IMG/VR virus record: IMGVR_UViG_3300031857_000344
Location: 1-46,641 of that record
DNA length: 46,641 nt
Origin: a virus
Direction: 5' to 3' (one strand)
The translations under genes and the position numbers were made by a program. Below are positions 1 through 46,641 of this stretch, piece after piece (positions within the stretch are counted from its first letter, which is position 1; each line of letters opens with the position of its first letter). The notes beneath the pieces were generated by a model. The model made no database searches and had not been told where the DNA came from. It worked only from the letters and a program-made list of their open reading frames with translations.

Positions 1-1775
1 AACTGTTCGAGGTGATCGGGGTATCGGTGCAGGTGGATGACGGGGAGCCGCAGTGGTTCTCCGGTCCGAAGGAGAAAGTGCGCGGCTTCCTCAAGCTGTA
101 CGACTGGGACAACTCCATCGGGCTGGCCCACAACGCCATGTTCGACATGGCGATCCTCAACTGGCACTTCGACATCCGCCCCAAGCGCATCGCTGACACA
201 CTGTCGATGGCGCGGGCGCTCCACGGTACGGAAGTAGGTGGAAGCCTCAAGGCGATGGCCGAGTTCTACGAACTGGGCGTGAAGGGGACCGAGGTGCTGA
301 ACGCGCTGGGGAAGGGCCGGATCGACTTCACTGCCGAGGAACTATCCAAATACGGCGAGTACTGCTGCAACGACACGGCGCTGACCTACAAGCTGTTCCA
401 AGCGATGCTGCCCCGGTTCCCGGTGGTCGAACTGCGTCTGGTGGACCTGACCCTGCGCATGTTCACCGAGCCGAAGCTGGGCTTGAACAGGGATGTACTG
501 ACCGCGCACCTCGCCAACGTGCAGGCGAAGAAGGCCAAGCTGATGGACGCCATCACGGCGGACAAAGCGGACCTCATGAGCAACCCCAAGCTGGCCGCGC
601 TCCTAACACAGTTAGGGGTGGTTCCTCCTACCAAGGTAAGCGCAGCGACCAACAAGGAAACGTGGGCCTTCGGCAAGACCGACGAGGGGTTCAAGGCACT
701 GCTCGACCACGAGGACCCGAGGGTACAGGCCATCGTCGCGGCCCGGCTGGGGGTGAAGTCCACACTGGAAGAGACCCGGACCGAGCGGTTCATCGGGATC
801 GCAGATCGAGGCACCCTGCCGGTACCCCTGCGCTACTACGCCGCCCATACCGGGCGCTGGGGTGGGGACGACAAGCTGAACCTCCAGAACCTGCCCCGCA
901 AGTCGCCTTTGAAGCAGGCGATCCTCGCCCCGGATGGGTATACCTTCATCGACTGCGATAGCAGCCAGATCGAAGCGCGCACCCTTGCGTGGCTGGCCGG
1001 GCAGAACGACCTCGTGCAGTTCTTCGAAGAGAACAACAAGGAGATCGCCGCTGGCGTCCCCAAGGCCGAGATGCAGTTCGACCCGTACAAGATCATGGCC
1101 TCCGACATCTACGGGGTGAAGGTCAACGATGTGACGGACGACCAGCGGTTCGTGGGTAAGACGACGATCCTTGGTGCCGGTTACGGCATGGGTGCGCCCA
1201 AGTTCCAAGCGCAGTTGAAGGCGATGGGTAAAGACTTGCCGCTGACCGAGTGCGAACGCATCATCGCCATTTACCGCGAACGGTACGAAATGATCCCGGC
1301 ACTGTGGAAGGAAGCGCAGCGCGCCATCACGGCGATGACCGGGCAACGGACCGCCCCACTAGGTAAGCCCGGTGTGCTGTCCATCAACATGATGGGTATC
1401 CGTCTGCCTAACGGGCTATACCTAAAGTACCCGAACCTGCGTGCAGAGGAGAACCCCGAGACCTACAAGCTGGAGTACGTGTACGACCAGAAGAAGGGCC
1501 GGGCGACACTCAAGACCCGCATCTATGGGGGCAAGATGGTTGAGAACGTCTGCCAAGCCCTCGCCCGGATCGTGATCGGTGAGCAGATGCTGATGGTTGC
1601 GCGCCGGTTGCAGGTGGTCATGACGGTGCATGACGCCGTGGGCTGTATCGCCCCCGTGGAAGAAGCCGAGGATGCCCGCCTGTTCGTCGAGCAGTGCATG
1701 CGCATCCAACCGAAGTGGGCCACCGGCCTACCCCTTAACTGTGAGAGCAAGATGGGAGCCAGCTATGGCGGATAA
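1..1775 (+). CDS. Family A DNA polymerase with 3'-5' exonuclease domain (5' end cut off)
   Basis: This is the phage replicative DNA polymerase, which copies the genome and proofreads. The reading frame is open from base 3, so the N-terminus, including the first exonuclease motif, lies outside the window. The exonuclease part keeps HNAMFDMAIL (Exo II) and YCCNDTALTY (Exo III). The polymerase part has motif A DCDSSQIEARTLAWL (near base 951), motif B with Lys and YG in GKTTILGAGYGMG (near 1158), and motif C TVHDAVG (near 1626). Its two catalytic aspartates, in motifs A and C, are present. About 590 residues are visible and no 5'-3' exonuclease domain is seen in them. The stop overlaps the next gene, which starts inside it at 1765. 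Identity is secure from the motifs; only the start is missing. Confidence 0.95.
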   Translation, partial: LFEVIGVSVQVDDGEPQWFSGPKEKVRGFLKLYDWDNSIGLAHNAMFDMAILNWHFDIRPKRIADTLSMARALHGTEVGGSLKAMAEFYELGVKGTEVLNALGKGRIDFTAEELSKYGEYCCNDTALTYKLFQAMLPRFPVVELRLVDLTLRMFTEPKLGLNRDVLTAHLANVQAKKAKLMDAITADKADLMSNPKLAALLTQLGVVPPTKVSAATNKETWAFGKTDEGFKALLDHEDPRVQAIVAARLGVKSTLEETRTERFIGIADRGTLPVPLRYYAAHTGRWGGDDKLNLQNLPRKSPLKQAILAPDGYTFIDCDSSQIEARTLAWLAGQNDLVQFFEENNKEIAAGVPKAEMQFDPYKIMASDIYGVKVNDVTDDQRFVGKTTILGAGYGMGAPKFQAQLKAMGKDLPLTECERIIAIYRERYEMIPALWKEAQRAITAMTGQRTAPLGKPGVLSINMMGIRLPNGLYLKYPNLRAEENPETYKLEYVYDQKKGRATLKTRIYGGKMVENVCQALARIVIGEQMLMVARRLQVVMTVHDAVGCIAPVEEAEDARLFVEQCMRIQPKWATGLPLNCESKMGASYGG

Positions 1776-2337
1776 CATTCACCCTGTGGTCAAGCTGCTG
1801 GCAGCGCGCATGGAGAGCCACCCCGAGGAGTTTCCGGTCAACCCGAACGGGCAGCTACCGATTGGCGGGCGCTGGTCTCCGTGGTTGGCGCAGGCCGAGC
1901 ATCTGATGAACGATGCAGAGCGAACGCTGATCTACGACAAAGCCAAGGAGGTAATCTTCCAGCGCATCCACGAAGAGGTGATGGACGAACTGCTCAACGG
2001 TGAAGAGCGCCGGGAGGAAGAGCGCCGCAGGAAGGAAGCCGACGAGCAGCGGTATTTGGCACAATTGTCGCAGATACAGATGCAGACGCAGAACGCGGCG
2101 CAGGCCAACCCGTACCTACAAGCGCAGAAGTACCGGGACGCTATGGGGTTGGGGCAGAACGCCCTCGCGGGGCTGGGTGTCGGCACTGCGGTTCCTTCGC
2201 AGCCGCTAGTTATCAGCACGGGCGGTCAAGAGGCCATGCGGATCGAAGCCAACGGCGAACTGCGGTTGGGCGGTACGAATGGGGAGACATTGAACGTAGG
2301 GATGCTGCGCACAATCAAGCAGAAGCTGGGTATATAG
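1765..2337 (+). CDS. Unknown early protein with helical middle and fibre-like C-terminus (190 aa)
   Basis: The ATG at 1765 overlaps the polymerase stop, so the two are translationally coupled; a longer in-frame extension upstream lies inside the polymerase gene and is not used. The N-terminal third has no recognised motif. Residues from about 55 to 115 are rich in Glu, Arg and Gln (GEERREEERRRKEADEQR) and likely form a long helix or coiled coil. The last 45 residues contain QEAMRIEANGELRLGGT, which matches the repeat unit of the tail fibres in this same phage ([16 protein letters not shown]). Function is unknown. The fibre-like end suggests a trimeric beta-rich tip, possibly a virion protein placed among early genes, but this is inference. 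Confidence 0.85.
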   Translation: MADNIHPVVKLLAARMESHPEEFPVNPNGQLPIGGRWSPWLAQAEHLMNDAERTLIYDKAKEVIFQRIHEEVMDELLNGEERREEERRRKEADEQRYLAQLSQIQMQTQNAAQANPYLQAQKYRDAMGLGQNALAGLGVGTAVPSQPLVISTGGQEAMRIEANGELRLGGTNGETLNVGMLRTIKQKLGI

Positions 2338-2351
2338 GAGAGGAGAAAAAC

Positions 2352-2537
2352 ATGATTGATCCAACAAGTGCATTCGTCGGGATGTTCGTGGGTACCTGCA
2401 TCGGTATATTCATCGGCACCCTGCGCACCGGGAAGGTGATCGACCGTTTGAAGGACGAGAACGCCAAGCTGGACCGCGACCTGCGCAGGCTGACGACCCG
2501 TGGGCCGGGCGGTCGTTTCATCCGGCTAGGCAAGTAG
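2352..2537 (+). CDS. Small membrane protein with coiled coil (61 aa)
   Basis: A strong purine-rich ribosome site (ggagaggag) lies before the ATG. Residues about 8-24 (FVGMFVGTCIGIFIGT) form one glycine-rich membrane segment. Residues 28-47 (VIDRLKDENAKLDRDLRR) fit a short coiled coil, and the C-terminus is basic. It resembles the many single-span small proteins found in phage early regions. No function can be assigned; roles in membrane anchoring or host takeover are guesses. Another small membrane-plus-coil protein occurs in the late module at 40045-40287, but the two are not clearly homologous. Confidence 0.8.
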   Translation: MIDPTSAFVGMFVGTCIGIFIGTLRTGKVIDRLKDENAKLDRDLRRLTTRGPGGRFIRLGK

Positions 2538-2546
2538 GAGGAAGAC

Positions 2547-2741
2547 ATGGCTGTACAGACTGGCCTCGTGCGTTTGGCCGAGGCATTCGATGCGTTGACC
2601 TATAAGGAGATGATGGAGTGCGCCGATGTGCTGGTTCACGCCATCAAGAACGTCAACGGGATGAGTATCAAGGACACGGCTATGGCGCAGGCGCTGGCCA
2701 CCTTCGGTGAGTTTCTTGAAGGGGAACTGGACGATGAGTGA
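2547..2741 (+). CDS. Hypothetical small protein (64 aa)
   Basis: The gene is preceded by aggaggaag with correct spacing and its last 8 bases overlap the next gene, as expected in a compact phage operon. The product is mostly helical with an acidic C-terminus (EGELDDE). It has no membrane segment, no cysteine pair and no motif that I recognise. Its position between replication genes and its tight coupling to the next gene are the only hints to a role in early metabolism. Confidence 0.75.
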   Translation: MAVQTGLVRLAEAFDALTYKEMMECADVLVHAIKNVNGMSIKDTAMAQALATFGEFLEGELDDE

Positions 2742-3021
2742 GCAGCCGACAGACGTAACCGAAATCCTCGAAGAGCGCGGAAGCCGGTATGGTCCGTTCC
2801 TTACCCACGCCATGATTACGCAGATGCTCAAGGGGGTGGCGAACACGTACCTGACGCAGCACGATAAGACGCTCATGCCAGACCAGCAGGAAGCCCTCGA
2901 CATGATCTTCCACAAGATCGGGCGCATCATCAACGGTGATCCCGACTACGCTGATAGCTGGATCGACATCGCGGGCTACGCCAAGCTGGTGGCCGACCGG
3001 CTGGAGGGTGTCGTGCGATGA
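2734..3021 (+). CDS. DUF6378-like phage protein (95 aa)
   Basis: The start at 2734 (MSEQPTD) overlaps the preceding stop by 8 bases; an upstream in-frame start would lie within the previous gene. The sequence has the pattern ILEERGSRYGPF, then EALDMIFHKIGRIINGDP and DSWIDIAGYAKLV, which I recall as typical of the phage family DUF6378. This family is small, helical and common beside phage nucleotide and DNA metabolism genes, with no proven activity that I know of. It shares ATGA with the nuclease gene downstream, so the two are likely made together. The family name is from memory and should be checked by a profile search. Confidence 0.8.
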   Translation: MSEQPTDVTEILEERGSRYGPFLTHAMITQMLKGVANTYLTQHDKTLMPDQQEALDMIFHKIGRIINGDPDYADSWIDIAGYAKLVADRLEGVVR

Positions 3022-3689
3022 CCGCTTGGTCCTACTCTAGCATCAAGACCTTCGACCAGTGTCCGAAGAAGTACTTCCACCTCAAGGTGGCAAAGGACGT
3101 CAAGGACGAGGGGAACGAGGCGTCGATCTACGGCAACGATGCGCACGAGGCGGCAGAGCATTACATCAAGCACGGTACCCCGATCCCCGACAAGTACGCC
3201 ATCATGCGGCCTGTCGTGGAGACGCTGGCCAAGTTCCCCGGCACCAAGCACACCGAGTTGAAGCTGGGTGTCCGTAAGACGGAGGATGGCTTCGAGCCAT
3301 GCGACTTCTTCGACAAGGATGTCTGGTACCGGGGCATCGTCGATCTGCTGATTACCGATGGGTGGAACGCCCACATGATCGACTACAAGACTGGGAAGAA
3401 CGCCAAGTACGCCGACATGAAGCAGCTAGACCTGATGGCCGGGGCGGTGTTCGTGCACTTCCCCGAAGTCCTGCGGGTCAAGTCGGGGCTGGCCTATGTG
3501 GTCAGCAACGAGTTCTTGAAGAAGACGCACGTGCGGACCGAGTTGTCGCAGTACATGGGCGTCTTCGACCGCCAGTTGGGGCAGCTAGAGGACGCCATGC
3601 AGGCGGGGGTGTTCAACGCCAAGTCCGGCCCTTTGTGTGGCTGGTGCCCTGTGGTACAATGTGAACACCACAGGCCGAGGAGGAAGTAG
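3018..3689 (+). CDS. PD-(D/E)XK nuclease of the Cas4/RecB type with Fe-S cysteines (223 aa)
   Basis: This is a DNA nuclease of the RecB/Cas4 exonuclease group. The core is complete: His43 (NDAHEAAEHY), Asp109 (GIVDLL), Asp122 and Lys124 (MIDYKTGK) and Gln136 (KQLDLMAG). Four cysteines are placed as in Cas4 and AddB proteins that hold a 4Fe-4S cluster: Cys15 near the N-terminus and Cys207, Cys210 and Cys215 near the C-terminus. Length is normal for single-domain Cas4-like enzymes. No CRISPR array or cas gene is nearby, so a role in phage recombination, replication ends or host DNA breakdown is more likely. The start overlaps the previous stop (ATGA). The last codons overlap a predicted promoter and inverted repeat. 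Confidence 0.92.
   Translation: MTAWSYSSIKTFDQCPKKYFHLKVAKDVKDEGNEASIYGNDAHEAAEHYIKHGTPIPDKYAIMRPVVETLAKFPGTKHTELKLGVRKTEDGFEPCDFFDKDVWYRGIVDLLITDGWNAHMIDYKTGKNAKYADMKQLDLMAGAVFVHFPEVLRVKSGLAYVVSNEFLKKTHVRTELSQYMGVFDRQLGQLEDAMQAGVFNAKSGPLCGWCPVVQCEHHRPRRK
3633..3674 (+). promoter_or_regulatory. Predicted promoter with inverted repeat centred just past the -10 box
   Basis: TTGTGT (3633-3638), a 16-base spacer and TACAAT (3655-3660) preceded by TGG form an extended -10 sigma70-type promoter. A perfect 8-base inverted repeat (CCTGTGGT 3648-3655, ACCACAGG 3667-3674) is centred at 3661. It lies at the end of the nuclease gene, before the gene at 3689. The same spacing and dyad position recur at 5534-5576. 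Prediction only. Confidence 0.5.
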
Positions 3690-3991
3690 TGCCATACAAA
3701 GACCCCAAGGACCGCAACTACAAGCGGGAGTACGAGACCTACCAAGGCAAGCCCGACCAGATCAAGAAGCGGGCGCAGCGCAACGCTGCCCGTGCCAAGC
3801 TGATGAAGGCCGGGAAGGTCCGTAAGGGGGATGGCAAGGACGTTGCCCATGTGAAGGCCATCGACAAGGGCGGCTCGATCAAGGACGGGCTGCGCGTCGA
3901 GAGCGCATCGGCCAACCGCTCGTTCAAGCGGGATAGCAAGAGGAACCTCGTTTCCGAGTTGAGCAGCCGGGAACGCAAAAGGAAGAAGTGA
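3689..3991 (+). CDS. Small very basic protein, possibly a degenerate HNH endonuclease (100 aa)
   Basis: The GTG start at 3689 overlaps the nuclease stop (TAGTG) behind a good ribosome site (gaggaggaag). The protein is dominated by Lys and Arg. DVAHVKAIDKGG followed by DGLRVESASANRSF resembles the end of small phage HNH proteins, in which a paired His motif is followed by Asn-rich and Leu-Arg positions. Here only one histidine of the usual pair is present, so catalytic activity is doubtful. It could instead be a simple DNA-binding protein. Its stop overlaps the helicase start (TGATG), placing it firmly in the DNA-processing operon. Identification as HNH is tentative. Confidence 0.8.
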   Translation: MPYKDPKDRNYKREYETYQGKPDQIKKRAQRNAARAKLMKAGKVRKGDGKDVAHVKAIDKGGSIKDGLRVESASANRSFKRDSKRNLVSELSSRERKRKK

Positions 3992-5550
3992 TGCAGATCA
4001 TTGACGATAAGGTGCTACTCGTCAGGACACCCAACCCCAACCCGATCACCAGCCAGATCAAGAAGTCGCGGGTGCTGGAGACCCACAAGGGCATCTCCAA
4101 GGTGGCGATCCACTGGGGGATGAAGGAAGCCCGGATGCTGGCGGCGATGAAGGCACCCAACGTGCCCTCACCCATCCTGCGCGACTACCAGTGGACCGGG
4201 CGGCTCACGCCGTTCGAACACCAGAAGACCACCGCCTCCTTCCTCACGCTGCACGACCGGGCGTTCTGCTTCAACGAGCAGGGCACCGGCAAGACCGCCA
4301 GTGTGATCTGGGCAGCGGACTACCTGATGAAGCGCGGCGAAGTGAAGCGCGTCCTGATCCTTTGCCCCTTGTCTATTATGGACAGCGCGTGGCGGCAGGA
4401 CCTGTTCAAGTTCGCCATGCACCGCTCGTGCAGCGTGGCACACGGGACCGCCAAGCAGCGGGCCAAGATCATCGCCGCAGGCTCCGAGTTCGTCGCGATC
4501 AACTTCGACGGGCTGGCCGTGGTCGAGGACGAGATCATCAACGGGGGCTTCGACCTGATCGTGGTGGACGAGGCCAACGCCTACAAGAACCCCACCACCA
4601 ACCGCTGGAAGGTGCTGAACCGCATCGTGCAGGCTACCGACCCGCGCCTATGGATGCTTACTGGTACGCCAGCAGCACAAAGCCCGGTGGACGCGTTTGG
4701 TCTGGCGAAGCTGGTCAACCCCAACTGCCCGAAGTACTTCACCCACTTCCGCGACAGCGTGATGTTCAAGGTGACCCAGTTCAAATGGGCACCGCGCCCG
4801 AACGCCGAGCAGACCGTCCACAAGGTGCTGCAACCGGCGATCCGGTTCGAGAAGAAGGACTGCCTCGATCTACCCGAGGTCACGCACTCCGAGCGCGAAG
4901 CGCCGCTGACCAAGCAGCAGATGGCCTACTACCGTATGCTCAAGAGCGAGATGCTGTTCGAGGCCGGTGGCGAAGAGGTCAGCGCGGTCAACGCAGCGAC
5001 GAAGCTGAACAAGCTGCTCCAGATCAGCGGGGGTGCGGTCTATTCGGACGATGGCGCGGTCATCGAGTTCGACGTCAGCAACCGGCTCAACGTGGTGCTG
5101 GAGGTCATCGAGGAGGCCAGCAACAAGGTGCTGGTGTTCGTGCCCTTCACCCACACCATCGAACTACTGCGCGCCAAGCTGGAGAAGGAGGGCATCTCGT
5201 GCGACGTCATCAACGGCAAGGTACCGGTGCATCGGCGCGGTGAGATTGTCACCGAGTTCCAGACCAAGAAAGACCCGCACGTGCTGCTGATCCAGCCGCA
5301 AGCGGCATCGCATGGCCTTACCCTTACGGCAGCAGACACAATCATCTGGTACGCCCCGGTGACGAGCGTGGAGACCTACCTACAGGCGAACGCCCGGATC
5401 AACCGACCGGGGCAGAAGAACGCGATGTCGATCATCCACATTCGGGGTAGCGACGTAGAGGCAAAGCTCTACCATATGCTCCAGTCGAACATCACCAACC
5501 ACGAAAAAATTATCGACCTCTACCGACAGATAATTGCTTCTGGTACTTGA
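3991..5550 (+). CDS. SNF2-type superfamily 2 helicase/translocase (519 aa)
   Basis: An ATP-driven DNA translocase. The RecA-like lobes show Walker A NEQGTGKT (residues about 95-102), Walker B VVDEAN (191-196, with Asn where DEAH is usual), motif III MLTGTP, and motif VI QANARINRPGQ (about 465-475) with the arginine fingers, all in SNF2 order. Length suits the compact phage members of the family, without accessory domains. I chose the ATG at 3991, which overlaps the preceding stop (TGATG), over a GTG one codon earlier. Phage SNF2 proteins are often found beside a RecB-like nuclease, as here, which suggests joint action in recombination or replication fork repair. The gene is followed by a promoter-bearing gap. 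Confidence 0.93.
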   Translation: MQIIDDKVLLVRTPNPNPITSQIKKSRVLETHKGISKVAIHWGMKEARMLAAMKAPNVPSPILRDYQWTGRLTPFEHQKTTASFLTLHDRAFCFNEQGTGKTASVIWAADYLMKRGEVKRVLILCPLSIMDSAWRQDLFKFAMHRSCSVAHGTAKQRAKIIAAGSEFVAINFDGLAVVEDEIINGGFDLIVVDEANAYKNPTTNRWKVLNRIVQATDPRLWMLTGTPAAQSPVDAFGLAKLVNPNCPKYFTHFRDSVMFKVTQFKWAPRPNAEQTVHKVLQPAIRFEKKDCLDLPEVTHSEREAPLTKQQMAYYRMLKSEMLFEAGGEEVSAVNAATKLNKLLQISGGAVYSDDGAVIEFDVSNRLNVVLEVIEEASNKVLVFVPFTHTIELLRAKLEKEGISCDVINGKVPVHRRGEIVTEFQTKKDPHVLLIQPQAASHGLTLTAADTIIWYAPVTSVETYLQANARINRPGQKNAMSIIHIRGSDVEAKLYHMLQSNITNHEKIIDLYRQIIASGT

Positions 5551-5576
5551 CACTGTAAAATGTTAAGTTAGTGTCA
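5534..5576 (+). promoter_or_regulatory. Predicted promoter with inverted repeat, twin of the one at 3633
   Basis: TTGCTT (5534-5539), a 16-base spacer and TAAAAT (5556-5561) form a sigma70-like promoter at the junction of the helicase gene and the gap before 5597. A perfect 7-base inverted repeat, TGACACT (5548-5554) and AGTGTCA (5570-5576), is centred at 5562. The dyad sits 3.5 bases past the middle of the -10 box, exactly as at 3633-3674, and both -10 boxes continue with GTkAA. Prediction only. Confidence 0.5.
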
Positions 5577-5596
5577 GGATACCGAAAGGAGCAAAC

Positions 5597-6010
5597 ATGA
5601 GTACAGCACCCGTAGAACTCCCCGTCGATGAACTCGTGCGCGTCTACCGGCGCATCCGCGAGACCATCGAGACCCGCGAGGAGGCATTCAAAGCCGAGGT
5701 CGGCACGTTGAAGGAGCAGCTTGACGCAGTGGGTAACGCCCTGCTCGAAGCCTGCAACCGCAACAGCGCCGACAGCATCAAGACGAAGCACGGCACCATC
5801 ACCCGTAGGGTAACGCAGCGGTACTGGACGACCGACTGGGATACGCTCTACAAGTTCATTCGAGAGAACGATGCGCCCTTCCTTCTGGAGCAGCGCATCC
5901 ACAATGGGAACATGAAGCAGTTTTTGGAGGAGAACCCCGAGGCGTTCCCGGCGGGCCTCCAGTGTGATCGCAAGTATGCGGTCACCGTTCGCAAACCAAC
6001 CGGCAAGTAA
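5597..6010 (+). CDS. Unknown helical protein, possibly Gam-like (137 aa)
   Basis: The first gene after the 5534-5576 promoter, with the ribosome site aaaggag before its ATG. Residues 10-55 form a long charged helix (ETIETREEAFKAEVGTLKEQL). The rest reads as a small mixed domain: GTITRRVTQRYWTTDW, then NMKQFLEENPEAFPAGL and a closing strand YAVTVRKP. A long helix followed by a domain ending in a strand recalls Mu Gam-type nuclease inhibitors, which coat DNA ends against host exonucleases. The resemblance is in general plan only and may be chance. It lies directly before the SSB-like gene, which fits a DNA-end or single-strand role. Function should be treated as unknown. Confidence 0.8.
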   Translation: MSTAPVELPVDELVRVYRRIRETIETREEAFKAEVGTLKEQLDAVGNALLEACNRNSADSIKTKHGTITRRVTQRYWTTDWDTLYKFIRENDAPFLLEQRIHNGNMKQFLEENPEAFPAGLQCDRKYAVTVRKPTGK

Positions 6011-6021
6011 GGACCACGATA

Positions 6022-6966
6022 ATGAGCAATCTTACCATCTTCAAACAGAGCAATGCGGTCTCTACCGCTACGCGGCGCGGTGCAACGGCGCTGGGGCAGT
6101 CGCTGGCTTCGGCCACGACCATGCGCCGCATCGCCACCAACACCAACGGCACCTTCAAGCGGATCGTCAACGGTGAGCAGATCGGCAACGCCGTGCGCGG
6201 TGAACTGAACGTCATCATCGTCGATGCACTGCCCAAGGTCAGCCGCACCTTCTACGCTGGTGCCTACGATCCCAACGCGAAGCCGACCCTGCCCGACTGC
6301 TGGTCGAACCTTGGCGACAAGCCGGAGGCCAATGTGCCGAACGCGCAGGCCAAGAACTGCGCCGACTGCAAGCAGAACATCAAGGGGTCCGGGGCCAACG
6401 GTGGCCGTGCATGCCGCTTCCAGCGCCGCATTGCCGTGCTGGTCGAGGGTGACCCGACCGGCGAGGTCTACCAGTTCAACGTGCCCGCCAAGAGCCTGTT
6501 CGGCAAGGGCACCGGCAACGTCCATCCGTTCGAAAGCTATGTGAAGTACCTACTGGCCAACGGCGAAAGCCCGGACACCGTGGTGACCAACATCAGCTAC
6601 GACCTCAACGCCGACAGCATGGAACTGCTGTTCACCCCGCTGCGCGGGATCGACGATGCCGAGTACGAACTGGTTGTCGCGGCACAGAACGACCCGGACA
6701 CCAAGAAGTACGTGCAGCTTACCGTTGCGCAAGCAGACGGTGTGACCGCGAAGCCCAAGGCCGAAGCCCCCGCCGCTAACACTGTTAGCCGTTCGGACGA
6801 GCCGGACGACGAGGAAGAGGCCCCGGCCAAGATCGAGGAAGCCGAGTTCGAAGAGATCGACCAGCCGACCGTGCGCCCGGCCAAGGCAAAGCCGGAAGCC
6901 ACCGTGGAAGCCAAGGGTAACCTCGCGTCGATCATCGACGAGTGGGGCAGCGACGACGAGGGGTAA
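6022..6966 (+). CDS. Probable single-stranded DNA-binding protein with zinc site (314 aa)
   Basis: Four cysteines, Cys93 (PDCWS), Cys113 and Cys116 (NCADC) and Cys131 (RACRF), look like one zinc site, as in T4 gp32-type proteins. The N-terminal 80 residues are basic. The region from about 140 to 245 alternates beta strands (FNVPAKSLFGKGTGNVHPF, YELVVAAQ). From about 250 the chain becomes low in complexity and very acidic, ending IIDEWGSDDEG. Acidic tails are the usual contact point of phage and bacterial SSBs for partner enzymes. Place in the operon, between a Gam-like gene and the primase-helicase, supports the call. The assignment rests on overall plan and context, not a recognised domain. 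Confidence 0.75.
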   Translation: MSNLTIFKQSNAVSTATRRGATALGQSLASATTMRRIATNTNGTFKRIVNGEQIGNAVRGELNVIIVDALPKVSRTFYAGAYDPNAKPTLPDCWSNLGDKPEANVPNAQAKNCADCKQNIKGSGANGGRACRFQRRIAVLVEGDPTGEVYQFNVPAKSLFGKGTGNVHPFESYVKYLLANGESPDTVVTNISYDLNADSMELLFTPLRGIDDAEYELVVAAQNDPDTKKYVQLTVAQADGVTAKPKAEAPAANTVSRSDEPDDEEEAPAKIEEAEFEEIDQPTVRPAKAKPEATVEAKGNLASIIDEWGSDDEG

Positions 6967-6970
6967 ACTG

Positions 6971-7201
6971 GTGAGCCAAGGCTACAGCCTTCGCCTTCGT
7001 GATCTCAACCGCAGGGCATCCGGCAAGCTGCTGGGTGTCCAGTTGGGGCGGGTGTGCATCAAGCATGATGTCCCCGCCTCCGTGGTTGCGGGTCAGATGG
7101 GTGTGTCGCGGCAGACGGTCTACAACTGGTTCCGGGGGACATCGAACCCCAGTCCTAACCTGACCGGTAGGATCGAACGCTACATCGCGTCCCTTAGCTA
7201 A
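6971..7201 (+). CDS. Small helix-turn-helix DNA-binding protein (76 aa)
   Basis: The GTG start follows the SSB gene by four bases with gaggggta as ribosome site. Residues about 35-56 (VVAGQMGVSRQTVYNWFRG) form a clear Cro/CI (XRE) type helix-turn-helix, with the turn at GVSRQTVYNW. The whole protein is just this domain plus a short basic N-terminus. No repressor-type dimer or cleavage domain is present, so it is Cro-like in size. It is the only obvious sequence-specific regulator in the window, and so the natural candidate to bind the inverted repeats at 3648-3674 and 5548-5576, one of which lies in front of its own operon. That link is inference. Confidence 0.88.
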   Translation: MSQGYSLRLRDLNRRASGKLLGVQLGRVCIKHDVPASVVAGQMGVSRQTVYNWFRGTSNPSPNLTGRIERYIASLS

Positions 7202-7260
7202 GGCGAGGTCGCACAACCAAGAACAAAGGAAGCGGGGGTAACGCCCTGCCATTGGGGGCT

Positions 7261-10167
7261 ATGACCAATTTTGACCTCTTAGATACAGTGCAGCCAGCCG
7301 GTGGGTGGTATGCAGTGGTCGGTATCAAAGGGGCCGGTGCAAATGTTCAGCGTCAACAACATCTCGTGGAGACCCGCGCAGAACTTGACGCTCTCTCCTC
7401 CCGTCTGGTGCAGGGCGGGTGGAACGTGTTTTTCGGTGTCGCCAAGTACAAGGACGACAGCAGCCGGAAGAAGAGCAACGTGCTGGCGCTCAAGGCGTTC
7501 TGGCTAGATATTGACTGCGGCCCGACCAAAGCAGCGGTGAACGAGAAGACCGGGCGACCGGGCGGCTACATCGACCAAGCTACGGGCCTAACCGCGCTCA
7601 AGACGTTCTGCACCCACATCGGCCTGCCGAGACCGACCATCGTCAACTCGGGGCGCGGCCTGCATGTGTACTGGCCGTTGACGGGCGATGTCACGCCGGA
7701 ACAGTGGGAGCCGGTGGCAGCAAGGTTGCGCGACCTGTGCATGACGCACGACCTCTACGTGGACCCGGTGGTCTTCGAAACGGCGCGCATCCTGCGCATT
7801 CCCGGTACACTCAACTTCAAAGACACTCCTCCTACGCAAGTATCGGTAGTAGCTGTAGGAAAGCCCACAGACTTTTCCACTCTGGTCGGCATCCTCGGGG
7901 TGAAGGCCCAACCTGCCGCCATCCCGTTCGCACCGAGTGGGCGCATCACCGCGCTGGGCAGGCTGATGCAGGACAGCATGAGCAAGTCCTTCGCCAAGAT
8001 CATGCGGCGGTCGGCCAAGGGTGACGGGTGCGCGCAGCTTCTCGACTGCTACCAGAACCGGGACAGCCTGTCGGAAGGCCGCTGGTTCGACGCGCTCTCG
8101 GTGGCCAAGTTCTGCTCCGATAGGGACAAGGCGATCCACAAGCTGTCGGAGGGGCACCCCGACTACGACCCGAACAAGACGGTCCAGAAGATCGCTCACA
8201 TCGAGGGACCGCACAACTGCGCGACCTTCGACCGCAACAACCCCGGCCTGTGTGCGTCATGCCCGCACTTCGGGAAGATCAAGAACCCCATCGTGCTGGG
8301 CATGGAGGTCAAGGCAGCGAACGAGGACGAGTACGCCAAGGCGCAGTTCGTCAACGAGGAGACCGGCGAGATCGAGGTGGTGGAGATACCACCGTACCCG
8401 CATCCCTTCTACTGGGGCGAGAAGGGCGGCATCTGGCGCAAGCCGATCAAGAAGGGCGGCGACGAGGACGAGGAAGCAGCACCGCTGTTTGTGTACCCTC
8501 GGCACCTCTACGTGGTGAAGCGCATGCGTGATCCGGTCGAGAAGGGCGTGGTGGTCATGCGGCTGCACACCCCGAACGATGGCATCCGGGAGTTCACCAT
8601 CCCCCAGACCAAACTAAGCGACAAGGGCGAACTGCGGAAGGCGTTGTCGGGCGAAGACGTCCTGTGCAGCCTCAAGCAGTACGACCTCATTCACGAGTAC
8701 ATCATCGCAGCAACGAACGTATTACAGGAAGAAGGAAAGGCGGAACTCATGCGGACCCAATTTGGCTGGGCGGACAACGACAGCAAGTTCATCATCGGGG
8801 ATAGGGAGATCACGGCAGATGGCGTGTTCTACAGCCCGCCCTCGTCGGTCACCGAAGCCATCGCGGAACACATGGGCGCGGTGGGCGACTACAAGAAATG
8901 GCAGGAGGTCTTCAACCTCTACGGCACACCGGGGTTGGAAGCCCATGCGTTCGCTGCGCTGACCGCCTTCGGTGCACCCCTGCTCAAGTTCACCGGCCAG
9001 TCGGGTGCCGCGATCAACGTGATCCACCCCCACTCGGGTACCGGCAAGACCACCATCCTGCACATGTGCAACTCGGTCTGGGGCCACCCCCGCGACCTTT
9101 GCTCGACACAGAAGGACACCGACAACGCTCGTATCCTCAAGCTGGGCATCCACAACAACCTGCCCTACTGCGTGGACGAGATCACCAACATGTCGGGCAT
9201 CGCTTTCTCGGACCTGATCTACGCCATGTCGAACGGCAAGGGGAAGGACCGCATGGAGGCCAGCGGCAACAGGCTGCGGGCCAACAACACCAAGTGGCAG
9301 ACCATCTCCCTCATGTCGTCGAACGCCTCGTTCTACGAGAAGCTGACCGGGCCGAAGACCACCCCCGATGGCGAGATGATGCGCATGGTCGAGTACAAGA
9401 TCGACTACACGGATGTCCTCGACGTCAACGTGGCGAAGAGCATGTTCGACCACCAGTTGATGGAAAACTACGGCCATGCCGGGGCGATCTATGCTGACTG
9501 GCTTGTACGTAACAAAGAAGAGGCAGAGGCCACCGCCCGCTCGATCCAAGCCAAGATCGACCGCGAACTCAAGCTGACCCAGCGCGAACGCTTCTGGTCG
9601 GCACTGGTGGCGTCCAACATCACGGGCGGACTGATCGCGACCAAGTACCTCAAGATCATGAACTGGGACATGCAGCGCATCTACGAGTGGGCGACCAAGC
9701 TGATCCTCGCGCTGCGCGAAGATGTGAAGCCCCCGGTTACCGACACCGCCAGCATCATCGGTGACTACCTGAACCGGCACATGCAGAACGTCCTCGTGGT
9801 GGACGACAACGCGGACCTGCGGACCAACATGGCACTGCTGCCGAAGATGGAGCCGAAGGGCGAACTGCTGATCCGCTACGAGCCGGACACCAAGAAGCTG
9901 TTCATCGCCGCGAAGCCGTTCAAGCAGGACTGCGCCTCGACGCAGGTGAACTACAAAGAGACGCTGGAAGCATTGAAGAAGAACGGCGTGTTCCTCGGCA
10001 CGGTCGTGAAGCGGCTGTCGAAGGGCATGAAGGTGGTCACCCCCGGTGTCTACTGCCTCGTGTTCGACACTTCGGCTGGTGGGTTCCTCGACATGGGCGA
10101 GATCGTGGGTGTGACCGACGAAGCGGCACCGAGTGCGGACGAAGCCGATGCTGGTGGAGGGAGTTAA
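7261..10167 (+). CDS. Primase-helicase fusion: AEP-like primase plus DUF927-like helicase (968 aa)
   Basis: A replication protein expected to unwind DNA and lay primers. The N-terminal 190 residues carry the archaeo-eukaryotic primase pattern: FWLDIDCG with Asp83 and Asp85, NSGRGLHVYW (about 129-138) and ARILRIPGTLNF (175-186). A zinc knuckle follows with His318, Cys320, Cys331 and Cys334. The C-terminal half is an ATPase of the DUF927/D5-like type with Walker A HPHSGTGKTT (about 589-598) and CVDEITN as the likely Walker B. The end is a winged-helix-like region with a polar tail. I chose the ATG at 7261 over a TTG three codons upstream. It is the only primase or replicative helicase seen. Confidence 0.9.
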   Translation: MTNFDLLDTVQPAGGWYAVVGIKGAGANVQRQQHLVETRAELDALSSRLVQGGWNVFFGVAKYKDDSSRKKSNVLALKAFWLDIDCGPTKAAVNEKTGRPGGYIDQATGLTALKTFCTHIGLPRPTIVNSGRGLHVYWPLTGDVTPEQWEPVAARLRDLCMTHDLYVDPVVFETARILRIPGTLNFKDTPPTQVSVVAVGKPTDFSTLVGILGVKAQPAAIPFAPSGRITALGRLMQDSMSKSFAKIMRRSAKGDGCAQLLDCYQNRDSLSEGRWFDALSVAKFCSDRDKAIHKLSEGHPDYDPNKTVQKIAHIEGPHNCATFDRNNPGLCASCPHFGKIKNPIVLGMEVKAANEDEYAKAQFVNEETGEIEVVEIPPYPHPFYWGEKGGIWRKPIKKGGDEDEEAAPLFVYPRHLYVVKRMRDPVEKGVVVMRLHTPNDGIREFTIPQTKLSDKGELRKALSGEDVLCSLKQYDLIHEYIIAATNVLQEEGKAELMRTQFGWADNDSKFIIGDREITADGVFYSPPSSVTEAIAEHMGAVGDYKKWQEVFNLYGTPGLEAHAFAALTAFGAPLLKFTGQSGAAINVIHPHSGTGKTTILHMCNSVWGHPRDLCSTQKDTDNARILKLGIHNNLPYCVDEITNMSGIAFSDLIYAMSNGKGKDRMEASGNRLRANNTKWQTISLMSSNASFYEKLTGPKTTPDGEMMRMVEYKIDYTDVLDVNVAKSMFDHQLMENYGHAGAIYADWLVRNKEEAEATARSIQAKIDRELKLTQRERFWSALVASNITGGLIATKYLKIMNWDMQRIYEWATKLILALREDVKPPVTDTASIIGDYLNRHMQNVLVVDDNADLRTNMALLPKMEPKGELLIRYEPDTKKLFIAAKPFKQDCASTQVNYKETLEALKKNGVFLGTVVKRLSKGMKVVTPGVYCLVFDTSAGGFLDMGEIVGVTDEAAPSADEADAGGGS

Positions 10168-10348
10168 GTACGAGGTCAACTGGCGGAACTTCCGTCCCGG
10201 TACGTCGATCTTCATCCCGTGCCTCGACCCCGTGCGCGCCAAAGCACAAGTGGTTGGGGTCACCAAGCGCCTCCGTATCAAGATATTGACGAAGGTGGTG
10301 CTGCAGGACGGGATTAGGGGTTTACGTATTTGGCGCGAACGAGTATGA
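10148..10348 (+). CDS. Conserved small phage protein (66 aa)
   Basis: The ATG at 10148 lies within the end of the primase-helicase gene and is preferred over a GTG five codons upstream. The product starts MLVEGVKYEVNWRNF and continues with RPGTSIFIPCLD and many basic residues up to RGLRIWRERV. I recall near-identical small proteins at the end of early operons in aquatic phages, but know no function. The shape suggests a small beta-rich DNA-binding fold. It is the last gene of the rightward operon, followed 40 bases later by the terminator. Confidence 0.8.
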   Translation: MLVEGVKYEVNWRNFRPGTSIFIPCLDPVRAKAQVVGVTKRLRIKILTKVVLQDGIRGLRIWRERV

Positions 10349-10387
10349 ACAGGCTTGGAAGTTTGCTCCTTCCTTGGTCATAGAACC

Positions 10388-10430
10388 AAACGGCCCTCGG
10401 TCTGCACCACCGGGGGCCGTTTTTTATTCG
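10388..10430 (+). terminator. Intrinsic terminator between the converging operons
   Basis: A 13-pair stem (10388-10400 with 10411-10423, one G-U pair) with a 10-base loop is followed by a T run. It ends the rightward operon. The T run also carries the stop codon of the leftward giant gene (10424-10426). On the other strand the stem is followed only by TTTGG, so it may slow leftward transcription less well. Confidence 0.85.
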
Positions 10431-13400
10431 CCCTCCCTGCGCTCCTTCTTGACCTCGTTGAAGAGGCGGTTGAACGCCTTGTACACCTCGTTGGTGTCGG
10501 CGTAGTACTCCTCCCTGCTCTCGTAGAGACCGTCCTGATAATCCCGCCGCAGTGCCTTGAGTTCGCTCGATGCAACGTTGTAGGCGTCGATGATGCGCTC
10601 GTCGGTCTGCAGGGGGTATTTCTCCTCCAGTTCGGCCCAAGTCGCCTCGTCGAAATCCTCGTCGTTATAGATGGCGTACAACTCGTCCATGTCGGGCTTG
10701 CTGGTGAGACCGAAGCTCTTGTTGGTGTTCTTGTAGTACTGGTTCATCGGGGCGAACTCGCCGCCCTTACCCACGAACGACTTCACGAACGGCAGGCGCT
10801 GGGTGAGGGTCTGCCCCTCACGGCCTTCGGTAGTTGCGAGGTTCACCGCATCGCGGCCCACCCCATAAAGACCGCCAAGGTACTGCTCGGTGATGTATCG
10901 GTACTGCTCCGGCTGCAGATCGAGCCAGCCCGAAGTAGAGGAGGTGCCGCCCCGCGCTGCGTTCAACCCCCGCGCAATCATCTTCCAGCCCGCCCCGGTG
11001 TCCTCGCGCCCCAGTTCCGACCGGGGGGTCGTCTGATAACCCTGCTTGGTGTAGATCGGGGAGCCGAAGAAGTTACGGTTGGCGATAAGGTCCGCGAACG
11101 GTTGGATGGGGTCGGGGGCCAGTTCTGCTAGTGTGGTAGGCGCACCCTCGCCGCTATCGGCCTTGATCGGAGAAGCCATGTTGATGAAGGCGCTCATGAT
11201 GTTGGTGCCCGCTTCGGTCGCACTGATGTCCCCGATAGAGGCAGCGGTGATCTGCCCGCCGACATAGTTGAAGTAGGCCATGCTGAACGCCACCGGGATA
11301 GTCACGTAGTCGTTGGTCTTCTCGCCGTAGCGCAAGACGATCCGTGACTGGGCAGTCGCGTTGTTGACGTCCAAGATGTTCGGACGACCATCCTCGTCAT
11401 CGTCACCACCCATGACGAAGCGATTGAACAGGTAGAGCAGCCCACCCATCACAACGGTCTTGGTGAACAGCTTACGGGCAAGCGTACCATACCGGCCTTG
11501 GTTAATCAGCTTGCGCGCACCCTCCTTCGACGGGCTAAGGAAGAAGAACCACATGTCGAGGAACGGTGCCCATTCGCCGCGCCGGGTGAGGTTGAGCGAG
11601 CTATCCAGCGCCAGCGACGCGGCATCATCCCGGCTAACCCCTGCTTCGATAGCAGCACGGTAGGTAGCGAAGCGCGCCTGCAAGTCGATGACTTGGGAAG
11701 CGGTGTCCATTGCATCGAGTAGGGCACGACCACCAACCATCGCTGCCGCAACCGGGTTACCCTTCTTGGCCTCTGCATACCGCTTGATGTCGCGCACGGT
11801 ATCTTCGGCCATCGTCTCGGCGTCCATGATGTTGGAGTGGCCGACAGCGCCCCCGTCTTCGAGGAACTGATCGAAGAGCAGCGTGAGATGTTCTCCTTCC
11901 GCAGTATCCGGCCCCTTACCCCGCAAGCGGTGCGCCAGCATCGGCGCGGTAACGGTCTTGAGGATGGCCCGCGCCTCCTTGGTACCCCCAAGGTACCGAG
12001 CAATGACGTCCATACCTTCGAGCGAAGCAATGTACCGTGCACTCTTGGCGGCAATCGCCTTACCCTCGCCGGGACCGCCCTTCATACCCTTGGCGGCGTA
12101 ATTGGTAATGATCGCTTCGGAAAAGTCGCGCATCCACGCAGCGGTGCCGAGGTAGACCGGGTTGTAGCGGGTCTTGAACGACTTGATGGTGTTGCTGATC
12201 GACTGGATGCCTTGGAAGAACGCATGGAGTTGCGGCGGCGTCATATTGGCAAAAGCGCGCTCCATCGCCACCCCAGCCGGGGTGCGGGTGAAGTCGAGGA
12301 AGTAGGTCTCCCCATTCTTCTTAACGACGAACAGTTCGCCGTTGCGGGCGCGCTCGTTCATCGCCGTCAGCGCATTCGTGGATAGCAGCGTAGTGGCTGG
12401 GTGCTTTACGGTCGAGTAGACCTTCACAATATCCTTGTGCGAGACGGGATCACCCAGCACGTTATCGAGGAAGGTACGACCCACCTTGTTGCGTTCGATC
12501 CGGGCAATGGCGAACTGGGCATCCGTCATCAGGTTGAACAGCGGGTTGAACGGGACGCTCTCACGCCCACGAGCCTTGATGTACTCCTGTATCTTGACGC
12601 CCTTGCGGTTCTTCCGAGCCTCGGCACGGACGCTCTCGGAGTGGACATCCGGGTCACCGTCCACCTGCATATCGCCTTCGAGCGCGTACCCCTTGAGCGG
12701 GGTGTAGAACGGCTGCTCTTTCCGCAGGGCATCGCGCTGCGACTTCGACAGCAATCCAGCCCGGACCTTCTCGTTGAGCATGTAGTCTACGAGCTTGTCG
12801 TGCAGCTTCGCTACCTGTTGCAGCTTAGGAGTAAGCCCGCTGACGGCATAGTGGTCGAGAACAGCTTGAGCCTCGGCGTCCGTCATACCGGAACCGTCGA
12901 ACACATCCTCGGAAGTCTTACGGACTAGGGCGTTGCGACCCTTGGCGCTGCGCGCCCAAAGGTACATGCCGATGTCCTGCGGATCGAGGTTCAGCTTGTC
13001 GATCAGGTCGCGCAGCGGGGCGAGGTAGGTATGCTCCAACCGCATCTGGTTGCCGATTTTGCGGCTCTCCAGCAGTTCGAACTTCCGCGCTACGTTCATA
13101 TCGTCGGGCAGCTTGGTCACCCCGTAGGATGCCGCCAGCGCCTTGGAGTAGTTTGTCGCGTCCCGATACTTGTCGTCGATCCCACGACCGAGCTTGTCGT
13201 AGAGCTTCTTCAGCTTTTCCTTCGTGTTGGCGGCGAAGCCGATGCTCTCGACACGGGGGCGCGACAGGTTAGCCGGGAACAGGTTCTCGATGGTGCCGGG
13301 GGTCGCCTGCAGGGCTTCCTCCACTGGGCGCACATCTTCATCCGGGTTGAGGCTCGGTGCGTCGATCCGATTACGAGCAGCCTGCATCGGCTGCTCTTCG

Positions 13401-16400
13401 GTAGCGACTTCGCCCTTGGCGGGCTGGAACCCGTACTCGGCAGCGAACTTGTCCTTGTACTCCTCCAGCTTCGCCAGCAGGTCTTCGGGTGAAGCGCGCT
13501 TGTTCTCTGCCGCCTGCTTGAGCAGCCGGTACGCCCTCTCGTCGATCTCCTGCGGCTTGCCTTCTTCGGGGTAGGCAGCGAACGCACCTTCGATCTCGTC
13601 GAGGACGTCCTCGTAGGTCAGTTCTTCCTGCTGCTCCTGCACCTCGAACGGGGTGAGGTCGAGGTCCGTGGTGGTCTTCTCGATGAACTTCTTGAAGGTC
13701 TCGGTCGGCAGGTACCGCTGGGCGCGGACAGCCTTGTAGAAGCTGTGCAGTGCACGGGCGAGGCGCGAGAAGAACTTGTCAACGACCGTCAACGGCTTCG
13801 CATCAGACACGGCCCAACGGGCAGTCTGGTCGGCATACCACTCGCTGAATGAGGTCCAATAGGCGGGCACACGCTCCACCGGGGTGTCGAGAGCGCCCTT
13901 GACGTTCCGACCCGCGATGCGGCTGCGGAGAGACAGCACGAGGTCACGGGCCTTTTTGCCCCGCTGGCTCAGGAGCCACTTCTCATATTCTGCCAGTATG
14001 GCCTTGCGCTCTTCGGGCGTAGCTTGCCGGAAGGCTTCAACCTCGTGGATGTGCCCCATCTCGTGCGCGATGACTTCGAGTGTCTTGGACACGTTCGGTC
14101 CCGATTGGAACAGCACGTAATGCTCACCGGGGCCAATCGGCTGCGTGATACCGCTGATGTCCGGCTGCGTCGCTGCCATCCCGATCCGGCGATGTTCGCC
14201 GGTAAAGTTACGGGTATTCTCTTTGGCGTTTTCGACGGTCGAGAAGTACAGCTTCGTGTCGGGTAGGATCAGCTTCTTCCAGCCGCGCAGAATGCCCTGC
14301 ATCCTCGGATCAATGTCGGGTGAGAAGGCAATGCCCTCTGCATCGTACTGGACGAACGGCTCGGACGCATGCCGGTCTTGGGCTTCCTGCTCCAACCGGT
14401 CCCGCTCACTGGTGAGGAGCGCCTTCGCCCCCGGCGACAAGAGCCGCCCCTTGTAGGAAGTGATGTCGGTGTTGCCCAGCACGCCGCCCCGGAAGGGAAG
14501 GTACATCACCTTGCCGTTATTGGGGTTGTTGGTGCGGATCAGGCCGGTATTGCCCTCTTGGAACACCACCTCACCCAACGGCACCGTCTGGGCCAGTGCT
14601 TCGGCATCGGCACGCTGCGCATCAGTCGCGCTCGGCGGGGGCGGCGCGGGCTGTACCGGCTCTGCCACTTCGACCGGGCTGCCTTCGGCTTCTACGGGTA
14701 CGTCAGCAGGTGCAACTTCTTCTGGTACCGGTGCTTCGGCAACGGGAGCTTCGGCAACAGGCGCTTCCGGCGCAGGCATCTCCGGCACCGGGATGTCCGC
14801 CATCGGGTTTTCGGGCACTTCTTCCGGTTCGGGCTGTGAGAAGAAGCTAAGGTCCTCCTCGGTGATGTCCTCGTCGGGCTGCGAGAAGAAGCTAAGGTCT
14901 TCCTCCTCGACAACGGGCTGTGCGCGCCCTTCACGCTGTGCCAGCTTGTCTTCCGGCGTCGGGATCAGGCTCTCGATTTCGGCGGCATCGCCGCGCAGGA
15001 CCGCCATCTCCTGCTCGTTGGGACCGTCCCAACCATTCTTGTCGGCCAGACCGATGAACGCCCGGTACTTGTCCTTGACCGCCGGGTTCTTAACAATCCG
15101 TGTGAAGGCGATGTCGCGCTTCTTGGCGATCTTGGCCTGCTCGGCGTCCAACTTGGCCTGCTCGGCATCGGCCTGCGCCTGCTCGGCGTCGAGACGCTTC
15201 TGGTACTCACCTTCCGACCCGAACACTGCCTCGGCAGTCTCATAGCCGTAGACGGTGCCCAGTTCACGAGCGTTGATCGGCTTGAACTTCTTCTTCCGCA
15301 GCTTGGTGTTGATGCGGTCAATCTTGGCATCCATCGGGATGCGGTCGTCGTACAGGACGCGCTCCACGATGTTCATGCGGTCGATCTGGATGTCGCGCCG
15401 TGCAGCGTCCTTCGCCTGTCCTGCTGCAGTCTCCCGGTCGGACTGGTCGCGCATGTAGTCGCGCAGGATGGTGGTCTCTTCGACGTTGGGCGAGAAGCCG
15501 TGCATCGACATCAGATCGTCGAACACGGTGAACTTATCGACCACCGGGGCGTCGAGTGTCTGCTGCAGGATTTCGGCGCGCTTCGCACGCTCGGCCTGCT
15601 GCGACTGTGCCTGCTCTGCGATCTCCTGCGCGATGTCGGGCTGCGCAGCGGGGGCTGCGGTCTCGACCTGCGGGGGCGCGGTCAGAAACTCAAGGTACTC
15701 GTTGTTGACCTTCTGGGCCTCGTCCAGCACCAGCATGCGGGCGATCTTGGTCTCTTCGGGCAGCTTGGCCCGCTTGAGCTTGCCTTGCTCCTTCTTGAGA
15801 AAGCCTTCGACCTCATCCGTGTTGGTCGTCGCCATCGCGTTGGTGAGGCGCGTATTGACGTTGCGAATGTAGGTGGACAGCCCTTCGTCAATGTCGGCGT
15901 TTTCACCCAGAGCCAGCGTAAGGCGCTCGTTGACTGCAGCCTTGGAGAAGGTCTCGGGGATCGGGACCGCACCAACACCTTCGGTCGGCACACGCATGCG
16001 GTTCAGATCATCGACCGTCATGCGGGTCAGGGTGCCATCGGCACGGCGAATGGGGACAAGCCCTTCCGCGTCGGGCACACCGATGACGTCCACACGTTCG
16101 CGCCCAACCTGCGTCGGGTCTTCACGGTTCGGGATCGCCAGTTCGAACGAGGCCACCGGGCGCTGCGCCGACATCTCGACCGCCTTCTGGCGGTTGGCAG
16201 CAGCACGCTCACCCAGCACGCTGGCGATTTCGGTGGTGCTACGGACCCCGCCACCGACGATACCACCAACCAGTGCAGCGCGGCCAACGCCTTCAAACGG
16301 ATCGCGCTCCTCGTCATACAGACCACGAGCAATCAGGTTGGAGCCAAGCTGGACCCCGCTTTCCTGTAGGGCTTCTTCCGCCCCACGCATGCCGATCCGA

Positions 16401-17599
16401 CCCGGCGCGGTCTTTTCGATGTTGGTGAGGGTACGGGCAACAGCCTGCCCGATCTCGGTGGGATCGACCTTGCCTGCCGTCCCGCGCCGAATGGTGTTGG
16501 TGACAGCCTCAAGTGCGGCACCGCGCTTGGCGACCGGAATGCCTTCAAAGATGCGGTTGGCAACACCTACTTCGGTAGCACCAAGACCAGCGTTGAGGAG
16601 CAGCGCCGCGAACCGGGTAGCATCCCCTACCTTCTCGCCGCTGCGGGCCTCGTACGCCCGGATGTCTTCCGACCCCTGCTGACCGCCTTGCCCGATGCCG
16701 AGACCGTACTCATAAGGCCGCGCTGCCTTGGCGATAGCCTCCGCGCGCTGCGCACCCTGCAGGTCCTTGGCTACCCCAACAGCCTTGGCGATCCGCGCCG
16801 GAGCAGCGAAGGGCAAGAGACTACCAACGCCACCGGATACGTCCGTAGCCAGTTGGGCTGTTGCGTCGTACTCAAGGGCTTCACTCGGCGCACCGAAGAC
16901 GTCCTCGCCAAACCCTTTGACTGCTTCCTGCTGCGATACCCCGAACTCCTGCAGGGTCTTACCGCCCGGTATGCCAACAGCGGACATGCCGCTACCAAGC
17001 AGTTCCGCGCCGAAACCGGGGATACCTGCAACAGCGGTCACCGCGCGGGGGAGTGCCCCCGCCGTTTCACGGACGATGCTCGCCTTGGGGACAGCCACAC
17101 CCGTCTTGGTGATCGACTGCAGTTCGTTACCAAGGGCCGCAGCTTCGGCACGGGCACGTTCGGCCCGCTGGATAAAGCCTAGAGCGCGGTCGGGGGCGTT
17201 GGGGTTCTGATACCCGCTGGTAGCCGCCTGTTTGGCCATACGGTCAAACTCTGCCGCCTGCTTGAGCAGTCGGTCACGCTGTCCGGTAATCTCACCCTGC
17301 CGGGCGCGCAGTTCCTTTGGGCTATACGCCTTGGGAGCTTCCGGCTCGTTCCCCGTAATCCAGTCGAAGAACTGGCCGATGTACCCACGCTCTTCCTTAC
17401 GCCGCTTGAGGGCAGCTTCTTGCGCAGGCGTGAGCGCGGGTTTGTCGTCCGGCTCCTTCGGCTTGGGTGGCTGCGGCTTTTCCGGCTTTATCTGCCCATC
17501 TTCATCGACGTAATACCCGCGCGGAGCGAAAATGACACTGCTGCCACCGCTCGAACCGAAGAAGCTGTTTCGGGATTTGCGCGGTCCGTAGATGGACAT
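10424..17599 (-). CDS. Giant polyvalent internal virion protein with zinc peptidase motif and LPD38-like region (2391 aa)
   Basis: Probably carried in the virion and ejected with the DNA. HEMGH at residues 1179-1183, followed by Glu1253 in SEWYAD, is a complete zinc-peptidase (gluzincin-like) site. From about 1745 to 1930 the chain matches the large polyvalent-protein domain LPD38 (NGELFVVKKNGETYFLDF, then SFKTRYNPVYLGTAAWMRDF). Residues about 160-480 are Ala/Gly-rich and hydrophobic, which fits membrane insertion; a second hydrophobic stretch is VVMGGLLYLFNRFVMGG. A duplicated acidic motif (EEDLSFFSQP twice) and a Pro-Glu linker (VPEMPAPEAPVAEAP) separate the halves. Polyvalent proteins are known to act on host targets after injection. 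Last gene of the leftward module; its ribosome site is cggag. Confidence 0.88.
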   Translation of the reverse strand: MSIYGPRKSRNSFFGSSGGSSVIFAPRGYYVDEDGQIKPEKPQPPKPKEPDDKPALTPAQEAALKRRKEERGYIGQFFDWITGNEPEAPKAYSPKELRARQGEITGQRDRLLKQAAEFDRMAKQAATSGYQNPNAPDRALGFIQRAERARAEAAALGNELQSITKTGVAVPKASIVRETAGALPRAVTAVAGIPGFGAELLGSGMSAVGIPGGKTLQEFGVSQQEAVKGFGEDVFGAPSEALEYDATAQLATDVSGGVGSLLPFAAPARIAKAVGVAKDLQGAQRAEAIAKAARPYEYGLGIGQGGQQGSEDIRAYEARSGEKVGDATRFAALLLNAGLGATEVGVANRIFEGIPVAKRGAALEAVTNTIRRGTAGKVDPTEIGQAVARTLTNIEKTAPGRIGMRGAEEALQESGVQLGSNLIARGLYDEERDPFEGVGRAALVGGIVGGGVRSTTEIASVLGERAAANRQKAVEMSAQRPVASFELAIPNREDPTQVGRERVDVIGVPDAEGLVPIRRADGTLTRMTVDDLNRMRVPTEGVGAVPIPETFSKAAVNERLTLALGENADIDEGLSTYIRNVNTRLTNAMATTNTDEVEGFLKKEQGKLKRAKLPEETKIARMLVLDEAQKVNNEYLEFLTAPPQVETAAPAAQPDIAQEIAEQAQSQQAERAKRAEILQQTLDAPVVDKFTVFDDLMSMHGFSPNVEETTILRDYMRDQSDRETAAGQAKDAARRDIQIDRMNIVERVLYDDRIPMDAKIDRINTKLRKKKFKPINARELGTVYGYETAEAVFGSEGEYQKRLDAEQAQADAEQAKLDAEQAKIAKKRDIAFTRIVKNPAVKDKYRAFIGLADKNGWDGPNEQEMAVLRGDAAEIESLIPTPEDKLAQREGRAQPVVEEEDLSFFSQPDEDITEEDLSFFSQPEPEEVPENPMADIPVPEMPAPEAPVAEAPVAEAPVPEEVAPADVPVEAEGSPVEVAEPVQPAPPPPSATDAQRADAEALAQTVPLGEVVFQEGNTGLIRTNNPNNGKVMYLPFRGGVLGNTDITSYKGRLLSPGAKALLTSERDRLEQEAQDRHASEPFVQYDAEGIAFSPDIDPRMQGILRGWKKLILPDTKLYFSTVENAKENTRNFTGEHRRIGMAATQPDISGITQPIGPGEHYVLFQSGPNVSKTLEVIAHEMGHIHEVEAFRQATPEERKAILAEYEKWLLSQRGKKARDLVLSLRSRIAGRNVKGALDTPVERVPAYWTSFSEWYADQTARWAVSDAKPLTVVDKFFSRLARALHSFYKAVRAQRYLPTETFKKFIEKTTTDLDLTPFEVQEQQEELTYEDVLDEIEGAFAAYPEEGKPQEIDERAYRLLKQAAENKRASPEDLLAKLEEYKDKFAAEYGFQPAKGEVATEEQPMQAARNRIDAPSLNPDEDVRPVEEALQATPGTIENLFPANLSRPRVESIGFAANTKEKLKKLYDKLGRGIDDKYRDATNYSKALAASYGVTKLPDDMNVARKFELLESRKIGNQMRLEHTYLAPLRDLIDKLNLDPQDIGMYLWARSAKGRNALVRKTSEDVFDGSGMTDAEAQAVLDHYAVSGLTPKLQQVAKLHDKLVDYMLNEKVRAGLLSKSQRDALRKEQPFYTPLKGYALEGDMQVDGDPDVHSESVRAEARKNRKGVKIQEYIKARGRESVPFNPLFNLMTDAQFAIARIERNKVGRTFLDNVLGDPVSHKDIVKVYSTVKHPATTLLSTNALTAMNERARNGELFVVKKNGETYFLDFTRTPAGVAMERAFANMTPPQLHAFFQGIQSISNTIKSFKTRYNPVYLGTAAWMRDFSEAIITNYAAKGMKGGPGEGKAIAAKSARYIASLEGMDVIARYLGGTKEARAILKTVTAPMLAHRLRGKGPDTAEGEHLTLLFDQFLEDGGAVGHSNIMDAETMAEDTVRDIKRYAEAKKGNPVAAAMVGGRALLDAMDTASQVIDLQARFATYRAAIEAGVSRDDAASLALDSSLNLTRRGEWAPFLDMWFFFLSPSKEGARKLINQGRYGTLARKLFTKTVVMGGLLYLFNRFVMGGDDDEDGRPNILDVNNATAQSRIVLRYGEKTNDYVTIPVAFSMAYFNYVGGQITAASIGDISATEAGTNIMSAFINMASPIKADSGEGAPTTLAELAPDPIQPFADLIANRNFFGSPIYTKQGYQTTPRSELGREDTGAGWKMIARGLNAARGGTSSTSGWLDLQPEQYRYITEQYLGGLYGVGRDAVNLATTEGREGQTLTQRLPFVKSFVGKGGEFAPMNQYYKNTNKSFGLTSKPDMDELYAIYNDEDFDEATWAELEEKYPLQTDERIIDAYNVASSELKALRRDYQDGLYESREEYYADTNEVYKAFNRLFNEVKKERREGE

Positions 17600-17615
17600 C
17601 CGTTACTCCGTACGG

Positions 17616-19034
17616 CTATTCTTTAATGGGTTTAAGTTGGCCATCGAACTTCGCCGGATCGTACCGTACACCCATTTCGTGGAACCGACGAAGTTTGTTG
17701 TCGGTGATCGTGAAAGTTTTGCCGCCCGGGGCTACAAACTGCAAGCGCCCCGTGTCAGATACACCCATCCCGATCCCACGTTGCCGCGCGAAGAGCATCG
17801 CATTACGCACGCCGATGGCATAGCTGCCATGCGCCGGGTTGATAACCGCATCGCCCAGTTCGGGGAACATATAGCCGTACTGGTTGGTGCCCCGCGCCGT
17901 CACACGCATGCGCGGTACGACTACATCACGGTTACCCGGCCCCTTCACGACCACATCATCGGTAGCCATGTTCATCTTGGGCATGCCGTCGCCGTCACCC
18001 CCACGGGAAGCAGCCATAGCAGCACGGCGATTTGCGCCCGCTTCGTTGACGCCGACTTCCCAGCGCCGCAGGTCGCGATCCTTCTGCTTTTCTGCGCTTT
18101 CGAACTTGCGTCCGGTCTCGGCTTCGTAGCCCTTGACCGCCATACCCTGCATTTCGAGCGCCTGCGTGGCGCGCTGGGCCGCTGCGGTGTTACGACCTGC
18201 TTCAATATCCAGAAGGCCCTTTTGGATTTCGCGTTCTTCAGCACGGCGCTCACGGGCACGCTCGGTAGCGTTCGAGATGGCGGGCAGCGCGGCAGCACCG
18301 ATGTTCTGTAGCGCGAAGGGTGAGTTACCCGCCATCATACCGAACCCGGCTTCGGCCATGAGTTGCCCAATGTCCTTGCGGCGCTGCGTCTTCTTGTACT
18401 CCTCACCGCGACGACGCAGGAACTCCTGCTCCATCTCGTCCGCGTACTTGGTCTGCGGCGTGCCGAACAGTTGGTCGCGGATGACGAGGTTCGCCAGCGG
18501 GTCTTTGTAGTTGTACCCGTAGAAGGTCTCCGAAATGTCTTCCTCTTCGACCGGACCAGCGGACGCAAACGCCACAAGGCCCCCGCCCGCGTAGCCATCA
18601 CTAAACCCACCGTTGCCGGGTTCGTCGAACATACCGTCCGGGAGTGGGAGATCGGTAAGTCCACCCGAAGCATAGGGAGGTAGGAAGCCACCTTCGGCCA
18701 TCCCCATCGGGGGTTGAGCCGGGGCGGGGGCCGGAGGCGCACCCATTGGGGGTGCACCTTGGGGAAGCGGAGGAGCCATGCCGGGCGCACCGAGACCGCC
18801 CTGCGGCATCTGCGGGGGGACGGGTGCCGGGGGTGCCAGCACCTGCTCTGCTACCGTCTGTTGAGGAACCTGCTCCTGCATCTGCGCTGCGCGCATGCGG
18901 TCGATGTACATGCCAGCCGTGACGGCGAGCAGCGGACCTTCCGGGCCGAGCGCACCGAGTGCAGCCGCCTGCGCGATCTTCTGCTTGTTGCCGCCGTACT
19001 TCTCTGCGACTTCCTTGTAGTCAAGGTCCAGCAT
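17616..19034 (-). CDS. Internal virion protein, Pro/Gly-rich N-terminus (472 aa)
   Basis: Lies between the repeat-rich virion protein and the giant protein, 3 bases after one and 16 before the other. The N-terminal 40 residues are helical (IAQAAALGALGPEGPLLAVTAG). Residues 60-110 are nearly all Pro, Ala, Gly and Met. Three motifs GMAEGGFL, PYASGGL and GYAGGGLV follow, of the x-A-x-G-G kind seen in other proteins here. A charged helix from about 260 to 345 (ERARERRAEEREIQKGL) leads to a compact C-terminal domain with GYMFPELGDAVINPAHGSYAIG. Composition and place point to an internal core or ejection protein. No enzyme motif was found. Confidence 0.85.
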   Translation of the reverse strand: MLDLDYKEVAEKYGGNKQKIAQAAALGALGPEGPLLAVTAGMYIDRMRAAQMQEQVPQQTVAEQVLAPPAPVPPQMPQGGLGAPGMAPPLPQGAPPMGAPPAPAPAQPPMGMAEGGFLPPYASGGLTDLPLPDGMFDEPGNGGFSDGYAGGGLVAFASAGPVEEEDISETFYGYNYKDPLANLVIRDQLFGTPQTKYADEMEQEFLRRRGEEYKKTQRRKDIGQLMAEAGFGMMAGNSPFALQNIGAAALPAISNATERARERRAEEREIQKGLLDIEAGRNTAAAQRATQALEMQGMAVKGYEAETGRKFESAEKQKDRDLRRWEVGVNEAGANRRAAMAASRGGDGDGMPKMNMATDDVVVKGPGNRDVVVPRMRVTARGTNQYGYMFPELGDAVINPAHGSYAIGVRNAMLFARQRGIGMGVSDTGRLQFVAPGGKTFTITDNKLRRFHEMGVRYDPAKFDGQLKPIKE

Positions 19035-19037
19035 GGA

Positions 19038-21344
19038 TTACCCGCCCCTGTACATGTTGTAGAGACCCGCTGCGCCGAGACCGGCACCAGCCACCTGCGA
19101 GAGCATCGACGGCGGCGGGGCATAAGAAGTTGTCGTACTCGACAGACCGACCGGGATGCCGCGCATGAGGTTCGAGAAGTACCCCAGCCGCTCCATGTCG
19201 TAGTCGCGCTGACGCAGGAAGTCGGCGTAGTCGGTATCGAGGTACCGCTGTTCGAGACCCTGCTGTTCGGCACCGACACCCTGCTGGAACCCAAGCCGCT
19301 GGATGTCCGCGTTCTGCCGTGCCTGACCAAGATTGGTGAGCGTCTGACCGAACTGGCCAAGCTGGCCCATCCCGGCGAGGTAGTTCTGTGCACCGAACTG
19401 GCGCGACTGCTCACCCAACCGCTGCGCTTCGAGGTTGGCTTGCTGGTTGGCAAGGAGGGCCTGCAGGCCCGTTTGCGCCCCAAGCTGTTGGGTCTGGAGC
19501 AACGACTGCAGGTTCGCGTTGTTGACGTTGTAGCCCATCTGCTGATTGGCCAGCGCGGCGCGCAGCGCCTGCTCGGAGTTGAGACCTTGCGTCTGCAACT
19601 GGGCAGCGAGGTTCTGGACGTTAGCCTGCGACCGGGCATCAAGGTTGGCCAGCGCCGCCTGCAGCCCCTGCTGGGAGCCAAGCTGCTGCACCCCAAGCTG
19701 CGCCTGCTGATTGGCCTGTGCCCGCGTGACGTCCACACCCTGATTGGCAAGGGCGGCACGAAGCGCGTTCTCCGCGTTCATCCCCTGTGCTTGGAACGCC
19801 TGCGCTTGGTTGTTGACCCGCGCCTGCTGTTCGTTCGACAGGTTCTGCATGGCGACCTGCAGGTTCTGCTGTGCGCCCAGTTCCTGCGTCCCAAGCTGCG
19901 ACTGGAGGTTGGCCTGCAGGCGGGTGACGTCCACGCCCTGATTGGCCAGCGCAGCGCGCATCGCCTGCTCGGCGTTCATGCCCTGCGCTTGGAACTCCAT
20001 CGACTGGTTGTTCACGCGGGCCTGCTGCTCGTTCGACAGGTTGGCCATCGCCGTCTGCATGGCCTGCTGCGCGCCAAGCTCCTGCACCCCAAGCTGGGCT
20101 TGCAGGTTCTGCTGTCCGGTCTGGAGGCCAGTCTGCTGGTTGGCCAGCGCGGCGCGCATGGCGTTCTCGGCGCTCATACCCTGCGCTTGGAACTGCATCG
20201 CTTGGTTGTTGACGTTAGCCTGCTGGGCGTTCGACAGGTTGGCCAGTGCCGCCTGCAGCCCCGTGCTAACCCCAAGCTGTTGCTGCTGGAGTGCCGCCTG
20301 CAGGTTCTGCTGCCCGGCCTGCATACCAGCGCCACGATCACGCTCGAACTGCTGCTGGGCGCTCTCGTACGCCGCCTGCAGGCCACGAGCCTGAATGTCA
20401 CCAAGCTGCTGGCCAAGGGCCTTCTCGCGCTCCATCGCAGCAAGAAGCTGGCGCGAGCCGCCGTAGGTGCCCTGCCGCGCAGCGCCGAGGTCTTGGTTGA
20501 TCTGGGCCTTCTTGGCGTCCGAAATGGCTTCACGCTTTTGGACGTCGAGGACCTTCTGCATGTACGGCGACATGTACCGCTCGGCCTGCACACCACCGAA
20601 CATCTCGGGGGCATCCATGCGGAACTGCTCAAGCGGACCCGAACCGTAGGAGGTCTGGGCAGCGTCCATCAGCGGTGCGTTGACGTTGATCCCGCTAACG
20701 CGCTCGGTCGGAGCCATCTGGAAGGTCTGCAGGTCCGGGCGATAGCCCGTCTGCGCCGCAGCCATCTGCGGGCCGAAGACACTCTGTGCCGCCACATCGC
20801 GGGCGTTGCCCATTTGGAACGCTTGCAGGTTCGGAGCGTAGCTCGACTGGGCACCCTGCATATCGGTCGCACCGACAGCATTGGCATTCACATCCCGCGT
20901 GCCGCCCATCAAGTATGCCTGCAGGTCGGGACGGAAGTCCGTCTGCGAAGCGGTCATGCTGGGGGTGTTGTACTGCTGGGCGTAGACGTTGCCCGGCCCC
21001 TGCATGGTGAAGTTGTTCAGGCTCGGGAGGCCGACCTGCTGGGCGTTGAACTGGCCCGGCGCATACTGCGAGGCAGCAGCAGTGCCCATACCAGCAGCGG
21101 TAAGAAAGTCGGTAGCCTGTCCGAACTGGCCGGGGGTCTGCAACCCCATAATATCCTGCTGGGTCTGCAACTGGTTCTGGTTGAACCCCGCGATCCGATC
21201 AGCATCGTACGGGGTGTAGGGGCGATAGCTTTCCGCCTGCGCCCGCTCCATGATGTTGGTGAAATACGGACGAGCGTATTCGGGAAGGTTAGACGTTTCC
21301 GTCTTAACATTCTGCTGTGTGGGCTGACTGCTGCTCTTACCCAT
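19038..21344 (-). CDS. Gln/Ala-rich repeat internal virion protein (768 aa)
   Basis: The start overlaps the stop of the preceding gene by 8 bases. The first 350 residues are Gln-, Tyr- and Asn-rich and hold short recurring pieces such as AQTGYRPDLQTFQM and AQTSYGSG. Then come four in-frame 66-residue repeats (consensus LGVQELGAQQ, NLSNEQQARVNNQ, FQAQGMNAE, RAALANQG), predicted to be long amphipathic helices. The end has a short hydrophobic stretch (VAGAGLGAAGLYNM). The plan suits a virion core or ejection protein that forms helical bundles or a tube through the host envelope, like T7 gp14-gp16 in role. No catalytic motif is visible. Confidence 0.87.
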   Translation of the reverse strand: MGKSSSQPTQQNVKTETSNLPEYARPYFTNIMERAQAESYRPYTPYDADRIAGFNQNQLQTQQDIMGLQTPGQFGQATDFLTAAGMGTAAASQYAPGQFNAQQVGLPSLNNFTMQGPGNVYAQQYNTPSMTASQTDFRPDLQAYLMGGTRDVNANAVGATDMQGAQSSYAPNLQAFQMGNARDVAAQSVFGPQMAAAQTGYRPDLQTFQMAPTERVSGINVNAPLMDAAQTSYGSGPLEQFRMDAPEMFGGVQAERYMSPYMQKVLDVQKREAISDAKKAQINQDLGAARQGTYGGSRQLLAAMEREKALGQQLGDIQARGLQAAYESAQQQFERDRGAGMQAGQQNLQAALQQQQLGVSTGLQAALANLSNAQQANVNNQAMQFQAQGMSAENAMRAALANQQTGLQTGQQNLQAQLGVQELGAQQAMQTAMANLSNEQQARVNNQSMEFQAQGMNAEQAMRAALANQGVDVTRLQANLQSQLGTQELGAQQNLQVAMQNLSNEQQARVNNQAQAFQAQGMNAENALRAALANQGVDVTRAQANQQAQLGVQQLGSQQGLQAALANLDARSQANVQNLAAQLQTQGLNSEQALRAALANQQMGYNVNNANLQSLLQTQQLGAQTGLQALLANQQANLEAQRLGEQSRQFGAQNYLAGMGQLGQFGQTLTNLGQARQNADIQRLGFQQGVGAEQQGLEQRYLDTDYADFLRQRDYDMERLGYFSNLMRGIPVGLSSTTTSYAPPPSMLSQVAGAGLGAAGLYNMYRGG
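19440..20300 (-). repeat. 198-bp tandem repeats inside the Gln-rich virion gene
   Basis: The landmark ctg-(a/g)-ttggc recurs at 19542, 19740, 19938 and 20136, exactly 198 bases (66 codons) apart, with diverged sequence between. Copies stay in frame, and a shorter, more diverged unit lies at the right edge. This is tandem growth of a protein-coding unit. Confidence 0.9.
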
Positions 21345-21786
21345 TATCTACCCCCGTTCCTGCGTCGTCCACAGGAAGCTCAAAAGACTGCCACATCGCC
21401 GTATAGCCGTCGTCTTTGAAGATGCGCGACCAACCGAGGCGAGCGGTGCTTTCTAATACCTCGCACTTGTTATCAGTTGCCCACTGCCGGAGCAACCGTA
21501 GCATGGGGTACTTCCAGCGACTAAAGTCCTCTCCTGTTACGAAAGGACAGCTAAGGACCCTTTTGCGCGGATAATCCATGACGGTCGTGACGATGCAGCC
21601 GATGATTTCTTCACCATCAATCGCGATCCACAACTGGTGGTTGTGGAAGAAGAGCAGGTCCAGCACATCCTCCGGCTCGTAGCGGCCATAGGTGTGTTTC
21701 GTGGCATTAGCGATGTAGCCCCGGATGCGGGGCCACACGTTCTGCACGTGTTCGGTCGGGACGTAGCTGGCAATGGCTTCGCTCAT
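21337..21786 (-). CDS. GNAT-like protein of the internal virion group (149 aa)
   Basis: Starts in an ATGA overlap with the preceding gene and ends 8 bases into the next. The order of elements fits the acetyltransferase (GNAT) fold: an N-terminal helix (VQNVWPRIRGYI), strands LWIAIDGEEIIGCIVTTV, a central LSCPFVTGEDF, then helix YPMLRLLRQWA and CEVLESTARLGWSRIFKDDGY. The usual acetyl-CoA loop (R/QxxGxG/A) is not clear, so enzyme activity is doubtful. T7 gp13, encoded at the same place among internal virion proteins, has a similar size and likely the same fold. I take it as an assembly or core protein, with acetyl transfer as the alternative. Confidence 0.8.
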   Translation of the reverse strand: MSEAIASYVPTEHVQNVWPRIRGYIANATKHTYGRYEPEDVLDLLFFHNHQLWIAIDGEEIIGCIVTTVMDYPRKRVLSCPFVTGEDFSRWKYPMLRLLRQWATDNKCEVLESTARLGWSRIFKDDGYTAMWQSFELPVDDAGTGVDNG

Positions 21787-23912
21787 GCAAGGCCCTTCCG
21801 CAGCTTGGTATCCTGCCCACGCTTGGCCTTCTTACGCGCCTTGTGCGCCTTCTTCATCAGGTCGTAGAGCTTGTCGGCACCGCGCTTGGGGCTGCCCTTG
21901 CCGATGCGGCGCACGACGTCAGCCGGTACAACCACCTCATCGCGGGCCACGCGGGCAGGCTGGTCACGACCGATCCGGGCCGGGACACTATCACTTACCC
22001 CATCGCCGGGGCCTTCAATCGGACGACCACCAATGCGAGCGAGGGCTTCCTTACCAGCGTTGCTGCTACCGTTGCCGATCTCCGACACCGTGCGCGCATC
22101 CAGCACAAAGGCTCCATCCGACAACGGCACTTCGCCGCCACGGTTCATGCCGGGCATTTCGATCTGAGCGAAGCCCATGTTGTTCGACAGCGCCGGAGCG
22201 AAATCCATAGCCAAGCGAGGGCTGGAAGGGGCCGGAGGCGGCATCATTGCGGGTACCGGCTGCGGCATCATCTGCGGCGGCATCGTTGCGGGTACCGGCT
22301 GCGGCATCATCTGCGGCGGCATCGTTGCGGGTACCGGCTGCGGCATCATACGCTGCGGCATCATCTGCTGCGGCATCATTACCGACGGAGCGTCCATCGA
22401 CTGCGGCAGTACCGAAGCGACGGGAGCGGCAGGCATGGTTCGGAAGCCGTGGTCACGCTCGCGCCCACGCATCATCGGAGAAGGCATCATACGCTGGGGA
22501 GGCATAGCACCTTGCGGCATGCCGCCCATACTCCGCTGCGCCATCAGTTGCTGGAGCGCGCCGCCCTTGAGACCACCCGGCATGTTACCCATACCCTGCG
22601 GGGCAGGCATCATTGCGCCGCCCTTGAGACCGCCCGGCATGTTACCCATACCCTGCGGGGCAGGCATCATCGCATTACCCTGCGACCGGAAGCCAAAATT
22701 ACGCTCCATGCGCGGACGCTGCGCGGGGACCCTACCCCCTTCGGCCATGCCCAGCGACTTGTACGGTACGTAGCCGGGGACCGGGTTCAGGTTGTCGAAG
22801 AAGAGGTGTTCACGACCGCCACGCTCACGCGCCGGGGTAGTCGGCATCCGCACCGTGCGCGGAACCGGGACATACGGACCTTCGTACTTATACGGCTCCT
22901 CTTCCTCGTACTTCGGGAGTTTGGGAGCAAAGGCTTCGCTTATATTGTTAAGAACGCCGAGACCACCAGCGATAGCGCCGATATTGCCGGTACCCTTGAT
23001 GTTGGTCGCATTCTTGAACGCGCCGAGGAAGCCCGGCTTTGCGGCGTTAGCTGCGGTACTCTCCGCAAGACCTGCGGCGGTAGGAGCAAACGTCGAAGCG
23101 GTGGCGGTTCCCCCCAGTACCTCAGGAACGAGATCAACAGGCGGTCCCGGCATGCCCATGAGAAGCTGTTCGGTCTGTGCTTCGGTAAGGCTTTGGGCCA
23201 GACTGGGAGCAGCACCTGCGGACACCGGAGGTGGAGGTGCGATGTCTGCAAATGCCTCCATAAACTTCGCGCTCGGTCCGGGAGCGGCCAACCCCGGCGC
23301 ACCTGCAGGTGGGGCAGCGACAGGCGGGGTAGCGACAGGGGGCGGGGCAACCGGCGGGGTAGCCGGAGGAACCGGAGCATTGGAGGCAGCGTTGACCGCA
23401 GCATTGGTAGCGGCGTCGGTAGCAGCCTTCTCGCCCAATAGACCGAACGCATTCTTTGACAGAGAACCGCCCAGACCAACGGCGTTACCCAGACCGGCAC
23501 CACCATAAGCACCGAGGCCAGCCATAAGCCCCTTGCTAAGATCGCCGGTCACCGCAGTACCAACAGCAGTGCCGCCAAGGCCGATGGCCCACGTGGGGAT
23601 ACCCACTGCCGCGCCGAGAACACCAAGGATCGTCGGCAGCAGCTTGCCCAGCCAGCCCGCTTCGGGGAGGCCGGTATGAGGGTTAATGGTCAGCGAACCC
23701 CCCGTTGCCATAGCCAGACCCTGCAGGCTGTTCACCTCGTTCGGGGTCATGTGGACGAGCATCTTGTCGTCGCCGCGTCCAAGGCTCTGCAGTTGCTGCG
23801 CCATCGGGCTGGCAAAAACAGAAAGACCCCCCTGTGCCGGGAGGCCACCCGTCGTTCCGGGGATAGGTGTGCCCAATTGAGGCTGCGCGGGCATTAGCTG
23901 GTTGTTTTGCAT
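21783..23912 (-). CDS. Internal virion protein with hydrophobic core and Met/Pro repeats (709 aa)
   Basis: I chose the ATG at 23912 (MQNNQLMPAQPQL) with aagg six bases upstream; a TTG at 23945 would add 11 residues. After HMTPNEVNSLQGLAMATGG comes a Gly/Ala-rich hydrophobic region (KLLPTILGVLGAAVGIPTW) able to cross or enter a membrane. The middle is Pro/Ala-rich. Then come two short repeat blocks (QPVPATMPPQMMP three times; GGLKGGAMMPAPQGM twice). The C-terminus is conserved in aquatic phages, with SDGAFVLDARTVSEIGNG, ARVARDEVVVPADVVRRIGKG and a basic tail. It is probably an ejection protein. The motif GMAEGGRV links it to the 472-residue protein. Confidence 0.87.
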   Translation of the reverse strand: MQNNQLMPAQPQLGTPIPGTTGGLPAQGGLSVFASPMAQQLQSLGRGDDKMLVHMTPNEVNSLQGLAMATGGSLTINPHTGLPEAGWLGKLLPTILGVLGAAVGIPTWAIGLGGTAVGTAVTGDLSKGLMAGLGAYGGAGLGNAVGLGGSLSKNAFGLLGEKAATDAATNAAVNAASNAPVPPATPPVAPPPVATPPVAAPPAGAPGLAAPGPSAKFMEAFADIAPPPPVSAGAAPSLAQSLTEAQTEQLLMGMPGPPVDLVPEVLGGTATASTFAPTAAGLAESTAANAAKPGFLGAFKNATNIKGTGNIGAIAGGLGVLNNISEAFAPKLPKYEEEEPYKYEGPYVPVPRTVRMPTTPARERGGREHLFFDNLNPVPGYVPYKSLGMAEGGRVPAQRPRMERNFGFRSQGNAMMPAPQGMGNMPGGLKGGAMMPAPQGMGNMPGGLKGGALQQLMAQRSMGGMPQGAMPPQRMMPSPMMRGRERDHGFRTMPAAPVASVLPQSMDAPSVMMPQQMMPQRMMPQPVPATMPPQMMPQPVPATMPPQMMPQPVPAMMPPPAPSSPRLAMDFAPALSNNMGFAQIEMPGMNRGGEVPLSDGAFVLDARTVSEIGNGSSNAGKEALARIGGRPIEGPGDGVSDSVPARIGRDQPARVARDEVVVPADVVRRIGKGSPKRGADKLYDLMKKAHKARKKAKRGQDTKLRKGLA
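22249..22365 (-). repeat. Three 39-bp tandem repeats
   Basis: The string gcgggtaccggctgcggcat starts at 22249, 22288 and 22327, giving a 39-base (13-codon) period. It encodes near-identical Met/Pro/Gln units in the internal virion protein. The copies are almost identical at the DNA level, so the growth is recent. Confidence 0.9.
22561..22674 (-). repeat. Two 57-bp tandem repeats
   Basis: The segment starting ccgcccttgaga at 22561 recurs from 22618 with a 57-base (19-codon) period and very few changes. It encodes the two copies of MMPAPQGMGNMPGGLKGGA. Confidence 0.9.
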
Positions 23913-23954
23913 GGCTGACCTTAGACCGAGGTTATCATTTGCCAACTGCTACGA

Positions 23955-23964
23955 GTGTATACAC
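23955..23964. other. 10-base palindrome in an 81-base gap
   Basis: GTGTATACAC is a perfect palindrome in the gap 23913-23993 between two late genes. On the minus strand it contains TATACA, a fair -10 box, but no good -35 stands at the right distance. It may be an internal late promoter or operator, or chance. Confidence 0.3.
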
Positions 23965-23993
23965 AAGTTCCATAGCAAGTAGTACCCAAAAAA

Positions 23994-24674
23994 CTAGACT
24001 GCCTTCGACACAAAAAACGCCTCGACAATAGCCGAGGGGGTGGCCGGGATAGCAGGCGTTACACCCGGAACAGCAGCCACTGCGGGGAGATGCTCCAGTA
24101 TCACGTTGACGTTCGATACCCGCCACATGATCTCGATGTAGTCGTTAACCGCAGCCACAGTCAGCATGAGCGGCGTGACGGCAACCAAGAAGGATGGGTC
24201 GCCCGTCGATTTACGAGGGGGGATGGCAAAACGGGTGTTCGTGTCGGGTATGTCTACACCCTTGTACCGCAACCATATGTCGATGGTCTCAAGGTCGTTG
24301 ACCGTGTTTTTGAACTGAAGGCTGTACGCCACATTATACATCCCCGGCTCGGAGAAGGTTATGCGCGTGTTGTTCACCCCCGTGATGGATATACCATTCA
24401 CAAAGTCGGTGACCTCCAACCGGATTGCGTAGGCTTGGTCGATGGCCGCAGCCGTCTGGTCAACCCGGCTCTGAAACTGGTTGTAAGGGACGTAGATGCC
24501 GGTGCCATCCCCGTAGAAGAAGTCCGCCGTGTAGCTCTGGGCATAGTTGGGTGTGTTGCTGTCCAACTGCGAGAAGTACGTCTCGATCACCCGGATCATC
24601 TGCCGGATGTGCTGTGGATCGTACTGCGCCGGGGCGTTGGGTAGTGGCGAAGCGCGGAACTTGGTAAGTGCCAT
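23994..24674 (-). CDS. Tail accessory protein with C1q/jelly-roll-like domain (226 aa)
   Basis: Starts in a TAATG overlap with the nozzle gene. Residues 15-95 are helical (YDPQHIRQMIRVIETYFSQL, then TAAAIDQAYAIRLE). From about 96 the chain reads as regular beta strands, ITGVNNTRITFSEPGMYNVAYSLQFKN, then ETIDIWLRYKGVDIPDTNTRF and DYIEIMWRVSNVNVILEHLPA, the order seen in C1q/TNF-like jelly rolls found at phage fibre ends. The end (VPGVTPAIPATPSAIVEAFFV) is common in related phage proteins I recall. A trimeric fibre tip or nozzle attachment is likely; receptor binding is inferred. Confidence 0.8.
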   Translation of the reverse strand: MALTKFRASPLPNAPAQYDPQHIRQMIRVIETYFSQLDSNTPNYAQSYTADFFYGDGTGIYVPYNQFQSRVDQTAAAIDQAYAIRLEVTDFVNGISITGVNNTRITFSEPGMYNVAYSLQFKNTVNDLETIDIWLRYKGVDIPDTNTRFAIPPRKSTGDPSFLVAVTPLMLTVAAVNDYIEIMWRVSNVNVILEHLPAVAAVPGVTPAIPATPSAIVEAFFVSKAV

Positions 24675-26608
24675 TAGCGCCTCCCGTCCGGGCGCGCATC
24701 AAGGCGCGGCGCACCAAGCTGCCACTGCACCCCGAGGTTCTGCGACCTGATCTTGATCGCCATCTGACGGGCACGGGCGCGGATGAAGACCTGCTCGGTG
24801 AACTGGCCGACTGACGTCTCGATGACGCGCTGCGTGTCCGCCGGGTCCGAAGAGAAGCGGCTACCGGGGAAGTTACGCGGGCGCATCTGGAACGTCACTT
24901 CCGGCGAAGCTGCGGTCGAACCCGCGAAGCCGACATCCGGCAGCAGGCGGCGCGTCAGCATGAACTGGTCGCCATCCTCAAGGTCGAAGTCCGACGACTG
25001 GATGTAGCTATCCATCGGCTCGCCATCGGCGTCGATGCCATCCTCGTGCTGGTAAAGGTAGCCCGCCCCAACGCTGGGGACACCGTCCGTCACTACCACT
25101 GAGGAGTTGGTCGCTTGTGGGTAATAGCGTAGGGGAGTGTCGAGCCACGCCGTCCGGTCGATGGAGCCGTAATACCAGATACGCTCAAGGTGGTTATAGA
25201 CCACATAGGCGTTGTTGTAGTCGCTGTTGGCAGTCGGGTAGAACCACCACACCTCGTTCCACTGCTCGTTGGTCCCGCAGATTACCTGATCCGACTGATC
25301 GAGGTTGAGGTTCTTGAACACGTGGTCGCGCAGGGTGCATGGCAGCGTCTCGACGCGGCCCGTGTAGGCGTAGAACTTGTCCTGCCCCATCCAGTAGGTG
25401 ATGTTCGCTGCCGAGGCCATCGCACGGGGTGACATGACCGAGATGTTGTCGGCGTACTCCTGCAAGGCAAAGACGTCGGTCGTGCCGAGGAACTGTAGGG
25501 TGTAGAGGTTGGTGTCGGTCCAGACGAGGACTTCCTGCCGGGTCGGCATAGCGCGCACGATCCGTGATCCACGTGAAACGCGGAGGTCACCAGCGGTATT
25601 GGTCGTGGTCGGGGTCCAGTCGCCCGGCGTGTCTTGGTCGGCCCAGCGGATCAGCATGGGGTCAAAGTCGTCGGGGTTGGTCGAGCCAAACGGGACCGCG
25701 CCAAAGGCGATCAGGTGGCGGTCCTGCTGCGACACCAGCAACTGCATGATCTGCACCGGCACAGACGACCCGGTGAAGCCTTCGGCAATAGCGTAGTCAA
25801 CGAGCCGCACGGCCTTGGTGTTCAACGCGCTGGTCGGGTCGTTGGTGGTGCCGCGTGCCCACCAGTAGCCTTCCCCGTTGCGGATGTTCATCACGAGGTC
25901 GTTGTCGAAGTTGTCGAACCACCAGTCACGCTGCGGCAGGTTGATAGGGGTGGTCGAACCCAGACCCCATGCGCCGCGCCCCCACGGACCGGTGCCCCAA
26001 CCGTAACCCTGCACGGTGATCGGGTTGCCGGGAGAGACTTCGCAGGCGATGTCGATGGCGGTGCCGCCTTGCCCGGACAGGGTTGCGTTGGCAGCGGTCG
26101 TCACCGTGATGGTGAAGCTATCTGTGTCTACTACAGTAACACGATGGTTGGCGTTGATCTGGCTGGCGGGAATACCAGCAATCGGACCCACCACACCGGA
26201 GATTTGCACATAGTCGCCGTCGGTGAGCAGGTGCGGAACCGTCAGGTTGAACGTGACTACCGCGCTACCATTGGTCGTGGCGACTGCGTTATCCGTACCC
26301 GGCGACGACAGGGTGGGGTCCACCGTGCGCAGTGGGGTGATGTCGTAGAAGTAACCACCCGCCTCGATGTACGCCTTCTCGTTGGTGCCCAGCGCGAGGA
26401 AGTTGTCGCTGTAGGAAGTGATCCAGTTCCACATCTGGCGGCACACGCCGATGAAGGTATTCGGCGTGAGCTTGTTCCACCCCCCGACCTTCTCGGGGTA
26501 GCCCGAGCGAAACCTGATCTTGTCGCACTCGTACCAGCCGCCCTCGTTCGAGTAGTCGGTCTGGTCGCGGTTGACGCCGGGTTTGAACTGGAGCTTGATG
26601 AACGCCAT
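24674..26608 (-). CDS. Tail nozzle / stabilisation protein (644 aa)
   Basis: The largest component of the short tail, like T7 gp12 (tubular protein B) or P22 gp10. It starts MAFIKLQFKPGVNRDQTDYSNEGGW (shown in parts: GWYECDKIRFRSGYPEKVGGW), the typical opening of this family. The rest repeats beta-propeller-like blades with Trp-rich turns: WFDNFDNDLVMNIRNGEGYW, RSSRIVRAMPT-like segments, and VWWFYPTANSDYNNAYVVYN. Bases overlap TAATG at both ends, so it is translated with its neighbours. No tape-measure gene, tube or sheath gene is present, which together with this protein indicates podovirus morphology. Confidence 0.88.
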   Translation of the reverse strand: MAFIKLQFKPGVNRDQTDYSNEGGWYECDKIRFRSGYPEKVGGWNKLTPNTFIGVCRQMWNWITSYSDNFLALGTNEKAYIEAGGYFYDITPLRTVDPTLSSPGTDNAVATTNGSAVVTFNLTVPHLLTDGDYVQISGVVGPIAGIPASQINANHRVTVVDTDSFTITVTTAANATLSGQGGTAIDIACEVSPGNPITVQGYGWGTGPWGRGAWGLGSTTPINLPQRDWWFDNFDNDLVMNIRNGEGYWWARGTTNDPTSALNTKAVRLVDYAIAEGFTGSSVPVQIMQLLVSQQDRHLIAFGAVPFGSTNPDDFDPMLIRWADQDTPGDWTPTTTNTAGDLRVSRGSRIVRAMPTRQEVLVWTDTNLYTLQFLGTTDVFALQEYADNISVMSPRAMASAANITYWMGQDKFYAYTGRVETLPCTLRDHVFKNLNLDQSDQVICGTNEQWNEVWWFYPTANSDYNNAYVVYNHLERIWYYGSIDRTAWLDTPLRYYPQATNSSVVVTDGVPSVGAGYLYQHEDGIDADGEPMDSYIQSSDFDLEDGDQFMLTRRLLPDVGFAGSTAASPEVTFQMRPRNFPGSRFSSDPADTQRVIETSVGQFTEQVFIRARARQMAIKIRSQNLGVQWQLGAPRLDARPDGRR

Positions 26609-27174
26609 TAGAGGATCGCATCCGCTGTGATGGTGATGGTAACAGGACCATAGACGGGTGTGGTCGTACCGGTACGCCGGATTTGGACTGTGATCTGAGC
26701 CTGTTCATAGCCTCCGGTTGAGGCCGTAACGAGCCACTCCCGTGTGTTTGTGAGCAACAACCACGCGCCGGTAGGGTCGCCGTAAACCGTGCCGTACACC
26801 AAGGTAGCGTACACCTCGTAATTGGTCGCTTGGGATGTAGGGGTGCACCATTGTTCAAGGGTGGAATAGTTGTTCTGTTCGTTCTGGCGGACCAAACCCC
26901 CGTTTGTTAGTTGGTACCCCGCAGTAGCGGAGGTAAGGCCCCCCGAAGAGTAGCCGATATTCTGACCTGTGATCGAGATGATGACCTTCGTGGTACCGTA
27001 GAAATTACGGATGCTGATCGCGCCACTCGACGGTACAGCCCCGTAGGTACCCGTGGTACCAGCGGGCACGTTCGCCCCACCAGCGTAGTACTCCGAAAGG
27101 CAGATCGGGTTAGACCCACCAAACTCCGTCTGGATGTCATTCAGCGAGAGCGGGCCGCTAGAGGGTAGAGGCAT
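26608..27174 (-). CDS. Tail-associated structural protein (188 aa)
   Basis: The N-terminus, [20 protein letters not shown], then LSEYYAGG and GAISIRNFYGTTK, is a pattern very common at the start of tail-fibre-linked proteins in aquatic phages. The C-terminal 110 residues are beta-rich (NYEVYATLVYGTVYGDP, WLVTASTGGYEQAQITVQI) and resemble an immunoglobulin-like or lectin domain. TAATG overlaps join it to the fibre upstream and the nozzle downstream. It may adapt the fibre to the nozzle or decorate the tail. The exact role is unknown. Confidence 0.82.
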   Translation of the reverse strand: MPLPSSGPLSLNDIQTEFGGSNPICLSEYYAGGANVPAGTTGTYGAVPSSGAISIRNFYGTTKVIISITGQNIGYSSGGLTSATAGYQLTNGGLVRQNEQNNYSTLEQWCTPTSQATNYEVYATLVYGTVYGDPTGAWLLLTNTREWLVTASTGGYEQAQITVQIRRTGTTTPVYGPVTITITADAIL

Positions 27175-29804
27175 TAGATACTCCCGTACGCAGTGACATT
27201 GGCCTTGGCCGTGAAGTTGCCCGAGCTATCCAGCACGGCGATGGTGGTACCGTTGTACTGGAACAGCAGGTTGGTGCCAGACTGCACAACCGAGAAGTTG
27301 GCCGCAACGAGGTTCGCCGCGTTCGTAGCGTTGGTGGCCGAGGTAGCCGAGGTAGCCGAGGTGGCACTCGTGGCCGAGGTGGCAGTCGCAGCGTTTCCGC
27401 TAATGTTGATCCCGTAGGTACCACCGTTGTTGGTGACCGCAGTGCTGCCGTTAATGGTCAGGCTCGCGCCCGGCATCTCGTAGTTGGTACCATTGTAGAA
27501 GAGGTAGCGGTTCCCGGCGTTACCGAGGAAGAGAACCCCGGTGGTCGGAGCAGCGGTACGATAGGTCGTGATGTCACCAGTGAATATCGCACCCGAAAGC
27601 TGGGCGTACCCCGACAGCGCAGCCGAGGTGATGTAGCCCGCGTCGTTGGTAAAGGCCGACACCGCAGTCGGACGACCCGACACACTAGTCCATGCAACCG
27701 ACCCGGCGCTGCCAGTGACGTTGATCGGCCACGACCCACCGAAGTTGGTGCTGTCCACCTGAATGCCGATCTGCGAACCGGTCCATCCGATGTAGATTTT
27801 GTTGGAACCCTGACCGACACCACCACCCTGCTGAACCGGGGTATACCCGAGCCGCGCCGGGATGTCGGTGTAGAAGGACGCTGCCTGCCCATTGAGGGCG
27901 CTGGCATTCGATGCGGTGGAGGCCGACGCGGCGCTCCCCGAAATGTTGATCCCCCACGTGCCCGAAGCGCCCGAACCAGTGGTCGAGGGCACCGACAGGT
28001 TGGAACGGGCAGTGGCAGCATCCGACGCACCAGTGCCGCCGTTACCGATGGACAGCGCCGTGCCCGACCAATTCGAGTTGTTGATCGACGACAGGGTGGC
28101 CAGCGAGCCGAGACCGAGGTTGGTCCGGGCCGATCCGGCATCGCCTGCGCCCGTGCCGCCATTGGTAACCGCAAGGACGGTGCCCGACCAGTTGGAGTTG
28201 TTGATCGAGTTGAGGGTGGCGAGCGATCCGAGACCAAGGTTGGTCCGCGCCCCAGCAGCAGTCGTAGCCCCCGTGCCGCCGTTGGCGACAGCCACAGTAC
28301 CATAGACGTTGGCGGCGTTGCCGGTGAAGCCGTTGCCGTTGAACTGGCCGATAGTCACACCGTTCGACCGGACGTTCATCACGCCATCCGAGGCCCAGCT
28401 AATCCCGGTATCCTGCGCACCATCGCTGTTGAAGGCGAAGCCCCCGTCACCGAGAAGCAGCAGGCTGCTGAACAGCTTCTGCCCCGAGATGGTCTGGCTA
28501 CCAGTGGTGTAGACCCCGTTGGTCACCGTCGCGGCGTTGCCGGAGATATTGATCCCCCACGTGCCCGAGGCACCCGAACCACCAGTCGAAGGAACGTCGA
28601 GGTTGGTGCGCGCATCCGCAGCGGTCGAGGCACCAGTACCACCATCGGCAACGGCCAGATCGGTCGTCAGCGTCAGCGAGTTGGCGCGGGCCGCACCGTT
28701 CACATCGAGAAGCGTAGAAGGGGAGACCGTACCGATACCGAGCCGACCGGCACTGGTAAGGCGCATGAACTCCGTGCCGCCACCGGTCACGAACCCAATG
28801 TTGGAGGTAGAGACCAGACTTAGATCGCCCGCGCGCACGTAGACTTGGTTGCCCGTGGACACACCGAAGGTGAGCAGGCGGGGGTCGCTTGGGGAGAAGG
28901 TTACCCCGCTGACCGCAGCATTGGCCGAGATGTTGAACACTTCACCTGCATCAAGCGAAGCGGGGGTGGCAGTCACAGCAGACGAGAAGATAGCCGACCG
29001 GTAGACGTTCGACACCACCACAAGGCGATCACTAGGGCTGCTGGTGCCAATCCCGACGTTGCCGGTGCTGGTGATGCGCATCCTTTCGGAACCTGCGGTG
29101 TTTAGTGTGAGCGGGCCATTCCCTTGGACCGCCAAGTTCAACCCACCAGTCCCGGTGTTGGCAATATCCATCGCGCCATTTGCGCCCGCGTAGCGCATGA
29201 TGCGCGCTTCGAAGTCCGACCCCGCAGTGGAGTGGAAGTCGATGTAGGCCGGGCCACTTCCCGACCGGTTACCACCGATCTCGATGGCGCAATCACCCGT
29301 GCTGACGCCGTTGCCGGTGGTGAGCGTGCCGCCAGTGCTAAGGGCACCCGTGAAGTCTGCAGACGTACCGGACAACGCACCGCCCAGCGTCAGCGACGAC
29401 AGGTGGGTAACCGCATCCACCACGTTCGTGCCGTCGCTGTAGACCCACATCGTCTTACCGGCGGGGACCGTGATCCCGGTGCCAGCAGCGGTCTTGACGA
29501 GGACGCTATCAGCGCAACCGTTGCTGACGATGTACGGCTTCTCGATGCTGGGGACCACGAGGTTGCGGGTCGAGCCACCAGTCGTGCCGATCAGACGAAG
29601 CCGCAGGTTGCGGGCAGTCTGCGTAGTGTTGGTGTTGGTCAGTGTCAGCGTGACGTTGGCGCTCGCAAAGGTGACGTCAGCCGAGCCGACGATAGCCTCC
29701 TCAATCGCAGTACCAAGGTTGGTGTTGGTGACGTCACCCCACGTGGTCGCGTTCTCCCCCGTGGTCATCAACTGGATTTTGAGAGGGCTATAGGTACTTG
29801 CCAT
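27174..29804 (-). CDS. Second tail fibre (876 aa)
   Basis: The N-terminus ([23 protein letters not shown]) is the head-proximal domain found in many phage fibres. The shaft carries fibre repeats [16 protein letters not shown] and [16 protein letters not shown], then 40-residue repeats with [18 protein letters not shown] and INNSNWSGT. The C-terminal part ([19 protein letters not shown]) forms a thin stalk-like heptad region. No S74 chaperone domain is seen, unlike the fibre at 31910. Two long fibres are therefore encoded. The stop overlaps the next start. Confidence 0.92.
28020..28290 (-). repeat. 120-bp tandem repeats in the second fibre
   Basis: gagttgttgatcga occurs at 28075 and 28195, giving a 120-base (40-codon) period; flanking partial copies extend both ways. 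The units encode the NGGTGA - [12 protein letters not shown] - NNSNWSGT block. Confidence 0.85.
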
Positions 29805-29813
29805 GTCAATCCC

Positions 29814-30776
29814 TTACGTCGGTATCTGGGTCCAGACGACGGTGTTCCCATCCGCCACTTGGACCCAATTGCTCGGTTGGGTGTCGTTTACCGCCTGCCA
29901 GTTCGGTGTCTGGTTATCGGAAATACCCACCCAGTTGCCCGTTTGTGCGTCGTTTACCGGCACCCAGTCTGGGTTCTGGTTGTCGTTGATGACCCCCCAG
30001 ACCAGTACGCTGGTAATAATCCCCGAGGCTTGTACACCAACCGGGACAACATTGGAACTACCTACGACACTAGGAGCAGTAACATCACCCGTGGCCTCAA
30101 CACCGGCCACAACTGCGCCCGCACCTGCGCTGACGACGACCGAACCAAGGGTGCAGACTGCCGATACACCAGTGACGGTGACAATGGCTTTGGCCCCAAC
30201 TTCAACAGTGCCAAGCTGGGCGCTGGCTTGTACGCCATCGACATATACCGGGGCATCTGCCTCAACGACGACCGTGCCGAGGTCTGCGGAAGCTGCGACC
30301 CCCGTGACCGGGATCGAGTTGACCGTGCGGGTGGTAACGTCCCCGAGTTCAGCCGAAGCTGCCAGACCGGTGACAAGATTGGCGCTGCCGCCCGTGGCGT
30401 TGACTGTACCAACCGCAATGGTCGCCTCGACCCCGGACACATTGACGGGGGCATCGGCTTCGACAACAGCGGTGCCAAGCAGCGCGGAGCCTTCTACCCC
30501 GGTGGGGTATATAAAGGCTTCGTTAAATACGGTGACGGTGCCGACCGCGCCGGTCGCAGCCAGTCCAGTGACGAGGTTCGCGCTACCTGCGGTAGCAATA
30601 ACGGTGCCGACCGCACCGGTCCCCTCTACACCGTCCTCGATAACCACAGCATCGGCGTCGATGACTGCCGTGCCGATCTGCCCGATGCCTTCGACACCGG
30701 TAAGGAATACGGTTACCCGGACGCTCTCGTTGATGTCCGAGAAGGGAGTGGCCGAGAAGGGAGAGAAACCGAACAT
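29814..30776 (-). CDS. Structural protein made of 22-residue and 11-residue repeats (320 aa)
   Basis: Residues 27-246 are ten consecutive 22-residue repeats without a single insertion. Examples are GVEGTGAVGTVIATAGSANL and GVAASADLGTVVVEADAPVY, with consensus G-V/L-x-A-x(3)-V/L-G-T-V and a Val-rich second half. This predicts a regular beta array. Residues 264-318 are five 11-residue repeats (NDAQTGNWVGI, SDNQTPNWQAV, NDTQPSNWVQV and two more), each with one Trp. There is a strong ribosome site (ggagggg). It lies between the second fibre and the holin. A tail spike, fibre accessory or adhesin role fits, but no function is established. Confidence 0.85.
   Translation of the reverse strand: MFGFSPFSATPFSDINESVRVTVFLTGVEGIGQIGTAVIDADAVVIEDGVEGTGAVGTVIATAGSANLVTGLAATGAVGTVTVFNEAFIYPTGVEGSALLGTAVVEADAPVNVSGVEATIAVGTVNATGGSANLVTGLAASAELGDVTTRTVNSIPVTGVAASADLGTVVVEADAPVYVDGVQASAQLGTVEVGAKAIVTVTGVSAVCTLGSVVVSAGAGAVVAGVEATGDVTAPSVVGSSNVVPVGVQASGIITSVLVWGVINDNQNPDWVPVNDAQTGNWVGISDNQTPNWQAVNDTQPSNWVQVADGNTVVWTQIPT
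29823..29987 (-). repeat. Five 33-bp (11-residue) repeats
   Basis: Encodes five successive 11-residue units of the type N-D-x-Q-x-x-N-W-x-x-V at the C-terminus of the 320-residue protein. The DNA copies have diverged, but the protein period is exact. Confidence 0.85.
30039..30698 (-). repeat. Ten 66-bp (22-residue) repeats
   Basis: Ten in-frame 66-base units cover residues 27-246 of the 320-residue protein, with no insertion or deletion between copies. An incomplete eleventh unit (GVQASGII) follows. Confidence 0.88.
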
Positions 30777-30825
30777 ACGTCTGTCCCCTCCTTTCTCGGC
30801 TTAGGGTTACATTAGTACCTGTAGC

Positions 30826-30996
30826 TTAGGCTGCGCTACGCTTCGACTTCACCGACCATACGGCCACGAAAACGGTGGCAAGCGCACCGGCCAGTGACAC
30901 GGCGGTCTCGCTGTCGATCCAACCCTTGGCGGCGGCAAAACCACCGACAGCGGCGAGGATGGTACGGGCAACGCCGTGGAGTTCGTTCTTCGACAT
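30826..30996 (-). CDS. Holin, two membrane segments (56 aa)
   Basis: The start MSKNELHGVARTILAAVGG at 30996 is preferred over an in-frame start 25 codons upstream, because that one lies inside the endolysin gene. Residues 10-25 (RTILAAVGGFAAAKGW) and 31-49 (AVSLAGALATVFVAVWSV) are two membrane spans joined by a short acidic loop (WIDSE), and the tail KSKRSAA is basic. This is the plan of small class II holins, close to the Pam3 gp28-like family. It would open the inner membrane to let the endolysin out at the end of infection. It follows the endolysin gene by one base. Confidence 0.82.
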   Translation of the reverse strand: MSKNELHGVARTILAAVGGFAAAKGWIDSETAVSLAGALATVFVAVWSVKSKRSAA

Positions 30997-30997
30997 A

Positions 30998-31390
30998 TCA
31001 GCTTCCTCTCGGATACTCTTTCCAAGGCAGTTCCCAATGCGGGCCGTCCTTGAAAGTGCGCCAGTCCCCACCCCAAGTGATCGGGACTTTCTCGGCAGCG
31101 GCGGCGGCTTTCACGGTCTTCGCGAGACGGTGGTAAAGCGGCCAATCCCAAGACACCTTCCCACCGAGCATCGGTGCCAGATCGACAGCGTGGCCGGTGA
31201 GGTGGCGCGAGTTCATCGTCTTCGTCGCCTTTTGGGCAAACAACTGCCGCTGGCGATCCAGCGTGCGCAGCCCTTCAAGGACGGTGAAGTCGAGGTCCGA
31301 CATAGCTGCGGCGCGCTTGACTACGCGGACGAGGTCCGGGTGGACCCCCTCCAAGCGCGCCAACGAACGTGCCCCCAGAGTGATGGACAT
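30998..31390 (-). CDS. Endolysin, M15-family zinc peptidase (130 aa)
   Basis: Cuts cell-wall peptide cross-links for lysis. The M15 zinc site is complete: His63 in NSRHLTGHAVDL, Asp70 in the same stretch and His118 in GPHWEL. GGDWRTFKDGPHWE is the typical C-terminal motif. The start at 31390 (MSITLG) overlaps the preceding stop (TAATG); an ORF start further upstream lies in the preceding gene. No signal peptide is seen, so release depends on the holin. No separate spanin pair was found. Confidence 0.95.
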   Translation of the reverse strand: MSITLGARSLARLEGVHPDLVRVVKRAAAMSDLDFTVLEGLRTLDRQRQLFAQKATKTMNSRHLTGHAVDLAPMLGGKVSWDWPLYHRLAKTVKAAAAAEKVPITWGGDWRTFKDGPHWELPWKEYPRGS

Positions 31391-31563
31391 TACGCAGCCT
31401 CGTCTTCCTGCGTGATCTCGGCCTGCGCCTGCGGACCAGCCTGTGCTTCGGCCTGCGCACGGATGCGCTGCATCAGCGGCCACGCGCCAGAAGCGGTGGG
31501 AAGCTGGCCGAGGACGTTCAGAATGTCGTTCACGGCTTCGAGTTCGAGTTCGAGCTTAATCAT
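31390..31563 (-). CDS. Small conserved phage protein (57 aa)
   Basis: A short gene running from the ATG at 31563 to a TAA that overlaps the endolysin start. The sequence opens MIKLELELEAVNDILNVLGQ and continues LPTASGAWPLMQRI, then Gln/Ala-rich with an acidic end. I recall close relatives beside lysis genes in aquatic phages. The helix with Leu at regular spacing suggests a small dimer. Function is unknown; a role in lysis control would be a guess from position. Confidence 0.75.
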   Translation of the reverse strand: MIKLELELEAVNDILNVLGQLPTASGAWPLMQRIRAQAEAQAGPQAQAEITQEDEAA

Positions 31564-31572
31564 AGGTACTCC

Positions 31573-31908
31573 TTACGGCGCTGGTGCCCACGGAAGGGGC
31601 GGGGTTACAACAGGGGGGTTGATCTGGTCTTCGATCTGCTTGGCCACGTTGGCCTCAAGCGCGGCGACCTGTTCCGCGCCCATAGCAGCTTGCACCCAGC
31701 CGATAACCTGCTCTTCGGTCAGGTCCTCGTAGGGGGTGAACGGGACATCGGGGTCGATGCTGACACCCTGCGAGCCATAGACGCTGCCGCTGTAGGTGCC
31801 GTCCGTGCCAGTCAGCGTCCAATGGACGTTGAAGACCACATCGGTCTCGCCGTCTTCCTCGGGGTATGCGTCCATCTGCACGACGGACCAAGTGTTGGTG
31901 ACTGCCAT
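31573..31908 (-). CDS. Conserved hypothetical protein next to the S74 fibre (111 aa)
   Basis: Begins with a beta sheet pattern, NTWSVVQMDAYPEEDGETDV, then VFNVHWTLTGTDGTYSGSVYG. It has a helical end (EQVIGWVQAAMGAEQVAALE) and a Pro-rich tail. It lies directly behind the fibre and has a good ribosome site (ggaag). Such proteins are often found behind phage fibres as assembly helpers or DUF7936-like proteins; the family name is uncertain. No enzyme motif is seen. Confidence 0.78.
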   Translation of the reverse strand: MAVTNTWSVVQMDAYPEEDGETDVVFNVHWTLTGTDGTYSGSVYGSQGVSIDPDVPFTPYEDLTEEQVIGWVQAAMGAEQVAALEANVAKQIEDQINPPVVTPPLPWAPAP

Positions 31909-31909
31909 C

Positions 31910-34900
31910 TTACTTCCTTTCCAGTTCCGCCACGCGCGCGGTGAGTTCTTTTACAGCTTCGATCAGCAACGGGACGAGCTTGTCGTAGGCCACGGTCTTG
32001 TATTTGCCGCCTTCCGGCGCGTCGTGCATACTATCCGCGACGATTTCCGGCAATACAGCTTGGACCTGATCGGCCAGAACACCGTAGTCGTATTCTCCGG
32101 CGTGGCCCAGAAACTCCTGCTGCTTCCAACGGAAGCGGACACCGTCGAGCTTGCCAAGCGTAGCCAGCGCGCCCGTGATAGGCTGCACATCCTCCTTGAG
32201 ACGCGGGTCCGAGTAGGCAGTAACGTTGCCCGCAGCGGTCATGTCGCCACTGGGCATGTAGACGTACCAGCGCCACGAACTCGCGGACCACCCGCCCGCG
32301 CCGAAGTATCCGTCCGGGCGAAGACCAAGGTGCATGCCGTACGTGCCTTGGCAGTGGAACGACATCGCGGCCAAGTTGCTGTCGCCCGTGCCGCCGTTGT
32401 TCATGATCTCGACGCCGGTCGCGTTACCGGACGAGGAGCTGCTGGCATAAGGGCCGAAACGGGCGTGGCCGCTTGCGTCGATCCGCATCCGCTCGGACTG
32501 TCCGGGGCCAAACAGGAGGTAGCCGGGTCCCATAAAGCGCATGCCCGCGACGCCCGCAGAGGTGGTCGAGCTAGCGGTTTGCTCAAGGCGGAAGTTCCAG
32601 ACGTTGTCGCCGGTAAAGTAGTTGCCATCGTTCGGCAACGTGAAGGTCATCATGGTCTGGAGCGTGAAGTCTCCAAAGGATGTGACGTTCAGGGCCGGAA
32701 CCGGCCAGTCCACCGCCTCAGTGGGGGAGGCGTTCGCCCCGTTGAAGTTCTGGAGCCAAGTGGTGCCGCCTTTGACGTTGAAACGACATTGAGGCGAACT
32801 TGTACCAAGCCCGACACTCCCGGCGCTGTCGATACGCATCCGTTCGGTATTGCTGGTCGCAAGGGCCAGAATACCTGCGTCTTGAACGTTGATAGAGAAA
32901 GGGCCAGTCCCGCGATGGTTCAGTTCCGAAGTTGCGTTCGGACCACCATTCCCACGGAGCAGGCGCAGGCCGTAGTCGGTGTAGGTCGTGTCCCCGATCA
33001 GGTCGATGTAGGCAAAGTTGTTGCCCGTGCGGCCCTGACCGACCTCGATCCGGTTGTCGTTGTTGAACCCCGCGCCGAGAATGATCGAGTTGGTACCGAG
33101 CCAATTACCGCTAGTATCAATCCCGAGCCGGGTGCCACCGCCTGTCTCGTCGAAAATATTGAAGTTGGACCCGGTGCCCATGCCAATCAGCCACGAGCGG
33201 CTGGGATTAACTTGGCGCACCCAGTTGTCGGAAGCGTTGATGCAGACCGTGCGGCCACCGGAGGAGGTGCCGACGAGGAACTCGCCGCTGCTGTTGATGC
33301 GAGCGCGCTCGGAGCCGTTGACGATCCAGTAAGTGATATTGCTGCCGCTATCGACGATCATGCGGTTGTTGGCGTTGCCGCCATAGACCGCAAAAGCCGC
33401 AGCACCCTGCGAGAAACTCTGGATCGGCGTGCCCGCAGCGTTATAGACGACGAAGTTGTCGTCACTCTGGAGGGTATAGGTAGCCGTACCCGTACCCGCA
33501 GCGTTGCGGAACGTCATTGCATGGGTGTTGCCAACCCGAATAGAGCCACCCACCACATCGAGCCGGACACCGGGGCTGCTGGTCCCGATCCCAAGGTTAC
33601 CTTCAAAGCTCGCGGAACCCCCAGCACTCTGGAGCGCCAGATGCCTTGCGCCCACACCCGACTGGAACGCATTGACATCGACGCGAGAACCGTCGGTGAC
33701 CCCTACCGTGAACCAAGTAGTACCACGGGTTACGTGAAAAATATCAGTTGTCGAAGTGCCGTTGACATCGAGGCGTGCGCCGGGGCTGCTGGTCCCGATC
33801 CCGACGTTGCCGCTGCTGTCGATGCGTATCCGCTCGGAGCCGTTGGTGAGGAAACCCCAGAACTGGCTGTTGTAGTCGTAGTAGGCGAGGTTGCGCTGGA
33901 AGTTACCACTACTGTTGAGCTGGGCTATGCCCAGACCGCCAGTCGTGCCGCCGACGTTGGTGTTGTAATAGTAGATACCCGCGCCACCCTGCGAACCGGC
34001 GGCACTCGGGCCGAGCATCTGCAAGCCAGAACCAGCAAACTGCGTCGTCGAATTGTTGGTGACGCGCATCCCATTATGGGAAGTCGTGTTCGTCACGACG
34101 GTGAGGGTCGCACCGGGGCTGGTGGTGCCGATCCCGACGTCACCCGCGCTGGTGATGCGGGCGCGTTCGGTGTTGCTGGTGGCGAACACCATCGCGGCGG
34201 CTTCTTTGTTGACTAGCCAGAAGTCTGAACTGGACAGGTAGAGGTGCGTGCCATCGTTAGAGGTAGCGCCCGTGGTCGGGTTGCTCCACTGTATCTGAGG
34301 CTGGGTGCCGTTGATTTGGAACTGCACGGTGGGCGCGGTGGTCCCAAGGCCCAAGTTGCCGCTGCTGTCGATGCGCATGAACTCGCTCGTTGCGCGACCG
34401 AAAGCCATCGCAGCCGAGGAGCCATTAAGGAAATCAATATACCCAAACGGGGTGAGATCGACTTGCGCTTGGACGCGCAGGGCTGTCGTCTGCCAATCGG
34501 TGCCGTTCGAAATCCGGTTCAGTGTAGTCTGAAGCGCGACGTTGTTCGTGCCCGCTCCGCCGCTTAGACGGCTAACCGAAATCGAATTGCCCGCCGTGGT
34601 GCCAACGGCAGTGCCAGTGCCGACATCAAGACGGTAGCTCGGACTACTAATCCCGATCCCGACGTTGCCGCTGCTGTCGATGCGCATGCGTTCGGTGGCA
34701 GAAGAGCCAGTCGAGAAGGCCATGAAGTTTGAGCCATCGACCGTGATGCGCCCAGCTTCGGTGCCGTTGATCGTGTAGAAGTCGTAGGTCTGTTGCCCTG
34801 CGGGGGCGATGCGCTGGAAGGCCGCGTAGCCAGCGGCGCTGGAGCGCGACACGACGATGTTGGCCCCAGAGGCCGTGGTTACGTCGAGCTTGGCACCGGG

Positions 34901-36061
34901 CGACGAAGTACCGATCCCGACATTGCCGCTAATATCGACACGCATCCGCTCGGTGCGCGCATTGTTGTTCCCCGTGTGGACCGCAAATGCAGCCCCGGCC
35001 AAGACACTCTGGAAAGCACCGGACCCGACAAAATAAAGCGCGGTCCCCGTACCGGGGTCAGAGCCACCTGTGCTGGTACGGATCGTCCCACCCACATCCA
35101 ACGGCGTAGCAGGACTACTTGTAGCGATCCCGACGTTACCGCTACTGTCGATCCGCATCCGTTCAGAGCCGCTAATCAACCAGCTATGACCATTGAATGC
35201 AAAGTAGTTCTGGTACGCGCCATTAACGCTTTGGATGCCGTTGTTGGTGTCACCAAGGTACAGCCGCGCAGCCTGCCCCGAAGTCCACCCGGCAGCAGGG
35301 ATGATGAGTTCGTCGCCCTGCACCGTAAGGCGGCTGCTGGGGCTGCTGGTTCCGATCCCGACGTTCGTGCCGTTGTCGAAGATGACAGAGGCCGATACAG
35401 CCGAGGTGCCGTTGCCCTTGACCAGATAGCCCGAGGACAGCGTTGTCGCGCCTGTGCCGCCGTTGGCGACGCCCAGCGTGCCCGCGAGCGTAATCGCGCC
35501 AGTGGTACCCGTTGAAGGTGTAAGCCCCGTGGTGCCCGCGCTAAACGAAGTGACACCGATACCACTCAAGGAGGCCCATGAAGGGGCACCGCCAGTGTTG
35601 CCGACAAGAACTTGACCGCTAGTGCCCGCAGCCGTGACCGCGAGGGCTGACGTACCGTTACCATAAAGTACACCATTGGTCGTCAACGTAGCTGCGCCCG
35701 TGCCCCCATTGGGCACACCAAGGATAGCGGTACCCGCCGCAATGGACGCCCCGTCTTGAATGACCGCCTTACCAGCAGGGTAGTCGCAGAAGACGTCCTT
35801 CACGCCCGCCGAGAAGTTGACCAGCGCGCCGCCGCTACTCGATGCCAGCACGGTATCACGGGATAGCGTAGTACCAGCAGCCGTGTAGGTGCCGATGCCC
35901 ACTTCCCACTGGGAACCTGCCGCAATCGTGTAGTAGGTTGTGTTGCCGTTGCCGATGGCCGCAAACGACTGATACCCGGCAGACGCACCCGCGAGAGTGA
36001 TCGTGCCGGTTCCGGTAGTGGTCGTCGTTTCCTTTACGCGGTCAGCAAAGGCAAGAGCCAT
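31910..36061 (-). CDS. Long tail fibre with S74 self-cleaving chaperone domain (1383 aa)
   Basis: The host-binding fibre. The shaft has about eleven units of the type [16 protein letters not shown], spaced by beta-rich stretches. The last 100 residues are a peptidase S74 intramolecular chaperone: Ser1284 and Lys1289 in SDPRLKEDV are the expected catalytic pair, followed by GYDYGVLADQV-type and YDKLVPLLIEAVKEL segments, ending in a coiled coil. Known S74 domains fold the fibre into a trimer and then cut themselves off, so the mature fibre should end near residue 1283. The start overlaps the preceding stop (TAATG). Confidence 0.94.
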   Translation of the reverse strand: MALAFADRVKETTTTTGTGTITLAGASAGYQSFAAIGNGNTTYYTIAAGSQWEVGIGTYTAAGTTLSRDTVLASSSGGALVNFSAGVKDVFCDYPAGKAVIQDGASIAAGTAILGVPNGGTGAATLTTNGVLYGNGTSALAVTAAGTSGQVLVGNTGGAPSWASLSGIGVTSFSAGTTGLTPSTGTTGAITLAGTLGVANGGTGATTLSSGYLVKGNGTSAVSASVIFDNGTNVGIGTSSPSSRLTVQGDELIIPAAGWTSGQAARLYLGDTNNGIQSVNGAYQNYFAFNGHSWLISGSERMRIDSSGNVGIATSSPATPLDVGGTIRTSTGGSDPGTGTALYFVGSGAFQSVLAGAAFAVHTGNNNARTERMRVDISGNVGIGTSSPGAKLDVTTASGANIVVSRSSAAGYAAFQRIAPAGQQTYDFYTINGTEAGRITVDGSNFMAFSTGSSATERMRIDSSGNVGIGISSPSYRLDVGTGTAVGTTAGNSISVSRLSGGAGTNNVALQTTLNRISNGTDWQTTALRVQAQVDLTPFGYIDFLNGSSAAMAFGRATSEFMRIDSSGNLGLGTTAPTVQFQINGTQPQIQWSNPTTGATSNDGTHLYLSSSDFWLVNKEAAAMVFATSNTERARITSAGDVGIGTTSPGATLTVVTNTTSHNGMRVTNNSTTQFAGSGLQMLGPSAAGSQGGAGIYYYNTNVGGTTGGLGIAQLNSSGNFQRNLAYYDYNSQFWGFLTNGSERIRIDSSGNVGIGTSSPGARLDVNGTSTTDIFHVTRGTTWFTVGVTDGSRVDVNAFQSGVGARHLALQSAGGSASFEGNLGIGTSSPGVRLDVVGGSIRVGNTHAMTFRNAAGTGTATYTLQSDDNFVVYNAAGTPIQSFSQGAAAFAVYGGNANNRMIVDSGSNITYWIVNGSERARINSSGEFLVGTSSGGRTVCINASDNWVRQVNPSRSWLIGMGTGSNFNIFDETGGGTRLGIDTSGNWLGTNSIILGAGFNNDNRIEVGQGRTGNNFAYIDLIGDTTYTDYGLRLLRGNGGPNATSELNHRGTGPFSINVQDAGILALATSNTERMRIDSAGSVGLGTSSPQCRFNVKGGTTWLQNFNGANASPTEAVDWPVPALNVTSFGDFTLQTMMTFTLPNDGNYFTGDNVWNFRLEQTASSTTSAGVAGMRFMGPGYLLFGPGQSERMRIDASGHARFGPYASSSSSGNATGVEIMNNGGTGDSNLAAMSFHCQGTYGMHLGLRPDGYFGAGGWSASSWRWYVYMPSGDMTAAGNVTAYSDPRLKEDVQPITGALATLGKLDGVRFRWKQQEFLGHAGEYDYGVLADQVQAVLPEIVADSMHDAPEGGKYKTVAYDKLVPLLIEAVKELTARVAELERK

Positions 36062-36525
36062 TAGGCGATCCTGATGATAGCGGTCGAAGCAGCCGGGGTC
36101 GGGAAGATGATGGTGAAATCACCGTTGGTCGAGGTCTTGTCCGAACCGAAGTCCAGCACCGCCACAGCCGGGTTGGTCAGTACCGAACCGCCGTTCGACA
36201 GTGCCGACGGGGTGGTATTATAGATCAGCGCGCCGCGAGCCGTGATCGTCGCGTTAGCGAAGGTCAGATCGGCAAAGTCGGTGAAACCGGTCGTGCCTGA
36301 AGTGACCACACCGAGGTTGGTCAACGTGCCGCCACCAGTGGTGTAGTTGGTGCCCGACGACGAAACCTCCCCCGTCGCCGTGTAGGCGGTCGTGGTGGCG
36401 TCAAGGTTAGCCGACGAGGTGTAGAGCGCCAGCTTGAAAGTATCGCCGGAAGTGGCGCGGAAGTCGTGCACGCTAAGGAGGATTTCCCCCTTGAAGCTGG
36501 TGCACATAGCTTGGGTAATTGCCAT
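36061..36525 (-). CDS. Conserved virion-region protein, beta-rich (154 aa)
   Basis: Has a strong ribosome site (aaggagg) before MAITQAMCTSFKGEILLSVH. The chain is Ser, Thr and Gly-rich with alternating strands (FKLALYTSSANLDATTTAY, NYTTGGGTLTNLGVV) and closes FTIIFPTPAASTAIIRIA. I recall homologues beside fibre genes in many phages, without a function. It could be a tail adaptor or part of the fibre base. Its stop overlaps the long fibre start. Confidence 0.8.
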   Translation of the reverse strand: MAITQAMCTSFKGEILLSVHDFRATSGDTFKLALYTSSANLDATTTAYTATGEVSSSGTNYTTGGGTLTNLGVVTSGTTGFTDFADLTFANATITARGALIYNTTPSALSNGGSVLTNPAVAVLDFGSDKTSTNGDFTIIFPTPAASTAIIRIA

Positions 36526-36535
36526 CGGGGCCTCC

Positions 36536-36817
36536 TTACAGGTCGAGGATCGGGATCATCTCCGGAAACCCGGCCTCCCGCAGTTTGTTGGATATGGACA
36601 CACGGTCGGAACGCACCGCTTCGTGTAGGTAATGGATCAGTACCGCTCGGATCGACGACCGAAAGGCTTCCGCCTGCTCCCGGATAGCCGGATGGGCGGT
36701 GCTGCCCACGTAGATGATCTTGTCGAGGGCGCGCTCCGCGATCTCCTCGGGAGTGAAGCCACGCCCCGTGGTGGTTTGGACATCGACGGCCCCAATAGCC
36801 CCTACAGCATCGAACAT
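36536..36817 (-). CDS. Small conserved helical protein (93 aa)
   Basis: The start ATG at 36817 follows the connector gene by three bases. The protein is mostly helical, with FTPEEIAERALDKIIYVG, then HPAIREQAEAFRSSIRAVL and a basic RSDRVSISNKLREAG. Related small proteins occur between connector and fibre genes in other phages. No membrane span, cysteine pair or enzyme motif is present. It may be a tail or head-tail adaptor; the role is unknown. Confidence 0.78.
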   Translation of the reverse strand: MFDAVGAIGAVDVQTTTGRGFTPEEIAERALDKIIYVGSTAHPAIREQAEAFRSSIRAVLIHYLHEAVRSDRVSISNKLREAGFPEMIPILDL

Positions 36818-36820
36818 GGC

Positions 36821-37501
36821 TTACCTCACCGGGTAGCGGGCCTGCCCGCTGCGATACATATCCTGACGGTTCTTGCCCTCGCCAAGCTGCTTGAGCATGG
36901 CCATCGCCTCGTCATACCGCTTCTGGTAGCCAGCCATGACATCGGCTTCGCCCTTCATGAAGGTGTAGGCTTCCAGCAGCGCCCCGTAGAGGAGCGCACT
37001 GTCAAAGTTGTCACCCAGCCACGAAGTGCCCGCCTCGACGATGGACGGCGGGTAGTAGAAATAGTGGAGTTCGACTTGGTAGTTCGCATCCGGGGTCGGA
37101 CCAAGGATGTACGAGTTCTCGTCGAAATAGGCGTAGCAGTACGGTAGGCCCGTGTCGCTTGGGTTCGGAAACGACTGCCGGATGAAGCTGACGTCCTTGT
37201 TGAGCAGGAACTCGTAGTTCCCGTCTCCGTCGATCACGGCCAGCGAGAAGTTGGCGAGCCAGTCCGAAGGCACCGAGAGGTACTTATTCCCTGCTGTGAC
37301 GTTACCGGTCACATTCTTCCGCAGGTCCAAAAGCTGGACCGAGTTGAAGATGCGCTGCTCGGCCTCCTTGATGAACGCGTTGATCTGCTCGGTGGACGTC
37401 AACGTCACCGTGCTGGAGCCGTCAGAGCCGGTCCACGAGGTGTTGGGGAAGTCGTTTTCGACGTACCCCTTGATGGTCTCGAACAGTTGCGCGTAGTTCA
37501 C
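36821..37501 (-). CDS. Head-tail connector / adaptor protein (226 aa)
   Basis: The GTG start at 37501 follows a ggggtaa ribosome site. NYAQLFETIKGYVENDFPNT, then INAFIKEAEQRIFNSVQL and LSVPSDWLANFSL with a helical end (LLYGALLEAYTFMKGEADV) is a known pattern for podovirus adaptors such as T7 gp11 or P22 gp4-like proteins, which join the portal to the nozzle. A second protein of this kind lies at 38257. The two may form successive rings. The assignment is by pattern, not by a confirmed fold. Confidence 0.82.
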   Translation of the reverse strand: MNYAQLFETIKGYVENDFPNTSWTGSDGSSTVTLTSTEQINAFIKEAEQRIFNSVQLLDLRKNVTGNVTAGNKYLSVPSDWLANFSLAVIDGDGNYEFLLNKDVSFIRQSFPNPSDTGLPYCYAYFDENSYILGPTPDANYQVELHYFYYPPSIVEAGTSWLGDNFDSALLYGALLEAYTFMKGEADVMAGYQKRYDEAMAMLKQLGEGKNRQDMYRSGQARYPVR

Positions 37502-37504
37502 GGG

Positions 37505-37645
37505 TTACCCCAGCTTCTTGCTGCTATTCGTCCCCTTGGTAGCCGCGCCGGTTCCGCGAGTTTTCACGGTCTGGGTGTTGGCAACCTTGTTCGGATAGCC
37601 GTTGTTGTTCGGCACAATCGGCACGATCTTGGGCTTGTAGTCCAT
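37505..37645 (-). CDS. Very small basic protein (46 aa)
   Basis: Runs from the ATG at 37645, one base after the preceding stop, to a TAA at 37505. The sequence opens MDYKPKIVPIVPNNNGYPN and ends in a Lys/Gly/Thr-rich stretch (TRGTGAATKGTNSSKKLG). It fills an otherwise empty gap in a region where genes touch, has normal codon use and follows the spacing of its neighbours, so I take it as real. It belongs to the run of small basic proteins between 37505 and 40839. Function is unknown. Confidence 0.68.
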   Translation of the reverse strand: MDYKPKIVPIVPNNNGYPNKVANTQTVKTRGTGAATKGTNSSKKLG

Positions 37646-37646
37646 G

Positions 37647-37853
37647 TCAGATGCCCTTCTTCGGCACAGCGCGCACCGACTTCTTCTGGTTGGCGACCTT
37701 CGCCAGATTACGGCCCATCGCCTTCATCTGGGCATTGGTCTTGCCGCCCTTGGCCATCTTGGTCAGCGGCTGACCCTTATGCTTGGCGCGCTCGTGCTTG
37801 TGCACCGCAGCGGCCACCATTTTCTTGTCTTGCTTGAGGTCCTTCTTATCCAT
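37647..37853 (-). CDS. Small Lys-rich protein (68 aa)
   Basis: I chose the ATG at 37853, seven bases after ggagg, over another ATG two codons upstream that overlaps the preceding stop. The product is almost all charged helix at first (DKKDLKQDKKMVAAAVHKHE) and then TKMAKGGKTNAQMKAMG, with a basic end. It shares the x-A-K-G-G motif with three other small proteins in this run. It looks like a DNA- or scaffold-binding virion protein; no function is known. Confidence 0.75.
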   Translation of the reverse strand: MDKKDLKQDKKMVAAAVHKHERAKHKGQPLTKMAKGGKTNAQMKAMGRNLAKVANQKKSVRAVPKKGI

Positions 37854-37855
37854 CG

Positions 37856-38248
37856 TCATTCCTCCGTCTGCACAGTCACCGTGCCTACTTCACCAACTCC
37901 TAGTAGCGTATTTGGAAGTCCAGATAAACCCAAAGGATCGTTTAGTCCTACGGGGTTCCAACCCCACTGAATGATCCGGCTACCTTCACCGACAGACCCA
38001 TCGGCCATCAAGCCAGACTGGAAGTAGGTCGTGTCGGGACGCGGGTTGCGCAGCGCCTGCGGGTCATCGACCGGATACATGCCAAGCTGAAGCTGTGGTT
38101 GATCCGGTTCCCAGCAGGTTGGGCACACGAGGATGTTGACGTTCTTCGTCTTGATGACGAGACGCCGAAGCTGCTTGAGCTTGTAACGGAACCCGCAGCG
38201 GTCGCACTGCGAGATCGCCCATTTGCCAGAGGCGAACCGATTAGGCAT
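37856..38248 (-). CDS. Zinc-ribbon phage protein (130 aa)
   Basis: Two CxxC knuckles, CDRCG near residue 17 and CPTCW near 45, separated by a basic strand pair (RYKLKQLRRLVIKTKNVNIL), form a zinc ribbon. The C-terminal half is Pro/Gly-rich (DPQALRNPRPDTTYFQSG, then SRIIQWGWNPVGLND). Close relatives lie beside head-tail connectors in many aquatic phages. It may bind DNA or steady the connector. It is not a nuclease by any motif that I see. Confidence 0.85.
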   Translation of the reverse strand: MPNRFASGKWAISQCDRCGFRYKLKQLRRLVIKTKNVNILVCPTCWEPDQPQLQLGMYPVDDPQALRNPRPDTTYFQSGLMADGSVGEGSRIIQWGWNPVGLNDPLGLSGLPNTLLGVGEVGTVTVQTEE

Positions 38249-38256
38249 CGCACCTC

Positions 38257-38967
38257 CTAGTAGAACATCTGACGCGGGGCGATGCGGAGCGGGGCCTTTT
38301 CACGGTCCTCGTCTGCAGCCTGCTGCCAGAGTTCTTCGTATTCGCTCTTGAGCATCATGGTGCGCTCCAGCCCGCCCGGCACCTTCTTGGACAGGTGATA
38401 GGCCAGACCAGCCACCATGCACGGAAGGAAGCGGAATGGAATGTCCTGCGTCGTGACGCCGTTGCCAGCGTCTTGGATGCGTCGGAGCCGCCAGTAGACG
38501 AAGGTGTAGTAGTTGCTCTGTTCCGGCGCGGGCCAGACGTTGATCTGCGGCTCCCGCACGCCGGTCACCGGGTAATTCGCACCCGACTGCCGGTTGATCC
38601 AGACTTGGATCGGGCGACCCTGCGCATTCTTGTTCGGGATCGTCGAGTAGGTATCGACACTGATCCGGCTGATGTTGATGTCGGTTTGCGCCTGCCCGGT
38701 CTGGGTGCGGATCACGTGGTCGATCAGGTCAATGGTATCCGCAGGTAGATCGTAGGTGATCTGTCCCTGCACCAACGGGATACTCCCCTGTTCGATAGTC
38801 CATAGGTTGATGCCCCGGTTAGCCCACTCAATCGTCAGGAGGTTGAGGCTGCGCCGGGCAGTGCGCAAGTCGTAGCCAGTACGAAGCTCGGCACCGCAAC
38901 GCTCGAACGCTTCCTCAACAAGCTCGTTGAGGTTCATGTTGAAGGTAGTGGTGCCGCTCGTGGTCAT
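38257..38967 (-). CDS. Head-tail connector protein (236 aa)
   Basis: Begins NLNELVEEAFERCGAELRTG, followed by ARRSLNLLTIEWANRGINLW, VQGQITYDLPADTIDLIDHV and later VYWRLRRIQDAGNG, a pattern typical of podovirus head-tail adaptors. The start overlaps the stop of the gene downstream on the map (ATGA at 38964-38967). Together with the 226-residue protein at 36821 it likely builds the neck between portal and nozzle. T7 gp11 or P22 gp4 are the nearest known analogues in role. Confidence 0.85.
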   Translation of the reverse strand: MTTSGTTTFNMNLNELVEEAFERCGAELRTGYDLRTARRSLNLLTIEWANRGINLWTIEQGSIPLVQGQITYDLPADTIDLIDHVIRTQTGQAQTDINISRISVDTYSTIPNKNAQGRPIQVWINRQSGANYPVTGVREPQINVWPAPEQSNYYTFVYWRLRRIQDAGNGVTTQDIPFRFLPCMVAGLAYHLSKKVPGGLERTMMLKSEYEELWQQAADEDREKAPLRIAPRQMFY

Positions 38968-39359
38968 CTGTATCTCGCCGTCTTTTTGGCGATGGTCTTG
39001 GGCTGCTTCACGAACTGCTTGCCCTTAGCCATGCCTTCTCGCTTGGCCTTCGTTGTAGCAGCGTATTCGGAAGAAGTCAGTGCCTGTCGCGCTTTCTTCG
39101 GGAGGTATCGCTCCCCGGTCGCCTTGGGGCCTTGGGTTGAGGGTTTACCGGACTTGGTACCCCACTCTTCCTTCGTCCACTTGGACAGCGATTGCTGGGC
39201 CTTGGTCTTGGGGCCGGAGTATCCGCCCCCGGACTTCTTGTACCGTTGGGTCGCAAGCTGGGCTTTGCGGGCAGACCACTGGCCGGGCTTGCCGCCTTTG
39301 TCGCTGGCCTTCACGGCGGCGACAATGCGCTTCCACTTGCCCTCGTCTGTCCGCGCCAC
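38964..39359 (-). CDS. DUF5872-like basic protein (131 aa)
   Basis: The start is a GTG at 39359 behind gggaagtaag. The chain is rich in Lys and Gly, with WSARKAQLATQRYKKSGGGY, SLSKWTKEEWGTKSGKPS and GERYLPKKARQALTSSEYAA, the pattern that I recall for DUF5872, a family shared by phages and giant viruses. KGKQFVKQPKTIAKKTARYR closes the chain. The strong positive charge fits nucleic acid binding inside the capsid. Function is not known; the family name is from memory. Confidence 0.85.
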   Translation of the reverse strand: MARTDEGKWKRIVAAVKASDKGGKPGQWSARKAQLATQRYKKSGGGYSGPKTKAQQSLSKWTKEEWGTKSGKPSTQGPKATGERYLPKKARQALTSSEYAATTKAKREGMAKGKQFVKQPKTIAKKTARYR

Positions 39360-39360
39360 C

Positions 39361-39648
39361 TTACTTCCCCTTCTTGAAGCCCTTCAAGACCTGCGCAAAC
39401 CGGGCACGTTGGCCCAGTTTGCCGGGAGCCTTTGCCGCCGTGGCGAGCGTCTTGGCGGGGATTTTCTGCCCCTTCTTGACGCCGAGCGCGGCGCGCAGGG
39501 CACCGGGCTTCTTAATGGCCTTCTTGATGTCCAGCTTACCGCCTTTGGCGTACATGGCCACATCGTCGGGGTTGTCCTTCCGACGGATGATCTTCTTCCC
39601 CGGCATCTTCGACGCCCGGATGTCGCCCATACCCCGCGAAGCGCGCAT
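39361..39648 (-). CDS. Small basic protein with AKGG motif (95 aa)
   Basis: I chose the ATG at 39648, which overlaps the upstream stop in TAATG; a GTG three codons earlier is possible. MRASRGMGDIRASKMPGKK leads to VAMYAKGGKLDIKKAIKK and a Lys-rich, Ala-rich end. It belongs to the same set of small basic, Lys/Gly-rich proteins as 37647 and 39648-40839. Sequence suggests binding to DNA or to the scaffold. No function is known. Confidence 0.78.
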   Translation of the reverse strand: MRASRGMGDIRASKMPGKKIIRRKDNPDDVAMYAKGGKLDIKKAIKKPGALRAALGVKKGQKIPAKTLATAAKAPGKLGQRARFAQVLKGFKKGK

Positions 39649-40040
39649 TACATGCACTTCCCGCCGCCAGCGAGCATCTTGCCCTTGGTCTTACCCTTCT
39701 TGGCGATGCCGTCAGCACGAGCCGAAGCCGAGCCGCCCTTGGCGTACTTCGGCATCGCACGGCCCTTGGCGTCAGCCGACTTGTTCATCATGGCCTTACC
39801 GGCCTTGGTTGCCTTCTTCATCGTCTTGCCTCCTTTGGCGTAGGGGGTGGCCTTCTTCGCCGCCTTGCTGGCGTCCTTGGCCGCTTCGGCGTTACGACGC
39901 CGCATCTCTTCGAGGAACTTCTTGCGCTCCGGGGTCAGCGGCACGGTGTCGGGACCCCCAGTGATCGGTTCACGCATGCGCGGATCGCTCGCCTTGGGCT
40001 TGGCCGTGGGGCCACCGGAACCAAACTTTTTGTTCTTCAT
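39648..40040 (-). CDS. Basic protein with two AKGG motifs (130 aa)
   Basis: Starts at the ATG at 40040 (MKNKKFGSGGPTAKPKA). A charged helix (PERKKFLEEMRRRNAEAAK) leads to ATPYAKGGKTMKKATKAG and PKYAKGGSASARADG, ending GKTKGKMLAGGGKCM. The last 26 residues are nearly the same as those of the protein at 40549-40839, so the two are partial paralogues. The run of Lys and Gly suggests a DNA-binding or DNA-packing role in the virion; unproven. Confidence 0.8.
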   Translation of the reverse strand: MKNKKFGSGGPTAKPKASDPRMREPITGGPDTVPLTPERKKFLEEMRRRNAEAAKDASKAAKKATPYAKGGKTMKKATKAGKAMMNKSADAKGRAMPKYAKGGSASARADGIAKKGKTKGKMLAGGGKCM

Positions 40041-40044
40041 CTCA

Positions 40045-40287
40045 TCAGCCCTTTCTGAACTCGTCGAGCTTGTCCTCAAGGCGCTTGAAGGCGCTGTCGA
40101 ACCGCTCCCCCAGTTTATCGACCGTGATATTCATCTCGGCCCGAGTAACATGGTCCCGTGCGATCTCCTCACGGGTCCGATTGAGCAGGATCGTGATCCG
40201 ATCCAACTCGTCGAACTTCCCTTTAATGAGGAAGCCCATAACCGCCACGATACCGCTCAAAATGACGTTCCATACCATCATTTCCAT
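40045..40287 (-). CDS. Small membrane-anchored coiled-coil protein (80 aa)
   Basis: Residues 4-22 (MVWNVILSGIVAVMGFLIKG) are one membrane span. The remaining 58 residues are a charged helix, DELDRITILLNRTREEIARD then LGERFDSAFKRLEDKLDEF, fitting a coiled coil. Related small proteins are common in phage late regions and have been discussed as spanin- or holin-like, though this one is far from the lysis genes. No function can be set. It could be a second lysis factor or a virion membrane protein. Confidence 0.78.
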   Translation of the reverse strand: MEMMVWNVILSGIVAVMGFLIKGKFDELDRITILLNRTREEIARDHVTRAEMNITVDKLGERFDSAFKRLEDKLDEFRKG

Positions 40288-40288
40288 C

Positions 40289-40549
40289 TTAGCAGTTCCA
40301 CGCCCTCAATGACTTGTTGATCCGGCTGTTCGGATCGTTTGCGGTTTTCGAGGACGTCAGCTTCGACTTCATCCCCTTCATGCGCGAGCAGAAGGACTTC
40401 CGACGGGAAGCGTCTTTCTTCGTTTTCGGATTGGGTGCCGGTGGCTTGAGGTTCATCCCCTGCTTCTTGGCCGACGCACGCCCTTTGGCGTTGAGGCCAC
40501 CCTTGGGGTTCTTACCTTCCTTCCGGGTCCAAGCAGGAGACTTAGCCAT
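40289..40549 (-). CDS. Conserved small basic protein, DUF6321-like (86 aa)
   Basis: Begins MAKSPAWTRKEGKNPKGGLN, continues AKGRASAKKQGMNLKPPAP and KSFCSRMKGMKSKLTSSKTA, and ends DPNSRINKSLRAWNC. I recall this exact pattern in many aquatic phages and the family DUF6321. It is very basic with two cysteines. The start overlaps the previous stop (TGATG). It probably binds nucleic acid or another virion protein; the family label should be checked. Confidence 0.85.
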   Translation of the reverse strand: MAKSPAWTRKEGKNPKGGLNAKGRASAKKQGMNLKPPAPNPKTKKDASRRKSFCSRMKGMKSKLTSSKTANDPNSRINKSLRAWNC

Positions 40550-40839
40550 CAGACCATCTTCCCCTTGGTCTTGCCCTTCTTGCAGCAGCCGTCGGCGCGC
40601 TTCGAGGCCGAGCCGCCCTTGGCGTACTTCTTGACCTTGCCGCCGCGCTTCATACCAGCGCCAGTTTCGACTTCCGCAGCTTCGGCAACCATACCGGGCT
40701 TTTTGCCCTTCTTGCCCTTGATCGCATCAACCGCCAACAGAGCCGGACTAAGATTGCGCAACCCGCTAAACAACCCTTGGCCGCTAACCGCCCCGTACAG
40801 CGGGGAGATCGAGCCAAGCACCTTGTCGATTTTTGCCAT
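40549..40839 (-). CDS. Basic protein with AKGG motif, paralogue of 39648 (96 aa)
   Basis: The ATG at 40839 follows the ribosome site aaggaggt; an in-frame start 37 codons earlier lies in another gene. MAKIDKVLGSISPLYGAVSG and LRNLSPALLAVDAIKGK form an N-terminal part with two helices. After KRGGKVKKYAKGGSASKRAD comes a Cys-Cys pair and KGKTKGKMV. This tail is shared with the protein at 39648-40040. It is likely a virion protein of unknown role. Confidence 0.82.
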   Translation of the reverse strand: MAKIDKVLGSISPLYGAVSGQGLFSGLRNLSPALLAVDAIKGKKGKKPGMVAEAAEVETGAGMKRGGKVKKYAKGGSASKRADGCCKKGKTKGKMV

Positions 40840-40849
40840 CTCGACCTCC

Positions 40850-41161
40850 TTAACCGTAGAAGATGGTGATCGCGGCGACGTCGGTGAGCGTGCCGTACAG
40901 ACCATTCTCTGCCAGAATACCCTGATCGGGCACGGGGATATAGAAATCACCCGTGTCGGCAGCGGCGGAAGTGTTCAACGTGAACAGGATGTCGCCACCC
41001 GACGACCCGTCGCGCACCACCACAGTGCCCGCCGTTGCGCCATTCTTGACGTAGATACCCTTCACGCGGGTACGGAACGTGCAGTTTGCATCGCTCTGGG
41101 TCTTGAACACGCCAGTTGCGGTCAAAGGCTTGGTGACCTTGACGTCAGTTTGCATAGCCAT
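40850..41161 (-). CDS. Small head or tail structural protein (103 aa)
   Basis: ATG at 41161 with ggaggg seven bases upstream. The product is beta-rich: VTKPLTATGVFKTQSDAN, VKGIYVKNGATAGTVVVRDG, then LFTLNTSAAADTGDFYIPVP. It resembles the small virion proteins found between capsid and connector genes, probably for capsid decoration or head completion. It contains no catalytic motif. The neighbour at 41187 has a similar beta-rich composition. Confidence 0.8.
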   Translation of the reverse strand: MAMQTDVKVTKPLTATGVFKTQSDANCTFRTRVKGIYVKNGATAGTVVVRDGSSGGDILFTLNTSAAADTGDFYIPVPDQGILAENGLYGTLTDVAAITIFYG

Positions 41162-41186
41162 AAGCCAGCCCTCCTATGGATCAGGA

Positions 41187-41456
41187 TTAGGTGGCGCTGA
41201 TGGCAGCAAGCGTATCGCAGCGGAGCCAGTTCGTGCCGTTCGAGAAAGCCACAACCGGGCTGCCAGCAGCGCCGTTCGAGACGTAGATCAGCGTGCGAGC
41301 GTTGGCCGAGGCCGAGGGGACACCAGCGACGGTGTAGGTCGGGAGAGTGACAGCGCCGGTCACGTTGCCGGTGACATTGCCGACCACGTTGCCGGTGAAG
41401 GTGCCTTCAAAGCCATTGTCCGAAGCAACCGGACCCGAAAAAGTAGTGCGAGCCAT
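41187..41456 (-). CDS. Small virion protein, decoration-like (89 aa)
   Basis: The ATG at 41456 sits six bases after ggagg; a start eight codons earlier has no such site. It begins MARTTFSGPVASDNGFEG, with GNVVGNVTGNVTGAVTLP as a short internal repeat, and continues YVSNGAAGSPVVAFSNGTNW and LRCDTLAAISAT. Relatives I recall lie next to capsid genes in aquatic phages. Capsid decoration is the likely role. It is the first gene after the capsid-gene terminator and structured gap. Confidence 0.82.
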   Translation of the reverse strand: MARTTFSGPVASDNGFEGTFTGNVVGNVTGNVTGAVTLPTYTVAGVPSASANARTLIYVSNGAAGSPVVAFSNGTNWLRCDTLAAISAT

Positions 41457-41483
41457 TATTGGCCTCCTGTGTAGTAGCACATC

Positions 41484-41526
41484 CTCGTACCGTCTCTACT
41501 AAGTCCGCTAGGTCGGTCGGTACGAG
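41484..41526 (-). promoter_or_regulatory. 9-base inverted repeat in the gap behind the capsid gene
   Basis: CTCGTACCG (41484-41492) and CGGTACGAG (41518-41526) are perfect complements around a 25-base spacer, upstream of the gene at 41456. Just upstream on the minus strand TTGTGC and TAGGAT stand 18 bases apart, a weak promoter. It may be an operator or a leader hairpin. Confidence 0.4.
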
Positions 41527-41560
41527 TGGTTAATCCTAGTTGCGTACGTGTACCACGCAC

Positions 41561-41595
41561 AAAGAAAGAAGGGAAGGAGTTTTACCTCCTTCCCT
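41561..41595 (-). terminator. Terminator behind the major capsid gene
   Basis: On the minus strand, a 10-pair stem (41570-41579 with 41586-41595) with a six-base loop is followed by a T-rich tract (TTCTTTCTT). It lies 14 bases after the capsid stop. It would raise capsid mRNA over the genes behind it. Confidence 0.78.
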
Positions 41596-41608
41596 CCCCC
41601 CTGTTTCC

Positions 41609-42520
41609 TTAGGCAGCGCCTTCGGAACCGTACATGCCCAGCGGGTCAGACCAGCCGAACGAGTAACGCTCGCGAGCCTTGTAGCGGACGTTCCCGGTGT
41701 CGAAGTCACCGTCCATCGACGTAGCCATCGGCGTACGAACGAAGTGCTTCAGACCGTTCGGCACATCGGTGGTCAGGAACCACGCATCCGTGTCGGTCAG
41801 GAAGTGGTTGACGGTGTAGCCTTCCGGGATCGAGCCGTTCGACTTCAGAGCGTTGATGTCGTTGTCGGCAGTCGAAACGCGCAGTTCGGTTTCGAGCAGA
41901 CGAGTAGCAACGAACATCAGGCTCGGCGGGACCACCAGCTTGCGCGGCTTGGCTGCGATCAGCAGGCCACGTTCGTCGGTCCAGCCAGCGATCTGAATGA
42001 CAGCCGCTTCAAGCGACGTTTCGTTCAGGTCAGCCGGGGTGCTGGGGACGTTCGAGTTGGTGCCACCCGAGACCAGCGGGTGAGCGTTCGAGAACAGCGG
42101 CTGTCCGTCGCCACCGGGGTAGTCGGTGTCGAAGCCGTTGTTCAGGACCGCAGCAGCCTTGGTCTGCTTGGTGTAAGCCATCGCACGGGCGAGGGCCTTG
42201 GTGTACCGCGACGACAGGCTGTCGTACAGGTTGTCTTCGATGGCTTCTTCCGTGAGCGAGAACCCGAGGGCAATCGTCTCATGGTTGTAGCGAGCCGTGA
42301 AGACTTCCTGTGCGTTGTCGTACGCGATGGCACTGCCTTCGTTCTTAACCGGAGCAGCCGAGAAGCCCGACAGCTTGGTTTCTTCTTCGAACGAACGCTC
42401 GGAGCTTTCGGTTTCGAAAATCTCCTTATGCTCTTCACCGTAACGGGCGTACTCAAGGCCGAACAGGGCGTTGAGGCCGGGCAGAAGCTCCTTCAGAAGC
42501 TGTGCGCGTGAAATTGCCAT
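41609..42520 (-). CDS. Major capsid protein, Mu gpT-like HK97-fold type (303 aa)
   Basis: The main shell subunit. The pattern ELLPGLNALFGLEYARYGEE, ETKLSGFSAAPVKNEGSAIA, HETIALGFSLTEEAIEDNLY, AMAYTKQTKAAAVLNNGF and RKLVVPPSLMFVATRLLETE is that of the Mu gpT-type major head protein group. It lacks a fused prohead protease and no protease gene is seen in the window. It follows scaffold and two small head genes, as expected, and is followed by a terminator. Ribosome site ggagac. Confidence 0.92.
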   Translation of the reverse strand: MAISRAQLLKELLPGLNALFGLEYARYGEEHKEIFETESSERSFEEETKLSGFSAAPVKNEGSAIAYDNAQEVFTARYNHETIALGFSLTEEAIEDNLYDSLSSRYTKALARAMAYTKQTKAAAVLNNGFDTDYPGGDGQPLFSNAHPLVSGGTNSNVPSTPADLNETSLEAAVIQIAGWTDERGLLIAAKPRKLVVPPSLMFVATRLLETELRVSTADNDINALKSNGSIPEGYTVNHFLTDTDAWFLTTDVPNGLKHFVRTPMATSMDGDFDTGNVRYKARERYSFGWSDPLGMYGSEGAA

Positions 42521-42532
42521 TGTTCAGTCTCC

Positions 42533-43132
42533 TTAGACGCCAGTCGGGTTGAGATACTGGTGCATGCCCTGGTTCCACTTGACGATCACCTCGGTGTAGT
42601 TGCCGGGGTTGCCCGCCTGTGCGGTTTCCGGCACGACGTCGATGACGCGGACCGGCAGGGTGTTGGTCGTCGCGGTGTTGTCATCGACAGCGACCCGCGA
42701 GTTACCAGTGATGGTGTTGCCAGCGTTCTGGACCAGAGCGGCGTTGTTACCCACAGCAGTGCGGGTGACGAAGCCAATGGTGGTGCCAGACGAGACCACA
42801 GCGACCTTGAACAGCGCATCCGGGTCGTCAAGCACGTAGGCCACGATGTCCGTGGCGACCGTGTTGGCCGGGTAGTACTGACGGAAGGTCTTCCCGAACA
42901 CCGGATCGGTGTACGAGCAGCCGAGGAAAACGCCGACCGGGGTGGCGGTGGAAGTACCGGTGTCCTTAGCCAGAGTACCGGTGTCCACGAGCTTCACAAC
43001 GTCGCCATAGAAGATCGACGTATCGTAGCCCGAGACAATCGGGATTTGGCGGGTGGCACCAGCAAACACCTGACCGCCGATCAGGTTGATCGGAAGAAGC
43101 CCATAGGGGGCCGAAACAGTAGGATATGCCAT
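42533..43132 (-). CDS. Capsid-associated protein (199 aa)
   Basis: Lies between the major capsid gene and an upstream head gene, with taggag as ribosome site. APYGLLPINLIGGQVFAGAT then YDTSIFYGDVVKLVDTG, GVFLGCSYTDPVFGKTFRQY and AYVLDDPDALFKVAV are typical of beta-rich phage head-decoration or head-fibre proteins that I recall near capsid genes. The end NYTEVIVKWNQGMHQYLNPT is conserved. It is likely a decoration or minor capsid protein. Confidence 0.84.
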   Translation of the reverse strand: MAYPTVSAPYGLLPINLIGGQVFAGATRQIPIVSGYDTSIFYGDVVKLVDTGTLAKDTGTSTATPVGVFLGCSYTDPVFGKTFRQYYPANTVATDIVAYVLDDPDALFKVAVVSSGTTIGFVTRTAVGNNAALVQNAGNTITGNSRVAVDDNTATTNTLPVRVIDVVPETAQAGNPGNYTEVIVKWNQGMHQYLNPTGV

Positions 43133-43146
43133 TCTAAGCTCCTAGC

Positions 43147-43596
43147 TTATCTGCCTTTGCCGAACGATGTCGAAGACTTCTTCTCGCGGAAGAGAGGCAT
43201 CCGAGCATCGTTTTCTCGCATGAAGTTGTTGTCCACGCTCTCCATCTGGGCCTGATTTTTCTGCGAGAAGTAGTCCTTCCGCTGGATCATCATTTCCGTA
43301 GGGATTTTGCAGAGCAACAGTCCTGCGACTTCGATGTTGTCCTTGAACCGGCTGTCGGGATCGACCAGCATCCGAAACTGCGGCTGCTCTTCGATACGGA
43401 CCGGCTCCCAACCTTCCCGGAGTTTGGCCGAGACGTTGCGCGGGTCGGACTGACCCAGCGTGGTGACACGAACCCACCGATACGAGTAGCCGGGCTGCTT
43501 GTCGGGTTCGGGCAGCGTTGACGCTGGTTGCCAAACCTTCGGGCGCTCCGCTTCTACGCGGGTGTCAAGTTCACGTGCGAGGCGAGTTTCTGCCAT
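43147..43596 (-). CDS. Conserved head-region protein (149 aa)
   Basis: Follows the scaffold gene by two bases. It has YSYRWVRVTTLGQSDPRNVS, LREGWEPVRIEEQPQFRML and a Gln/Met-rich end (QRKDYFSQKNQAQMESVDNN). Homologues in other aquatic phages are placed the same way. It may be a minor head or scaffold-linked protein. No enzyme motif is present; function unknown. Confidence 0.82.
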   Translation of the reverse strand: MAETRLARELDTRVEAERPKVWQPASTLPEPDKQPGYSYRWVRVTTLGQSDPRNVSAKLREGWEPVRIEEQPQFRMLVDPDSRFKDNIEVAGLLLCKIPTEMMIQRKDYFSQKNQAQMESVDNNFMRENDARMPLFREKKSSTSFGKGR

Positions 43597-43598
43597 TG

Positions 43599-44534
43599 TT
43601 AACGCTCCATCTTCATGAGTTCACGAGCATACTGCTCGGGGGTCAGACCCAGCTTTTTCGCAATGGCGATCTGGGACTGCTTGAGTACGATCTTCTTGGC
43701 GGATGTACTGCGAGAAGCGGGTGCGACTACGTTAGCAGGCTTAGTCTCGGCGCGAGAAGACTTGCCGGTGGACGCTTTCTCTTCCCCGAAATATTCCGGG
43801 AAGCGACGGCGCATCGTTGTGTCGATGGCGCTCCAGTATTCGTCGGTACCCACAAACTGCGGGCCACGTTCGCGTTCGAGCTTCTGGTGAAGCCCGAGAG
43901 CCGAGGCCGTCATCTCCGGGTCCGTTCCCCACCACGTATTGCGCTCTTGCCACGCTTGCGTCTTGGCGTCCGGCTGCGGAATAGCCACAGGCTGTTGAGG
44001 AGTTTGTACCTCAGTCGTTGCACCTTGTAAAGTAGGACGATACGCAGCAACCTGCTGCAGCTTATATTGCGCTGCCGACAGCTTCTCCTGCGCCTCAAGC
44101 ACCTTGTCGGTATCACCCGCTTCGTAGGCATCGCGATAGGCCCGGCGCGCTTCGGCCAGTTCCATCTCGGCGTTCTGCTTGTAGGTGCCGACAAGCTCCT
44201 GCTCACCCTGCGACAGCGTGCGCCGAAGCTGTTCGGCCTCCTGACGGTACCGCTGGGCAGCAGCCAAAGCCTCGTTCTGTTCACGCATCAACCGCTCTTT
44301 TTCACGGCGTTCGTCGTGCCAGACCTTCTTCATCTGCTTGAGGCGAACCTTGACCTTCTCGGAATACTCTTCGAGTTCGTCAGCTTCGAGTTCGGCCACC
44401 AATTCGGCGGGCATCGGTTCACGGCCCCGGTCTTCCTCCGGGGTATCGTCCTCGACCTCGATCTCGGGCTTGGTGCCAACTTCATCACCTTCGATCTCGA
44501 AATCGAAGTCGTCGTCATTCGGCTTCGTAGCCAT
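43599..44534 (-). CDS. Scaffolding protein (311 aa)
   Basis: Assembles the procapsid and leaves before packaging. The N-terminus is very acidic (DDDFDFEIEGDEVGTKPEIE). A long charged coiled coil spans about residues 55-165 (RREKERLMREQNEALAAAQR, then ELAEARRAYRDAYEAGD). The C-terminus is basic with KIVLKQSQIAIAKKLGLTPE, a helix-loop-helix suited to capsid binding. Position just before the capsid genes and composition both fit. No protease is fused to it. Confidence 0.87.
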   Translation of the reverse strand: MATKPNDDDFDFEIEGDEVGTKPEIEVEDDTPEEDRGREPMPAELVAELEADELEEYSEKVKVRLKQMKKVWHDERREKERLMREQNEALAAAQRYRQEAEQLRRTLSQGEQELVGTYKQNAEMELAEARRAYRDAYEAGDTDKVLEAQEKLSAAQYKLQQVAAYRPTLQGATTEVQTPQQPVAIPQPDAKTQAWQERNTWWGTDPEMTASALGLHQKLERERGPQFVGTDEYWSAIDTTMRRRFPEYFGEEKASTGKSSRAETKPANVVAPASRSTSAKKIVLKQSQIAIAKKLGLTPEQYARELMKMER

Positions 44535-44545
44535 ATCTACCTCCC

Positions 44546-44980
44546 TTACGCTCTGGAAATGCCACGGGGGTCTTCGACCACCGCTTCGACACTATCGTCA
44601 TTGATGATGCGGAACTCGCGTCCATGTATCTTCACCCGGCTCCCGGCATGGGGGCGCGTGAGGATAAAGTCGCCTTCTTTGCACCAAGGACCGCTCGGGA
44701 ACCGCTTCTCATCCTTGTAGGCATCGGGGCCAATCTTGATGACGAAAAGGACCGGGGTCGTCAGTTCTTCGAACTGCTTGGTCATGTCGGCCTTGTAGAC
44801 GCCGCCTTCGGTCTTCTCCTCGACGTCTGGTACTCCGCATAGGATGCGGTAGCCCGACGGGTCAGGGAGCATCTTGGCGCGCTCTTCAATGGGGACTTCG
44901 GGTTCTGCGGGTTCGGACTTGAGGACTTTGCCGTTCAGTCCGACGAGGGCGGGTTTGGCCGCACCAATGATGTCAGTCAT
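44546..44980 (-). CDS. GroES-like co-chaperonin (144 aa)
   Basis: Helps host GroEL fold phage proteins, most likely the capsid protein. The Cpn10 domain covers about residues 38-138: GYRILCGVPDVEEKTEGGVY, FVIKIGPDAYKDEKRFPSG, KEGDFILTRPHAGSRVKIHG, FRIINDDSVEAVVEDP. The mobile-loop position reads KTEGGVYKAD, so the hydrophobic IVL of GroES is changed to VYK. The extra 37-residue N-terminus is unusual. T4 gp31 and RB49 CocO are known phage co-chaperonins. It overlaps the upstream gene by 8 bases and sits directly before the scaffold gene. No GroEL is in the window. Confidence 0.85.
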   Translation of the reverse strand: MTDIIGAAKPALVGLNGKVLKSEPAEPEVPIEERAKMLPDPSGYRILCGVPDVEEKTEGGVYKADMTKQFEELTTPVLFVIKIGPDAYKDEKRFPSGPWCKEGDFILTRPHAGSRVKIHGREFRIINDDSVEAVVEDPRGISRA

Positions 44981-45167
44981 CGTCTCTTTCCATGCGTTGC
45001 GCGGTCTCTATGATGATGTTGTTCGCCATCAGAAGCCCACGGTATCGGCCACACGCGAACTTATATTCGCCGTGGTCCTTGGCTGTACCCAAGGCGAGGT
45101 CACCCTCGATCAGCTTGAGTTCTTCTTGGAGTTTACCCGATAGGTATTTCAGTAGATCATCGGCCAT
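44973..45167 (-). CDS. Small hypothetical protein (64 aa)
   Basis: I chose the ATG at 45167, which overlaps the portal stop (TGATG), over a GTG one codon before. The product is helical: MADDLLKYLSGKLQEELKLI, then YKFACGRYRGLLMANNIIIE, with an acidic end that overlaps the co-chaperonin start by 8 bases. Small proteins of this kind between portal and scaffold are frequent in phages, without known function. Confidence 0.78.
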   Translation of the reverse strand: MADDLLKYLSGKLQEELKLIEGDLALGTAKDHGEYKFACGRYRGLLMANNIIIETAQRMERDDD

Positions 45168-46641
45168 CACTCTTCCTTAGGTGGCTGGGTTGGGGAAACA
45201 GGGGTCTCCGGTTGCGCCCGGTCAAGTTGGTCACGGGCGATTTCGACGCCGAGCCGAAGCCCAGCCTCTTGCTGTTTGGCGGACAGGTTGGCCTTGTCCG
45301 TCGCAATTTTGACGCCAGCGTTGAGGCCAGCAATTTCCTTCTGAGCGGCGATGCGGGCCTGCTCGATCTCGATCTGGTCGTTCTTGGCGGCAGCGTCGAT
45401 GGCGAGCTTCTGCGCCTTGATCTGCAGTTCCTGCTTCTTGAGTTCGAGTTCCTGCATCTGCATCTGCACGATGGGGTCTTGGGCCATCTGCTGGTTCTGC
45501 TGGGCCTGTGCCTCGGCTTTCTTCTTCTGAAGAAGCTGCTGGGCTGCGGCGGCAGCGAGACGCGAGATGGCAAGCTCGGTCTGCTCGTCCATGTCGGTGT
45601 TGGGCGGTGGCAGCGGGACGCCAGCCTGCTCCTCGATCTGCTTGCGATAGGCGAAGGCCAGATGCTCTTGGATGTGAGCGGCCATAGCCGCCTGCATCGC
45701 CTGCGCGTTGGGCGACTGGCCGATCATCGCCGCCAACTGCGGGTCTTGGATCGCCGCCATGTGCACCGCGATATGGGCCTCGTGGTCTTGGTAGATGAAC
45801 GCCTTCACGGGCTTGCCGTTGATGATGTCCATGTTCTCCGACACCGGATCACGCGGCTTCATGCTGTCGTCGTCCTTCATCGGGACGAGCTTGGCGGCGT
45901 TCTTGATGCCCAACACTTCGAGCATCTGGCGGTGCAGGTACGGTAGGTCGTAAAGCTGCGGCGCACCCTGCGCCAACTGCATCACGGCTTGGTACTGCAC
46001 GATCTTCTGCGACATGGTTGCCGCGTTGGGGTCCGACACCGGGATGACGTCCACGCTGTCGTAGTCGGACTTCTTGGCCTTGGGCGAGCCTTCTTCCGGC
46101 TCGTAGGTGTACTCGTCCGGGGTGTAGTCGCGGATGATGGCCTTCAGGAGCTTGAACTCCTGCCGCATCGCGTAGTGGACGCGGGCCTGCACAGCCGACA
46201 TCACCTTGAGCGTGCGCTCAAGGATTGCCAGCGTGGTGCCCACCGGGGCCTGCGCCGACATATCGCTGATCTTCATATCCGCAGCCGAGGCGAAGCGACG
46301 CCCTTCCTCGACGATGGTGTTGAGCAGCGAGTAGAGGACTTGGCTCGGCTCCTTGTACGGGAGCGGCATGATGTTGTCGCGCATCGTGCCCGACGCCACA
46401 TCGACGTCACGCCATTCAGCCGGAGCGATGGGGGTGTCGTCGCCCTTGACCCGAAGACCCTTGGTCTTGAAGCCGCCCGGCAGGTTCGACAGCGTGCCCG
46501 CATCGACCAACTGACGGATGAGGCTGGTGCCCGACTTGGCGAAAGCGCCGATCAGGTGGATGAGGCCGAAGGCGTAGAAGCCGAAACCGGGGACGTACGA
46601 GTAGTGTACGAAGTGGTTGCGCTTGGCCTTCTTCTCGTCGT
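45167..46641 (-). CDS. Portal protein (5' end cut off)
   Basis: Forms the ring through which DNA enters and leaves the head. The frame is open to the right end of the window, so the start is outside; a TTG at 46510 is not the true start. Visible from the edge: VHYSYVPGFGFYAFGLIHLI, GTSLIRQLVDAGTLSNLPGG, then DVASGTMRDNIMPLPYKEPS, a pattern typical of podovirus and marine-phage portals. The C-terminus is a long Gln/Ala/Lys-rich coiled coil (KKKAEAQAQQNQQMAQDPIV) of the barrel type and a short Pro-rich end. About 490 residues are visible. Confidence 0.9.
   Translation of the reverse strand, partial: DEKKAKRNHFVHYSYVPGFGFYAFGLIHLIGAFAKSGTSLIRQLVDAGTLSNLPGGFKTKGLRVKGDDTPIAPAEWRDVDVASGTMRDNIMPLPYKEPSQVLYSLLNTIVEEGRRFASAADMKISDMSAQAPVGTTLAILERTLKVMSAVQARVHYAMRQEFKLLKAIIRDYTPDEYTYEPEEGSPKAKKSDYDSVDVIPVSDPNAATMSQKIVQYQAVMQLAQGAPQLYDLPYLHRQMLEVLGIKNAAKLVPMKDDDSMKPRDPVSENMDIINGKPVKAFIYQDHEAHIAVHMAAIQDPQLAAMIGQSPNAQAMQAAMAAHIQEHLAFAYRKQIEEQAGVPLPPPNTDMDEQTELAISRLAAAAAQQLLQKKKAEAQAQQNQQMAQDPIVQMQMQELELKKQELQIKAQKLAIDAAAKNDQIEIEQARIAAQKEIAGLNAGVKIATDKANLSAKQQEAGLRLGVEIARDQLDRAQPETPVSPTQPPKEE

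Follow-up and report, generated by a model that had tools for sequence, protein, structure and literature searches.

The 46,641 bases of viral DNA analysed here, referred to throughout as the window, form a linear record whose left end falls inside polA. A nucleotide search of named phages found no near relative of the window, and a pattern search of bacterial genomes for possible prophages, using the primase, found no relative either. We gathered relatives by seven scans of viral contigs, which yielded several hundred loci. Long records among them keep the order exonuclease, 100-aa gene, SNF2 helicase, gam-like gene, 314-aa gene, helix-turn-helix (HTH) gene and primase, so that two sites previously proposed as promoters from the letters of the window could be tested directly by comparison. 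The genes and landmarks of the region are as follows:

3018..3689, + strand: PD-(D/E)XK exonuclease gene (Pfam PDDEXK_1, E 5e-16), containing the first proposed site
3633..3674, + strand: first proposed site, the coding end of the exonuclease gene (CGWCPVVQCEHH); the protein motif is conserved, the DNA features are not
3988..5550, + strand: SNF2-type helicase gene (Pfam SNF2-rel_dom and Helicase_C), upstream of the promoter
5585..5591, + strand: Shine-Dalgarno sequence AAAGGAG of the gam-like gene, read from the sequence; AAGGAG is common among relatives
5597..6010, + strand: gam-like gene, first in its operon (Pfam Phage_Mu_Gam, E 1e-4, below the curated cut-off; gene order conserved)
6022..6966, + strand: conserved 314-aa gene (PHROG 27714 and 23155, unknown function; gene order conserved)
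6971..7201, + strand: gene for a 76-aa Xre/Cro-type HTH protein, the proposed repressor (Pfam HTH_3, 24.5 bits, cut-off 23)
7252..10167, + strand: primase/helicase-like gene (DUF927; domain and family matches), last in the operon
10388..10422, + strand: terminator-like hairpin between converging + and - strand gene blocks

The label 'ssb' that we use for the 314-aa gene is a convenience only, as the gene belongs to no family of known function. The nearest named phage with the order helicase, gam, 'ssb', primase is Pseudomonas phage Rollin (OR577172). Named relatives are mentioned only incidentally in the literature, where we found no precedent for the control scheme proposed below; to our knowledge, little is known of gene control in uncultivated phages.

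The sequence-only reading had described two promoters of the form TTGNNT-N16-TAMAAT, at 3633 and 5534, with inverted repeats of 8 and 7 bp as their operators. As a description of the letters it is exact: TTGTGT-N16-TACAAT stands at 3633-3660 and TTGCTT-N16-TAAAAT at 5534-5561, the arms are perfect (3648-3655/3667-3674, 8 bp with an 11-nt loop; 5548-5554/5570-5576, 7 bp with a 15-nt loop), both repeats are centred 3.5 bases beyond the middle of the claimed -10 box, and the cores between the arms match at 10 of 13 positions. The composite pattern is not beyond chance expectation. Allowing up to three mismatches, the 33-base pattern, itself derived from the two sites on which it was scored, has 2 matches where 0.67 would be expected, and as many are reached in 18 of 100 shuffles. 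A sigma-70 consensus scan of the window reported neither site. Perfect repeats of at least 7 bases number 43 in the window, rarer than in first-order Markov sequence (mean 78), and repeats enclosing TAMAAT gave three seeds, which are both of the proposed sites, versus none in ten simulations, in a test that was post hoc.

Homologues separate the two sites. On the comparative evidence, site 1 is coding sequence and not a promoter: the last codons of the exonuclease gene there encode GPLCGWCPVVQCEHHRPRR, with a CGWCPVVQC cysteine motif that is kept in relatives while the underlying DNA varies. Among 102 homologous stretches, TAMAAT occurs in 2, the full promoter pattern in 1 and the inverted repeat in 1, the window itself; on these stretches we rejected a promoter at site 1, and the cysteine motif explains what is seen there. 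The 7-bp repeat at site 2 is likewise confined to the window (1 of 116 elements), so that both repeats, which had been expected to recur in relatives, fail along with the promoter call at 3633 because none of them is conserved in homologues. Of the 116 elements, 2 have TTGNNT at the -35 position claimed for site 2. Nor does any other conserved box stand at that distance upstream of TAAAAT (5556-5561), which we therefore rejected as a -10 box. For all the accuracy of its letters and geometry, the version with these two promoters and repeats (repeats in 1 of 102 and 1 of 116, claimed -35 box in 2 of 116, site 1 an exonuclease cysteine motif) has next to no chance of being right. Geometry that is striking in one genome can be chance, and here the repeats vanish in the nearest relatives.

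A promoter does exist at site 2, although not with the -35 box, -10 box or repeat first assigned to it. Its features in the window are:

5547..5552, + strand: -35 box TTGACA of the real promoter, with the element found at 116 unique junctions
5548..5550, + strand: the TGA that ends the SNF2-type helicase gene, lying within the -35 box; the same arrangement is found in 83 unique elements
5547..5559, + strand: short dyad TTGAC-ACT-GTAAA (ideal TTGACNNNGTCAA), a candidate operator overlapping the -35 box, with its right half imperfect in the window
5569..5574, + strand: -10 box TAGTGT, 16 bp from the -35 box; weak (3 of 6) and keeping the conserved T, A and last T

The consensus at 116 unique helicase-gam junctions is [CT]TTGACANTGTNAAA, followed by TAnnnT. 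Because the element at each junction was chosen by its match to this motif, that choice partly shapes the base frequencies of the motif, but not the fixed -10 distance or the flanking columns. TTGAC is invariant in 83 of 83 aligned elements (selected in this way), and nearly all of the 116 have TTGACA or TTGACT, with TTGACA in the window, where the box starts 13 bases downstream of the -35 box claimed earlier. TAnnnT is found at a spacing of 16 in 69% of the 116 elements and at 11 in 29%, against at most 3% at each spacing of 12-15 and 17-25. When a matrix built from the junctions was run over whole records, the sites scored 27 to 38 versus 5 to 15.5 on the same records read backwards. At other junctions the helicase stop is TAA or TAG and lies before or after the element, and TTGACA is unchanged; six loci have an additional gene ahead of the element, and four (L086, L068, L040 and L036) have a tRNA-like gene separating it from gam. 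Because the element is retained with the downstream block whichever gene ends there, it belongs to the downstream operon. Judged by this conservation, site 2 carries a real, widely conserved sigma-70 early-gene promoter of an uncultivated phage group. We propose that this host-type promoter, TTGACA (5547-5552)-N16-TAGTGT (5569-5574), would start a transcript about 12-20 bases before the gam-like gene and would drive gam, the 314-aa gene, the 76-aa HTH protein and the primase/helicase. The suggestion that the second promoter drives the HTH gene thus survives in altered form: the promoter heads the block gam, 314-aa gene, HTH gene and primase, and a palindrome on a polymerase box is tied to the HTH protein.

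That palindrome is the short dyad TTGACNNNGTNAA, which in the window covers the -35 box and the first spacer bases and has one mismatch in its right half-site. TTGAC...GT..A is nearly fixed across the 116 junctions, with the pairs C-G at positions 4/8 in 114 elements, A-T at 3/9 in 116 and T-A at 0/12 in 115; the third pair is G-A instead of G-C in 63. A G-A mismatch thus sits inside a 5-bp stem in 63 of 116 elements and pairing is therefore not conserved, on which ground we rejected a DNA or RNA hairpin as the function of the dyad. The promoter of the HTH-bearing operon does carry a short overlapping dyad; that the HTH protein binds it is our proposal. The conserved GTNAA half might instead be a promoter feature, a stretch of spacer read by the polymerase or a host factor with no phage regulator involved. 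Its fixed distance from both boxes fits such a role, as does the imperfect symmetry of the dyad, in which about half of the elements have G-A, not G-C, at the third pair. However, this half is missing from loci L125 and L204, from Rollin and from a marine group without the HTH gene, all of which keep the -35 and -10 boxes, and we regard a role in the promoter itself as very unlikely.

The candidate regulator is predicted to be a small all-helical protein. Its AlphaFold2 model has a five-helix fold (mean pLDDT 91.8), and a Foldseek search with the model returned matches of the Xre/Cro class, CylR2, DdrO, SinR and HipB, all weak with E-values of 0.29 and up; the CylR2 match has a TM-score of 0.59-0.67 at an E-value of 0.29. 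NCBIfam models gave no match to the protein, and no relative of it was found in 50,697 phage records. The part expected to read DNA is:

7109..7135, + strand: recognition helix, residues 47-55, a helix in the AlphaFold2 model; the codon of N52 is 7124-7126

We compared the occurrence of the dyad with that of the HTH gene, scored as a member of the 76-aa family between gam and primase. The two agree at 353 of 356 junctions (263 with both, 90 with neither, 3 discordant). The first scoring gave 191 with both, 89 with neither and the 3 discordant; later scans added 72 with both and 1 with neither, the latter being the contig of L125 again. These counts are not independent because some loci share contigs. 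At L358/L360 the HTH gene is kept and the dyad degraded. Among long records without the HTH gene, a scan found the element absent. Placed on a tree built from the helicase of 92 representatives, the HTH gene shows two changes of state, each accompanied by a matching change in the dyad. With only two independent changes, paired contrasts cannot reach significance, and we set aside the dyad-HTH association as a statistical result. Additional ssb-based scans for further losses of the HTH gene turned up no new event.

One change is seen in the lineage of L125 and L204, where the HTH gene is absent (checked in the DNA of L125), TTGACA-N16-TAGACT or TTGACA-N16-TACACT is kept and the GTNAA half is gone. 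By this comparison, the HTH gene and the dyad were lost together while the promoter was kept, which is one nested joint loss. Rollin has TTGACA-N16-TATACT at the same junction but neither the dyad nor any homologue of the HTH protein. In a sister group that has no such HTH protein, the corresponding position is taken by a different dyad, TTGACTA...TAGTCA.

Within the HTH-bearing group, one base of the dyad varies with one residue of the protein. Residue 52 lies in the recognition helix (YNWF). It is N in 71 of 88 representatives, 59 of which have A at dyad position 11, and it is another residue in 17, of which 15 are without that A. Natural pairings in relatives include N52-type proteins with GTCAA sites and S/H/Q-type proteins with GTATAA sites. 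We simulated position 11 along the tree and compared it with the variable columns of four proteins, 552 in all. Residue 52 comes out first or second, with the highest phi (0.61) among the best-ranked columns and a nominal p of about 0.001 with phylogeny taken into account (0.0008 on a tree of three concatenated proteins); it is not significant once corrected for the 552 columns and for the several positions considered. Paired contrasts give 2.0 concordant versus 0.4 discordant. HTH columns are over-represented among the best for position 11 (rank test p 0.009), and position 13 has a mild excess of them. At dyad positions 5, 6, 7 and 10 covariation did not point to the HTH protein in particular, and for several positions other than 11 the top columns belong to the helicase, which gives a measure of the noise. 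Since the signal is nominal and uncorrected, and helicase columns are best at other positions, the covariation of one dyad base with the recognition-helix residue N52 supports rather than proves the proposed recognition. The phage's own small HTH protein probably recognises the -35 palindrome.

We also looked for a second copy of the element, by a matrix scan of 17 long records and by direct inspection. TTGACA lies 37-53 nt upstream of the VRR-nuclease gene preceding polA in 13 of 14 records, and the dyad is present in 11; the second promoter is without the dyad in G016, G002 and G009. From these records, a related element occurs at two left-arm promoters in most relatives whose records reach that far. 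Because the window begins inside polA, its own second copy, if present, would lie off the left end. For the group, then, the earlier idea of two left-arm promoters sharing a control element holds in outline; site 1 was the wrong partner, and the true second promoter precedes VRR-nuclease/polA.

The second copy raises another candidate regulator, since a BrnA-like ORF adjoins it, just upstream. The dyad could be the operator of this BrnA/ribbon-helix-helix-like protein, which would repress or time both operons with no self-repression by the HTH protein. Of the 17 long HTH-bearing records examined first, 13 have the ORF, as do G031 and G032, and it is in none of the 7 examined stretches without the HTH gene. 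This distribution nearly equals that of the dyad and the HTH gene. It is not found everywhere that the dyad occurs, however: in G003 both promoters carry the dyad, yet no BrnA-like ORF was found in its 51,957 bases (a record that may be incomplete), and G009 has the BrnA-like gene and no element at its VRR promoter. Moreover, the covariation signal falls in the HTH protein, in a comparison of four proteins other than the BrnA-like one, and the BrnA assignment is a sequence pattern only, with no Pfam match for the G001 copy. We consider this protein an unlikely but still live alternative as reader of the dyad. Like BrnA/ribbon-helix-helix antitoxin-like repressors, the system has a small ORF resembling a DNA-binding protein beside the second element; unlike them, the copy tested matches no Pfam family, and the ORF does not lie beside the gam promoter.

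Our preferred reading, which we hold to be fairly likely, is that the Xre/Cro-type HTH protein is an autorepressor acting through the -35 dyad to turn down two replication operons. The protein would bind the dyad as a dimer and exclude RNA polymerase from the -35 box, and the gam operon would turn itself down as the protein accumulates. With a second copy of the element in most relatives, the same protein would also turn down the VRR-nuclease/polA/exonuclease/helicase operon, so that one protein would control both replication operons. We infer self-repression from two independent evolutionary events and one covarying base, and we likewise infer binding, dimerisation, timing, and repression as opposed to activation. 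Co-occurrence and covariation are silent on the sign of the effect, and the HTH protein might bind the dyad and activate the promoter or switch its timing. A dimer bound over a consensus -35 box is expected to exclude polymerase, however, and the dyad here overlaps the very -35 box, which already matches the sigma-70 consensus; lineages without the HTH gene, moreover, keep a promoter with the same boxes. We judge activation or a timing switch to be quite improbable.

The best reading of the element is thus a Cro-like autoregulated early promoter, a known type that would now extend to an uncultivated phage clade. A broader proposal, which we offer tentatively and would place somewhat short of an even chance, is that the HTH proteins are small Xre-like phage repressors of a family not described before, for which no cultured representative was found, and that across hundreds of uncultivated contigs this family governs a replication regulon of two operons from a promoter that overlaps the stop codon of the preceding gene. 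Under this proposal, the different dyad of the sister group suggests that regulator and operator were exchanged as a pair. Comparative genomics alone yields here a specific trio of promoter, operator and regulator that is apparently common to a large uncultivated phage clade, and the natural variants in which the HTH gene is lost or residue 52 is changed are ready-made controls.

Among known systems, the protein is most readily set beside the dimeric repressors of the Xre/Cro-CI class (CylR2, SinR, DdrO and HipB), with lambda Cro as a functional model. It resembles them in its small, all-helical HTH fold, whose recognition helix has the usual position, in a short dyad that overlaps a promoter box and in having its gene inside the operon that it would control; it differs in that it has no NCBIfam match and weak Foldseek E-values, no CI-type partner came to notice in the window, which is partial, and its dimerisation and binding are predicted. 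The promoter, for its part, is like the sigma-70 early promoters of phages that use the host polymerase, with TTGACA, a 16-bp spacer and TAnnnT, followed by a Shine-Dalgarno sequence and the first gene, but unlike them it holds the upstream stop codon inside its -35 box and a conserved half-palindrome at the start of its spacer.

Among relatives that lack the gene for the 76-residue helix-turn-helix protein, the putative repressor of the promoter between the helicase and gam-like genes, some members (of L482, L483, L489 and L367-L394) carry a different dyad at this junction, for example TTGACTAGATAACGTTTAGTCA in L368. This dyad suggests another operator and another regulator in this group.

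Other genes also occur at the junction. Four related viral contigs carry a tRNA-like gene between the promoter and gam, with Ser, Leu and Thr types represented and one gene without a type call:

L086 947-1024, tRNA-like gene
L068 1397-1472, tRNA-like gene
L040 5432-5509, tRNA-like gene
L036 7578-7649, tRNA-like gene

Additional ORFs are inserted between helicase and gam in L015, L017, L019, L034, L039 and L042; in several cases their 3′ ends fall within the promoter element, and their last codons are therefore element sequence. The second copy of the element, upstream of the VRR-nuclease/polA operon in relatives, is adjoined by a small conserved ribbon-helix-helix/BrnA-like ORF (L165 7114-7284); other long records have it at a similar position, 5′ of the gene for the VRR nuclease.

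In the window, the C-terminus of the PD-(D/E)XK exonuclease bears a conserved cysteine motif, C-GW-CPVVQ-C (3640-3690), which may resemble the iron-sulfur tail that certain nucleases of this family carry. Two further features were identified there:

10388-10422, strong terminator-like hairpin and T run, where the early and late gene blocks converge
10424-17599 (minus strand), 2391-residue protein with an LPD38 large-polyvalent-protein domain
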